In this document: one piece after another, positions 1 to 40,128 of the stretch
Layout: each line of letters opens with the position of its first letter
Numbering within the stretch: position 1 is the stretch's first letter
DNA from: Haloarcula rubra
GTDB taxonomy: Archaea; Halobacteriota; Halobacteria; Halobacteriales; Haloarculaceae
Direction: 5' to 3'
Assembly (NCBI RefSeq): GCF_019599465.1
Contig: NZ_RKLR01000020.1
Coordinates: 1-40,128, forward strand
DNA length: 40,128 nucleotides
Notes under the pieces: model-generated
What the model was told of the DNA's origin: nothing
Databases searched by the model: none
Seen by the model: only the letters and a program-made list of their open reading frames with translations
Made by a program: the position numbers and the translations under genes

Positions 1-1
1 G

Positions 2-115
2 CAACTGCAAAAGGCTCTTAGCAACCGTTTCTTTGACTCGCTCGACGAGCTAACAGCAGCGATCGACGCCGCTCTCGACAAACTCTCTGTTCCTAAAGTG
101 AGTAATTACTTCTAG
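2..115 (+). CDS. IS630-type transposase, C-terminal tail (partial)
   Basis: This open frame enters from the left edge and ends at TAG 113-115, giving 37 residues (QLQKALSNRFFDSL... ending KVSNYF). The tail, with its FFDSLDEL helix and a terminal helix ending in NYF, resembles the C-terminus of haloarchaeal IS630-family DDE transposases, which also insert at TA. The DDE catalytic core lies outside the window. The next gene on the minus strand stops only 7 bp away, so the element end lies around 115-125 and probably interrupts that gene. The family call is pattern recognition on a short piece. Confidence 0.55.
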   Translation, partial: QLQKALSNRFFDSLDELTAAIDAALDKLSVPKVSNYF

Positions 116-121
116 TGTCTA

Positions 122-940
122 CTATAGTTGGTACGGTTGGACGTCGATCGAATCGGTGACAGTGATGGATTCACTTCGATAGTTCGTCTGTCCATCCCAC
201 GCGCTACAGGTACCCTGTGTGGCGTTGTACTCCCGACACGTTCGACGGGTGGTTCGAACCGTCGTCTCGATAGTCGCTTCGAGTGTGAGCGTCGTCGGTT
301 CCTTGCTGGCCGCTAACTCACTGTAGGTGAGTCGCGGTCTTTGCGTCTGATTCTGTCGAGCGACGACGTTGCCGTCGGCGAGTAATCGCGTCTCGCTCAC
401 GCGAGTCTGTGTGACAGCGTGCGAGACGGTACGATTCTCCGAGCGACTCCCGCTTGGTGTTCGGATTCTGAAGTCGACGACGCCGAGGACTTCTCCTGAT
501 GGAGCGACGTAGTGCGTTCGCTCACTCGCAGAGGTGTGCACGATCGTCGACGGTTGGACACTCACCAGCGTCGCATGCGCATCTTGGATATACCGTCCAT
601 CTTCGAGGACAGCATGCCTCGGTGCCGCCGACGTCTCGGCGTCCGTCTGTGGGAACTCACCGTGTTCGCCACGGTTCCACTGTTCGACAGCTTGAGGGGG
701 TTCGTTGAGCGGGATGTCCGTTCCCGAGGCGAGTGTCTGGAGGGCCCTACTCGAATCGTTCTTCCCCGTGAGTACGATCTCGTCGGTATCGTTCGACCAG
801 AGTGGGGTGAACGCGGTGTCGTTCACGCCGTGGTCCGAGGACTCCGGAGGGTGTGCACTCACAACCGCTGGAACGACGACGAGCGAGGCCAACAGTGTCA
901 CTACCAGCGACACCCGATTCTGTCGGCTCAGAACCCGCAA
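122..940 (-). CDS. Secreted, sequon-rich protein, probably truncated by the IS
   Basis: The product has 272 residues. It starts with a basic stretch and a hydrophobic core (about residues 10-28, SLVVTLLASLVVVPAVVSA), a good Sec signal peptide. The rest is hydrophilic and carries six N-glycosylation sequons (NDT, NDT, NDS, NRT, NQT, NAT), as expected of an exported haloarchaeal glycoprotein. Two cysteines near the C-terminus flank the NATQG sequon. Its ATG overlaps the end of the upstream membrane-protein gene by 13 bp, so the two are probably co-translated. The stop at 122-124 abuts the IS630 end, so the C-terminus may be missing. I do not recognise the family. Inference: a surface or transfer-apparatus protein, because of its partner. 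Confidence 0.7.
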   Translation of the reverse strand: MRVLSRQNRVSLVVTLLASLVVVPAVVSAHPPESSDHGVNDTAFTPLWSNDTDEIVLTGKNDSSRALQTLASGTDIPLNEPPQAVEQWNRGEHGEFPQTDAETSAAPRHAVLEDGRYIQDAHATLVSVQPSTIVHTSASERTHYVAPSGEVLGVVDFRIRTPSGSRSENRTVSHAVTQTRVSETRLLADGNVVARQNQTQRPRLTYSELAASKEPTTLTLEATIETTVRTTRRTCREYNATQGTCSAWDGQTNYRSESITVTDSIDVQPYQL

Positions 941-1344
941 CTCGTGCCACCTGCGACGACGTTGTTCAGGATGAACTGCAAGATCGTCGTCGCGAGGGGT
1001 GCGACGATGACGCCCCAGATGACGCCCTGATTACGGATCTCTTTGAGTTCCTTCTTCATATCGGTACGAGGGACCATTGGAAGCGCAACGGTCGCACCCA
1101 GTGCGAGGACGCCCCCGATGAGTGGCCCACCGAACTGGATGACTGTAAAGAGGTTCCTGACCGTCAGCGCCATATCTGACTCACAGAAGGCCGTCCCCAC
1201 TGTCTGAGCTGCAGCGGGGTCGACGGCGAGGAGTGAGAGCAATCCCACTGTGAGGCCGAAGCGGCCGACAATCCGTCTCCAGGGAGCGATGCGACTAGTC
1301 GTCTCGTCTGTCGGCACAGTGGCCGACGTCGATGGTCGTGACAT
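928..1344 (-). CDS. VirB2/TrbC-like small two-helix membrane protein
   Basis: The product has 138 residues. A hydrophilic N-terminus (about 25 residues, WRR) is followed by a hydrophobic signal-like segment ending VDPAAAQ, a plausible cleavage site. The predicted mature part has two transmembrane helices (FTVIQFGGPLIGGVLALGA and GVIWGVIVAPLATTILQFIL) separated by a charged loop (RTDMKKELKEIRNQ) and one cysteine near each end. This architecture, a long leader plus two helices with a basic cytoplasmic loop, is that of VirB2/TrbC pilins, although similarity is structural only. It is the first gene of a two-gene unit. Alternative: a generic small membrane protein. Confidence 0.6.
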   Translation of the reverse strand: MSRPSTSATVPTDETTSRIAPWRRIVGRFGLTVGLLSLLAVDPAAAQTVGTAFCESDMALTVRNLFTVIQFGGPLIGGVLALGATVALPMVPRTDMKKELKEIRNQGVIWGVIVAPLATTILQFILNNVVAGGTSCGF

Positions 1345-1440
1345 TGCGGTCGGTGACGCAACGAACCGGACCTTCTGCTAAGACCGCGGCAGGAAGCGAT
1401 GGAACGAGTACGTCTGATACTCTCACTTCTGTACCGGGTA

Positions 1441-1523
1441 ATAAGTTTTGTGTACAGTTTTGAAAAGTAACCAGAATATAGTTATTTACAAATAAGATAC
1501 AACCAATTTACGTACCAGTTTTG
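1441..1523. promoter_or_regulatory. AT-rich upstream region with three AGTTTTG repeats
   Basis: This AT-rich block lies about 100-180 bp upstream of the pilin-like gene. It contains AGTTTTG at 1444-1450, 1456-1462 and 1517-1523; the first and last are followed by TGTAC or TAC. The stretch GTTATTTACAAATAAG (about 1480-1496) is a plausible TATA region. Role as promoter or operator is inferred. Confidence 0.3.
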
Positions 1524-1530
1524 TACCGAC

Positions 1531-1803
1531 CTACCAGGAAATTGGCGTAATTCGACACTCTCTCGAAAACCGACTGTAGTCTCGTGCCTGTGCGGCGGTC
1601 CAACACCCGAATCGCACCGACAAACGTCGTATCACTACGAGATCTCGTAGGTGACGACCCGGGTGGGTCCGCAGTATGGACAGTGGCTCCGTTTCGACTG
1701 TAACGTCGTTCCACAGTACCGACACTCGTACACGATAGTCGTGTTCGACCGTCCGAATAACCACGTCCACCTCGGACTCATACTCTTCCCCAACCGTCCT
1801 CAC
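1531..1803 (-). CDS. Doubtful small ORF downstream of TFB
   Basis: A 90-residue frame begins 21 bp after the TFB stop on the same strand. The first 40 residues are acidic and protein-like (GEEYESEVDVVIRTVEHDYR), matching halophile composition. The second half is arginine-rich and not convincingly coding. It could be a small real gene, a gene with a frameshift in its 3' half, or chance. Nothing else was seen in 1345-1824 apart from the AT-rich block. Confidence 0.3.
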   Translation of the reverse strand: MRTVGEEYESEVDVVIRTVEHDYRVRVSVLWNDVTVETEPLSILRTHPGRHLRDLVVIRRLSVRFGCWTAAQARDYSRFSRECRITPISW

Positions 1804-1824
1804 ATCGCCAGTTCCGAACGAGGC

Positions 1825-2748
1825 TCATAGTGCCTCCTGGAGGTCGTACATTCGCTCTCGAATCGTCACTGCTGAGACGTCTGCGGCGTCGGCCAGTTCT
1901 GCTTGGGTTTGCTCCGTACCGAATTCCTGTCCCGCCAGATAGATCGCCGCAGCGGCGACACCCGAGGGCCGACGTCCATTCGAAACGCCCTCGCTTTCTG
2001 CCACCTCGATGAGTTCGCGTGCCCGGTTACGGACGACGTCATCGACATCGAGTTCAGAGACGAGTCCGGGAAGGAGCTGACGCGGCGTCTGGACAGCCGT
2101 CGCCAGTTCGAGTTCGGCGTTGAGAACACGGTAGCTGTTCAAGACCGTATTCTCGTCACACCGAGCAACCGCTGCGATCTCTCTCGCCGACCGGGGAAGT
2201 CCCCGGCATCGACAGGCAGCGAATACGCTCCCTGCCGCGAATCCTTCGAGTGATCGCCCCCTGAGGAGATCGTCACTCTGGGCCTGTCTGAACAACACAC
2301 TGGCAAATTCGCGGATGTCGTGTTTCAGATCCAGCGCTCCAACGATTCTGGCGATCTCTCCACAGGCGAACGCGAGGTTTTGCTCGGCTTTCGACCGGAA
2401 TCTGGCTCGGTTGTGTTCACGACGCAGTCGACGGATTTGTCGTCGTTTCTGCTTCGAAAGCGGCCGTCCGTTGGCGTCGCTGCCCCGTCCGATTTCGCTC
2501 GACAGTCCACTGTCGTGTCTGGCCGGCGTCAGCGGTGCGCCCGTCCGTCGGGTATCCGGACCGTCGTCGAACCAGCGCGGTCGGTTGCCGTAAGCGAGTC
2601 CGTGGCCGTCGACGACGAGGCCACAGTCCGTACACGCTCGCTCGCCGCCATCTGTCTCGATGTTGCCCGCACATTCCGGGCAGTCGCCGTGCACATCGTT
2701 TTCGGGATCTTCGTCGAAGCCATCTGCGTAAGGTTTGGAACTACTCAT
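1825..2748 (-). CDS. tfb: Transcription initiation factor IIB paralog
   Basis: This is an archaeal TFB of 307 residues from the ATG at 2748 (MSSSKPYADG); an in-frame upstream start exists at 2784 but adds an atypical basic extension overlapping the leader hairpin. The zinc ribbon CPEC...CTDC is near residues 22-43, followed by a B-reader-like stretch (RRTGAPLTPARHDSGLSSEI), a basic linker and two cyclin-like repeats (from about residue 120 and about residue 215). TFB bridges TBP, the BRE and RNA polymerase. Haloarchaea carry many TFB paralogs, some on plasmids, that direct distinct promoter sets. The gene is preceded by a leader hairpin resembling those of three other genes here. Confidence 0.93.
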   Translation of the reverse strand: MSSSKPYADGFDEDPENDVHGDCPECAGNIETDGGERACTDCGLVVDGHGLAYGNRPRWFDDGPDTRRTGAPLTPARHDSGLSSEIGRGSDANGRPLSKQKRRQIRRLRREHNRARFRSKAEQNLAFACGEIARIVGALDLKHDIREFASVLFRQAQSDDLLRGRSLEGFAAGSVFAACRCRGLPRSAREIAAVARCDENTVLNSYRVLNAELELATAVQTPRQLLPGLVSELDVDDVVRNRARELIEVAESEGVSNGRRPSGVAAAAIYLAGQEFGTEQTQAELADAADVSAVTIRERMYDLQEAL

Positions 2749-2775
2749 TCGTTTGTATGGGGCTCGTGTTTGACG

Positions 2776-2796
2776 GCCCCGCACCCGTCAGGGGGC
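2776..2796 (-). promoter_or_regulatory. Leader hairpin upstream of tfb (short version)
   Basis: GCCCC (2776-2780) pairs with GGGGC (2792-2796) around the loop GCACCCGTCAG, 28 bp upstream of the tfb start. Ten loop bases, GCACCCGTCA, are identical to those of the hairpin at 14272-14295. The GTG/CAC outer pairs seen in the other copies are lost. AT-rich sequence (aataaaaaac) lies just beyond it and could hold the promoter. Confidence 0.5.
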
Positions 2797-3023
2797 AATA
2801 AAAAACGGGCTGTCGGCGTCGTGTGGATCTCCGTCGCCTGTCGGGATCGACAATTGGCTGGCTCCCAAGCTCCGTTGAATCGGAATTGAATACTGGCCGT
2901 GATACTCAAGAATATGTCAACCGAAACCGATATATCTTGATTAGCGGGCCTATATTTAGGATGTTAATCTACTAAAACGGCTATCGTCAGATTTAGGCAG
3001 GTGGAAAACGGTTGCTTAGTCAA

Positions 3024-4166
3024 ATGAATCCTGCCGATTTTGAGGACGGGCCGGGATGGATCGACCCATACGAGGAGATTCCGTGCTACCAACCTGCTGG
3101 GCTCCCACCGGAACTCTCCTACACCGACGACATCCTCCGCGCCTACGGGGACGCACGCTATGCACTCGGACAGCTCTCGACACTCCACGACGACATCGAG
3201 AACGAGAACCTTCTCATCGCACCGTTTGTCGTCCGAGAGGCGGCGATGAGTTCGCAAATCGAAGGTACTGATGTCACTGTCTCCGATATTGTCCTTCACA
3301 ATCTCGACGACGATCCAGAGCGTTCAGCAGCCAACCTGCGCGATATCCGAGAAGCGTATAATTACGTCGAAGCAATTCGGACGGGATTCAACGCTTTGGA
3401 TGAAGGCAGACAGATCGATCAGGAACTTCTCTGTGACCTCCACGAATCATTACTGATCGATGTCCGTGGCGAGAACAAGCGTCCGGGACACATTCGAGAT
3501 GATCTCCCTGTCATGATTGGTCCGGACAACCACATCGAAAACGCTCGATTCGTCCCGGCAAATCCAAACAGTGTCGCACTCCTCCTTGATCAGTTACTCT
3601 CGTACATCAGAAACGGGAGCTACCCGCCGCTGATCGATATCGCGATTACGCACTATCAGTTCGAGACAATCCACCCATTCCGGGATGGAAATGGACGGCT
3701 CGGACGGCTTCTCATTATGTTGCAACTCTACCAGGCGAACCTTCTCTCTGAGCCGTATCTGTACCTGTCGGCGTATTTTAACCACTACCGGACTGAGTAC
3801 TTCGACCGCCTCCTCGCTGTGAGTCAACACGGTGAATGGGGGGCGTGGATCACGTTCGTCCTGAACGCGATAGCTGAGCAGGCTATCGATGCCTACCAGT
3901 GTGGCATTGAACTTGTGTCGCTCCGTTCGGACTACCGGAACCGCTTTCCGAACAGCCCAGCAGTCCGGGATGTCATCGATCATCTGTTTGAAGAGCCGTA
4001 TCTTCAAGCCCCACGAGCCATCGACGCAACTGCTCGCTCACGACAGGCAGTCTACGACGCGATTGAGAAACTCAGCGACGAAGGAATCATCGTAGAATTG
4101 ACTGATAAAGAGCGGAACAGGGTTTACAAAGCGCCGGACATCCTTGCCCTCGTTGAATCTCCCTGA
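3024..4166 (+). CDS. Fic-domain AMP-transferase family protein 1
   Basis: The product has 380 residues from ATG 3024; a TTG at 3012 is an alternative start. The Fic active-site motif HPFRDGNGRLGR lies around residue 217; its histidine is the catalytic base and the rest binds ATP phosphates. An N-terminal inhibitory-helix motif SSQIEG (about residue 76) matches the (S/T)xxxE(G/N) signature of self-inhibited class II Fic proteins. The C-terminus (about 310-375) is a winged helix (ATARSRQAVYDAIEKL) typical of large Fic proteins. Fic proteins transfer AMP to hydroxyl side chains of target proteins. Two intact paralogs follow at 12.2 and 14.6 kb. The target is unknown. Confidence 0.92.
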   Translation: MNPADFEDGPGWIDPYEEIPCYQPAGLPPELSYTDDILRAYGDARYALGQLSTLHDDIENENLLIAPFVVREAAMSSQIEGTDVTVSDIVLHNLDDDPERSAANLRDIREAYNYVEAIRTGFNALDEGRQIDQELLCDLHESLLIDVRGENKRPGHIRDDLPVMIGPDNHIENARFVPANPNSVALLLDQLLSYIRNGSYPPLIDIAITHYQFETIHPFRDGNGRLGRLLIMLQLYQANLLSEPYLYLSAYFNHYRTEYFDRLLAVSQHGEWGAWITFVLNAIAEQAIDAYQCGIELVSLRSDYRNRFPNSPAVRDVIDHLFEEPYLQAPRAIDATARSRQAVYDAIEKLSDEGIIVELTDKERNRVYKAPDILALVESP

Positions 4167-4509
4167 GTATCGAAAGGGCAACAAACGACTCCTCCAATTT
4201 CTCCGTCAGAAAAACGTAGGTGGTACATGGGCTGTCTGGTATGACGCGTACGCAAACGACGAAATGTCGGCAGACGAACTCTCTCTCTCAAAGTATTGGA
4301 TATGGTATCTAAGCAATAAGCGAACTGTCGGTGTAGTGTCGGCTCTCTCCCGTGCCTGAATTCGCAGGATGCCACATCGCACTTGTGAATCTCCTCCGTC
4401 TGTCGGAATCAACGATAGAGCGAAATAACCAGATTAGTAAAATCGAGATTAGTAAAATCACAGTTTAGATAACCGCCACTATTATCACGACGTCGCGTCA
4501 AGAAACACC
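4167..4509. other. Intergenic stretch, no convincing gene
   Basis: This 343-bp stretch holds no gene I trust. A 71-codon plus-strand frame (4144-4359, TTG start, overlapping fic1) reads somewhat protein-like (GGTWAVWYDAYANDEMSADEL) but has no good start or known motif. It may be the remnant of a small gene. The right end is AT-rich and carries the tandem repeat at 4431-4459 and the promoter of the next gene. Confidence 0.4.
4431..4459 (+). repeat. Tandem 14-bp repeat upstream of the DUF234 ATPase gene
   Basis: AGATTAGTAAAATC occurs at 4431-4444 and again at 4446-4459, a 15-bp period, 50-80 bp upstream of the ATPase start. The placement and AT-richness suggest an operator or activator site. 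No regulator is identified. Confidence 0.5.
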
Positions 4510-5916
4510 ATGTCGCATCCTCGCTTTATCAATCGCCAAGACGAGCTTGACCTGTTGCGGTCGCGGTTCGAGAGTGCGAGTGCTGAGTTACTCGTCATCT
4601 ACGGGCGACGACGGCTCGGGAAGAGTGCACTCGTCCGTGAGGCAATCAAAGGACAGGAGGATGCGGTATACTGGCAGGCGACAGAAGAAACGCCAGAGGC
4701 CCAACTTGCCAATTTCGTCGATACTGCTAGCGAGGCGTTTCCACTACTGGAAGACATCCAGCGTGACTGGGAAGCACTGTTGCGGGCGCTTGGTCGAGAG
4801 GATGCTATCGTCGTTCTTGATGAGTTTCCGTATCTCGTTGAGTCCGACGACGCACTCCCCTCGAAGGTACAGCGTGTCTGGGACATGCATCTTGAGGACA
4901 CAGAGATGACGCTCGTACTCGTCGGCTCTTCGATTAGCATCATGGAGGAGAAGGTCCTCAGCGGTGGGAGTCCGTTGTATGGTCGCCGAACCGCGAGTAT
5001 TGACTTACCGCCGCTTTCGTTGGACGATGCACGGGAGTTCTATCCCACCGAGGATTCAGATGAGGAGATTCAGTTCTGGGGTGTCTTCGGTGGGACACCA
5101 TACTATCTTCAAGCACTGGCACCGGATGCGACGCTTGCAGAAAATATCCAGTCACTCATCCTCTCCGAGCATGGCGTCCTCCGCAACGAACCGGAATTCC
5201 TGCTGCGGACGGAGTTCGGGATTCGCGAGCCACAGACCTACTACACGATTTTGAGAGCGATTGCCACTGGAAAGCGCGCAGCCAACGAGATTGCGGATTT
5301 CGCGGGAGTGGACTCCAACGCGCTCGGGTCTTACCTCTCGAAACTTCGTCGACTCAGACTCGTTGAGCGTGACATCCCGGTGACGGCGAACCCGAACGCC
5401 ACTCGCAAGAGCCGATACCGGCTAAAAGAGCCCCTGTTTCGCTTCTGGTTCCGCTATGTCTACGGACAGGAGGGTAAAATCTCACAGCTCGGTGATGACG
5501 CATACGCGGAGCTTGTCAACCCGTCGTTAACAGACTACATGGGCCCGATGTTCGAGTTAGTCTGTCAGAACGCCCTTTCCTCGTTGGTTCCGAAGACATA
5601 CCGTGGGATTGGGTACTGGTGGCATCAACATCACGAACTGGACGTCGTCGGCCTTGCAAGCGATGGTACGCTCGTCGCCGGCGAGTGCAAGTACACTACC
5701 CGACAGATGCATGAGGGCGATCTTGCCGATCTCGAACGCAGTGCGTCGCACGTAGATTGGACTCCGCCTGGTGGAGGTGACCCCACCAATCATTACTGCT
5801 GTTTCTGCCGCTCCGGCTTCTCGGATGGACTACAGCAGGTCGCCGACGAACGGGCCGACGTCTCGCTGTTCGCGCCCGACGATATCGTTTCGGGGCTGTC
5901 AGCGACCCACCGCTGA
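4510..5916 (+). CDS. Archaeal ATPase with DUF234 nuclease-like domain (copy 1)
   Basis: The product has 468 residues. Walker A GRRRLGKSAL is at about residues 32-41 and Walker B IVVLDEFPYL at about 98-107, followed by a sensor-like LVLVGSS. A winged-helix segment (about 240-300) precedes the DUF234 part, where HELDVVG...GECKY fits a PD-(D/E)xK-type core. Such proteins are STAND-like archaeal ATPases of unclear role, often in mobile DNA. A paralog lies at 29.9-31.3 kb. The last residues are encoded by the right end of the tnpB element at 5.9 kb (the genes overlap by 18 bp tail to tail), so the natural C-terminus has probably been replaced. Confidence 0.88.
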   Translation: MSHPRFINRQDELDLLRSRFESASAELLVIYGRRRLGKSALVREAIKGQEDAVYWQATEETPEAQLANFVDTASEAFPLLEDIQRDWEALLRALGREDAIVVLDEFPYLVESDDALPSKVQRVWDMHLEDTEMTLVLVGSSISIMEEKVLSGGSPLYGRRTASIDLPPLSLDDAREFYPTEDSDEEIQFWGVFGGTPYYLQALAPDATLAENIQSLILSEHGVLRNEPEFLLRTEFGIREPQTYYTILRAIATGKRAANEIADFAGVDSNALGSYLSKLRRLRLVERDIPVTANPNATRKSRYRLKEPLFRFWFRYVYGQEGKISQLGDDAYAELVNPSLTDYMGPMFELVCQNALSSLVPKTYRGIGYWWHQHHELDVVGLASDGTLVAGECKYTTRQMHEGDLADLERSASHVDWTPPGGGDPTNHYCCFCRSGFSDGLQQVADERADVSLFAPDDIVSGLSATHR

Positions 5917-7191
5917 AGCTGTGGGCTTGTCGGTGGACTCCCGTTCTGCCGACACGGGCGTGTCGGACGCCACGTCAGTAGCGTTCACGGTCATTATCCC
6001 CGACTTCAGGGCGTACTGACTGAACGCCCCTCCAGCGAGGGACTTCTGCCCCCGCTGGAGTTTGAATGCGAGTTTCCGCGCCACGTTCTTCGCCGCGTTG
6101 TAGTCGGCGTTCACCGAGTACGAACAGTCGAGGCAGGCGAACTGTTGTCCCTCTCGGTTTTCCCCGAGCGTACAGCCACATTTCGAGCATTGCTGGCTGG
6201 TGTAGGACGATTCGACTGTCTCGACCACGATGTCGTGTTCGTCGGCTTTGTACGCGACTTGTTCCTGCAACGCACGGAATGCCCACTGCTGGAATTTCTT
6301 GCCGTCGCTGATACGCTCACGAATCCGCTCTAAGTCCTCGAACGCGATGTGCGTACAACCGTGGCACTTGGCTTCCGCGACTATCTGCTTGGAACACTGA
6401 TGGAGGTAATCCTCACTCCAGCACCCGAACCTGTCACCGATACGATGGTAGGTCAGATGGGCGCTCCGCGTGCCTGTCTGTTGCAAGCTGGCACGCCGTT
6501 TCTCGAACTCACGGCGCTTGTGGTTGAGGTAGTCAGCGTTTCCGATGAACCTGCCCGTACTGGTGACGGCGATGTGGTCGTCAACGTTGCAGTCCACGCC
6601 GAGGACTCTCGAATCCTCGGCTTTCTCAGGACCGCTCGCGTCTATCTCCCGTTCCATCGCGGCGTGCAGGTAGAACTTGTCGGCTTCGCTGTCGTAGTGG
6701 ACGGTGCTTGTTGAGAAAGAGTAGTCGTCGTTCAACAGGTACTCGCCGTGTGGTGTGCCTTCTGGGTCGTCGGGCAGGTCGTACTCGCATTCGACTCTAC
6801 CGTTGACGGTGGCGAGGCTCACTTTGTCGCGGTAGTAGGTGGCGGCTCGCTTGTCGTAGACGATGCTGAACGTGTCGTATTCGGGCTTGCTGGTGTTTTC
6901 GCCCTCGGCCAGCCTGTCTACGCAGTTGTCGATGTCGTCGGTGGCGCGTTTGATGGCTTTCTGAACCAGATTCGCGTGCAGGTAGTCTGTTTCTTCCCGA
7001 AGATCATCGTAGATTGCGCTTTCAGCTTCGCTCTTGCTGGTCACGCAGTCACCCTCAGGATAGCGCCATGCCCAGTCTGCGGTACGATTCGCGCAATACT
7101 GGAATTTGGAATTGGTAGCGTGGAGGTCGCTCTTACGGTCGTCAGGCACGTCGAGGCGGACGCGAACCGTCCGAGTTACCTCCCACGCCAT
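5899..7191 (-). CDS. tnpB: TnpB RNA-guided endonuclease (IS200/IS605 type), copy 1
   Basis: The product has 430 residues. The RuvC-like catalytic residues are present: D in GVDCNVDDHIAV, E in HIAFEDLERI and D in NADYNAAKN. A zinc ribbon of two CxxC pairs (CSKCG, CLDC) lies between the last two. TnpB uses an RNA made from the element's right end to cut DNA and keep the element in place. No tnpA is adjacent, so the element depends on a transposase in trans. The C-terminal tail (STDKPTASAVGR) is encoded within the right-end hairpin sequence. It looks intact and active. Confidence 0.93.
   Translation of the reverse strand: MAWEVTRTVRVRLDVPDDRKSDLHATNSKFQYCANRTADWAWRYPEGDCVTSKSEAESAIYDDLREETDYLHANLVQKAIKRATDDIDNCVDRLAEGENTSKPEYDTFSIVYDKRAATYYRDKVSLATVNGRVECEYDLPDDPEGTPHGEYLLNDDYSFSTSTVHYDSEADKFYLHAAMEREIDASGPEKAEDSRVLGVDCNVDDHIAVTSTGRFIGNADYLNHKRREFEKRRASLQQTGTRSAHLTYHRIGDRFGCWSEDYLHQCSKQIVAEAKCHGCTHIAFEDLERIRERISDGKKFQQWAFRALQEQVAYKADEHDIVVETVESSYTSQQCSKCGCTLGENREGQQFACLDCSYSVNADYNAAKNVARKLAFKLQRGQKSLAGGAFSQYALKSGIMTVNATDVASDTPVSAERESTDKPTASAVGR
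5906..6060 (-). ncRNA. Predicted right-end guide (omega) RNA scaffold of tnpB 1
   Basis: TnpB guide RNAs are processed from the 3' end of tnpB through the right end. On this stretch I see a 6-bp stem GGGCGT/ACGCCC (6009-6014 with 6024-6029), an 8-bp stem CTCCAGCG/CGCTGGAG (about 6030-6060), and the terminal hairpin CCCACCGC-TGAA-GCTGTGGG (5906-5925, one mismatch). The first stem is replaced by a compensatory version in elements 2 and 3. The RNA itself is inferred; the guide would continue into the flanking ATPase gene. Confidence 0.45.
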
Positions 7192-7296
7192 GCGTGTCAG
7201 AAAAAGAGCGGGTATGTATTAATATTTTTCAGCAGCGTTGGAGAGTCAGCAATGCAGGTTAGCGGTGGATTGGTTCACTGAGTGTACGCGCTTCCT

Positions 7297-7316
7297 CCCA
7301 CCCGTGAACGGGTGGG
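7297..7316. repeat. Left-end hairpin of tnpB element 1
   Basis: CCCACCCG (7297-7304) and CGGGTGGG (7309-7316) form a perfect 8-bp stem with a TGAA loop, as expected for the single-strand recognition hairpins of IS200/IS605 ends. Nothing further was recognised between here and the operator at 7438. Confidence 0.7.
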
Positions 7317-7437
7317 CTTCCGCGCTGTACTGCTGTGACAGTCGCAATCCTTCATCTCGATGAGTGCAATTTTCAGGAGGAACTCGTCGCTACGCACTTA
7401 CACAGATTCGTCAACGACTCTGCACGACTGCATTTGG

Positions 7438-7466
7438 CTTACATTGTACTCACGGCAATATGTAAG
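7438..7466 (+). promoter_or_regulatory. Dyad operator overlapping the promoter of the RHH gene
   Basis: CTTACAT (7438-7444) and ATGTAAG (7460-7466) form an exact inverted repeat centred about 40 bp upstream of the RHH start. A TATA-like AATATGTA (7457-7464) overlaps the right arm, about 30 bp before ATG 7492. Binding here would block transcription, consistent with autoregulation by the RHH protein, which is inferred. Confidence 0.5.
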
Positions 7467-7491
7467 TGGATTAGCTCACGTTGTACGCTCA

Positions 7492-7794
7492 ATGGGCTCC
7501 GATAAGACGCGAGTTCAGTTCCGGGCCCCGGATCGACTCATCGACCGGGCCGACGCACTCGCTGCAGTTTTGGGAGAGGACCGAACAGGCATCCTCGTCT
7601 CCGCACTTCGTGAGTATCTGCAGGACGCCACCCACGACGACGCACTCACCCAGGAAATCGCTGATGCCTACTACGACGACGTCATCACCTACGAGCAGCT
7701 CAAAGCGCTCATCGGTGCAGAAGAAGCTTCCAACCTCCGTGTCTTGAAACAGCAGCTTGACGAAGAGTTCGTCGACGGGGTCGCTAAGCTCTAG
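7492..7794 (+). CDS. Ribbon-helix-helix (CopG/VapB-like) protein
   Basis: The product has 100 residues from ATG 7492; upstream in-frame codons to 7360 are read through a non-acidic stretch and rejected. The N-terminal part (TRVQFRAPDRLIDRADALAAVLGEDRTGILVSALREYL) is an RHH DNA-binding fold. The C-terminal part (YYDDVITYEQLKALIGAEEA) resembles the toxin-binding tails of small antitoxins. There is almost no leader. No same-strand toxin follows; the next gene converges from the other strand. Likely an antitoxin-type repressor acting at the dyad at 7438-7466. Confidence 0.75.
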   Translation: MGSDKTRVQFRAPDRLIDRADALAAVLGEDRTGILVSALREYLQDATHDDALTQEIADAYYDDVITYEQLKALIGAEEASNLRVLKQQLDEEFVDGVAKL

Positions 7795-7828
7795 ACGGAG
7801 TAGTTGACTCGCCCCGTTCTGGTTGCAT

Positions 7829-8644
7829 CTATCGGTCGTTATCCTCTTCACTCGGGTGTGGACGATCCGGTGCAGCGGCATCCCATTCTTCCGGATTGAT
7901 TCCTCCGTCTTCATCGTTGAGACGAGTGGTGTGCGTATGAAGGTCGTATGCCTCAGTGACACGCTGTAAATCGTCCTCTCGGTACCTGACGTCGAGGTTG
8001 AGGTCGTCGTACATCCGATCGAGCATTGCCAGTGCCGACTGGAACTGGGCGTAGTTCTCGCGCATATACTCGACGGCCTCCGATCTGGGGAGCACCGGAT
8101 AGCCTTCGACATGTTCGATTTCGAGCGACTGACGTGGTTCGAGGACAATCTGTAGCGGTCCGTCCAACTCGTCTCGGGGCTGTCGCTCGAATGCCGTGGG
8201 TAGGTCGAACGAGTCGAAAAACGCCTCCCATGCATCGACGTTCTGCTCACGAACGGCAAGGAATAATGGATAGTCGTTGGGGTCGCGACCGACTTGGTAG
8301 CCGCCCTGTGTCCACACATAGGCGGCGTCGATTCGTGTGAACGCGAACGGCCAGTCACCGGACTGTGGAAGGACGTAGGCCTCCTCGATTGAGGGTGGAC
8401 TGACGCCAGCGCTGGCGGCGACGAGATTGCGTGCTGCGTCTCTCACGCGGGTGTCGTTGACAGCGAGGCCCTCGTCGTAGCTGACGTATCCCGCCTTTTC
8501 GAGTCGATTGACGGCCTGTCTTGCCGTCTCATACGGGATCTGGAGATGCTGCGAGACACGGCGGATGGAGTCACCACTCTCGATAGCGAGGATGATCTGT
8601 GCCGCCGTATCGTCGAGAGTCTCGTACATTTGATAGCTACCCAT
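7829..8644 (-). CDS. Winged-helix protein with unknown C-terminal domain
   Basis: The product has 271 residues from ATG 8644 (MGSYQM); ATG 8629 is an alternative. Residues about 8-65 form an HTH (DSIRRVSQHLQIPYETARQAVNRLEKAGYV). The remainder (AYVLPQSGDWPFAFTRIDAAY...GRDPNDYPLFLAV) is a globular alpha/beta domain I cannot name; the arrangement recalls AbiEi-type regulators of nucleotidyltransferase toxins. It converges on the RHH gene, 34 bp apart. AT-rich sequence upstream (gtaatagttaatagag, about 8652-8668) is a plausible promoter. A regulatory role is inferred. Confidence 0.7.
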   Translation of the reverse strand: MGSYQMYETLDDTAAQIILAIESGDSIRRVSQHLQIPYETARQAVNRLEKAGYVSYDEGLAVNDTRVRDAARNLVAASAGVSPPSIEEAYVLPQSGDWPFAFTRIDAAYVWTQGGYQVGRDPNDYPLFLAVREQNVDAWEAFFDSFDLPTAFERQPRDELDGPLQIVLEPRQSLEIEHVEGYPVLPRSEAVEYMRENYAQFQSALAMLDRMYDDLNLDVRYREDDLQRVTEAYDLHTHTTRLNDEDGGINPEEWDAAAPDRPHPSEEDNDR

Positions 8645-8799
8645 AATCCGGTAATAGTTAATAGAGTTACTAGATCCTGGTCGGAGTAGTGGCGCGTATC
8701 TACGACCTGAAGAACGTTGTATTGCGTCTGTTCCACCTATAATCTCTATCGAGCGGAGTCGATCCCAACTACTATTGCTATTTCTACTGGTCCGCCTTC

Positions 8800-9276
8800 T
8801 CAGTCGAAGTCCTCTCGCCCATCGCGAAAGCAAGGCCAGCACGGCACGGAATCCGGCAGTCCGTCACACTCACAGTCATCGTCTGTTTTCTCTTCCTCAC
8901 CTTGCGAGACGCTCGCTACTCGTTCGCTGTTCGATTGCTCTCCCCGCGCTGACGGCCGCATGGCTTCGCCGCCGTCGGCTCGGAGTTGGACGTCGGTAAC
9001 GAGATCGACGATCGGTCGGCGAATCGCGACGCCGACGCGATGCTTACAGGCGCCCTCGAAATGTTCGTCGGCCGGGCAAGTACACGAAACCGGTACGCCG
9101 TCTTCGATCTGGACGAGGTACTCGTGATTTTCCGGGTCGGCGTAACTCCCGTTTCGAACACGGATTCGGTCTCCGAGTAGGTCGAACTCGAAGGCTTCGT
9201 ACTGGGCGCGCTTTGCAACTCGGCTGGTGAACGCCAACTGCGAGAGTGGGTTCGGCGTCGGTTTTGCGTTCGACAT
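8800..9276 (-). CDS. SWIM zinc-finger protein, copy 1
   Basis: The product has 158 residues from ATG 9276 (MSNAKPTPNP). The SWIM motif CTCPADEHFEGACKH (CxC...CxH) lies at about residues 68-82. The C-terminus has a second cysteine cluster (CECDGLPDSVPCWPC), so two metal sites are possible. Between them is a variable acidic linker. SWIM domains bind DNA or proteins and occur near recombination and transposition genes. A near-identical paralog is at 10711-11178. Both have the same leader hairpin about 25 bp before the start. Confidence 0.88.
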   Translation of the reverse strand: MSNAKPTPNPLSQLAFTSRVAKRAQYEAFEFDLLGDRIRVRNGSYADPENHEYLVQIEDGVPVSCTCPADEHFEGACKHRVGVAIRRPIVDLVTDVQLRADGGEAMRPSARGEQSNSERVASVSQGEEEKTDDDCECDGLPDSVPCWPCFRDGREDFD

Positions 9277-9301
9277 TGTCTGTTTCAGGACACGAGTGAG
9301 T

Positions 9302-9326
9302 GTGCCCCGCGCCCCTCGCGGGGCAC
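9302..9326 (-). promoter_or_regulatory. Leader hairpin upstream of SWIM copy 1
   Basis: GTGCCCCGCG (9302-9311) and CGCGGGGCAC (9317-9326) form a perfect 10-bp stem around the loop CCCCT, 25 bp upstream of the start codon. It matches the hairpin at 11202-11226 exactly and shares the GTGCCCC/GGGGCAC outer stem with 14272-14295. Confidence 0.7.
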
Positions 9327-9503
9327 GATAGAACTGTACGTTCGTCGTCCGACCGCATCCCACTCAGGCGGCCCGACTCACTATTGCGGGAGAACCGGGG
9401 AGAACCCATCTGTAGCGCCGTCGGTGGAAGTGTACGCTATGTCCGCTTCACTCCCGTCTAACTCGAGGGCATACGTTCGGAACTCTATCAAAATAGCCGC
9501 AAC

Positions 9504-9929
9504 TCAGTTGGCATCGCTATTGTAGGCGCCACGAGTTTCCCATTCCCGACGGATGAGTTCTCTGACACCGTGTTCAAGAATGGTTTTGCCGAACGTCGTA
9601 ATCCGATAGTAGCAATGGATGCCGTTCCCATCGTTACGGGCTCTCTTTTCGACGAGCCCGACGTCGACCAACTTATCCAGATGGTAGTGGATAGTACTCT
9701 TATCGAGGCCCATCCCCACCTGCTCGTACAGCTCAGATGGCGTTACCTCGTCATGGTCGGTGAGATAGACAACTATGCGGTATCTGGCCGGGTCGCTGAT
9801 GGCTTTTTGCATTTCCAGGTACTCTTCGAGGTCTAAGAAACTATCTGGCGGGAGATCCCATTCTTCACGCTCCCACTCACCATTACCCGGCCCGTCGCCA
9901 TCCTCTGGCCGAGTTTCCATACGAGACAT
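9504..9929 (-). CDS. ArsR-like winged-helix regulator
   Basis: The product has 141 residues from ATG 9929; ATG 9920 is possible. An acidic N-terminus is followed by a winged helix (LEMQKAISDPARYRIVVYL...TPSELYEQVGMGLDKSTIHYHLDKL) with the ISDPARYRI helix typical of haloarchaeal ArsR/HTH-20 proteins. It is divergent from the 10022 gene, with about 90 bp between starts, and likely regulates that gene and itself. A metal or other ligand cannot be read from the sequence. Confidence 0.85.
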   Translation of the reverse strand: MSRMETRPEDGDGPGNGEWEREEWDLPPDSFLDLEEYLEMQKAISDPARYRIVVYLTDHDEVTPSELYEQVGMGLDKSTIHYHLDKLVDVGLVEKRARNDGNGIHCYYRITTFGKTILEHGVRELIRREWETRGAYNSDAN

Positions 9930-9994
9930 ATATCCAGATTGTCTCTCTACTAACTTAGTCGTTCTCAAATTGACGAGTGCCAAATAACACTCTT

Positions 9995-10002
9995 TTTATA
10001 TA
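9995..10002 (+). promoter_or_regulatory. TATA box of the 10022 gene
   Basis: TTTATATA lies 20-27 bp upstream of ATG 10022, so transcription should begin at or very near the start codon, giving a leaderless mRNA. Confidence 0.65.
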
Positions 10003-10021
10003 GGCTATTCGAAACACGCAT

Positions 10022-10666
10022 ATGGTCCGGTCGATTTCGAGGGATCTCATTATCAACCGACTGCCCGCCGTTCAGCGGGATAGATTCTTAGTCTATGTGA
10101 TGGGACCGTACAAATCTTTCAATCTGAACTATGTCCTCCCCTCAGAGGCCCGAGAAGATATCTCAATAGAAGACCTACCAGGCCCTCTCAGACAGCTATT
10201 CCAAAATAAAGATGACATCGATGAGGCGAAAGCCCTTCTCCGGCGCGTTCAGGGGTCACTGAGGAGTAATCCAGCTGTCAATGCATTCTTAGCAGTCGAC
10301 ATCGGGATAGACACAGATAGGGTAGATGCTGCGACACAGAGCATCGAATACGCCACCTGTGCGAATATGACTGTCTTCATCCTCCCCTATCTCGGACACA
10401 ATTTTGGGGTTGGTGAAGAAGCTGGCAGCGTTCTTGAGGCACTCAGTACGGGTGACGGTACTGATCTCGACGCTGGAGAACGTGAACGTGTTGTCTTTGC
10501 CAAGGAATCAGCTGTCTCTTCGGAAATGATTCGCTCAGCGAAGTCCCGGTGGGATGTTGCAGTGATTACCTACGACTCGGAATCCGAACTAGTTGACCAC
10601 CTTCGGAACAAAGCTCGACGTCTTGTCAATCGAGAACAGTTCGGGGATCTCGATACGCTCGATTGA
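10022..10666 (+). CDS. DUF7509-like protein, deoxyribosyltransferase/TIR-like fold suspected
   Basis: The product has 214 residues. Conserved-looking segments are FLVYVMGPYKSF (about 22-33), NAFLAVDIGIDTDRVDAATQSIEYA (about 85-110) and FILPYLGHNFGVGEEAGSVLEAL. A strand-GPY start, then a polar region, then GEEAGSVLEA resembles nucleoside 2-deoxyribosyltransferases, where a glutamate in an E-G/A context is catalytic; NAD-cleaving TIR proteins have a related fold. The family number is recalled, not checked. It is leaderless, divergent from an HTH gene, and bracketed by SWIM duplicates. An effector role is inference. Confidence 0.6.
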   Translation: MVRSISRDLIINRLPAVQRDRFLVYVMGPYKSFNLNYVLPSEAREDISIEDLPGPLRQLFQNKDDIDEAKALLRRVQGSLRSNPAVNAFLAVDIGIDTDRVDAATQSIEYATCANMTVFILPYLGHNFGVGEEAGSVLEALSTGDGTDLDAGERERVVFAKESAVSSEMIRSAKSRWDVAVITYDSESELVDHLRNKARRLVNREQFGDLDTLD

Positions 10667-10710
10667 GTTTTTTGCTGAAATCCTGTTGGAAGGGTACGTA
10701 TCCACTGGTT

Positions 10711-11178
10711 TTACTCGAAATCCTCTCGCCCATCGCGAAAGCAAGGCCAGCACGGCACCGAATCCGGCAGGCCATCACACTCACAATCATCGGTAGCGTC
10801 CTCCTGAGGAGTACTTGCCGCTGATTCGCTACCTGATTTCTTTGCTTGTGCCGCCGGCCGAATGGAATCACCGCCGTCAGCTCGGAGTTGGACGTCGGTG
10901 ACGAGGTCGACGATCGGTCGGCGAATCGCGACGCCCACCCGATGCTTACAGGCCCCCTCGAAATGCTCGTCGGCCGGACAGGTACAGGAAACCGGTACGC
11001 CGTCTTCGATCTGGACGAGATACTCGTGATTCTCCGGGTCGGCGTAACTCCCGTTGCGAACACGGATTCGGTCTCCAAGTAGGTCGAATTCGAAGGCTTC
11101 GTACTGAGCGCGCTTTGCAACTCGGCTGGTGAACGCCAACTGCGAGAGTGGGTTCGGCGTTGGTTTTGCGTTCGACAT
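10711..11178 (-). CDS. SWIM zinc-finger protein, copy 2
   Basis: The product has 155 residues from ATG 11178. Its first 115 residues are nearly identical to copy 1, including the SWIM motif CTCPADEHFEGACKH, and its C-terminal cysteine cluster is the same. The linker differs (AAQAKKSGSESAASTPQEDATDD), as expected when the folded parts are under selection. It ends 44 bp after the 10022 gene on the opposite strand. The leader hairpin sits 24 bp upstream. Confidence 0.88.
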   Translation of the reverse strand: MSNAKPTPNPLSQLAFTSRVAKRAQYEAFEFDLLGDRIRVRNGSYADPENHEYLVQIEDGVPVSCTCPADEHFEGACKHRVGVAIRRPIVDLVTDVQLRADGGDSIRPAAQAKKSGSESAASTPQEDATDDCECDGLPDSVPCWPCFRDGREDFE

Positions 11179-11201
11179 TGTCTGTTTCAGGACACGATTG
11201 T

Positions 11202-11226
11202 GTGCCCCGCGCCCCTCGCGGGGCAC
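11202..11226 (-). promoter_or_regulatory. Leader hairpin upstream of SWIM copy 2
   Basis: Same 10-bp stem and CCCCT loop as 9302-9326 (arms 11202-11211 and 11217-11226). AATTTT just upstream on the minus strand (about 11230-11235) could belong to the promoter. Confidence 0.7.
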
Positions 11227-11308
11227 GACAAAATTATCGACGACGTCGACGCACTCGAGAAATGTATCTTTACAGAGAACCGAGGAGAATGCCTGACCTG
11301 GTCACGTC

Positions 11309-11608
11309 CTACTCATCATCTCGCCACGATCCCCATACCTCCCGATACTTCCCGAGTTCGCGGTACTCCTTCTTCCGCTCGAAGGCGTCAATGGCGTAGA
11401 TCGCCTCGTTGTCCTTGTCCCAATCAATCAGGACGCGGAAGTCACCGACTCGAAGTTTGTAACCGGGGTGATTCTTTAGTCGGTCAAGAAAGTGGTCCGG
11501 GAAGTCACCGATGTCCTCCAGCTTGTTGATAATCCGCTCGGCGTTCTCTGTCTCGAACTGCTCCAGCGTTTCGACCAACGTCTCCGTCAGAACGACTTCG
11601 TGAGCCAC
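11309..11608 (-). CDS. RelE/ParE-family toxin
   Basis: The product has 99 residues from a GTG at 11608 (MAHEVVLTETLVETLEQF); the longer frame from 11704 overlaps the antitoxin and is rejected. The order of a helical N-terminus, then HPGYKLRVGDFRVLIDWD and a C-terminal strand AIYAIDAFERKKEY, is the RelE fold with its basic surface. RelE toxins are ribosome-dependent mRNA endonucleases; ParE relatives target gyrase. It starts 10 bp after the antitoxin stop on the same strand, a normal antitoxin-toxin order. Confidence 0.88.
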   Translation of the reverse strand: MAHEVVLTETLVETLEQFETENAERIINKLEDIGDFPDHFLDRLKNHPGYKLRVGDFRVLIDWDKDNEAIYAIDAFERKKEYRELGKYREVWGSWRDDE

Positions 11609-11618
11609 CGTTCTGCCC

Positions 11619-11891
11619 TCAGTCGTCGATACCGAGTCGTTCGCGGGCCTCGTCCGTCGACATCGTCCGCCCCGCAGCCACGTCCGCGTAGCCCTCGGAC
11701 ACACCCTCCTGCGCGCCGGGCGTCAGAATCGGCTCCGTGGTGTCGCGCAGCACCTCACGAATGAACTCCGAGCGGTTGGTGTACTCCAGTTCCTCGGCCA
11801 GGTCGTCTATCTCCTCCAGAAGCCGCTTCGGCACCTTCACGTTCAACTTCACCATCTCCCCGTCGCCGTTGTCGTCCGCGCCCGTGCTCAT
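11619..11891 (-). CDS. RHH antitoxin of the RelE-like toxin
   Basis: The product has 90 residues from ATG 11891. After an acidic leader comes an RHH domain (MVKLNVKVPKRLLEEIDDLAEELEY...SEFIREVLRDT). The C-terminal tail ending STDEARERLGIDD is the usual toxin-wrapping segment of RelB/Phd-like antitoxins. It precedes the toxin in one operon and probably represses it at the GTGGTAC repeats just upstream. Confidence 0.87.
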   Translation of the reverse strand: MSTGADDNGDGEMVKLNVKVPKRLLEEIDDLAEELEYTNRSEFIREVLRDTTEPILTPGAQEGVSEGYADVAAGRTMSTDEARERLGIDD

Positions 11892-11896
11892 ACTGC

Positions 11897-11914
11897 GTGG
11901 TACGCGGGTGGTAC
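11897..11914. promoter_or_regulatory. GTGGTAC direct repeats upstream of the RelBE-like pair
   Basis: GTGGTAC occurs at 11897-11903 and 11908-11914, 11 bp apart, one helical turn, within 25 bp of the antitoxin start. Such spacing suits cooperative RHH dimers. The autoregulatory role is inferred. Confidence 0.45.
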
Positions 11915-11954
11915 TCAAAGAACTGTCGCTCAGTCGTCGTCGCAAACCTACTCA

Positions 11955-12060
11955 CTCCCTTCGGTCGCTCCTTGAGGAAGGGGACTCCGCGCTACCGCTT
12001 CAGTTGAATCAATCACGACGCTTGGGGGCGTCGTCGTGGACGAGGCTTTTCAAGAATCTC
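11955..12060 (+). repeat. Small IS-end-like remnant
   Basis: The block GCTCCTTGAGGAAGGGGACT (about 11974-11993), with its left neighbour ACTCCCTTCGG, matches the reverse strand near 29823-29860. A dyad CACGACG/CGTCGTG follows at about 12018-12043. It looks like paired ends of a tnpB-type element without a gene. Otherwise 11946-12168 holds nothing recognisable. Confidence 0.35.
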
Positions 12061-12168
12061 ACACTATGTCACAACTGTGGCAATCTATGGTCCGTCCAAT
12101 TCTACTCTAAGTCTGAATATTAGTATTGGATGTCTCTATATCCCACTCTATTTCCAATAATCTCCGAA

Positions 12169-12177
12169 AATTTTTAA
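12169..12177 (+). promoter_or_regulatory. TATA region of fic2
   Basis: AAATTTTTAAC lies 25-34 bp upstream of ATG 12202, consistent with a near-leaderless transcript. Confidence 0.5.
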
Positions 12178-12201
12178 CTGAATCGCGTTCAAGGACCCGT
12201 A

Positions 12202-13467
12202 ATGAAAGACGGATACGACCTCGCTCCAGATGCGCCAGGTCAATATATGCCGCTTCGGACCGACGAACGTCTCCCGAAGGCATACTTTCCGAACAAACTC
12301 CCACCGACACTCGAACTGTCTGCTGATGTCATCGCAGAAGTGTCCAGAGCGATGTGGGCCCTCGGTCGGCTAGAAGGGCTCGGAAGTGAAATCGACAATC
12401 CTGGCGCTGTGTTCAGTTCGTTTGTTTATAAGGAGGCAGAGCAGTCGTCTCAGGTCGAAGGGACAGCAGTGACTGTATCTGACCTCTATCGATACGACGT
12501 TGATGAACGTCTGATTCGAGAGACGGTTGAGAGTGACCACGAAGCCGATATCAGAGAAGCTCGCAACTATATTACGGCACTAGACGATGCTATCTCGTTT
12601 CTCCAAACCGCCGGTATCGAACGACAGAGTATCACGACGGAGCTGATCAAGTCGCTCCACGAGCAGCTACTGATCAAGGGACGATCAGATGGGGACGACC
12701 CATTACCTGGTGAATTTCGGCCAGGGTACGCTATAATCGAAGAGGAGGGGCCACACGGCCTCGGGAATCAAATTCGGTTCGTTCCGCCGAAGCCAGAAAT
12801 GGTTCCGGGGCTGGTGGACGACCTGGAGCGGTTCATCCAGTTGGGGTCTGACTGGCCGGATCTAATCGACATCGCAATCGCTCACTACCAGTTCGAGACG
12901 ATTCATCCGTTCAAAGATGGCAATGGACGAGTTGGTCGACTGCTCGTCGTGCTCATGCTCGTCTCGAGTGGGCTACTCCACTATCCAATGCTCTACTTGA
13001 GTTCGTACATCGAACGCCATCGGACTGACTACGCCGACCGACTGTTAGCCGTGAGCGAAGAGGGCGCGTGGGACGAGTGGCTCCAGTTCTTCCTCCGGGG
13101 CATTCGCGAGCAGGCGGAAGAGGCGTTCGTCCGTGCGAGGCTCCTCGTTGATAAACGGAAAGAGTACGAGTCCCGATATGCGGACAAAGCGAAATCTGTC
13201 CGTTGGCTCTCACTCGCACTGTTCGAGGATCCGTATTTTACTGTCCGGGAGGCCAGCGAACGGCTCGGTGTTGTGTACCAGACTGCGAATAACGCCGTTG
13301 AAACACTCGAATCAGACGGCGTCATTGAAGAGATAACCGGCAACGACCAGAATCGAGTATTCAGGGCAACAGAAATCATGGATATCGTTGAGCGGCCTGC
13401 GAATACCCTTCCGAATCAAAGCGAATTCGTGGATCTTGAGCAGACGTGGAAACTGCCCGAGCGTTGA
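12202..13467 (+). CDS. Fic-domain AMP-transferase family protein 2
   Basis: The product has 421 residues. The Fic motif HPFKDGNGRVGR starts at H235 and the inhibitory-helix motif SSQVEG is at 82-87, so this is a self-inhibited class II Fic protein. The C-terminal winged helix (TVREASERLGVVYQTANNAVETLESDGVI) could bind DNA or protein and is followed by the FRATEI...ERPAN tail. The last 55 residues are closely matched by the remnant at 38.8-39.0 kb. The mRNA is predicted leaderless. Confidence 0.93.
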   Translation: MKDGYDLAPDAPGQYMPLRTDERLPKAYFPNKLPPTLELSADVIAEVSRAMWALGRLEGLGSEIDNPGAVFSSFVYKEAEQSSQVEGTAVTVSDLYRYDVDERLIRETVESDHEADIREARNYITALDDAISFLQTAGIERQSITTELIKSLHEQLLIKGRSDGDDPLPGEFRPGYAIIEEEGPHGLGNQIRFVPPKPEMVPGLVDDLERFIQLGSDWPDLIDIAIAHYQFETIHPFKDGNGRVGRLLVVLMLVSSGLLHYPMLYLSSYIERHRTDYADRLLAVSEEGAWDEWLQFFLRGIREQAEEAFVRARLLVDKRKEYESRYADKAKSVRWLSLALFEDPYFTVREASERLGVVYQTANNAVETLESDGVIEEITGNDQNRVFRATEIMDIVERPANTLPNQSEFVDLEQTWKLPER

Positions 13468-13620
13468 GCTACTCACAGCTGGACAGTAGGTGTCGACCCT
13501 CCGAACAGACGTGGTCGGTACCCGACGGCGAGGCGTGAGAAAGTCTGATTCCCCGGCCTTCCCTCCTCCGCTAGTTCTCCCAACCTCGGGAATCCTCGGT
13601 CTTCAGGGTGATGTCACAAG

Positions 13621-14253
13621 TCACCTCTCCACCGGCGTCCGGACCAGAATCTCGTCACGAGTGCCAGCCCAGGCGTCGAGTTTCTTGCACATGTACTCCA
13701 CCGCTTCCGCCGGCGAGAAGACGCCTTGGTCGACCATTTCACCGACGACGGCTTTCAGCGCTCGGAACTCGCCCTGTGCGAAGCCATCGCCCACTGGCTC
13801 GCCGTCGTACCACCGGACAGTCCTGAGTGCGCCGTTCCCGACGGTCGGTGCGTGCTCGATCGTTCGAGAGTCGTACTGGAGCCCGAACCAGTGGGTTCGA
13901 TACGCCGTTATCTCGAACTCGGCGTCGACGACGTAGAACGCTTCGTGGTGCAGGTAATCGAGATGTTCGGTGATGATCGTCTCGATCGTCGTCCCGATGA
14001 CGAGTGGATGCTGGTCGACCTGTGACTGTGGAGCAGCCGTCTCCTTAAGCACCCTGTTCACCGTTTCGTCCGTAGTGGCCTCTGCGAGTGCGTCAAAGAG
14101 GCAACGAGCAGCTTCGTTGTCTCGATCCCCACCGAAGGGCCTCTCGGGCGTGATGTCCCGCTTCAGACGAAGATTGCAGGCGCCCCAGTGAGAGTAGTGG
14201 CAGTTGTACAGGCTATCTGGTCGTTCGTACGCGATGAGTGCTCTGTGTCCCAT
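13621..14253 (-). CDS. DUF6735-like haloarchaeal protein
   Basis: The product has 210 residues from ATG 14253 (MGHRALIAYERPDSLYNCHYSHWGA), the conserved start of a family common on haloarchaeal plasmids; ATG 14262 adds only three residues. The N-terminal HYSHWGA and the later FYVVDAEFEITAYRTHWFGLQY are the recognisable blocks. No enzymatic motif is evident and the function is unknown. The family number is from memory. A leader hairpin of the GTGCCCC type lies 19 bp upstream, and a 46-codon gene is divergent from it. Confidence 0.75.
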   Translation of the reverse strand: MGHRALIAYERPDSLYNCHYSHWGACNLRLKRDITPERPFGGDRDNEAARCLFDALAEATTDETVNRVLKETAAPQSQVDQHPLVIGTTIETIITEHLDYLHHEAFYVVDAEFEITAYRTHWFGLQYDSRTIEHAPTVGNGALRTVRWYDGEPVGDGFAQGEFRALKAVVGEMVDQGVFSPAEAVEYMCKKLDAWAGTRDEILVRTPVER

Positions 14254-14271
14254 TTCGGTCATGCGGGATGT

Positions 14272-14295
14272 GTGCCCCGCACCCGTCAGGGGCAC
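14272..14295 (-). promoter_or_regulatory. Leader hairpin upstream of the DUF6735 gene
   Basis: GTGCCCC (14272-14278) pairs with GGGGCAC (14289-14295), a perfect 7-bp stem with the 10-base loop GCACCCGTCA. The outer stem equals that of the SWIM hairpins and the loop equals that of the tfb hairpin, so it links the two versions. Confidence 0.7.
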
Positions 14296-14327
14296 AAAAT
14301 ACGTGCGTCGAGTCGCATCCGATACGT

Positions 14328-14468
14328 ATGTGCGAAGAGATTCGGAGGCTGTACGAGCGGTATCAGTCGGCCGAGAGCGACGAGGAACGCCACGAGATCG
14401 CCCTCGAGATGGGGAAACTTGACGGCCGCCGCTATGCTGACATATACGCGGCAATCGAGAACGAATAG
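14328..14468 (+). CDS. Small 46-residue acidic helical protein
   Basis: ATG 14328 begins a 46-residue frame (MCEEIRRLYERYQSAESDEE...). It is acidic, rich in E, R and A, and predicted all-helical, typical of real small haloarchaeal proteins. It is divergent from the DUF6735 gene, with 74 bp between starts, and the leader hairpin lies in the shared region. No family recognised. Confidence 0.6.
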   Translation: MCEEIRRLYERYQSAESDEERHEIALEMGKLDGRRYADIYAAIENE

Positions 14469-14624
14469 GTGGGCCTACGAGCTGCCGAATTTGCTCTTCA
14501 CTCGGCGTAGCGTCTTGTTGCATAGAGTAAATCGAAATGCAACAATGTTCCCCACTAAGAGCCAGTACTTGCATTCAGACACACTAAATTCAATATTCTG
14601 GGGGACATAGTCGTCGTCGCGTGC

Positions 14625-15791
14625 ATGAGAGGAATCGAGATAGAAGATACCGCACCCGGCGAACTCATTTCATACGGCAGAGAGTCGTACTACAGACCTG
14701 ATCCACTCCCGCCCTCGCGGGAGCTTACATTAGATGCCGACTTTTATGATTTGTTGGCTGACGCTACATTCTGGCTGGGCAAGCTCAGCGGCGTCAGCCT
14801 CGAACTTGATTTTCCGCCCGTCCTCTACACTTCGCTCCTCCGGAAAGAAGCAATGGAATCTGCCGAAATAGAGGGTGCCAATATCGATTACAACGCGCTC
14901 TATAGCCTCGAAAACCGCAGTCTTGATGAGACTACCGAACCAGCTCCCAGTGAATCCGACACGAAGGACACACAGGAAGTCCTCAACTACGAGCAGGCTA
15001 TCGAAGACGGCATTGACAAACTCGATAGCGGTGGAGAAATCTCCGTGTCGCTTCTTCACGGGCTTCACGAGACACTACTCACGGACGTTCCGGATGACCG
15101 CCTCGATACCGAGACAATTGGTGCGTATAAGACGGTCCCTAACCACCTTGGAGACTTTCTGCCACCAGTACCAGGAGAGATCGAAGGGCTCATGGACGCT
15201 CTGGTGACGTACTATCGGACTGGCGGTAGCTATCACACGCTCCTAGATATCGCACTGTTCCACTATCAGTTTGAAACGATCCATCCGTACGGCGATGGGA
15301 ACGGACGACTCGGTCGGCTCCTTATTACACTCCAACTGTACGACGCCGGGCTTCTCGAACGACCGAACCTCTATCTCAGCGAGTACTTCAATCGGAACAA
15401 GGCGAGTTACGTCGACCGAATGGAGGCAGTTCGCACCCACGGCGACTGGGAAGCATGGCTGTCGTTTTTCCTCAAAGGAATTGCACAGCAAGCCGAGGAA
15501 TCTGTCGATCGGACGCTAGCACTGGATACACTTCGCCGCCGTTATGAGAGCGAATTTGGAGGTGTCCAGTACGCGAAAAACCGTTTAGCGTGTACTCTCT
15601 TCGAGCAACCCTACGTGACGACTAAAACCGTCGCGAATCGGCTCGATATTGAGCGCTCAACGGCATACCGTGCGATTGCCGCCCTGGTGGACGAAGGTAT
15701 ACTGGAAGAGGTCACGGGCAAGAAGCGCAACAAGGAGTACCGTGCAAAGGAGATTTTCGATATTCTTGAACGCCCACCCCAAACGTACTGA
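14625..15791 (+). CDS. Fic-domain AMP-transferase family protein 3
   Basis: The product has 388 residues. The active-site motif is HPYGDGNGRLGR (H220), with Y-G in place of the usual F-x-D/E-x spacing residues, while the DGNGR core is kept. The inhibitory motif SAEIEG lies at 79-84. The C-terminal winged helix (TTKTVANRLDIERSTAYRAIAALVDEGIL) and the tail YRAKEIFDILERPP match the other copies. The N-terminus (DPLPPSRELTLDADF) diverges most among the three, which may set target choice. Confidence 0.92.
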   Translation: MRGIEIEDTAPGELISYGRESYYRPDPLPPSRELTLDADFYDLLADATFWLGKLSGVSLELDFPPVLYTSLLRKEAMESAEIEGANIDYNALYSLENRSLDETTEPAPSESDTKDTQEVLNYEQAIEDGIDKLDSGGEISVSLLHGLHETLLTDVPDDRLDTETIGAYKTVPNHLGDFLPPVPGEIEGLMDALVTYYRTGGSYHTLLDIALFHYQFETIHPYGDGNGRLGRLLITLQLYDAGLLERPNLYLSEYFNRNKASYVDRMEAVRTHGDWEAWLSFFLKGIAQQAEESVDRTLALDTLRRRYESEFGGVQYAKNRLACTLFEQPYVTTKTVANRLDIERSTAYRAIAALVDEGILEEVTGKKRNKEYRAKEIFDILERPPQTY

Positions 15792-15889
15792 GTTCTTGCT
15801 GTTCAGGATTCAGCGGTTGTCTGTCTCCCGTCCCTCGATACCGTGAGTATGTACTGGTGCCAACCTATCGTCACATCTCACTGTCAGTC

Positions 15890-15938
15890 GTGTTGGCTTC
15901 GTACCCAACACGCTTACCCTGTTGGGGAGAGAACCAAC
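15890..15938 (+). promoter_or_regulatory. Two tandem GTTGG-N8-CCAAC dyads
   Basis: GTGTTGG (15890-15896) and CCAACAC (15905-15911) form a perfect 7-bp dyad with an 8-bp centre. GTTGG (15921-15925) and CCAAC (15934-15938) repeat the arrangement with the same 8-bp centre. A further CCAAC half site is at 15860-15864. This looks like an operator for a dimeric regulator, most simply the HTH protein encoded at 16144. The 15792-15921 stretch holds no gene. Confidence 0.55.
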
Positions 15939-16119
15939 ACCTAGTGAACTGTCTCTGGGTCACGTAGTTCGAGACGGCGACGTTGTCTCGTCATCACCAG
16001 AGAACCTTTCGCTCTCTCGAACGACCCGAGGCACTCGGCCTGCCCCGCCTGTAGAGTTCTGGGCTAGTGCCGATGAGTACTGGGACGCCGTTGACGCCGG
16101 ACCAGACCGACCGTACTGA
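15922..16119 (+). CDS. Small ORF of uncertain start, upstream of the 16144 regulator
   Basis: A 65-codon frame opens at TTG 15922 and ends 24 bp before the next gene. The C-terminal half (PAPPVEFWASADEYWDAVDAGPDRPY) is acidic and protein-like. The only start-like codons (TTG 15922, CTG 15919) fall inside the operator dyad, so the true start is unclear and it may be a gene remnant. No family recognised. In related loci the partner of such regulators is a TumE-type toxin; this ORF does not show its H-rich motif. Confidence 0.4.
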   Translation: MGREPTPSELSLGHVVRDGDVVSSSPENLSLSRTTRGTRPAPPVEFWASADEYWDAVDAGPDRPY

Positions 16120-16143
16120 CCAACCAAACCACCTCAACTGACC

Positions 16144-16560
16144 ATGACCACGCTCCACATCACCGTTGGCGACCGCGAACAGCTCCGGAATGACGCGTTA
16201 GATTTCGTCCAGGCAGGAGAAGACGATACGCTCGATGACTCTGATGAGACAGTAACCTTGCAGTTCGGAAGTTACGACGATCTCGTCGATAGTCTCACCC
16301 CACTCCGCCTCGAGCTCGTCCAGGCGATCGCAGAACACGAGCCAGAAAGTATGCGTGAGGCTGCACGGCTCGTTGATCGAGATGTCTCCGATGTTCACTC
16401 GGATCTAAAGCAGCTGGAGGTAATCGGCATTCTCAAGCTCGAAGAGGGCGGCTCTGGCGGAGCAATACAACCTGTTGTTCCGTTCGACCGTATCGAGATG
16501 CATATCGACTATCCACTCGTTGATGACCTCGACACCGACGGCGCCCCGGCCAGTGCGTGA
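16144..16560 (+). CDS. HVO_A0114-type winged-helix DNA-binding protein
   Basis: The product has 138 residues. After an acidic start comes TVTLQFGSYDDLVDSLTPLRLELVQAIAEHEPESMREAARLVDRDVSDVHSDLKQLE, the helix-turn-helix arrangement of the HVO_A0114 family, often found as the antitoxin or regulator beside small toxins. The tail is acidic. It is probably co-transcribed with the small ORF upstream and controlled through the GTTGG-N8-CCAAC dyads. Confidence 0.82.
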   Translation: MTTLHITVGDREQLRNDALDFVQAGEDDTLDDSDETVTLQFGSYDDLVDSLTPLRLELVQAIAEHEPESMREAARLVDRDVSDVHSDLKQLEVIGILKLEEGGSGGAIQPVVPFDRIEMHIDYPLVDDLDTDGAPASA

Positions 16561-16635
16561 TGCGTATCACTGGTACATGTATCGACCATCAGGTGGTGCA
16601 GTGCCGCTTCTCTCCGGAAATGGCGCGCGATGAAC

Positions 16636-16651
16636 CGGCGCTCCCGCGCCG
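16636..16651. repeat. Hairpin between convergent genes
   Basis: CGGCGC (16636-16641) and GCGCCG (16646-16651) form a perfect 6-bp stem with a TCCC loop, nested in GC-rich flanks with CGCGC/GCGCG outer pairing. It lies between two converging genes and may aid termination. Confidence 0.4.
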
Positions 16652-16714
16652 AGAACGCGCGAGGGGCGTCCGAGCGAAGCGAGGACGACGGCTGGGGAGG
16701 CAACGGGCGTCAAC

Positions 16715-16721
16715 AAAAAAA
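16715..16721 (-). terminator. T-run terminator after the OB-fold gene
   Basis: Seven T residues on the minus strand begin 15 bp after the stop of the OB-fold gene, following GC-rich sequence. Runs of T are the main intrinsic termination signal in archaea. Confidence 0.55.
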
Positions 16722-16736
16722 GACCGCCCGCTCGGT

Positions 16737-17588
16737 CTACAACCGCTCGCTGCGCTCGCGTTCGGGGAACTCGACCCTGCTCCAGCCCGTCAGTGCCACC
16801 GAGACGCGCCCTTCGTACCAGCTCTTTGCGACCCCACGGAACCGCACCCACTCGCCTTCTCGAACCAGTTTCATGTCCGACTTCGTCCAGGCCGTGAACT
16901 TCGTCGTCCCCGTCTCGTCTTCGATGAGGCCCACCTGAGAGATGGTCGGCGTCGTCGGCTCCCAGAGCACCGTGACCCGCCCTTCGATACACACCTCGCT
17001 TCGATTCGTCGCCGCCAGTTTCCCGATCGGGACGACCATCCCCGGTGCGAGCCACTCTTCTTCGGTCACCAAGACCGACGCATCCACGATATCCGCACCG
17101 TCTGCCATCTTCTGGGCCACGCGCTTCGAGAGCGCCGCCGTCGTCGTTCCCGTCCGGACCCGTTCGTGTATCCGCCACGCCTGCTGATTCACGCTCGCCA
17201 ACTCCGCCCGAGAGAGTTCGCTTCGTGGGTCCACCCGCTTTGAGTCCGCCCACTTATCCACGCTCGCCGCTCGCTCCTCGAATCGCCGACGTCGCGCTTC
17301 GTTCTTCCGTTCGACCACGGCCCTCGTCCGTGCCTCTCGGTCCGAGTCCGCTCTGCAGTCCCACCGGGTTCGGGTTCGCGAAATCTCCCACTCGCGTGCC
17401 TTCAACCGCTCCTCCCCCTCCAGGGTGAGGCCCCGTCCAGCCGCCTCGTAGTGGTTCGTATCGACGGTGCCCTGTATCTCTTGTTCGACCGACCGCCGCA
17501 GCTCCGGCGTCTCGTCGACGACGGCTTTCTGTTCAACGCGCTGTTCCTCGTGCCAACCTTCATATCCGATTGAATTCTCTATACTCAT
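16737..17588 (-). CDS. OB-fold single-stranded-DNA-binding-like protein
   Basis: The product has 283 residues. The N-terminal two thirds are charged and helical, rich in R and E (about 60-110), suggesting a coiled coil. From about residue 185 (MVVPIGKLAATNRSEVCIEGRVTVLWEPTTPTISQVGLIEDETGTTKF) the pattern is an RPA-type OB fold: a GRV strand, I-S-Q-V-G-L-I-E-D-E-T-G-T-T-K-F, then VREGEWVRFRGVAKSWYEGRVSVAL. Such proteins bind single-stranded DNA and are widespread on haloarchaeal plasmids. The gene is followed by a T-run and preceded by the hairpin tract. Role in replication or transfer is inferred. Confidence 0.82.
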   Translation of the reverse strand: MSIENSIGYEGWHEEQRVEQKAVVDETPELRRSVEQEIQGTVDTNHYEAAGRGLTLEGEERLKAREWEISRTRTRWDCRADSDREARTRAVVERKNEARRRRFEERAASVDKWADSKRVDPRSELSRAELASVNQQAWRIHERVRTGTTTAALSKRVAQKMADGADIVDASVLVTEEEWLAPGMVVPIGKLAATNRSEVCIEGRVTVLWEPTTPTISQVGLIEDETGTTKFTAWTKSDMKLVREGEWVRFRGVAKSWYEGRVSVALTGWSRVEFPERERSERL

Positions 17589-18389
17589 TGCAGTTAACCT
17601 GAAGGCGCCTACTCAGCGTCTTCTACCTTCCACGACTCTCCAGCCGTGGCTCTCATCACACCTCGACGACACCGACATCCTCGCGCGCTGTCCGCGCCTT
17701 CACGCGCCCGACAGGGCGCGGGCAGCGCGCGCCTTCGACAGGCACATCCAGAACCGCGCGACCGGCCAGGCCGCCCGAGCGGCCAGTTTCAAGTCGGTTT
17801 CCGGTCTGAGGCACGAAGACCGAAACCGCACTTGATGCTGGCGTCCCGAAAGGGCGAGCGAGGAACGAACAGCGAACGGCGTTCGCTGTGAGTGGTGCGG
17901 GCGTCGGCCGGGCGAGCGGGGCGGGCCACCCATAGACCCATCCAACCGCTTCCTGGTGGACTGAAAGGGCGAGGGCCGCTCGAGGAACCCCGACGACGTC
18001 CTCGCAAGAGCGCGGTGCTCTTGCGGGATGCTGAAAATCGCGGCCAGCGATTTTCAAAGCACAAGCACTGCAGCGAACGGCGTGAGCGAAGTCGTTCGAA
18101 AGGCGCATTGCGCCTTTCGTGATGACGAGAGAGCTTTGCTCTCTCGAACCACGCGCAGCGAGTCGTGGGAGTCGAACGGCCCGAGGGCTTTCGAGGTCAC
18201 TGTAACACTCTCAGTATCTCCTTCACAGTCGTCGACAGAACTGCACGCAACACAACGCTCGACTGGTCTCCCTGAGACACACCACTGCTTCGAGTGAAGG
18301 ACGGCGTGATAGCCTCTACTAAGACGCAGACTCGAAATTCTCACTCCAGCAATCTCCTCTCTCACTCTCGCCTCACCATTCGCTTCGTC
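17589..18389. repeat. Non-coding tract of serial perfect hairpins
   Basis: The tract holds at least eight inverted repeats with short loops. They are: 17682-17698/17715-17731 (17-bp arms, one mismatch); 17790-17807/17817-17834 (18-nt arms with small bulges); 17869-17877/17881-17889 (ACAGCGAAC, loop GGC); 18003-18011/18017-18025 (CGCAAGAGC); 18032-18041/18047-18056 (TGAAAATCGC); 18074-18079/18093-18098 (CGAACG); 18097-18106/18110-18119 (CGAAAGGCGC, loop ATT); 18126-18134/18138-18146 (CGAGAGAGC, loop TTT). A weaker one is at 18149-18153/18164-18168. Open frames here are arginine- and proline-rich and unlike neighbouring proteins, so I call it non-coding. About 18200-18389 shows nothing else. 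Function unknown. Confidence 0.75.
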
Positions 18390-18866
18390 CTACGGCGGGT
18401 CGGATGCCGTATTCAGCACTTCGAGGTCGTCCATCTCGTAGGCGCGACGCCAGAGCTTCAAAACAGCACGGGCAACGAGGGTCGGCTCTTCGACGGTGAT
18501 ACAGGATGCAACGGCTGTTTCGGAGTGTGCCACAGGTGGCTCGTGAAAGTGCTTTGCTGGTGAGTGCGTGTTTGGATGGCGATCGAATCGCCAGTTTACC
18601 TCCTCGGTATCGACGTAGTGAAATCGGTACGCACCAGACCGAAACCACGTCACGTCGAGTCGACACTGCTCCGCTGTGCCGATCCCGTCCTCGAACTGAA
18701 TGGTGAGTTCTTGTGGGTGGAGAACACTGTCGAAACTGGTGGCGTCGACGAGTGGCTCCGCTTCGAGAAAGAACGTCCGTATCCTCCGCATGATCGTCAC
18801 GTCGGGCGGGCCGACGGCACCGGCTAATTCCGTCGCAGGAATGCCTTCTCGATCTGTTTCGTCCAT
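18390..18866 (-). CDS. TumE-like putative toxin 1
   Basis: The product has 158 residues, starting at ATG 18866, 3 bp after the stop of the HTH gene, so the two form an operon. The core WFRSGAYRFHYVDTEEVNWRFDR followed by HPNTHSPAKHFHEPP recalls TumE/DUF6516 toxins, where a Y-x-H strand is followed by an R-x-D and a histidine-rich stretch. The C-terminal helix (EPTLVARAVLKLWRRAY) completes the domain. The paired gene at 20.3 kb shows a weaker version of the same pattern. Assignment rests on motif layout only; activity is inferred. Confidence 0.5.
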   Translation of the reverse strand: MDETDREGIPATELAGAVGPPDVTIMRRIRTFFLEAEPLVDATSFDSVLHPQELTIQFEDGIGTAEQCRLDVTWFRSGAYRFHYVDTEEVNWRFDRHPNTHSPAKHFHEPPVAHSETAVASCITVEEPTLVARAVLKLWRRAYEMDDLEVLNTASDPP

Positions 18867-18869
18867 GCC

Positions 18870-19457
18870 TCAGGCTGAGAGTCCGTCTATGTCTTCGGCG
18901 AATGCACCCTTCGACCGATCGCTGGAACCAGCCTCATCAGAACTTCCACGGTCGGGATCGAAGTCATACAGAGAGAGCGCCGCCTGTGCGAGGTCGAGAT
19001 TCTCCTCGATTGCCTGCCACTGTGAGATGATCTCCCAGCCGTCGTCAGCAGGCTCCAGTTCAAGTGCGAGGTCATCTGGGTTGGTCACGTCGTACTCGTC
19101 TTGATACGCCTGTATCTGGGACTTGAGCGACTGGATACCCGCTATCAACTCATCTCGTGTGAGCTCGGTGTGCAGTTCCTTTATCCGTTCCATCGCGATG
19201 GATTCGCTGGAGCGCTTGAACCGAGTTCCCTGGCCCGTGTTTTCGGTTGCTGCAAAGCCGCTGTCTGCGAGTGTTCGGAGATGCTTGCGAGCGCTCGGTT
19301 CGCTTACGCGAGCACGTTCAGCAATCGTCCCAGCATAGTGGAACGACGTCGTCGAGAGCAGGACCTCTTTGACGCGTTCGAATGGAGACGTTTCGTCTTT
19401 CCACTCCTCGACAACCGCTTCGTTCACGTCGCCCGTCCACAGACGGTCCTTTTCCAT
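18870..19457 (-). CDS. DUF7342-like winged-helix protein 1 (putative antitoxin)
   Basis: The product has 195 residues from ATG 19457 (MEKDRLWTGD); the longer frame to 19709 enters a non-acidic stretch and is rejected. The conserved start VVEEWKDETSPFERVKEVLLSTTSFHYAGTIAERARVSEPSARKHLRTL is an HTH with the W-x-E-x-x-S-x-F-E-R-V signature shared with the 19708 gene. A helical tail (SQIQAYQDEYDVTNPDDL) follows. It comes first in an operon with the TumE-like gene, the usual antitoxin-first order. The family number is from memory. Confidence 0.72.
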   Translation of the reverse strand: MEKDRLWTGDVNEAVVEEWKDETSPFERVKEVLLSTTSFHYAGTIAERARVSEPSARKHLRTLADSGFAATENTGQGTRFKRSSESIAMERIKELHTELTRDELIAGIQSLKSQIQAYQDEYDVTNPDDLALELEPADDGWEIISQWQAIEENLDLAQAALSLYDFDPDRGSSDEAGSSDRSKGAFAEDIDGLSA

Positions 19458-19707
19458 TGTTGTCTCTGGATACGAGATAGGGGCAAAAATAGTTTTGTGC
19501 GCTATATCTATATTTTTCTTTGGGACGGTGACGACGGATGGGCTCTTTGAACCACGTACAGCGGGTTGAGGGATCCGATGGCTCTGGGAGCTTTCGAGAT
19601 AACTGCTCTCCCCAACGTCCCTACACCCCTCTCCGCCGTCGTCGATAACGAAGTGAATAATTTGACCCACAGATACAATTATACATTTACAAATCCAACG
19701 GACTAGC
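19458..19707. promoter_or_regulatory. Divergent promoter region between two HTH/TumE-like units
   Basis: The 250 bp between the two starts contain AT-rich blocks at each end: GCTATATCTATATTTTTC (about 19500-19517) on the side of the leftward gene, and CAATTATACATTTAC (about 19676-19690) 20-30 bp before ATG 19708. The middle shows no gene. A shared operator is likely but not identified. Confidence 0.5.
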
Positions 19708-20271
19708 ATGACACCGACTGATCAGGACGACGCCGACGTTCCCAGCGACACGGATGGTGCGTCGGGTGACGCCGCCTGGAAGGAACACACGAGTGCGTTC
19801 GATCGTGTTCGCTCTGTCGCGCTCTCACTATCAGACCCACGCTCTGCGGGATGGATCGCAGCGGAAGCACTCGTCGCCGAGAACACGGCTCGTCGGCACT
19901 TAGATAGCCTCGTAGAGCTCCACGTCCTCACCACGGATACGACGGGCAGTGCCGTCACGTACTATCCAGACCCGGTGTACGTCCGCACCCGTGATCTCCG
20001 CGAACTCGTCACCGAACACGATCGTGACGAACTCACCAAACTGGCCGCAGATCTGAAAGCCGACGTCGAGTCGTGGCAAGACGAATACGACGTGCGCTCG
20101 CCGGACGAACTCCGCAGTACCGCGGCTGGCGAAGAGACCTCTGCTGAGGAGGCTAGGGTGCGGCGACGCACTGCGAGTGACTGGGAACTCACGGAGTACC
20201 GTCTCTCCCTTATCGAAGATGCACTGTCGCGGTACGATGAGTACAGCGATACGCGGACGGCGACAGCGTGA
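19708..20271 (+). CDS. DUF7342-like winged-helix protein 2 (putative antitoxin)
   Basis: The product has 187 residues. AWKEHTSAFDRVRSVALSLSDPRSAGWIAAEALVAENTARRHLDSL aligns by eye with the HTH of the 18870 gene. The tail again contains a helix with SWQDEYDVRSPDEL, close to AYQDEYDVTNPDDL in its partner, so the two genes are paralogs. A TATA-like TTATACATT about 28 bp upstream implies a nearly leaderless mRNA. Its stop overlaps the next start by one base (TGATG). Confidence 0.75.
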   Translation: MTPTDQDDADVPSDTDGASGDAAWKEHTSAFDRVRSVALSLSDPRSAGWIAAEALVAENTARRHLDSLVELHVLTTDTTGSAVTYYPDPVYVRTRDLRELVTEHDRDELTKLAADLKADVESWQDEYDVRSPDELRSTAAGEETSAEEARVRRRTASDWELTEYRLSLIEDALSRYDEYSDTRTATA

Positions 20272-20741
20272 TGCCGCCGTCGGGATTCTTTCCCGTTCAC
20301 AAGACAGACATCGCCACTGACGGTGGCAACTCGGGCGATCTCGGAGCAGAGCGCCACCGGATTCTCCGGGAACTACAACGCGAACTTGAGCGACACCCTT
20401 CGGTGCAACGAGCGACTGGAAATCCGGACGGCAAATACCGTGAACTCCGTGCAATTCTTGATCCGGCAGTACTCGGCGTCGATGCGGACAAAGCGACACT
20501 CCGCGTAGCGTGGTGGCCAGCACCAGAGGATCCAGAGTACGCGTTTCATTACAGCGATGATTCCGGATTCGATTGTGGCTGGCACCGGGAACCGAATCCA
20601 CACGTGGACGGGAAACTCCACTACCAGGAGCGCTCTTCAACTGACGAACCCTACGAGTACGAGTCTGTGTCCTTCTCGGCGGACACACCACCGCGGATTC
20701 TCTGGACTGTACTGGACCGACTTACTGATCGTATTGGATAA
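20271..20741 (+). CDS. TumE-like putative toxin 2
   Basis: The product has 156 residues from ATG 20271; GTG 20268 is an alternative. The core (LRVAWWPAPEDPEYAFHYSDDSGFDCGWHREPNPH...LHYQE) parallels YRFHYVD...WRFDRHPN in the 18390 gene, with the R-x-D replaced by W-H-R-E. The N-terminus is a long helix (RHRILRELQRELERH). Translationally coupled to the HTH gene upstream. A toxin role is inferred from gene order and the shared layout. Confidence 0.5.
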   Translation: MPPSGFFPVHKTDIATDGGNSGDLGAERHRILRELQRELERHPSVQRATGNPDGKYRELRAILDPAVLGVDADKATLRVAWWPAPEDPEYAFHYSDDSGFDCGWHREPNPHVDGKLHYQERSSTDEPYEYESVSFSADTPPRILWTVLDRLTDRIG

Positions 20742-20797
20742 GCTAAACCCCCATTTCATAATAAACATTAAATAGAAATGCAAAAGAAGTGTTTACA

Positions 20798-21490
20798 ATG
20801 AAAACGATACCGAACGGTAGTTCAGATGACAGAACTAAAATAACGGTCGGTATACCCGTTCGAGATGGTAGCTTATTCAAAGGTGAAGCCACAGACGACA
20901 TCCTCCATTTATTAACGCGTCACCACGACGAGTCGTTCTCGATGACGGACATCGCCGAGGCAGTCGATTACACGCGGCCGACGATTACCAAGACAATCAA
21001 TGTCCTCTCCAACAACGACCTCGTCGTTGAGGAACGTGACGGGACACGCCGCCTCGTGCAGATCAACCGCGACCGGTTGATCCGACCAGCCGACCCTTAC
21101 CTCGAAATTCCGCAGTCGGAGTTCCACGATCCGGTGCAGGCCGCGACAGAGGCGATACTGAACGAACTCGATAGTGTTCTCGCCGTTGTCCTGTATGGGA
21201 GCGTCGCCCGTGGCGAGGCCGACCGCCGCAGCGACGTCGACCTCTGGGTGTTAGTGCGCGAAGACAGGATGGGCAACCAGCGGCGGGCGAACCACGTCAG
21301 GCAATCCCTCGAAGAGGACGTATTTGACGGCAACCGCTACGCCTTCGAGATAGACGTCGAAGGTCTTCAAGCCATTCCGAACTACGCAGAAGACCTACGA
21401 GAAATCCTCCGCGATGGCATCGCCGTCCACCGGACGGACGAGTTCGACACCGTCCGCAAAATGGTTCTGCACGGTGATGTAGATGAGTGA
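20798..21490 (+). CDS. HTH-nucleotidyltransferase (MNT) protein 1
   Basis: The product has 230 residues from ATG 20798; GTG 20789 adds three codons. The N-terminus is a winged helix (FSMTDIAEAVDYTRPTITKTINVL), followed by the conserved YLEIPQSEFHDP linker. The C-terminus has the minimal nucleotidyltransferase motif GS-x10-DxD as YGSVARGEADRRSDVDLWV. In MNT-HEPN systems this enzyme adds AMP residues to the HEPN toxin to silence it. The HTH fusion suggests it also represses the operon. AT-rich CATTAAATA lies about 30 bp upstream. It overlaps the HEPN gene by 8 bp. Confidence 0.9.
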   Translation: MKTIPNGSSDDRTKITVGIPVRDGSLFKGEATDDILHLLTRHHDESFSMTDIAEAVDYTRPTITKTINVLSNNDLVVEERDGTRRLVQINRDRLIRPADPYLEIPQSEFHDPVQAATEAILNELDSVLAVVLYGSVARGEADRRSDVDLWVLVREDRMGNQRRANHVRQSLEEDVFDGNRYAFEIDVEGLQAIPNYAEDLREILRDGIAVHRTDEFDTVRKMVLHGDVDE

Positions 21491-21986
21491 TCCAAACGCC
21501 GTCAGGGAGGCACTTGACGCGGCTGTCGACGCCTTTAACGAGGAGGGCCACGGCCTTCCGACTCGAGAATCGGCGATCGACACGGATGCTGACTGGAAGA
21601 CTCAACTCACCAAGGGATGTCGGCTCCTCGCCGTCGTTGAGGAAATTGAGGACGGCTACTACACCGCCGTCGTCGAACTGTGTTTCGGCATCATCGAGCA
21701 ATCGCTGGAGGCGTTCGCCATCGTGGAGGGCGGCGACGAGCTACGTGACTTCCAGACGGATTCGCACGACCGCTGCTACGATCAGGCGGCTCGGTTCGGC
21801 CTCTTCACCCGGGGATTGACGGGCGAACTCAAAGACCTGTATGGCGACAACCGGACAGACAGCTACTACGGCGGCCGCCATCCATCGAGGCAACAGGCCG
21901 AAGCGATGCATCGGTTGGCCCGCGAAACCCATCAACACGTCACCGACCAGATCCGCGAAGGCGGCGTCTGCAACTGTGACCAGTGA
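21483..21986 (+). CDS. HEPN-domain protein 1
   Basis: The product has 167 residues, mostly helical (KGCRLLAVVEEIEDGYYTAVVELCFGIIEQSLEAFAIVEGG). The expected HEPN catalytic site is R-x4-6-H; here the matching segment reads DNRTDSYYGGRHP, with R followed by YY. A histidine appears six residues after the first Y pair. The protein ends CNCDQ, a CxC pair also seen in copy 2. Position right behind an MNT gene with ATG inside its end supports the toxin role (a predicted RNase). It is coupled to the MNT gene through ATGAGTGA. Confidence 0.82.
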   Translation: MSDPNAVREALDAAVDAFNEEGHGLPTRESAIDTDADWKTQLTKGCRLLAVVEEIEDGYYTAVVELCFGIIEQSLEAFAIVEGGDELRDFQTDSHDRCYDQAARFGLFTRGLTGELKDLYGDNRTDSYYGGRHPSRQQAEAMHRLARETHQHVTDQIREGGVCNCDQ

Positions 21987-22090
21987 CCGAGCGAGCGGGG
22001 CATCGACCTCCGGAACTGTGAGGACTTCGATCCGCTGACTCTTTTTCGCCACTCGTGGTACTCCTCCGAAACGCGAATTCACTCCACCGT

Positions 22091-22100
22091 ACTATTTATA
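22091..22100 (+). promoter_or_regulatory. TATA box of the second MNT-HEPN unit
   Basis: ACTATTTATA lies 32-41 bp before ATG 22132 and about 25 bp before GTG 22123, which could mean the latter is the true leaderless start. The 21987-22090 gap holds nothing recognised. Confidence 0.5.
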
Positions 22101-22131
22101 TGTCGTTGCACAAAATCAGACAGTGTCTGAA

Positions 22132-22812
22132 ATGGCGAAACAAGATATAACGATCTGCATCGATGCGTATCCCGACGCGGACACCGATATCTTCCGTATC
22201 GGCGCCGCGGACGACATCCTCCGACTGCTCGCCGACGCTCACGACACGGAGTTTACGATTCCCGAACTCGTCGACGCCACGGGTGTCACCCGCTCGACGG
22301 TGTGGCGGGCTGTCGACCTCCTCGACAGTATCGGTGCCGTCCAAATTCGAGAGACGCCACAACGAAACTACATCGCGATCAACCCAGACCGACTCCAGAA
22401 AGACGATCCAATTCTTGCCATTCCGCAGTCGGAGTTCCACGCGCCGATCCGGGCATTCGTCAATCGCGTGCAAGCCACGCTCACTGACACCGACGACGTC
22501 GACGACCTACTCGGTATCGTCGTCTTTGGGAGCGTCGCTCGGGGCGAGGCTGACCGCCAGAGCGACATCGATTGTTTCGTCGTCGTCGATGGTGATCGGA
22601 CGACAGCCCGCCGGCGAATTACCGACGTCGTTGCTGATCTCCAGTCCGACCGCTTCGACGGTGACCGATTCGCGTTCGAGGCGTATGTCGAATCCGCCGA
22701 GAGCGCACACAGAGCTGGGTCAAAACTTCGCGACATCTTCGCTGAGGGCATTACGGTGTATGGCAGCGACCACCTTGACTCGCTCCGGAAGGAGGTCGTC
22801 GCAGATGAGTAG
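22132..22812 (+). CDS. HTH-nucleotidyltransferase (MNT) protein 2
   Basis: The product has 226 residues from ATG 22132. It has the same layout as copy 1: HTH (FTIPELVDATGVTRSTVWRAVDLL), the linker AIPQSEFHAP, then FGSVARGEADRQSDIDCFVVV with an intact GS-x10-DxD site. The C-terminal part (DRFAFEAYVESAES) also aligns. The two copies are clearly tandem duplicates that have diverged in the HTH recognition helix, so they may read different operators. Overlaps its HEPN gene by 8 bp. Confidence 0.9.
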   Translation: MAKQDITICIDAYPDADTDIFRIGAADDILRLLADAHDTEFTIPELVDATGVTRSTVWRAVDLLDSIGAVQIRETPQRNYIAINPDRLQKDDPILAIPQSEFHAPIRAFVNRVQATLTDTDDVDDLLGIVVFGSVARGEADRQSDIDCFVVVDGDRTTARRRITDVVADLQSDRFDGDRFAFEAYVESAESAHRAGSKLRDIFAEGITVYGSDHLDSLRKEVVADE

Positions 22813-23302
22813 TACGCGAATCGAACAACTCATCGACAATGTGCAAGCCGCGTTCGACCGCCGCCCGACAGATATCGAAGCCGGGCTCGATGTCGAGGAT
22901 GCCGCCCTCCTTCAGTTGCGGAAGGCATGTCGCTTGCTTGCCGGCGCCGAGGCACTGCAACAGGCCAGCTACTACACACTCGTCATCGAAGCGTCGTTCG
23001 TCGCCATCGAACGAACCGTGGAATTCCGGCTCCTCGAACGCAGCACGATGCAGCCGGACGATCTTCCCGGCACGCATTCCGGAGTCTACCGGGAAGCGGC
23101 AGCGGCCGGTGTTTTCGGTGAATCGATGGCGGCTGATCTCGCAGATCTCTGGCGCGACCACCGAGCAAAAACGTATTATCAGGATGGGCTCGCCTCAGCA
23201 GCACGTGCTGAAGCGATGTACGAGCTCGCCACCGAGATTCATGCATACGTTACTGGACGGTCTCGACAGGGGCACGAGTGTATCTGCGGGGAGACGACGT
23301 AA
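22805..23302 (+). CDS. HEPN-domain protein 2
   Basis: The product has 165 residues from ATG 22805 (MSSTRIEQLIDN). It shares with copy 1 the helix KACRLLAGAEALQQASYYTLVIEASFVAIERTVEF, the R-x3-YY segment (DHRAKTYYQDG) in place of a standard R-x4-6-H, and a C-terminal CxC (HECICGETT). Coupled to the MNT gene through ATGAGTAG. The start is taken from the overlap; an upstream out-of-register extension is a shadow of the MNT gene. Confidence 0.82.
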   Translation: MSSTRIEQLIDNVQAAFDRRPTDIEAGLDVEDAALLQLRKACRLLAGAEALQQASYYTLVIEASFVAIERTVEFRLLERSTMQPDDLPGTHSGVYREAAAAGVFGESMAADLADLWRDHRAKTYYQDGLASAARAEAMYELATEIHAYVTGRSRQGHECICGETT

Positions 23303-23373
23303 GCGAATTCGTCTCTAACAGTCGGGGAGAGTAGTCGTTTCTCAGTAACCAACACGAGATGCAATAGGATGGG

Positions 23374-23430
23374 GATCTGTTGGTTGATGAGCGCAGAGAT
23401 GACGACGTTGGCATCAACGACCAGCTTCAT
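23374..23430 (-). pseudogene. vapC (PIN toxin) 5' remnant
   Basis: The frame starts at ATG 23430 with MKLVVDANVVISALI, the first strand and catalytic aspartate of a PIN domain. After about residue 18 it no longer resembles VapC and runs into the end of the HEPN gene, so only the 5' end survives. The remaining PIN acidic residues are absent. Confidence 0.6.
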
Positions 23431-23439
23431 TTGTCGAGA

Positions 23440-23520
23440 CTACTCCAGCCGGTCCTCGATACGCTCCCGTGCACTTGCATTGATTCGGTCGGCAATGTCT
23501 GCGACATCAGCCTCTGTCAG
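23440..23520 (-). pseudogene. vapB-like antitoxin 3' remnant, cut by tnpB element 2
   Basis: The minus strand reads LTEADVADIADRINASARER... ending at TAG 23440-23442, 9 bp before the vapC remnant start: the expected vapB-vapC spacing. The frame is cut at about 23520 exactly where the tnpB element's right end begins. The 5' half is not found on the other side of the element in this window. Confidence 0.6.
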
Positions 23521-24818
23521 TTACCCACGACTGAAGTCGTGGGCTTGTCAGTGGACTCCCCTTCTGCCGTCGATTCGACGGAGGCGTGGAAATCGCCGTT
23601 CAGGTTCAACGTCCCTGACGTTAGCGCACACTGACAGAGTGCGCCTCCACCCGAAGACTTCTGCCCCGAATGGAGACCCTTGAGAAGTTTACGAGCAATA
23701 TTCTTGCTCGCGTTGTAATCCGCGTTCAGTTCGTACTCACACTTCTGGCACACGAACCGGTGTTTCGACCGTCGATTGTTCTCGTGTGTAAACCCACACG
23801 ATGAACACCGCTGAGACGTGTACGCGGGACTCACCTGTCTCACATCGATTCCGTACATCTCGGCTTTGTATTCGACGTACTGGTAGAGGCGTCGGAACGC
23901 CCATGCGTGGAATCGTTTCGCACCAGCCATCCGCTTGCGGATGTCGGTCAGGTTCTCGAACGCGATATGCGTACACTCGTGGTCACGGGCTTCGTCGAGA
24001 ATCTGGTTCGAGACACGGTGGAGTTCGTCCTGCATCCAGCGGTGTTCGCGGTCTTTCAGTGACTGAATCGACAAATGTGCCGACCGCGTGCCCGTCTGTT
24101 GCATCGACCCCCGAGTCTTCTCGTATTCCCGGCGTCGATGATTCATCTCATCAGCGTTCCCGATGAACGCGCCAGTCGAAGTCACAGCGAGCGAGCCGTC
24201 CACGTTCAGGTCAACGCCAAGGACTGTTTTGTGCTTGGCGTCAGAAGTAATCGTGGACTGTTCTGTCTCGTCGTTTCCAGTTTGGCGCATTCGTGCGTGG
24301 AGATAGAACGACCCTGTGGAGCGGTCGTACTGCAACGTGGACATACGGAACTCGTAGTCCTCGTTCAGCAGGTACTCACCAATCGGCGTCCCCTCGGGTT
24401 CGTCGGGAAGCACGTACTCACACTCGACACGACCGTTCACTGTTGAAAGCGAAACGTGGTCGCGGTGGAACGTCGCTGAGCGCTTGTCGTAGACGACGCT
24501 CCACGCTTCGAAGTGCGGTTGACTCGTGTTCTCTCCTTTCTTGAGTCGGGCGACACCACTTTTGATGGCCTCGATAGCGCGTCGAATCCCTTTCTGAACG
24601 AGGTTCGCTGTCAACTCCGTCTCGCCTCGAAGTCGCTCGTAGAGGGCGTTCTCGGCCGTTTGTTTTGAGGTCACGCAGTAGTCGTTCGGGTGTCTCCACG
24701 CCCACTCTGCGGTGGTGTTCGCACAATGGAGGAACTGGTCTTTGGTCTGCTGGAGGTCGTCGCACCGCTCTGTGGGTACGTCAAGTTTGACTTTGACGGT
24801 GCGAATTATGTCCTCCAC
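23517..24818 (-). CDS. tnpB: TnpB RNA-guided endonuclease (IS200/IS605 type), copy 2
   Basis: The product has 433 residues. Catalytic residues: D in GVDLNVDGSLAV, E in HIAFENLTDI and D in NADYNASKN. Zinc ribbon CSSCG...CQKC. The C-terminal tail STDKPTTSVVGN matches copy 1 because both run through the right-end hairpin. The two copies share long stretches elsewhere (AYTSQ, TSTGAFIGNADE) and belong to one subfamily. No tnpA is adjacent. It looks intact. Confidence 0.93.
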   Translation of the reverse strand: MEDIIRTVKVKLDVPTERCDDLQQTKDQFLHCANTTAEWAWRHPNDYCVTSKQTAENALYERLRGETELTANLVQKGIRRAIEAIKSGVARLKKGENTSQPHFEAWSVVYDKRSATFHRDHVSLSTVNGRVECEYVLPDEPEGTPIGEYLLNEDYEFRMSTLQYDRSTGSFYLHARMRQTGNDETEQSTITSDAKHKTVLGVDLNVDGSLAVTSTGAFIGNADEMNHRRREYEKTRGSMQQTGTRSAHLSIQSLKDREHRWMQDELHRVSNQILDEARDHECTHIAFENLTDIRKRMAGAKRFHAWAFRRLYQYVEYKAEMYGIDVRQVSPAYTSQRCSSCGFTHENNRRSKHRFVCQKCEYELNADYNASKNIARKLLKGLHSGQKSSGGGALCQCALTSGTLNLNGDFHASVESTAEGESTDKPTTSVVGN

Positions 24819-24945
24819 CCGTGTTTCACATTTCGCAGTATCTCTTTATAAATTAAGCGGCTGACGTGGGAGAGTCGGACGGCTAACGCTCGTGGTTTGT
24901 TTCACTGTTGGTCGGATTCCTCCCACGGCTGAAGCCGTAGGCTTC
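23520..24945 (-). mobile_element. IS200/IS605-type tnpB-only element 2
   Basis: It is bounded by the hairpin CCCACGAC-TGAA-GTCGTGGG (23524-23543, right end) and CCCACGGC-TGAA-GCCGTAGG (24922-24941, left end, one mismatch). It disrupts a vapB gene at its right end. A left-end block resembling that of elements 3 and 4 (GAGGAA, then ACAAACCACG) lies between hairpin and tnpB. Confidence 0.78.
23524..23665 (-). ncRNA. Predicted right-end guide (omega) RNA scaffold of tnpB 2
   Basis: The coding strand carries a 6-bp stem GCGCAC/GTGCGC (23624-23629 with 23639-23644) at the position of GGGCGT/ACGCCC in element 1, with similar 9-nt loops, and ends in the TGAA-loop hairpin at 23524-23543. The RNA is inferred from the family. 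Confidence 0.45.
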
Positions 24946-25123
24946 CTCCTCGAATCTGTGTGATTCAATCTAACTCTCTTGCGTCCCAACTCCGCATACT
25001 TCCAACCCTGTCCAGACCGACCCAACCCTATCTAGAACGCCCGTACTTCCAACCTTGGGCCACACTTCGCCCGGACACGAGCGCTTAAGCAAGTACCCAG
25101 CATCGACTCACCAACCAGTATCG
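24946..25123 (+). promoter_or_regulatory. CCAACC repeats upstream of the transfer ATPase gene
   Basis: CCAAC boxes occur at 24986, 25002, 25022 and 25049 (the last as the palindrome CCAACCTTGG, 25049-25058). The second and third head a 20-bp imperfect direct repeat (CCAACCCTrTCyAGAmCGmC). The array lies 65-140 bp before ATG 25124 and looks like iterons or a multi-site operator. GCTTAAGCAAG at 25082-25092 is a possible promoter element. Confidence 0.5.
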
Positions 25124-28100
25124 ATGGCCCGTTCCCCACCGACAGACAACGCCCTACCAGTCCCAGCCGAGGAAACGCACACCTACATTCGGATACAGCC
25201 AGCCGACGACCCACTCGATCCGGCCGTCGTCGAGACACAGGCCCGCCGACTGCATCGCCTCTCCACCTCATCCGAGGCGGGCTGGCTGACACGACTGCGC
25301 GAAGGCACCCAGCCACCGACGTTCGAGTGGTTGCTCGTCGGCGACGATGCGGGACTGTCCTACTACGTCACAAGTGACCAACCTGAGACAGTGGACGCAC
25401 TACAGGGCTCGCTCAGAGCGCTCTTTCCGGACACCTACGAGTTCGAGCGCGTTCACGAGAGTCGGGCAGGAATCTTACAGGGTGTGACCACGCCCACGGC
25501 TGACACCACTGAGACACCACACACCGCCGTCGAGTACGAACGACAGACGACACACCGCAAGGATTGGCAGACGAGTCTCACGCCTTTCGAGTCCTTCTAC
25601 GAGGGAGAGTCCGATACGAATCGCGTTCCACTGGCCGGCGTCGTCGAGACCATCGCGAACAGCCCGTTTCCGATAGCCGTCCAGATACTCGGACAGCCGA
25701 AAGCCGACTGGTCACCGGAATTAGGAGAACGCCAACTCGATATCGAATCCGGCGAGGATTCCTTCGGTGGGAAACTGACGAACGCACTCTTCGGACAACC
25801 GGATGACGAAGACGTCGCGCTCACACGAGAAGCCGAACAGCGACTCGCCGAACTCGACGAGCGAGATCCGCGTTACTCCTTCGCGGTCAACGTCCGAGCA
25901 GTCGTCGGGACCGAAACGACGTCGCCCTCTAAGAGAACCGACCATACCCCCAAAAGTATCGCCGACGAACTGTCGACGGCGTTCACCCACGTCTCACAGA
26001 CGACCTACGAGATTCAGGGGCGCGTCGCTACTGACACGGAGGCCGACCGAATCAGACAAGACCTCGAAGACGCCACGTTCCAGACCGACACGGTCACCCT
26101 GCGAGACCGGTTACCGTGGTCGACCAATCGGCAGCCAGCCATCGTCGTCGACGCCACGGAACTCGGGAGTTTCTGCCTGCTCGACGGCGCTGGCCTCACG
26201 GCCGCAGGCCGCCGCTGTATCGATGCGACCCCAGCTGACCGCCAACCGCTCACTCCGCCACCAGAACGCCAACTCACGCGCTATCAGCGTGCAGGCATCC
26301 CGATTGGCCATCCACTCACACAGGACAACACGCCGGACCCCGATCCGATATCGCTCCCACCGGATCTCCAGTCACTCCATCTCGCGTGGTTCGGGAAGAC
26401 GGGGTCGGGGAAATCGACGAGTCTCATCAACGCTATCCTCGATAACCACGAGGCCACAGACGGCGCTGACGTCCTCATCGACCCGAAGGGAGATGGAATG
26501 CCCCTCGAGTACATGCAAGCGCACTACGAGCGCTACGGGACCCTCGATAACGTCCTGTACTTCGACTGCGCTTCGCTGTTGCCCGCCTTCTCGTTCTTCG
26601 ACATCCGTGACGAACTCGACCGTGGGATTTCGCGCACCTCGGCCGTCGAGGACCGCGTCGATCACTACATCGAGATACTGATCCAGCTCATGGGCCGTGA
26701 CCGCTTCGAGCAGGCCGTTCGCTCGCCGGACATCATCCGCTACATGACGAAGGCGATGTTCGACCCGGTCAGCGGCGAGGACGCCTTCAGTCATCGCGAT
26801 CTCCACGGGGCGATCCAGGAGATGCACGACCGGAATACGGCACCGCCGGTCTCCGATTCGGACCTCGAACGCATGCTCGCCGGCGTCGTCGCCAACCGAG
26901 CACGGACCTTCGACGAGATCATGCAGGGGGTTGCAAACCGCATCGAGAAGGTTCCGGTCAATCCCCGGCTCGCACGTATCTTCAACCACGTCCCCGACCG
27001 GAGTGAGGAGAGTGATGATCCGTACTTCGACCTCGTCGACTATCTGGACGAAGACGTGGTCATCATCTTCGATACGGGCCGGCTACGGAGCGAGGCACAG
27101 CGTGCCCTCGCCCTGTTGATTCTCTCGAACCTCTGGTCGGCGCTCAAACGTCGTGCGCTTTCCACCCAGCGGGCTGGCATAGACGCCAGCGGCGATGCTG
27201 CCGATACTGCTGTCGAGGATGCGGACGAAGCCGAGGACCGACCACTCGTCAACATCTACGTCGAGGAAGCTGCCAGCATCGCTGTCTCCTCGCTTCTCTC
27301 CGAACTCCTCTCACAATCCCGGAGTTTCGACTGTGCGCTCACACTCGCGATGCAGTTCCCGGCCCAACTACAGGAAACGAGCGAGCGGGCCTACCGCGAG
27401 GTCCTGAACAACGTCTCGACCATCGTCGCGGGCAATGTCGCCGTCGACGAGGAGTTGGCGCGACGGTTGGCGACCGACGAGATGAGTGTTCGAGAGGTTG
27501 GCAATCGGCTTCGTGCTCTCCGGCGTGGGCAGTGGTTCGTCTCCCTTCCCGCACAGTTCGACGAGGACGAACCCCGGCCGTTTCTGGTGCGCTCACTCAC
27601 CCCTCCGAACGGCCACCCTGCGGCGACGACGCCACCGCGACGACGCGGCTTCGAGGCTGCGACTGCACGCCTCAACTCGCGCATGAGCGAGACGGCTGCA
27701 CTCCAACTCGTCGAGCCGAGTACGGTCGACGATCAAGCGGACGAGGACGGCGAGTCCCCACAACGGGTGGACAGCGCCCTCCCCTACACCAACCGATTGC
27801 CACCGACGGTCACCTACGACGCCTCGATACACGGTCTCTCCTGTACGGGGTGTGAGAGTCGCTATGACCCAGATAGTACAGGTATGCACCGGGCTATCGA
27901 GTGTTGCTCCACACTCACAGAGATCGACTCCGACGACGTGCCAATCTGTGAAGTGAATCTCAAACTCACGCCCGAGGAGCGCACAGAGACCGGATTCTCT
28001 GACGTGCAACTCATGTTCGTCCAGGCAGTGTACAACGCCCAGCAACTGCGGTATGGCCCACCGGAGTACGATATCCTACACGACAGCATGCTCCGCCTGC

Positions 28101-28813
28101 AGGAGTACCTCGATGTCGAGAGCGATGCGATTCAGGACCTCCTCGACGACGGTATCCTCAGCCACGATACGGACCGCCCTCATCGCCTGTATACTGTGAC
28201 GCCCGAGGGTCGCAGCCTCATCGGCGAGCACTATCGGAAGGGCGTCGACTACGGCCACGGCAAGGGTGACTTAGAGGAGACGAGCCAGCACGTTCTGGCC
28301 GTCGAAATCGGTCGACGGTATCTTGAAACCCACTATCAGAACGATGATGACTCGCCGGTCGTCGACGTCGTCCCGTACTTCGAACTCGACGAGCGTGACC
28401 GGACCGTCGTCTCTGCCGCGAGTGCCATGGGTGGGAACGAGGACGACCTGACCGAGGCCGCAAGCGAGTACGACCGCCATCGCATCGACGCCGTCGGCCT
28501 CGACGGCGAGGGCCGCGTCGTCGTCACGCTCGAAGCCGAGCGCATCAATCACGACCTTCGCCGGGCCGTCCCCGAAGACTTCGATAAGATGGCGGCCTGT
28601 GATCCAGATGAAGCGATCTGGGTGACGATGTCTCACTCTGAAGCCCATCGCGTCCTGAGTGCGCTAAACGACCCATTGGAGGGCGACCCACGTATCGAGA
28701 AGACCTATTCCGAGAGTACGCCAGCAAGCGAATTCCGTATCGACACACCGGGGTGTACGGCGATGTACACTGTCGAGCAGGTTCGGGATATGGTCGACGA
28801 ATGCTCTACGTGA
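25124..28813 (+). CDS. VirD4/TraG/HerA-like conjugation ATPase
   Basis: The product has 1229 residues from ATG 25124; a frame back to 25055 crosses the repeats and is rejected. Walker A WFGKTGSGKSTSLI is at about 422-435. VLIDPKGDG follows, then VVIIFDTG (Walker B-like) and the VirD4/TraG signature NIYVEEAASIAVSSLLSELLSQSRSF with ALTLAMQFPAQL. The N-terminal 400 residues have no family I recognise. A zinc-like CTGCES...CC lies near residue 910, and a C-terminal PD-(D/E)xK-like stretch (DAVGLDGEGRVVVTLEAE) ends the protein. VirD4-type ATPases pump DNA during conjugation. No membrane helix is obvious, as in HerA. It stands alone between IS elements. Confidence 0.87.
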   Translation: MARSPPTDNALPVPAEETHTYIRIQPADDPLDPAVVETQARRLHRLSTSSEAGWLTRLREGTQPPTFEWLLVGDDAGLSYYVTSDQPETVDALQGSLRALFPDTYEFERVHESRAGILQGVTTPTADTTETPHTAVEYERQTTHRKDWQTSLTPFESFYEGESDTNRVPLAGVVETIANSPFPIAVQILGQPKADWSPELGERQLDIESGEDSFGGKLTNALFGQPDDEDVALTREAEQRLAELDERDPRYSFAVNVRAVVGTETTSPSKRTDHTPKSIADELSTAFTHVSQTTYEIQGRVATDTEADRIRQDLEDATFQTDTVTLRDRLPWSTNRQPAIVVDATELGSFCLLDGAGLTAAGRRCIDATPADRQPLTPPPERQLTRYQRAGIPIGHPLTQDNTPDPDPISLPPDLQSLHLAWFGKTGSGKSTSLINAILDNHEATDGADVLIDPKGDGMPLEYMQAHYERYGTLDNVLYFDCASLLPAFSFFDIRDELDRGISRTSAVEDRVDHYIEILIQLMGRDRFEQAVRSPDIIRYMTKAMFDPVSGEDAFSHRDLHGAIQEMHDRNTAPPVSDSDLERMLAGVVANRARTFDEIMQGVANRIEKVPVNPRLARIFNHVPDRSEESDDPYFDLVDYLDEDVVIIFDTGRLRSEAQRALALLILSNLWSALKRRALSTQRAGIDASGDAADTAVEDADEAEDRPLVNIYVEEAASIAVSSLLSELLSQSRSFDCALTLAMQFPAQLQETSERAYREVLNNVSTIVAGNVAVDEELARRLATDEMSVREVGNRLRALRRGQWFVSLPAQFDEDEPRPFLVRSLTPPNGHPAATTPPRRRGFEAATARLNSRMSETAALQLVEPSTVDDQADEDGESPQRVDSALPYTNRLPPTVTYDASIHGLSCTGCESRYDPDSTGMHRAIECCSTLTEIDSDDVPICEVNLKLTPEERTETGFSDVQLMFVQAVYNAQQLRYGPPEYDILHDSMLRLQEYLDVESDAIQDLLDDGILSHDTDRPHRLYTVTPEGRSLIGEHYRKGVDYGHGKGDLEETSQHVLAVEIGRRYLETHYQNDDDSPVVDVVPYFELDERDRTVVSAASAMGGNEDDLTEAASEYDRHRIDAVGLDGEGRVVVTLEAERINHDLRRAVPEDFDKMAACDPDEAIWVTMSHSEAHRVLSALNDPLEGDPRIEKTYSESTPASEFRIDTPGCTAMYTVEQVRDMVDECST

Positions 28814-29054
28814 GGAGCCACTGGTTTCTAAATTACTGCGAATCCAGATTATGCACGCGATTATATTATCGTAGACATACTACCTAATTCGGACACAGAA
28901 CGGAGTCGTCCCGTCTCGAGCAACTCTCGACACCAACCAACGTAGTCACCTCGGACTGCTGCACTTACCCATTCCAACCCCTGTCGTGACGTTGGTAGCC
29001 TGTCTTCTCGCTTGAACAGTCCCAAGAGTCGCGCTTATGCACCGTTTGTCGACC

Positions 29055-29064
29055 CCAACCTTGG
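29055..29064. repeat. CCAACCTTGG palindrome, copy 2
   Basis: Ten-base perfect palindrome identical to 25049-25058 and 29280-29289. It is flanked by GTTGG at 29084. Confidence 0.55.
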
Positions 29065-29279
29065 GAAACTGCCCCGCCTAGGAGTTGGTGTAAGAGCCAA
29101 AGCGTGACTAGTGCGGATGGAATCGGGAACGCGTAGCGAACAGGTGGCCGTGCGACGTCGTCGTCGAAATGCAATAGTCGGCGTACACAGCCGTTCTCGA
29201 CGACGTCGACGGTTTCACACTCGAAATAGCCCACCAGCAAAAATAAACAGAAACTAGACTATATCCTCTCAGACACACT

Positions 29280-29289
29280 CCAACCTTGG
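29280..29289. repeat. CCAACCTTGG palindrome, copy 3
   Basis: Ten-base perfect palindrome; a TATCCTTGG half follows at about 29309. Possible binding site of the same factor as the sites upstream of the large ATPase gene. Confidence 0.55.
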
Positions 29290-29470
29290 CAGCGTCTATG
29301 GGTTTTCCTATCCTTGGAAACTATCGAGACTCTGTGAGGACATCCGCATTCCAATTCAGATACAACGCCGTCGCCCTCGACAAGCCCACTCACCATCGTC
29401 TCTGTGAGTTACGACTGACATCGCACAGAGCGTATCGTCCAAGCCTTGACTTTCAGTCTTCCTCATACTA

Positions 29471-29850
29471 CTAGCGGAAGTTCTCGACAACGTTGGGAGT
29501 ACGATGCCTCTGGTGGAGGCACACCGTATACCGAGTGAACCGCTTCGGGGTCGCCCCCAGGCACTCGGCTTGCTCTAATTGTAGATCCCATTGAGACAAT
29601 TCGTAGCCGTAATCAACAAGGAGGACATTGACTTCCTCCGCGCCCTGAAAGACGCAGGAATCCCACCACGGGATTTCAGGCCGAGCGCGGCCCTGTGGTT
29701 TCAAGACGCATACGGTCCACGCATCTCCTGCTGGGTTGCAGCATCGGCTTGGCTGTCTTGTGGCACGGTCAAACGCGCCCCATCCTCAGCTGTTAGCCTC
29801 CGGCGTTAACTGGAATTAGGCGCTAAGTCCCCGTCCTCAAGGAGCAACGC
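29471..29850 (-). pseudogene. Decayed tnpB-type element end (weak)
   Basis: The minus strand carries, from 29850 leftward, a block matching the IS-end-like repeat at 11955-12000 (GCTCCTTGAGGA-GGGGACT), then TGAAATCCCGTGGTGGGATT and a GAGGAAGTCA motif typical of tnpB element right ends. A 77-codon frame (29471-29704) spans the junction but has no recognised function. The identification rests on memory of such ends and is weak. Confidence 0.35.
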
Positions 29851-29906
29851 AGGGAGCGAAGCGATCGAGTAGCGCAGTAGGGAGGGGATACAGCGCCGCA
29901 CGATTC

Positions 29907-31331
29907 TCAAACACGTTCATGGGTGGTTCCACTCTCGAGAATGGCAACGATATCGGAGAGATCGAATAGCCGGAGATCATCACGCTCGTCTGCAGCTTCC
30001 TCGACGGAGCGTTTGAACCCGGAGCGGCTGAATAAGGCGAATTCATACGTCTGCTCACCACCTCCGGTGGGTGTCCAATCGATTTGCTCCACGTCGTCTT
30101 CGAGGTCCGCGAGCACGTCATAGCCCAGGGGGGTGTTGGTAAATTTCGCTTCGCCAGCGATCAGCGTCGACTCGTCAGTTGGTGCGACGACGTCTACTTC
30201 CTGGCCCTTGTACCACCACTGGCTTGGCACCTGTGTGAGCTGGTAGTCTGCATAGAGCGCCGGCACCGCCTGGTGACAGAGCGATTCGAACGTTTCGCTG
30301 ACGAAGTCGGGCAATTCCGGTTCGATGAGATCCGCGTAGGCGTTCTCGCCGTAGAGTTCGTACTGTCCCCCGCGGCCGTAGAGATACCGGAAGTAAAACC
30401 GGAATACGGGATCTCGAATTTTGTATCGAGTCCGCTTGCTGCGCGCCGGATCGGCGAGTGCCGGATGATGTTTCTCGATGATCTGGAGGGTTTCCAGCCG
30501 GTCGAAGTAGTACGACGTGTTGGTGCTCTCGATGCCGGCTCCCTGAGCGATCTCGTTTCGACTGCGGTTCCCGCTGGCCATCGACTCCAGAACCGAAAAA
30601 TACGTGTTCACCTCGTTGAGCTCCATCTGAAGGACGGTTTCGGGCTCGTCGTGGAGTGGGCCACCTGGGTCGCACAGCAGCCGCGTGATGTTCTCTCCGA
30701 GGCTCTGTGCTGGATCGAGCGGGCTGAGATATCGAGGTGTACCGCCGAAGACGCCATAGACGAACACCCGTTCTTCGGGATCGTACGTCGGCACGAACTC
30801 TTGGATGGAGCGAAACGGCAGCTGGGTGAGTTCGAGGCGGCCATTCGGTGTCTGGGACACCCGTCCGTAGAGTGGCGCACCGCCATCGAGGACGTGGGTA
30901 TGGATCATGCCGATTGCAGAGCCTGTGAGTACGAGCGTCGCCTGACTCTCGTCGATAGCTGTATCCCACAGATGTTGAATGACCGAGGGAAGTCCCTCGT
31001 TCGATTCGATGAGGTACGGAAATTCGTCGATGACGATGACGGCGTCTCTGTCGGTGAGGTACGTTAAGAGCGGTTCCCACTCCTCTTTGACGGCCGTGAT
31101 GTCGGGATAGGTCGACGCTGCTGCCTCGACGAATCGCCTGAGCTGTGTCGTCGCTGTCCCTTGGACTGCCTGATAGTACACGGCATCGTCGCGGTCGGCA
31201 ATCGATTGGCGGACGAGTTCGCTCTTGCCGATCTGGCGGCGCCCATAGATGATTGCGAGTTCTGCAGTGCCACTCTCATAGAGGGTCTGCAACCGATCGA
31301 GTTCATCGATACGATTGACGAACTGGTCCAT
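29907..31331 (-). CDS. Archaeal ATPase with DUF234 nuclease-like domain (copy 2)
   Basis: The product has 474 residues from ATG 31331 (MDQFVNRIDEL), which aligns with the start of copy 1; ATG 31358 and GTG 31364 are alternatives closer to the TATA region. Walker A GRRQIGKSEL, Walker B VIVIDEFPYL, sensor LVLTGSA, winged helix (RSRNEIAQGAGIESTNTSYYFDRLETL) and DUF234 (GQEVDVVAPTDESTLIAGEAKF) appear in the same order as in copy 1. The C-terminus (DLSDIVAIL...) shows what copy 1 may have lost to the IS. A GGAGGT abuts ATG 31331, too close to act as a ribosome site. Confidence 0.9.
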   Translation of the reverse strand: MDQFVNRIDELDRLQTLYESGTAELAIIYGRRQIGKSELVRQSIADRDDAVYYQAVQGTATTQLRRFVEAAASTYPDITAVKEEWEPLLTYLTDRDAVIVIDEFPYLIESNEGLPSVIQHLWDTAIDESQATLVLTGSAIGMIHTHVLDGGAPLYGRVSQTPNGRLELTQLPFRSIQEFVPTYDPEERVFVYGVFGGTPRYLSPLDPAQSLGENITRLLCDPGGPLHDEPETVLQMELNEVNTYFSVLESMASGNRSRNEIAQGAGIESTNTSYYFDRLETLQIIEKHHPALADPARSKRTRYKIRDPVFRFYFRYLYGRGGQYELYGENAYADLIEPELPDFVSETFESLCHQAVPALYADYQLTQVPSQWWYKGQEVDVVAPTDESTLIAGEAKFTNTPLGYDVLADLEDDVEQIDWTPTGGGEQTYEFALFSRSGFKRSVEEAADERDDLRLFDLSDIVAILESGTTHERV

Positions 31332-31383
31332 ACCTCCAGGTCGTGGCGGGAGATACATATGCACTCCGAAGTTAGGAACTAGA

Positions 31384-31406
31384 CTATAATAGTTTGAGCT
31401 ATAATA
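31384..31406 (-). promoter_or_regulatory. Paired TATTATAG boxes upstream of DUF234 ATPase copy 2
   Basis: CTATAATA occurs at 31384-31391 and 31399-31406 on the plus strand (TATTATAG on the gene strand), 15 bp apart. One is probably the TATA box, the other a regulatory repeat. Confidence 0.45.
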
Positions 31407-31459
31407 TTCTAATCCCTAATACGGTAGTCAATCATTCGGCCCTTCATAATGATTGCAAG

Positions 31460-32876
<1,417 letters not shown>

Positions 32877-33212
32877 TTACTCTTCGTCGGCCGACTCGGT
32901 CGATTCATCTGCCTCGTCGGATTCAGGCGTTATTGCTCGTATCGTCGCCTCTAGCTGATACAGACTGACAATCGCCAGTGCGTGACGCGTCGCCTGCTCT
33001 TCCGCCGTCACGTCCCCCCACAGATTGACTTGGTTGTACAGGTCCCTTGCTGCCGTTGTCGACGGTGAGACCTCCTCGATGAGTCGCGATTCGATCAGAT
33101 GGAGCAGCAACGCGTTGATATCGTCGCCTTCGATTTGAAAGTCCATATCCTCGTCGTTGACCACGTATTTCGACTCGGAGCTGTCGCCCGTCTCAGTAAG
33201 TACCACTGACAT
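32877..33212 (-). CDS. Small acidic hypothetical protein
   Basis: The product has 111 residues from ATG 33212 (MSVVLTETGDSSES). It is strongly acidic, with a helical middle (DINALLLHLIESRLIEEV and ATRHALAIVSLYQLEATIRAI) and an E/D/S-rich tail. No motif or family recognised. Its stop codon touches the right end of element 3, so the last residues may or may not be original. An AT-rich GTATAAAATGG (about 33238-33248) upstream is a good TATA box. Confidence 0.65.
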   Translation of the reverse strand: MSVVLTETGDSSESKYVVNDEDMDFQIEGDDINALLLHLIESRLIEEVSPSTTAARDLYNQVNLWGDVTAEEQATRHALAIVSLYQLEATIRAITPESDEADESTESADEE

Positions 33213-33604
33213 ACAGACGGAATGTGCGATGAAAGCTGTATAAAATGGTTCTATATCTAATATGTTTGGTACGCGAGTAACATGTCTGGCAGGAACCACT
33301 GTAACATTGAGTGTGTCTCCCAGCTACGCGCTGGAACTTAGAGACGCAATCGCTGGTTGAAACGTCGTGAGCGGCCTTCAGCACGTCGGGTTTGATCTGT
33401 ATCGAACGACCGACACACAGCATACGTCTCTCTGGCACTCCTTCCAAGCCAGGACTGCGGTGGGGAGTCAGTCTCACTATCGTCGGCGGATGACTGAGTG
33501 GAGTTTGCGCTCTCCTCCTATTCCCGACGAGGAGAGCCTCCATACTGCGTCTGGCAAGGATATGGGTAGTTTATTATTTCCACACGTATCAGCTCAGGAA
33601 TGCG
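33213..33604. other. Intergenic stretch with divergent promoters
   Basis: Near 33238 is a TATA-like box for the leftward gene. TTTATTA (33570-33576) lies 29-35 bp before the ABC operon start at 33605. Between them I see no gene; short frames have no halophile character. Confidence 0.5.
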
Positions 33605-34540
33605 ATGCCCTCCATCGAGACGCACGGCCTGACGAAACGCTACGGTAACGACGTCGTCGCCGTCGACGACCTCGATCTCACGGTCGAGTCAGGGGAAGTG
33701 TTCGGCTTTCTCGGCCCGAATGGCGCTGGGAAGTCCACGACGATCAACATGCTCCTCGATTTCGTCCGCCCGACAGCGGGCGAGAGTCGCGTCCTTGGAC
33801 ACGACCCACAGACGAACCCGCGTGCAATCCGGGAACGTACCGGTGTCCTTCCCGAAGCGACGGGGTTCTACGACGGGGACACGGCCCGTGATCACCTCCA
33901 GTTTGCGACGGCGATGAAACGGACGACTGACGACCCGGACGCCCTCCTCGAACGGGTCGGGCTCGCCGATGCCGCCGATCGGCCAGTGAGTGGCTTCTCG
34001 AAGGGGATGCGCCAGCGACTCGGCCTGGCGATCGCCCTCGTCGGCTCACCCGACTTACTCATCCTGGACGAGCCACTCGGTGGGTTGGACCCCTCGGGGG
34101 CTCGCCTGCTCCGCGAGGTAGTCCGGAACGAGCGTGACCGTGGTGCGGCCGTCTTCTTTTCCAGTCACATCATGGATCAGGTGGAGACGGTCTGTGACAG
34201 GGTTGGCATCATGCACGATGGTCGCCTCGTCGCGGTCGATACGATCGACGCACTCCATGCGCAGTCGGCGACACCCGAAACAGTCTCGCTGTCGGTCGAG
34301 ACTGCACCCCAAGGCGTTACGGACCAACTCGCTGCGATCAGCGGCATTTCCGAGGCCACGGCCGAGAATGGGTCGATTCGCATCACGTGTCCTGATCCAG
34401 CGGCCAAAACCGACGCGATCGCTCGATTAGACGAGGAAGGCGTGCCGATCCTCGACATCGACACCGAGGCGTCGTCGCTGGAAGAGGTGTTCCTGACCAT
34501 CACCGATGACTCGGATACGGCGGGTGCGAACCGCGTATGA
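33605..34540 (+). CDS. ABC-2 type exporter, ATP-binding subunit
   Basis: The product has 311 residues. Walker A GPNGAGKST (about 39-47), signature SGFSKGMRQRL (a variant of LSGGQ common in exporters), Walker B LLILDEPLGGLDP and an H-loop SSH are all present. The C-terminal 90 residues form the extra domain of the DrrA/NatA group. It energises export by the permease encoded next, with which it overlaps by 4 bp (ATGA). The substrate cannot be told from sequence. The gene is nearly leaderless. Confidence 0.95.
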   Translation: MPSIETHGLTKRYGNDVVAVDDLDLTVESGEVFGFLGPNGAGKSTTINMLLDFVRPTAGESRVLGHDPQTNPRAIRERTGVLPEATGFYDGDTARDHLQFATAMKRTTDDPDALLERVGLADAADRPVSGFSKGMRQRLGLAIALVGSPDLLILDEPLGGLDPSGARLLREVVRNERDRGAAVFFSSHIMDQVETVCDRVGIMHDGRLVAVDTIDALHAQSATPETVSLSVETAPQGVTDQLAAISGISEATAENGSIRITCPDPAAKTDAIARLDEEGVPILDIDTEASSLEEVFLTITDDSDTAGANRV

Positions 34541-36312
34541 GTCGCGTGTTCACGATTGCCCGAGCGGACGCTCGCCGCGCGTTCCGCAGTCGGCTCGTCT
34601 GGGGCGCGATCGGGCTCCTCGGTGTGCTGTTCCTGCCGTCCACGGGGTCGAGTGCGAGGCCTGCTGTCCATCCAATTACGGAGTACCTGCTCATCCTGCC
34701 GGCGGACTTGAGGACCTTCTCGCTCGTGGTCGTCGCCGCCGTCGGCTACAGTGCCGTCGTCACCGAGCGCGTCACCGGCACCCTTCGCTTCGTCCTCGGT
34801 CTGCCGGCGACGAGACGGGATCTCGTCCTCGGCAAACTCCTCTCACGGGTCGGAATCGTCGTGACGGCACTGGCGGTGATCCTCGTGATCGCCAACGTGC
34901 TCGTCTACCAGGGCTATGGCAGTCCGTACCTCTTGCCGTTCTGGGTGATGGGTGGCTGGATGCTTGCCTACGTCGTGGTCTGGAGTGCCGTCACGGTCGG
35001 CTATTCGGCTGCCTTTGACTCGCCGTATCGAACACTCGGCGCACTCGTCGTGACCTATGTCGTGTTCAGCTTCAACTTCGGCGTCTGGAGTGTCGTCATC
35101 CGGCCGCTGTTCGCACTCCTGTTTACTGGCTCGCTCGATCCCCCGTCGTACGACACGTTGGCCACCGCGCCGCTGTGGTTGCGCGTCACGGAGCGACTCA
35201 ATCCCCTCGTCGACTTCTGGGCTGCGATGCGCTGGTCGATCGAGTTCGTCGGCCCGGGGACGCCGACTGGCGGGCCACTCCCGCAGCTGCTGGGGTCGGT
35301 GGTCTTTCTGTCGTTCGGGCTACTCCCACTCGTGTTCGGCATCAGCCGGTTCGAACGTATTGATCTCGGCGATGCCCACGCCGGGTCCCATATCGGCGAG
35401 TGGATCTGGCGCTCACTATGGCGTGTCCGGAGGGCTGTCACCGGGAGTTTCTCATTCCCAGGTGCACTGACGCAATCGAGTCGAATCCGGCGTCTCGCTA
35501 TCGCCGATCTGCGGCATACGCTCCAGAACTGGGTCGTTGCAGGCGCAGTCGTCGTCACGGTCCTGCTCACGGGCCCCGCCCTCTGGGGTGCTATCGACGC
35601 GAGCACAGTCTTCACCGACACGGAGGTACTCACACGGATTCCCCTCTCGTTCACGCTTCCCGTGCTGGTACTCGGGATCGCTGTCGGGCATAACGCCATC
35701 GTCGGCGAACGAACTTCCGGGACCAGTCGCTTCTTGCTGGGACTGCCGGTTACGCGGCGTGAGCTCGTCGTCAGCAAACTCCTCTCTCGAGTCAGCATCG
35801 TCGTCGCGACCCTGCTTCCACTCCTGCTTGTCGCCGAGGCACTCGTCGTGACGCGTCTCGGGCGGCCGTATCCGGGCGCGTTTCTCGCGTGGGCCGGCTG
35901 GACACTTCTGTACGCCGTTGTCTGGACTGCCATGACCGTGAGTTGCTCTGCAGCAGTCTCGTCTCGCTATCGGTCACTCGCCGCGACAGTCGCCCTGTAT
36001 CTCGTCTTCGCCAGATTGTGGGACGAACTCGTACTGCCCGCAGTAGCATTCGTCGTTACCGGGCAGTCCGCAGTGGACGAGTTCACACAAGCGGCGAACC
36101 CGCCAGCCTGGTTCCAGTATGCAGACAATCTCAGTCCGTTTGTCGCCCTCGAAACGATCCAGGAAGCGCTCTTCGAGGTGACTGGATACGGCACGCAGCA
36201 GACGACGCTGGATGTCTCGCTCTTCCTGTACAGCGTGGCAGCCCTGCTCCTGTTTGTCGGCGGGGTCGTCGCGATCGGAACGGCACGATTCGACCGGAGC
36301 GACCTACGCTAA
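34537..36312 (+). CDS. ABC-2 permease with two fused homologous halves
   Basis: The product has 591 residues and about 12 hydrophobic helices. Two internal repeats are visible: VGYSAVVTERVTGTLRFVLG...LVLGKLLSRVGIVV near residue 70 and VGHNAIVGERTSGTSRFLLG...LVVSKLLSRVSIVV near residue 388. So one polypeptide carries two ABC-2 membrane halves joined by a charged linker (about 280-315), a full exporter when paired with a dimer of the ATPase. Its last 4 bp overlap the end of the convergent regulator gene. Confidence 0.92.
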   Translation: MSRVFTIARADARRAFRSRLVWGAIGLLGVLFLPSTGSSARPAVHPITEYLLILPADLRTFSLVVVAAVGYSAVVTERVTGTLRFVLGLPATRRDLVLGKLLSRVGIVVTALAVILVIANVLVYQGYGSPYLLPFWVMGGWMLAYVVVWSAVTVGYSAAFDSPYRTLGALVVTYVVFSFNFGVWSVVIRPLFALLFTGSLDPPSYDTLATAPLWLRVTERLNPLVDFWAAMRWSIEFVGPGTPTGGPLPQLLGSVVFLSFGLLPLVFGISRFERIDLGDAHAGSHIGEWIWRSLWRVRRAVTGSFSFPGALTQSSRIRRLAIADLRHTLQNWVVAGAVVVTVLLTGPALWGAIDASTVFTDTEVLTRIPLSFTLPVLVLGIAVGHNAIVGERTSGTSRFLLGLPVTRRELVVSKLLSRVSIVVATLLPLLLVAEALVVTRLGRPYPGAFLAWAGWTLLYAVVWTAMTVSCSAAVSSRYRSLAATVALYLVFARLWDELVLPAVAFVVTGQSAVDEFTQAANPPAWFQYADNLSPFVALETIQEALFEVTGYGTQQTTLDVSLFLYSVAALLLFVGGVVAIGTARFDRSDLR

Positions 36313-36980
36313 TCACTCCGAAACTCGTCCATCACCGTCCGGACGATCGTCGCTTCGGCTTTCTGGAGATGCTCGCTCGCTGTCGGCGCGGCACAGTCGA
36401 GTTCGGCGGCGACGTCTTCGTGTGTTGCCCCGCGAGGCTGTGAGTAGTAGCCGAGTTCGAGCGCTGCGTCGATTGCTTCGCGTTGTCTGTCGCTTAGCCT
36501 CGCCACTGGATCGTCGGTGTGGCTTTCGATCCGCCCGATTTCGTCGATCTGGACGTCGACGCCGTCCGGAGCGGCTTCGAGAGCACGCTGGAGCGCCGTC
36601 GCGTCGCCGACGACGCGAGCTGACATCGTCCTGTCGCGATAGACGATCGGCTTGCGGACGAGTATGCCCGGTTGTGAACTTGCTCGGTAAATAGCCGCAA
36701 ACAGCGGTGTCTCCAAGGGCCGCATAACGACCATCACGTATGTCTGTCCCTGCGTCGTCTCGGACAGCTCTACCGACTCGATCCCAGCGGTGTCGGCCGC
36801 GCGTTCGGCAATAGCTGTCGGGTCACCATCGACAGTGTACAGAAGTGTCGACTGGTCCCCGGCTGTTATGCTCCAGTCGACCAATCGGGCCTCTGCGATA
36901 GCAGGCGAATCGGCAAGCAGCTCGAAAAACTCCGGTGTACGGTCCTCGTCGACGTGGACGGTTACCTGGAGATGTTTCAT
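36309..36980 (-). CDS. Bat-type HTH (HTH-10) regulator
   Basis: The product has 223 residues. The C-terminal HTH-10 region reads LSDRQREAIDAALELGYYSQPRGATHEDVAAELDCAAPTASEHLQKAE, the usual signature of the bacterio-opsin-activator group. The N-terminal 150 residues (VHVDEDRTPEFFELLADSPAIAEARLVDW) are the family's ligand-sensing fold with unknown ligand. Convergent with the exporter and divergent from the cupin gene, which are plausible targets. Confidence 0.92.
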   Translation of the reverse strand: MKHLQVTVHVDEDRTPEFFELLADSPAIAEARLVDWSITAGDQSTLLYTVDGDPTAIAERAADTAGIESVELSETTQGQTYVMVVMRPLETPLFAAIYRASSQPGILVRKPIVYRDRTMSARVVGDATALQRALEAAPDGVDVQIDEIGRIESHTDDPVARLSDRQREAIDAALELGYYSQPRGATHEDVAAELDCAAPTASEHLQKAEATIVRTVMDEFRSD

Positions 36981-37070
36981 ATGCTCTCTTCCGAACGAAG
37001 AGTGTAATAAACCCCACAGACATACCTCACAGAATCTCTATTCCGTGACGGATCGAAATGCGGTACAGAG

Positions 37071-37823
37071 ATGGCATCCGAGACGCAGTCCGGTGATCGG
37101 GGACGGACTACTGATGACAGGCCGAGACGACCGCTTGTAACCGGTCGCCCGCTGGTGAACGGCACTCCAGCTGCCGGGCCATCACTCGAACTCGATCCCG
37201 AGAGTCCCGCGAGTAACCTGTTGCGGGAGTCACCTCGGCCGCTCGTTTCCGATCCGGTGAGTCAGACGTGGGCGACATTGCTGGAGCGGCCAGACGTGGG
37301 CCAGACTGATCGGCCCGTACTTGTCCAGTGGGTGTCGCCGGAGTCACCCGCACCGTCTGTACACTACCACCCGACGACGGAGACGTTCAGCGCGCTCGAA
37401 GGCCAACTCACTGTCGTCCGCGACGGGACCCCGACCCGGGTCAGCCCTGGTGACTCAGTGACGGTCGACCCAGACCAAGCGCATACCTTCCGCAACGACA
37501 CCGACGAGACCATCGCATTCAGCGCCAGGCTGCCATCGCTTCGGACGGTGAAAGGGCTCTACACCGTCTGGGGACTAGCCCACGAGCGTGGCAGCGACGA
37601 GACCGGGACCTACCCTGGCCCTGGGCCGGTCCACTCACTCGCAGTCGCGGCGGACCTCTCTGACGAGACGACGATGGGGGCTCCCCTACCGATTCCGGGA
37701 GGCTGCTGGGCGATCGTTGAGTGGGTCACTCGACTGGCGGGAGTGAGCGGTATTGATGAGACGTATTTTGACGTGTCGTTCTGGGACCGACACGTCGAGC
37801 AGCCAGAGTGGGGGGCAATCTGA
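37071..37823 (+). CDS. Cupin-domain protein
   Basis: The product has 250 residues. The cupin core is VHYHPTTETFSALEGQLTVV (metal ligands H, H, E) followed by RVSPGDSVTVDPDQAHTFRN (second motif with H). The N-terminal 70 residues are proline- and arginine-rich and may be partly untranslated; no better ATG lies between. The C-terminal part has hydrophobic segments (ALPIPGGCWAIVEWVTRL). Substrate unknown. It lies 2 bp before the protease gene, as one operon. Confidence 0.85.
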   Translation: MASETQSGDRGRTTDDRPRRPLVTGRPLVNGTPAAGPSLELDPESPASNLLRESPRPLVSDPVSQTWATLLERPDVGQTDRPVLVQWVSPESPAPSVHYHPTTETFSALEGQLTVVRDGTPTRVSPGDSVTVDPDQAHTFRNDTDETIAFSARLPSLRTVKGLYTVWGLAHERGSDETGTYPGPGPVHSLAVAADLSDETTMGAPLPIPGGCWAIVEWVTRLAGVSGIDETYFDVSFWDRHVEQPEWGAI

Positions 37824-37825
37824 CA

Positions 37826-38662
37826 ATGCGGCGTGCGACTGCCGATCTGCCGACGCTCAAGGGGGGAGCATGGATGCCTCTCGGCATATACCTCACAGTG
37901 ATTGCTGTCTTGTCCGCACTGCTAATCGTCTTCCCGGGCGACTCGCCGCCACCCATCCTGGGGATGGCCTGGGGTGTTTTCCTCGTCGTCCTCGTCGTTG
38001 GTGCGTTCAGTATCGAGGGCATCACACCACGTTCGCTCTTTCCGTCGGTGCGGACCCTCTTCCCTGTGATTCTCGTTCTTGGTGCGTTCTGGGGGCTCTA
38101 CAATCTCGTCGCGTTCAGCCTCGCACTCGGTGGGGTTGCCGGCTTCGAAGCCACCTGGTCACGAGTCGCTGCTCACCCAGTCCTCTATCTCGGGGCCCTG
38201 CTCAGTTCACTCCTGTTTACCGCGATCCCGGAAGAACTGGTCTTTCGGTCGTATCTCCAGCAGAAATGTATCGCGATTGCCGGTGGCAAAACTCGTCGTG
38301 CAATTGCCGCTGGTATCGTTGTCGCCGCAGTTCTGTTTGCCGGCTTCCACCTCCCGAGGTGGTTTCTCGCGTCAGGTCACGGCCTCAGTCCCGCACTGGG
38401 TGGCCGTTTGTTTGGGCTGACACTCATGGGCCTGACGTACGGTATCGTGTACGCAATCAGTCGCAACCTCTGGCTGGTCGCTCTCATCCACGCGACGATG
38501 AATTACCCGCCGGTTCTTGTTACTATGAGCGTTCCGCCCGAACTCCACCTCGTCGTTGGTGTCATCGAAACCGCTGCCATTGTCTCAGTCGTCTCTCTGT
38601 TCGTGCGCGCGACCGAACCCGACGGGATCAATGCCTGGCGCCAGCGAGAACCAGCGTCTTGA
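37826..38662 (+). CDS. CPBP-family intramembrane protease
   Basis: The product has 278 residues from ATG 37826; GTG 37808 overlaps the cupin gene. It has about eight transmembrane segments. The CPBP (Abi/CAAX protease) motifs are present: AIPEELVFRSYLQ (EE...R), FAGFHLP and HATMN. These metal-dependent glutamate/histidine membrane proteases trim prenylated or other membrane proteins; archaeal targets are unknown. It may act with the cupin, but the link is only gene order. Confidence 0.93.
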   Translation: MRRATADLPTLKGGAWMPLGIYLTVIAVLSALLIVFPGDSPPPILGMAWGVFLVVLVVGAFSIEGITPRSLFPSVRTLFPVILVLGAFWGLYNLVAFSLALGGVAGFEATWSRVAAHPVLYLGALLSSLLFTAIPEELVFRSYLQQKCIAIAGGKTRRAIAAGIVVAAVLFAGFHLPRWFLASGHGLSPALGGRLFGLTLMGLTYGIVYAISRNLWLVALIHATMNYPPVLVTMSVPPELHLVVGVIETAAIVSVVSLFVRATEPDGINAWRQREPAS

Positions 38663-38789
38663 AAAACAACCACCGAAACCTCGTCTCTACGACGCACACC
38701 ACTCGGTTGAACAGACGAAGCCAGCTCTTCTCGCTCCTCGTTGACGGTGCCTCTGAGATACCCTCTTTTCGTACTGTGCGTACCGGCCG

Positions 38790-38978
38790 TCATCTTTCAG
38801 GCAGTATCCACGTCCACTCAAGCTCCGTGAATTTGTGTTGATTCCGAAGGACATTCGCAGGCCGACCAATGACATCCCGAATCTCTGTTGCTCTGAAAAC
38901 CCGATTCCGGCCGTTGCTAGCTCTCTGTTCAATGACGCCGCCGATTTCGAGTGTTTCGGCTGTATTGTTCTCTGACAA
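38790..38978 (-). pseudogene. Fic C-terminal remnant
   Basis: The minus strand encodes ETLEIGGVIEQ...NRVFRATEIRDVIGRPANVLRNQ and ends EWTWILPER, matching the last 50 residues of Fic protein 2 (ETLESDGVIEE...NRVFRATEIMDIVERPAN, ending LPER). The Fic core and winged helix are missing; homology fades near 38965. It is a relic of a fourth fic gene. 38663-38789 and 38990-39086 show nothing recognised. Confidence 0.75.
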
Positions 38979-38985
38979 GTTGTCA
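38973..38985. repeat. TGACAA-G-TTGTCA palindrome
   Basis: A perfect 6-bp dyad with a one-base centre at the edge of the fic remnant. It could be an old operator or chance. Confidence 0.35.
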
Positions 38986-39093
38986 CAGGTCGATAAAATC
39001 GATATTCATAACACAGAATTCAGATAGCTGCCACCATTATTCAGCTTGACCGGCCCGACGTACTGACTCTTCACAGGCGGTACGAGGCGGATG

Positions 39094-39114
39094 CCCCGAC
39101 GCTTGAGGTCGGGG
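39094..39114. repeat. Left-end hairpin of tnpB element 4
   Basis: CCCCGAC and GTCGGGG form a perfect 7-bp stem around GCTTGAG. Confidence 0.65.
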
Positions 39115-39206
39115 AGGAAGCCGACAACCCATGACACAAACCACGCTACGAATGGTAAGCCAACCTCCCAACATATAGGTAACACTAGACATATATGTGA
39201 AACACA

Positions 39207-40128
39207 GTGGAATACCGTCGTACCGCCGTCATCAAACTCGACACTCCCGAAGGAGCCGACGCCTCCCTTCGAGAGACTGTCGAGCAGTTCAAACACTGCG
39301 CCAACACCGCAAGCGAGTGGTGCTGGCACGGCGACGACGGATACCACGTCACCTCGAAAGCCAAAGCCGAACGCGCCCTCTACGACCAACTCCGCGACGA
39401 AACCGACCTGACCGCCAACCTCGTCCAGAAAGGGATTCGCAGGGCGGTCGAGGCCGTCAAAAGCGGAGTCGAACGCCTCAAACGTGGCGAGAACACGTCG
39501 CAACCATATTTCTCCGCCGACAGCGCGGTGTACGACAAGCGAAGCGCAACGTTCCACCGTGACCACGTTTCCCTTTCGACCGTAGACGGGCGTGTTGAGT
39601 GCGACTACATCCTCCCCGACGGCTCTGAGACACCGCCGACCAAGTACGTCTCCGACGAGGACTTCGAGTTTCGGATGGCTCACTTGCAGTACCGCGACGG
39701 TGACTGGTATCTCCACGCCTCGATGCGGAAAGTCGAAGCAGACGAGGAACCGTCTGAATCCGAGTCCAAGCACAGAACAGTCCTTGGTGTGGATTTGGGT
39801 GTCAACAACCTCGCCGTTGCTTCGACGGGACGATTCTGGTCGGCGGACGAGTTCAACCACTGGCGTCGAGAGTACGAGAAGCGTCGTGGATCGCTCCAGC
39901 AGTGTGGCTCTCGCCATGCCCACGAGAACATCGAGAACGTCGGTCGGAAAGAGTACGGGCGTTTCGAGATATACCTGCACACGGTGGCGAACGAACTCAT
40001 CGAGGAGGCCGTCGAGAACGATTGTTCGCACATCGTGTTCGAGGACTTGACCCACATTCGGGAGAATATTCCCGAGGCGACGTGGCAACACGTCTGGGGG
40101 TTCCGACGCCTCTACGAGTACGTCGAAT
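39207..40128 (+). CDS. tnpB: TnpB RNA-guided endonuclease copy 4 (partial)
   Basis: A frame opens at GTG 39207 (MEYRRTAVIKLDTPEGADA); an in-frame TGA at 39198 limits extension. It is open to the window edge, 307 codons. GVDLGVNNLAVA holds the first RuvC aspartate and HIVFEDLTHI the glutamate; the third acid and zinc ribbon lie beyond. N-terminal segments (FKHCANTASEWCWHGDDGYHVTSKAKAE, ANLVQKGIRRAVEA) match copy 2 closely. Likely intact, pending the missing part. Confidence 0.9.
   Translation, partial: MEYRRTAVIKLDTPEGADASLRETVEQFKHCANTASEWCWHGDDGYHVTSKAKAERALYDQLRDETDLTANLVQKGIRRAVEAVKSGVERLKRGENTSQPYFSADSAVYDKRSATFHRDHVSLSTVDGRVECDYILPDGSETPPTKYVSDEDFEFRMAHLQYRDGDWYLHASMRKVEADEEPSESESKHRTVLGVDLGVNNLAVASTGRFWSADEFNHWRREYEKRRGSLQQCGSRHAHENIENVGRKEYGRFEIYLHTVANELIEEAVENDCSHIVFEDLTHIRENIPEATWQHVWGFRRLYEYVE

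Follow-up and report, generated by a model that had tools for sequence, protein, structure and literature searches.

The question raised by this locus is whether an 801-bp run of hairpins adjoining a gene for an OB-fold protein is one functional object, such as a folded RNA or an origin, or an assembly of separate elements. The window, i.e., the whole stretch of DNA that was analyzed, is a 40,128-bp contig within a 4.67-Mb haloarchaeal assembly. The tract (17589–18389) has its border immediately before the OB start codon (17586–17588). Five perfect non-overlapping hairpins (arms of at least 8 bp, loops of 1–16 nt) were found in it, compared with a mean of 0.27 and a maximum of 2 in 100 dinucleotide shuffles of the tract and an average of about 0.5 in 801-bp stretches along the window. 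These hairpins are as follows (A and the modules are described below):

17869–17889: 10 bp, loop of 1 nt, arms ACAGCGAACG/CGTTCGCTGT, in the variable middle of A
18003–18025: 9 bp, module 1
18032–18056: 10 bp, module 1
18097–18119: 11 bp, loop of 1 nt, module 2
18126–18146: 9 bp, module 2

The excess of hairpins described in an earlier note is therefore real (5 vs 0.27 expected), but they do not form the one coherent interval that was envisaged, which divides into two parts. The note also counted at least eight inverted repeats; five are perfect, and imperfect ones, e.g., 17682–17731 (17 nt, 94%), raise the total towards this number. Four perfect hairpins, not five, were counted in 18003–18146, and two of the perfect hairpins have 1-nt loops, below the reported range of 3–16 nt. 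The proposal that the tract is non-coding and under structural selection was borne out: the longest ORF within it had no Pfam match, and conservation falls on stems and not on codons. Compared with shuffles, the folding z-score of the tract was −6.6 on the plus strand and −3.5 on the minus strand. No Rfam match above any gathering score was detected in the window.

When 146 genomes of the family were searched at the DNA level, the tract separated into parts with different distributions. Long matches to positions 1–410 of the query adjoined OB genes, and positions 370–610 matched dispersed sites in many genera. These parts were designated A (17589–~17935) and C (17958–18192); the stretch at 18200–18389 contributes nothing, and a related third block (E) lies outside the tract at 16622–16700. 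The features of the locus are:

16622..16700, plus strand: E, outer end of the unit, from GGCGCGCG to GGCTGGGGAGG, oriented as in dispersed E-C units
16715..16721, minus strand: T-run after the OB stop codon (AAAAAAA on the plus strand), probably a terminator
16737..17588, minus strand: OB-fold gene, 283 aa, with an archaeal RPA/SSB-like OB domain (residues ~198–273) behind a helical region
17589..17935 (far border approximate), minus strand: A, structured leader, with the same motifs upstream of OB homologs
17601–17623: motif pair of A, GAAGACGC/GCGCCTTC
17630–17649: hairpin of A
17682–17731: long GC-rich stem of A
17958..18192, plus strand: C, one copy of a ~100-nt dispersed repeat, here lengthened by the insertion of two modules, ends set by sequence
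17999..18062 (borders approximate), plus strand: module 1, hairpins 18003–18025 and 18032–18056, missing from clean C copies
18091..18154 (borders approximate), plus strand: module 2, GTCGTTCGA-hairpin-CGTGATGACGA-hairpin-TCGAACCACG, hairpins 18097–18119 and 18126–18146

Block A precedes OB homologs in genomes from across Halobacteria. We compared 69 OB loci from genomes and plasmids; in 67 of them, a motif of the GCGCCTT type lies shortly before the ATG. This motif was followed by a hairpin of at least 4 bp ending at the ATG in 78% of the 67 loci, vs 10% of shuffled segments, and 23 different stem sequences were present in this hairpin, which is weak in the window's own copy of A. Farther upstream, A contains a hairpin with a class-specific stem and then the long GC-rich stem. 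In the strand test, wobble counts in A disagreed between helices and methods, and because of this conflict no strand was assigned to its structure.

Block C starts with GGACTGAAAGGGC and ends with GAGGGCTTTC. Where clean copies lie upstream of other OB genes, they measure about 100 nt and form a single long stem that encloses a stem-loop; the interrupted copy in the window is scored weakly by the covariance model. Double compensatory changes occurred in 18 of 27 pairs among 19 copies and in 20 of the 27 among 73 copies collected by the covariance model. Paired cells in the alignment of the 73 copies amounted to 95.3%, compared with 71.4% when shuffled and 34–45% when slid, and the covariation score was 0.554 vs 0.146; fitting this alignment to its covariance model somewhat favors structure, and the contrasts with the shuffled and slid versions are still large. 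Wobble pairs flanked by Watson-Crick pairs comprised 44 G-U and 17 A-C when read on the plus strand, a bias that points to one strand being under selection, either as RNA or as single-stranded DNA. C was present in 46 of 60 relatives, with at least 67 scored copies in one genome, and an exact 18-mer of C (GGTGGGACTGAAAGGGGC) occurred in up to 42 copies per genome, with none for the reversed control. The copies are often paired head to head, ~35 nt apart, and others stand alone. No description of the repeat or its 14-mer was found in the open-access papers searched.

The strong covariation of C and its strand-biased wobble pairs would also be expected if C, alone or with E, were a family of small structured non-coding RNA genes on the plus strand, dispersed by recombination, with the OB gene as a neighbor whose product may bind them. 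However, hairpins of single-stranded DNA would give the same G-T bias, and head-to-head arrays with dozens of copies look like REP/BIME repeats and not like RNA genes. In addition, Rfam searches with clean C copies returned only chance-level miRNA matches. We consider this explanation unlikely. Inspection by eye revealed no common TATA-like position upstream of C.

Four of the five perfect hairpins of the tract belong to two ~60-bp repeats nested in the C copy. The same module as module 1 was present in C copies of other genomes (e.g., loci L011, L016 and L017), and the exact module core, CGTGATGACGA-N(8–38)-TCGAACCAC, was detected in 264 of 391 haloarchaeal genomes and 74 of 86 genera, with zero matches in the control. 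The second hairpins of the module were of 81 distinct kinds, nearly all Watson-Crick paired, and the strand test showed no preference for either strand (G-U 4, A-C 5). At one orthologous locus, C with the module was found in genomes G000 and G022, C without the module in G019, and no C in G028. Some genomes with several module copies had no OB match at the threshold used.

Besides their positions inside C copies, modules were located next to the 3′ ends of some TnpB genes, in both orientations. The possibility that the module is a TnpB omega RNA was initially favored on the basis of an in-frame TnpB C-terminus in locus L135. This reading of the CGTGATGACGA module was dropped because most copies had no detected TnpB nearby and both orientations occurred: TnpB was detected within about 1.5 kb of only 5 of 38 module loci, once on the opposite strand, so the module does not keep to the tnpB 3′ end on the tnpB strand. 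A parallel is provided by the small mobile repeats (SMRs) of Haloquadratum, whose insertion sites are palindromes of IS605-type elements, near TnpB ends (PMC3119063). The modules are likewise short, palindromic, inserted in palindromes of other elements and found near TnpB ends, and their presence or absence at orthologous sites is illustrated by the G019 copy of C, which lacks the module; compared by description, they are about 60 bp long, whereas SMR-A is about 110 bp and SMR-B starts from 80 bp (PMC3119063).

These data do not support the idea of one coherent RNA or origin built of the hairpins, as the most conspicuous ones are nested modules found in 264 of the 391 genomes, the modules examined lie mostly away from OB genes, and C itself is dispersed. 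The same dispersal would suit a tract in which unrelated intergenic repeats of the REP-like and SMR-like types have accumulated without any functional connection to the OB gene. However, A and E travel with OB genes across families, and the orientation of C at OB genes and its frequency there, described below, weaken this alternative further; we regard it as improbable.

Most of the loci compared have a conserved block E past the OB stop codon. It is about 80–90 nt long in most copies, and in most loci the T-run separates it from the stop codon. Its outer border is sharp, at CGCGCC or CAGCCAC(G/A)ACC, and the flanks diverge beyond it. An exact pattern detected E joined to C without OB, with a spacer of 15–45 nt, in 44 of the 391 genomes, with as many as 42 units in one genome and zero in the control. 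Since E is joined to C elsewhere, the OB locus has the appearance of an E-C unit whose ends flank OB and A on the opposite strand. C was detected within 900 nt upstream of the OB gene in 19 of 69 loci, always in one orientation (19:0), compared with 0 of 345 shuffled controls, counts that are uncorrected for kinship. A recognizable C is thus present at only about a quarter of OB loci, at a frequency far above its genomic density. E, A and C keep a fixed order and orientation relative to OB. The linkage to the OB gene suggested in the earlier note is therefore upheld, by A upstream of the OB homologs examined and by C in its single orientation. That note had also named generic dispersed hairpins with no link to OB as the contrary outcome; the hairpins are indeed dispersed, but the link exists.

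On these grounds, we propose that the tract comprises the leader of the OB gene and one end of a haloarchaeal composite repeat unit, whose arrangement in the sense of OB is C, spacer, A, OB, T-run and E. We give this proposal about an even chance of being correct. The position of A, which abuts the start codon, the fact that its last hairpin reaches to the ATG in most loci, and the conserved order and orientation of the blocks might instead indicate that A and C together are a 5′ leader (UTR) of the OB mRNA acting in cis, via the OB protein or another factor, and that E serves in regulation or processing at the 3′ end. This alternative appears rather unlikely, as many C and E copies occur without OB, E lies beyond the T-run, and the wobble bias of C favors the strand opposite to the OB mRNA. 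A composite repeat unit remains our preferred reading, and E-OB-A-C is then best read as the coding member of an undescribed haloarchaeal repeat or mobile-element family resembling PATE/IS605 or REP/BIME. More tentatively, it may represent an undescribed archaeal class of mobile elements whose sole protein is an RPA-like single-strand binder and whose ends (C and E), maintained by selection as folded single strands, spread as high-copy non-autonomous units across Halobacteria; we view this as possible, with the chances somewhat against it. Neither a clean empty site nor a target duplication was found for the OB unit (in Haloferax) or an E-C copy (in Haloarcula), and flanks of units inspected by eye had neither a duplication nor a constant target.

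The OB protein itself resembles archaeal RPA/SSB proteins. In profile searches it matched PRK07217 at an E-value of 3.4e-17, over only about 75 residues and with 62.8 bits vs a family cut-off of 353 bits. The best fold match was 2ken; 2kbn was also matched, and PDB 1o7i served as a further RPA/SSB comparison structure. Its AlphaFold2 model had a mean pLDDT of 79.8, and no clear homolog was identified for the N-terminal helical region. No transposase, nuclease or recombinase was detected by profile or fold. A hidden transposase was considered and rejected, since the fold search gave only OB-fold matches, and no conserved His was present among the invariant residues. In contrast to archaeal RPA/SSB, the OB gene is often plasmid-borne, multicopy and accompanied by structured flanks. 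Of the 391 genomes, 229 contained a homolog. The genome of the window has another OB gene on contig C37 (L124), which has diverged to 46% identity and is accompanied by A, C and E blocks of its own.

Plasmids carry many of the OB homologs (192 plasmid records), and this, together with the resemblance to single-strand-binding proteins, raises the possibility that the tract serves as an origin of replication or transfer to which the OB protein binds. We find this very improbable: several OB units may be present in one genome, also on chromosome-size contigs, C and E-C occur in dozens of copies, and, of the window genes surveyed, none beside the tract was for replication or a relaxase.

The composite unit was further compared with two known systems. 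Palindrome-associated transposable elements (PATEs) and IS605-type elements of haloarchaea (PMC3119063) are similar in their hosts, intergenic location, many non-coding copies and smaller repeats nested within them. They also carry palindromes near the termini, have no terminal inverted repeats and insert beside a fixed short target without duplicating it; in the unit, the hairpin-rich blocks C and E lie at the two presumed ends, and no terminal inverted repeats were seen. Unlike autonomous PATE/IS605 members, however, the unit has neither TnpA nor TnpB, its sole ORF being the RPA-like OB protein; here, the two were compared by description. The second system involves the REP/BIME repeats of bacteria, to which RAYTs, tyrosine transposases, are tied (PMC2817692). 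They are paralleled by C as short intergenic structured repeats of high copy number (at least 67) in alternating orientation, with head-to-head composites of fixed spacing (~35 nt) and one type of gene accompanied by a copy. They differ in that the OB protein lacks the RAYT tyrosine transposase (Y1) fold, and in that C is about 100 nt long with conserved internal sequence and resides in archaeal hosts. Because the defining transposase was not found in the unit, we did not assign the unit to either PATE/IS605 or REP/BIME-RAYT.

If the unit is mobile, E and C may be the ends of an element of the palindrome-ended, single-strand type, as in PATE/IS605 or REP/BIME. Its movement would pass through a folded single strand, with the cutting presumably carried out by a transposase supplied in trans. 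The OB protein, being RPA/SSB-like, might bind this folded strand or its transcript, and its binding to the tract is possible. The leader A would control OB expression, and units without OB would be non-autonomous derivatives.

Haloarchaeal genomes contain many unexplained intergenic hairpins. If our reading is correct, a large share of them would fall into one describable family, sharing a consensus structure and comprising a coding member and its derivatives, in parallel to the way REP/RAYT accounts for bacterial extragenic palindromes, and a single-strand-binding protein may be named as a candidate partner for the repeats. The modules in C exemplify repeats within repeats. The covariance model of C can be used for annotation of haloarchaeal genomes and for checks against existing RNA-seq data.

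Several other features were observed in the window and in related loci. Three TnpB-type genes (Cas12f1-like TNB/OrfB_IS605) are present on the 40-kb contig, none directly beside the tract among the window genes surveyed. In plasmid PHS2 of Halobacterium salinarum R1 (L163:558-1703), the OB homolog OE_RS11435 has a TnpB gene (OE_RS11440) on its own strand, ~700 nt upstream. A search of a phage collection gave no match. A separate MITE-like element, an 80–90-bp repeat with terminal inverted repeats (ATACGAATTATTGTAG), was found at L223:1013-1102 in genome G018, and the orthologous site was empty in several Haloarcula genomes. Additional features of the window include:

5899–7191 (minus), 23517–24818 (minus) and 31812–32831 (plus): TnpB-type genes
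about 15930–16010, minus strand: a remnant like a TnpB-element end, with a TGATGACGA module followed by TTCAC
1825–2784: TFIIB-type gene, beside the Fic-domain genes
3012–4166, 12202–13467 and 14625–15791, plus strand: three Fic-domain proteins within 13 kb, adjoining the TFIIB-type gene
18870–19709 (minus) and 19708–20271 (plus): two DUF7342 helix-turn-helix proteins on opposite strands, with overlapping starts
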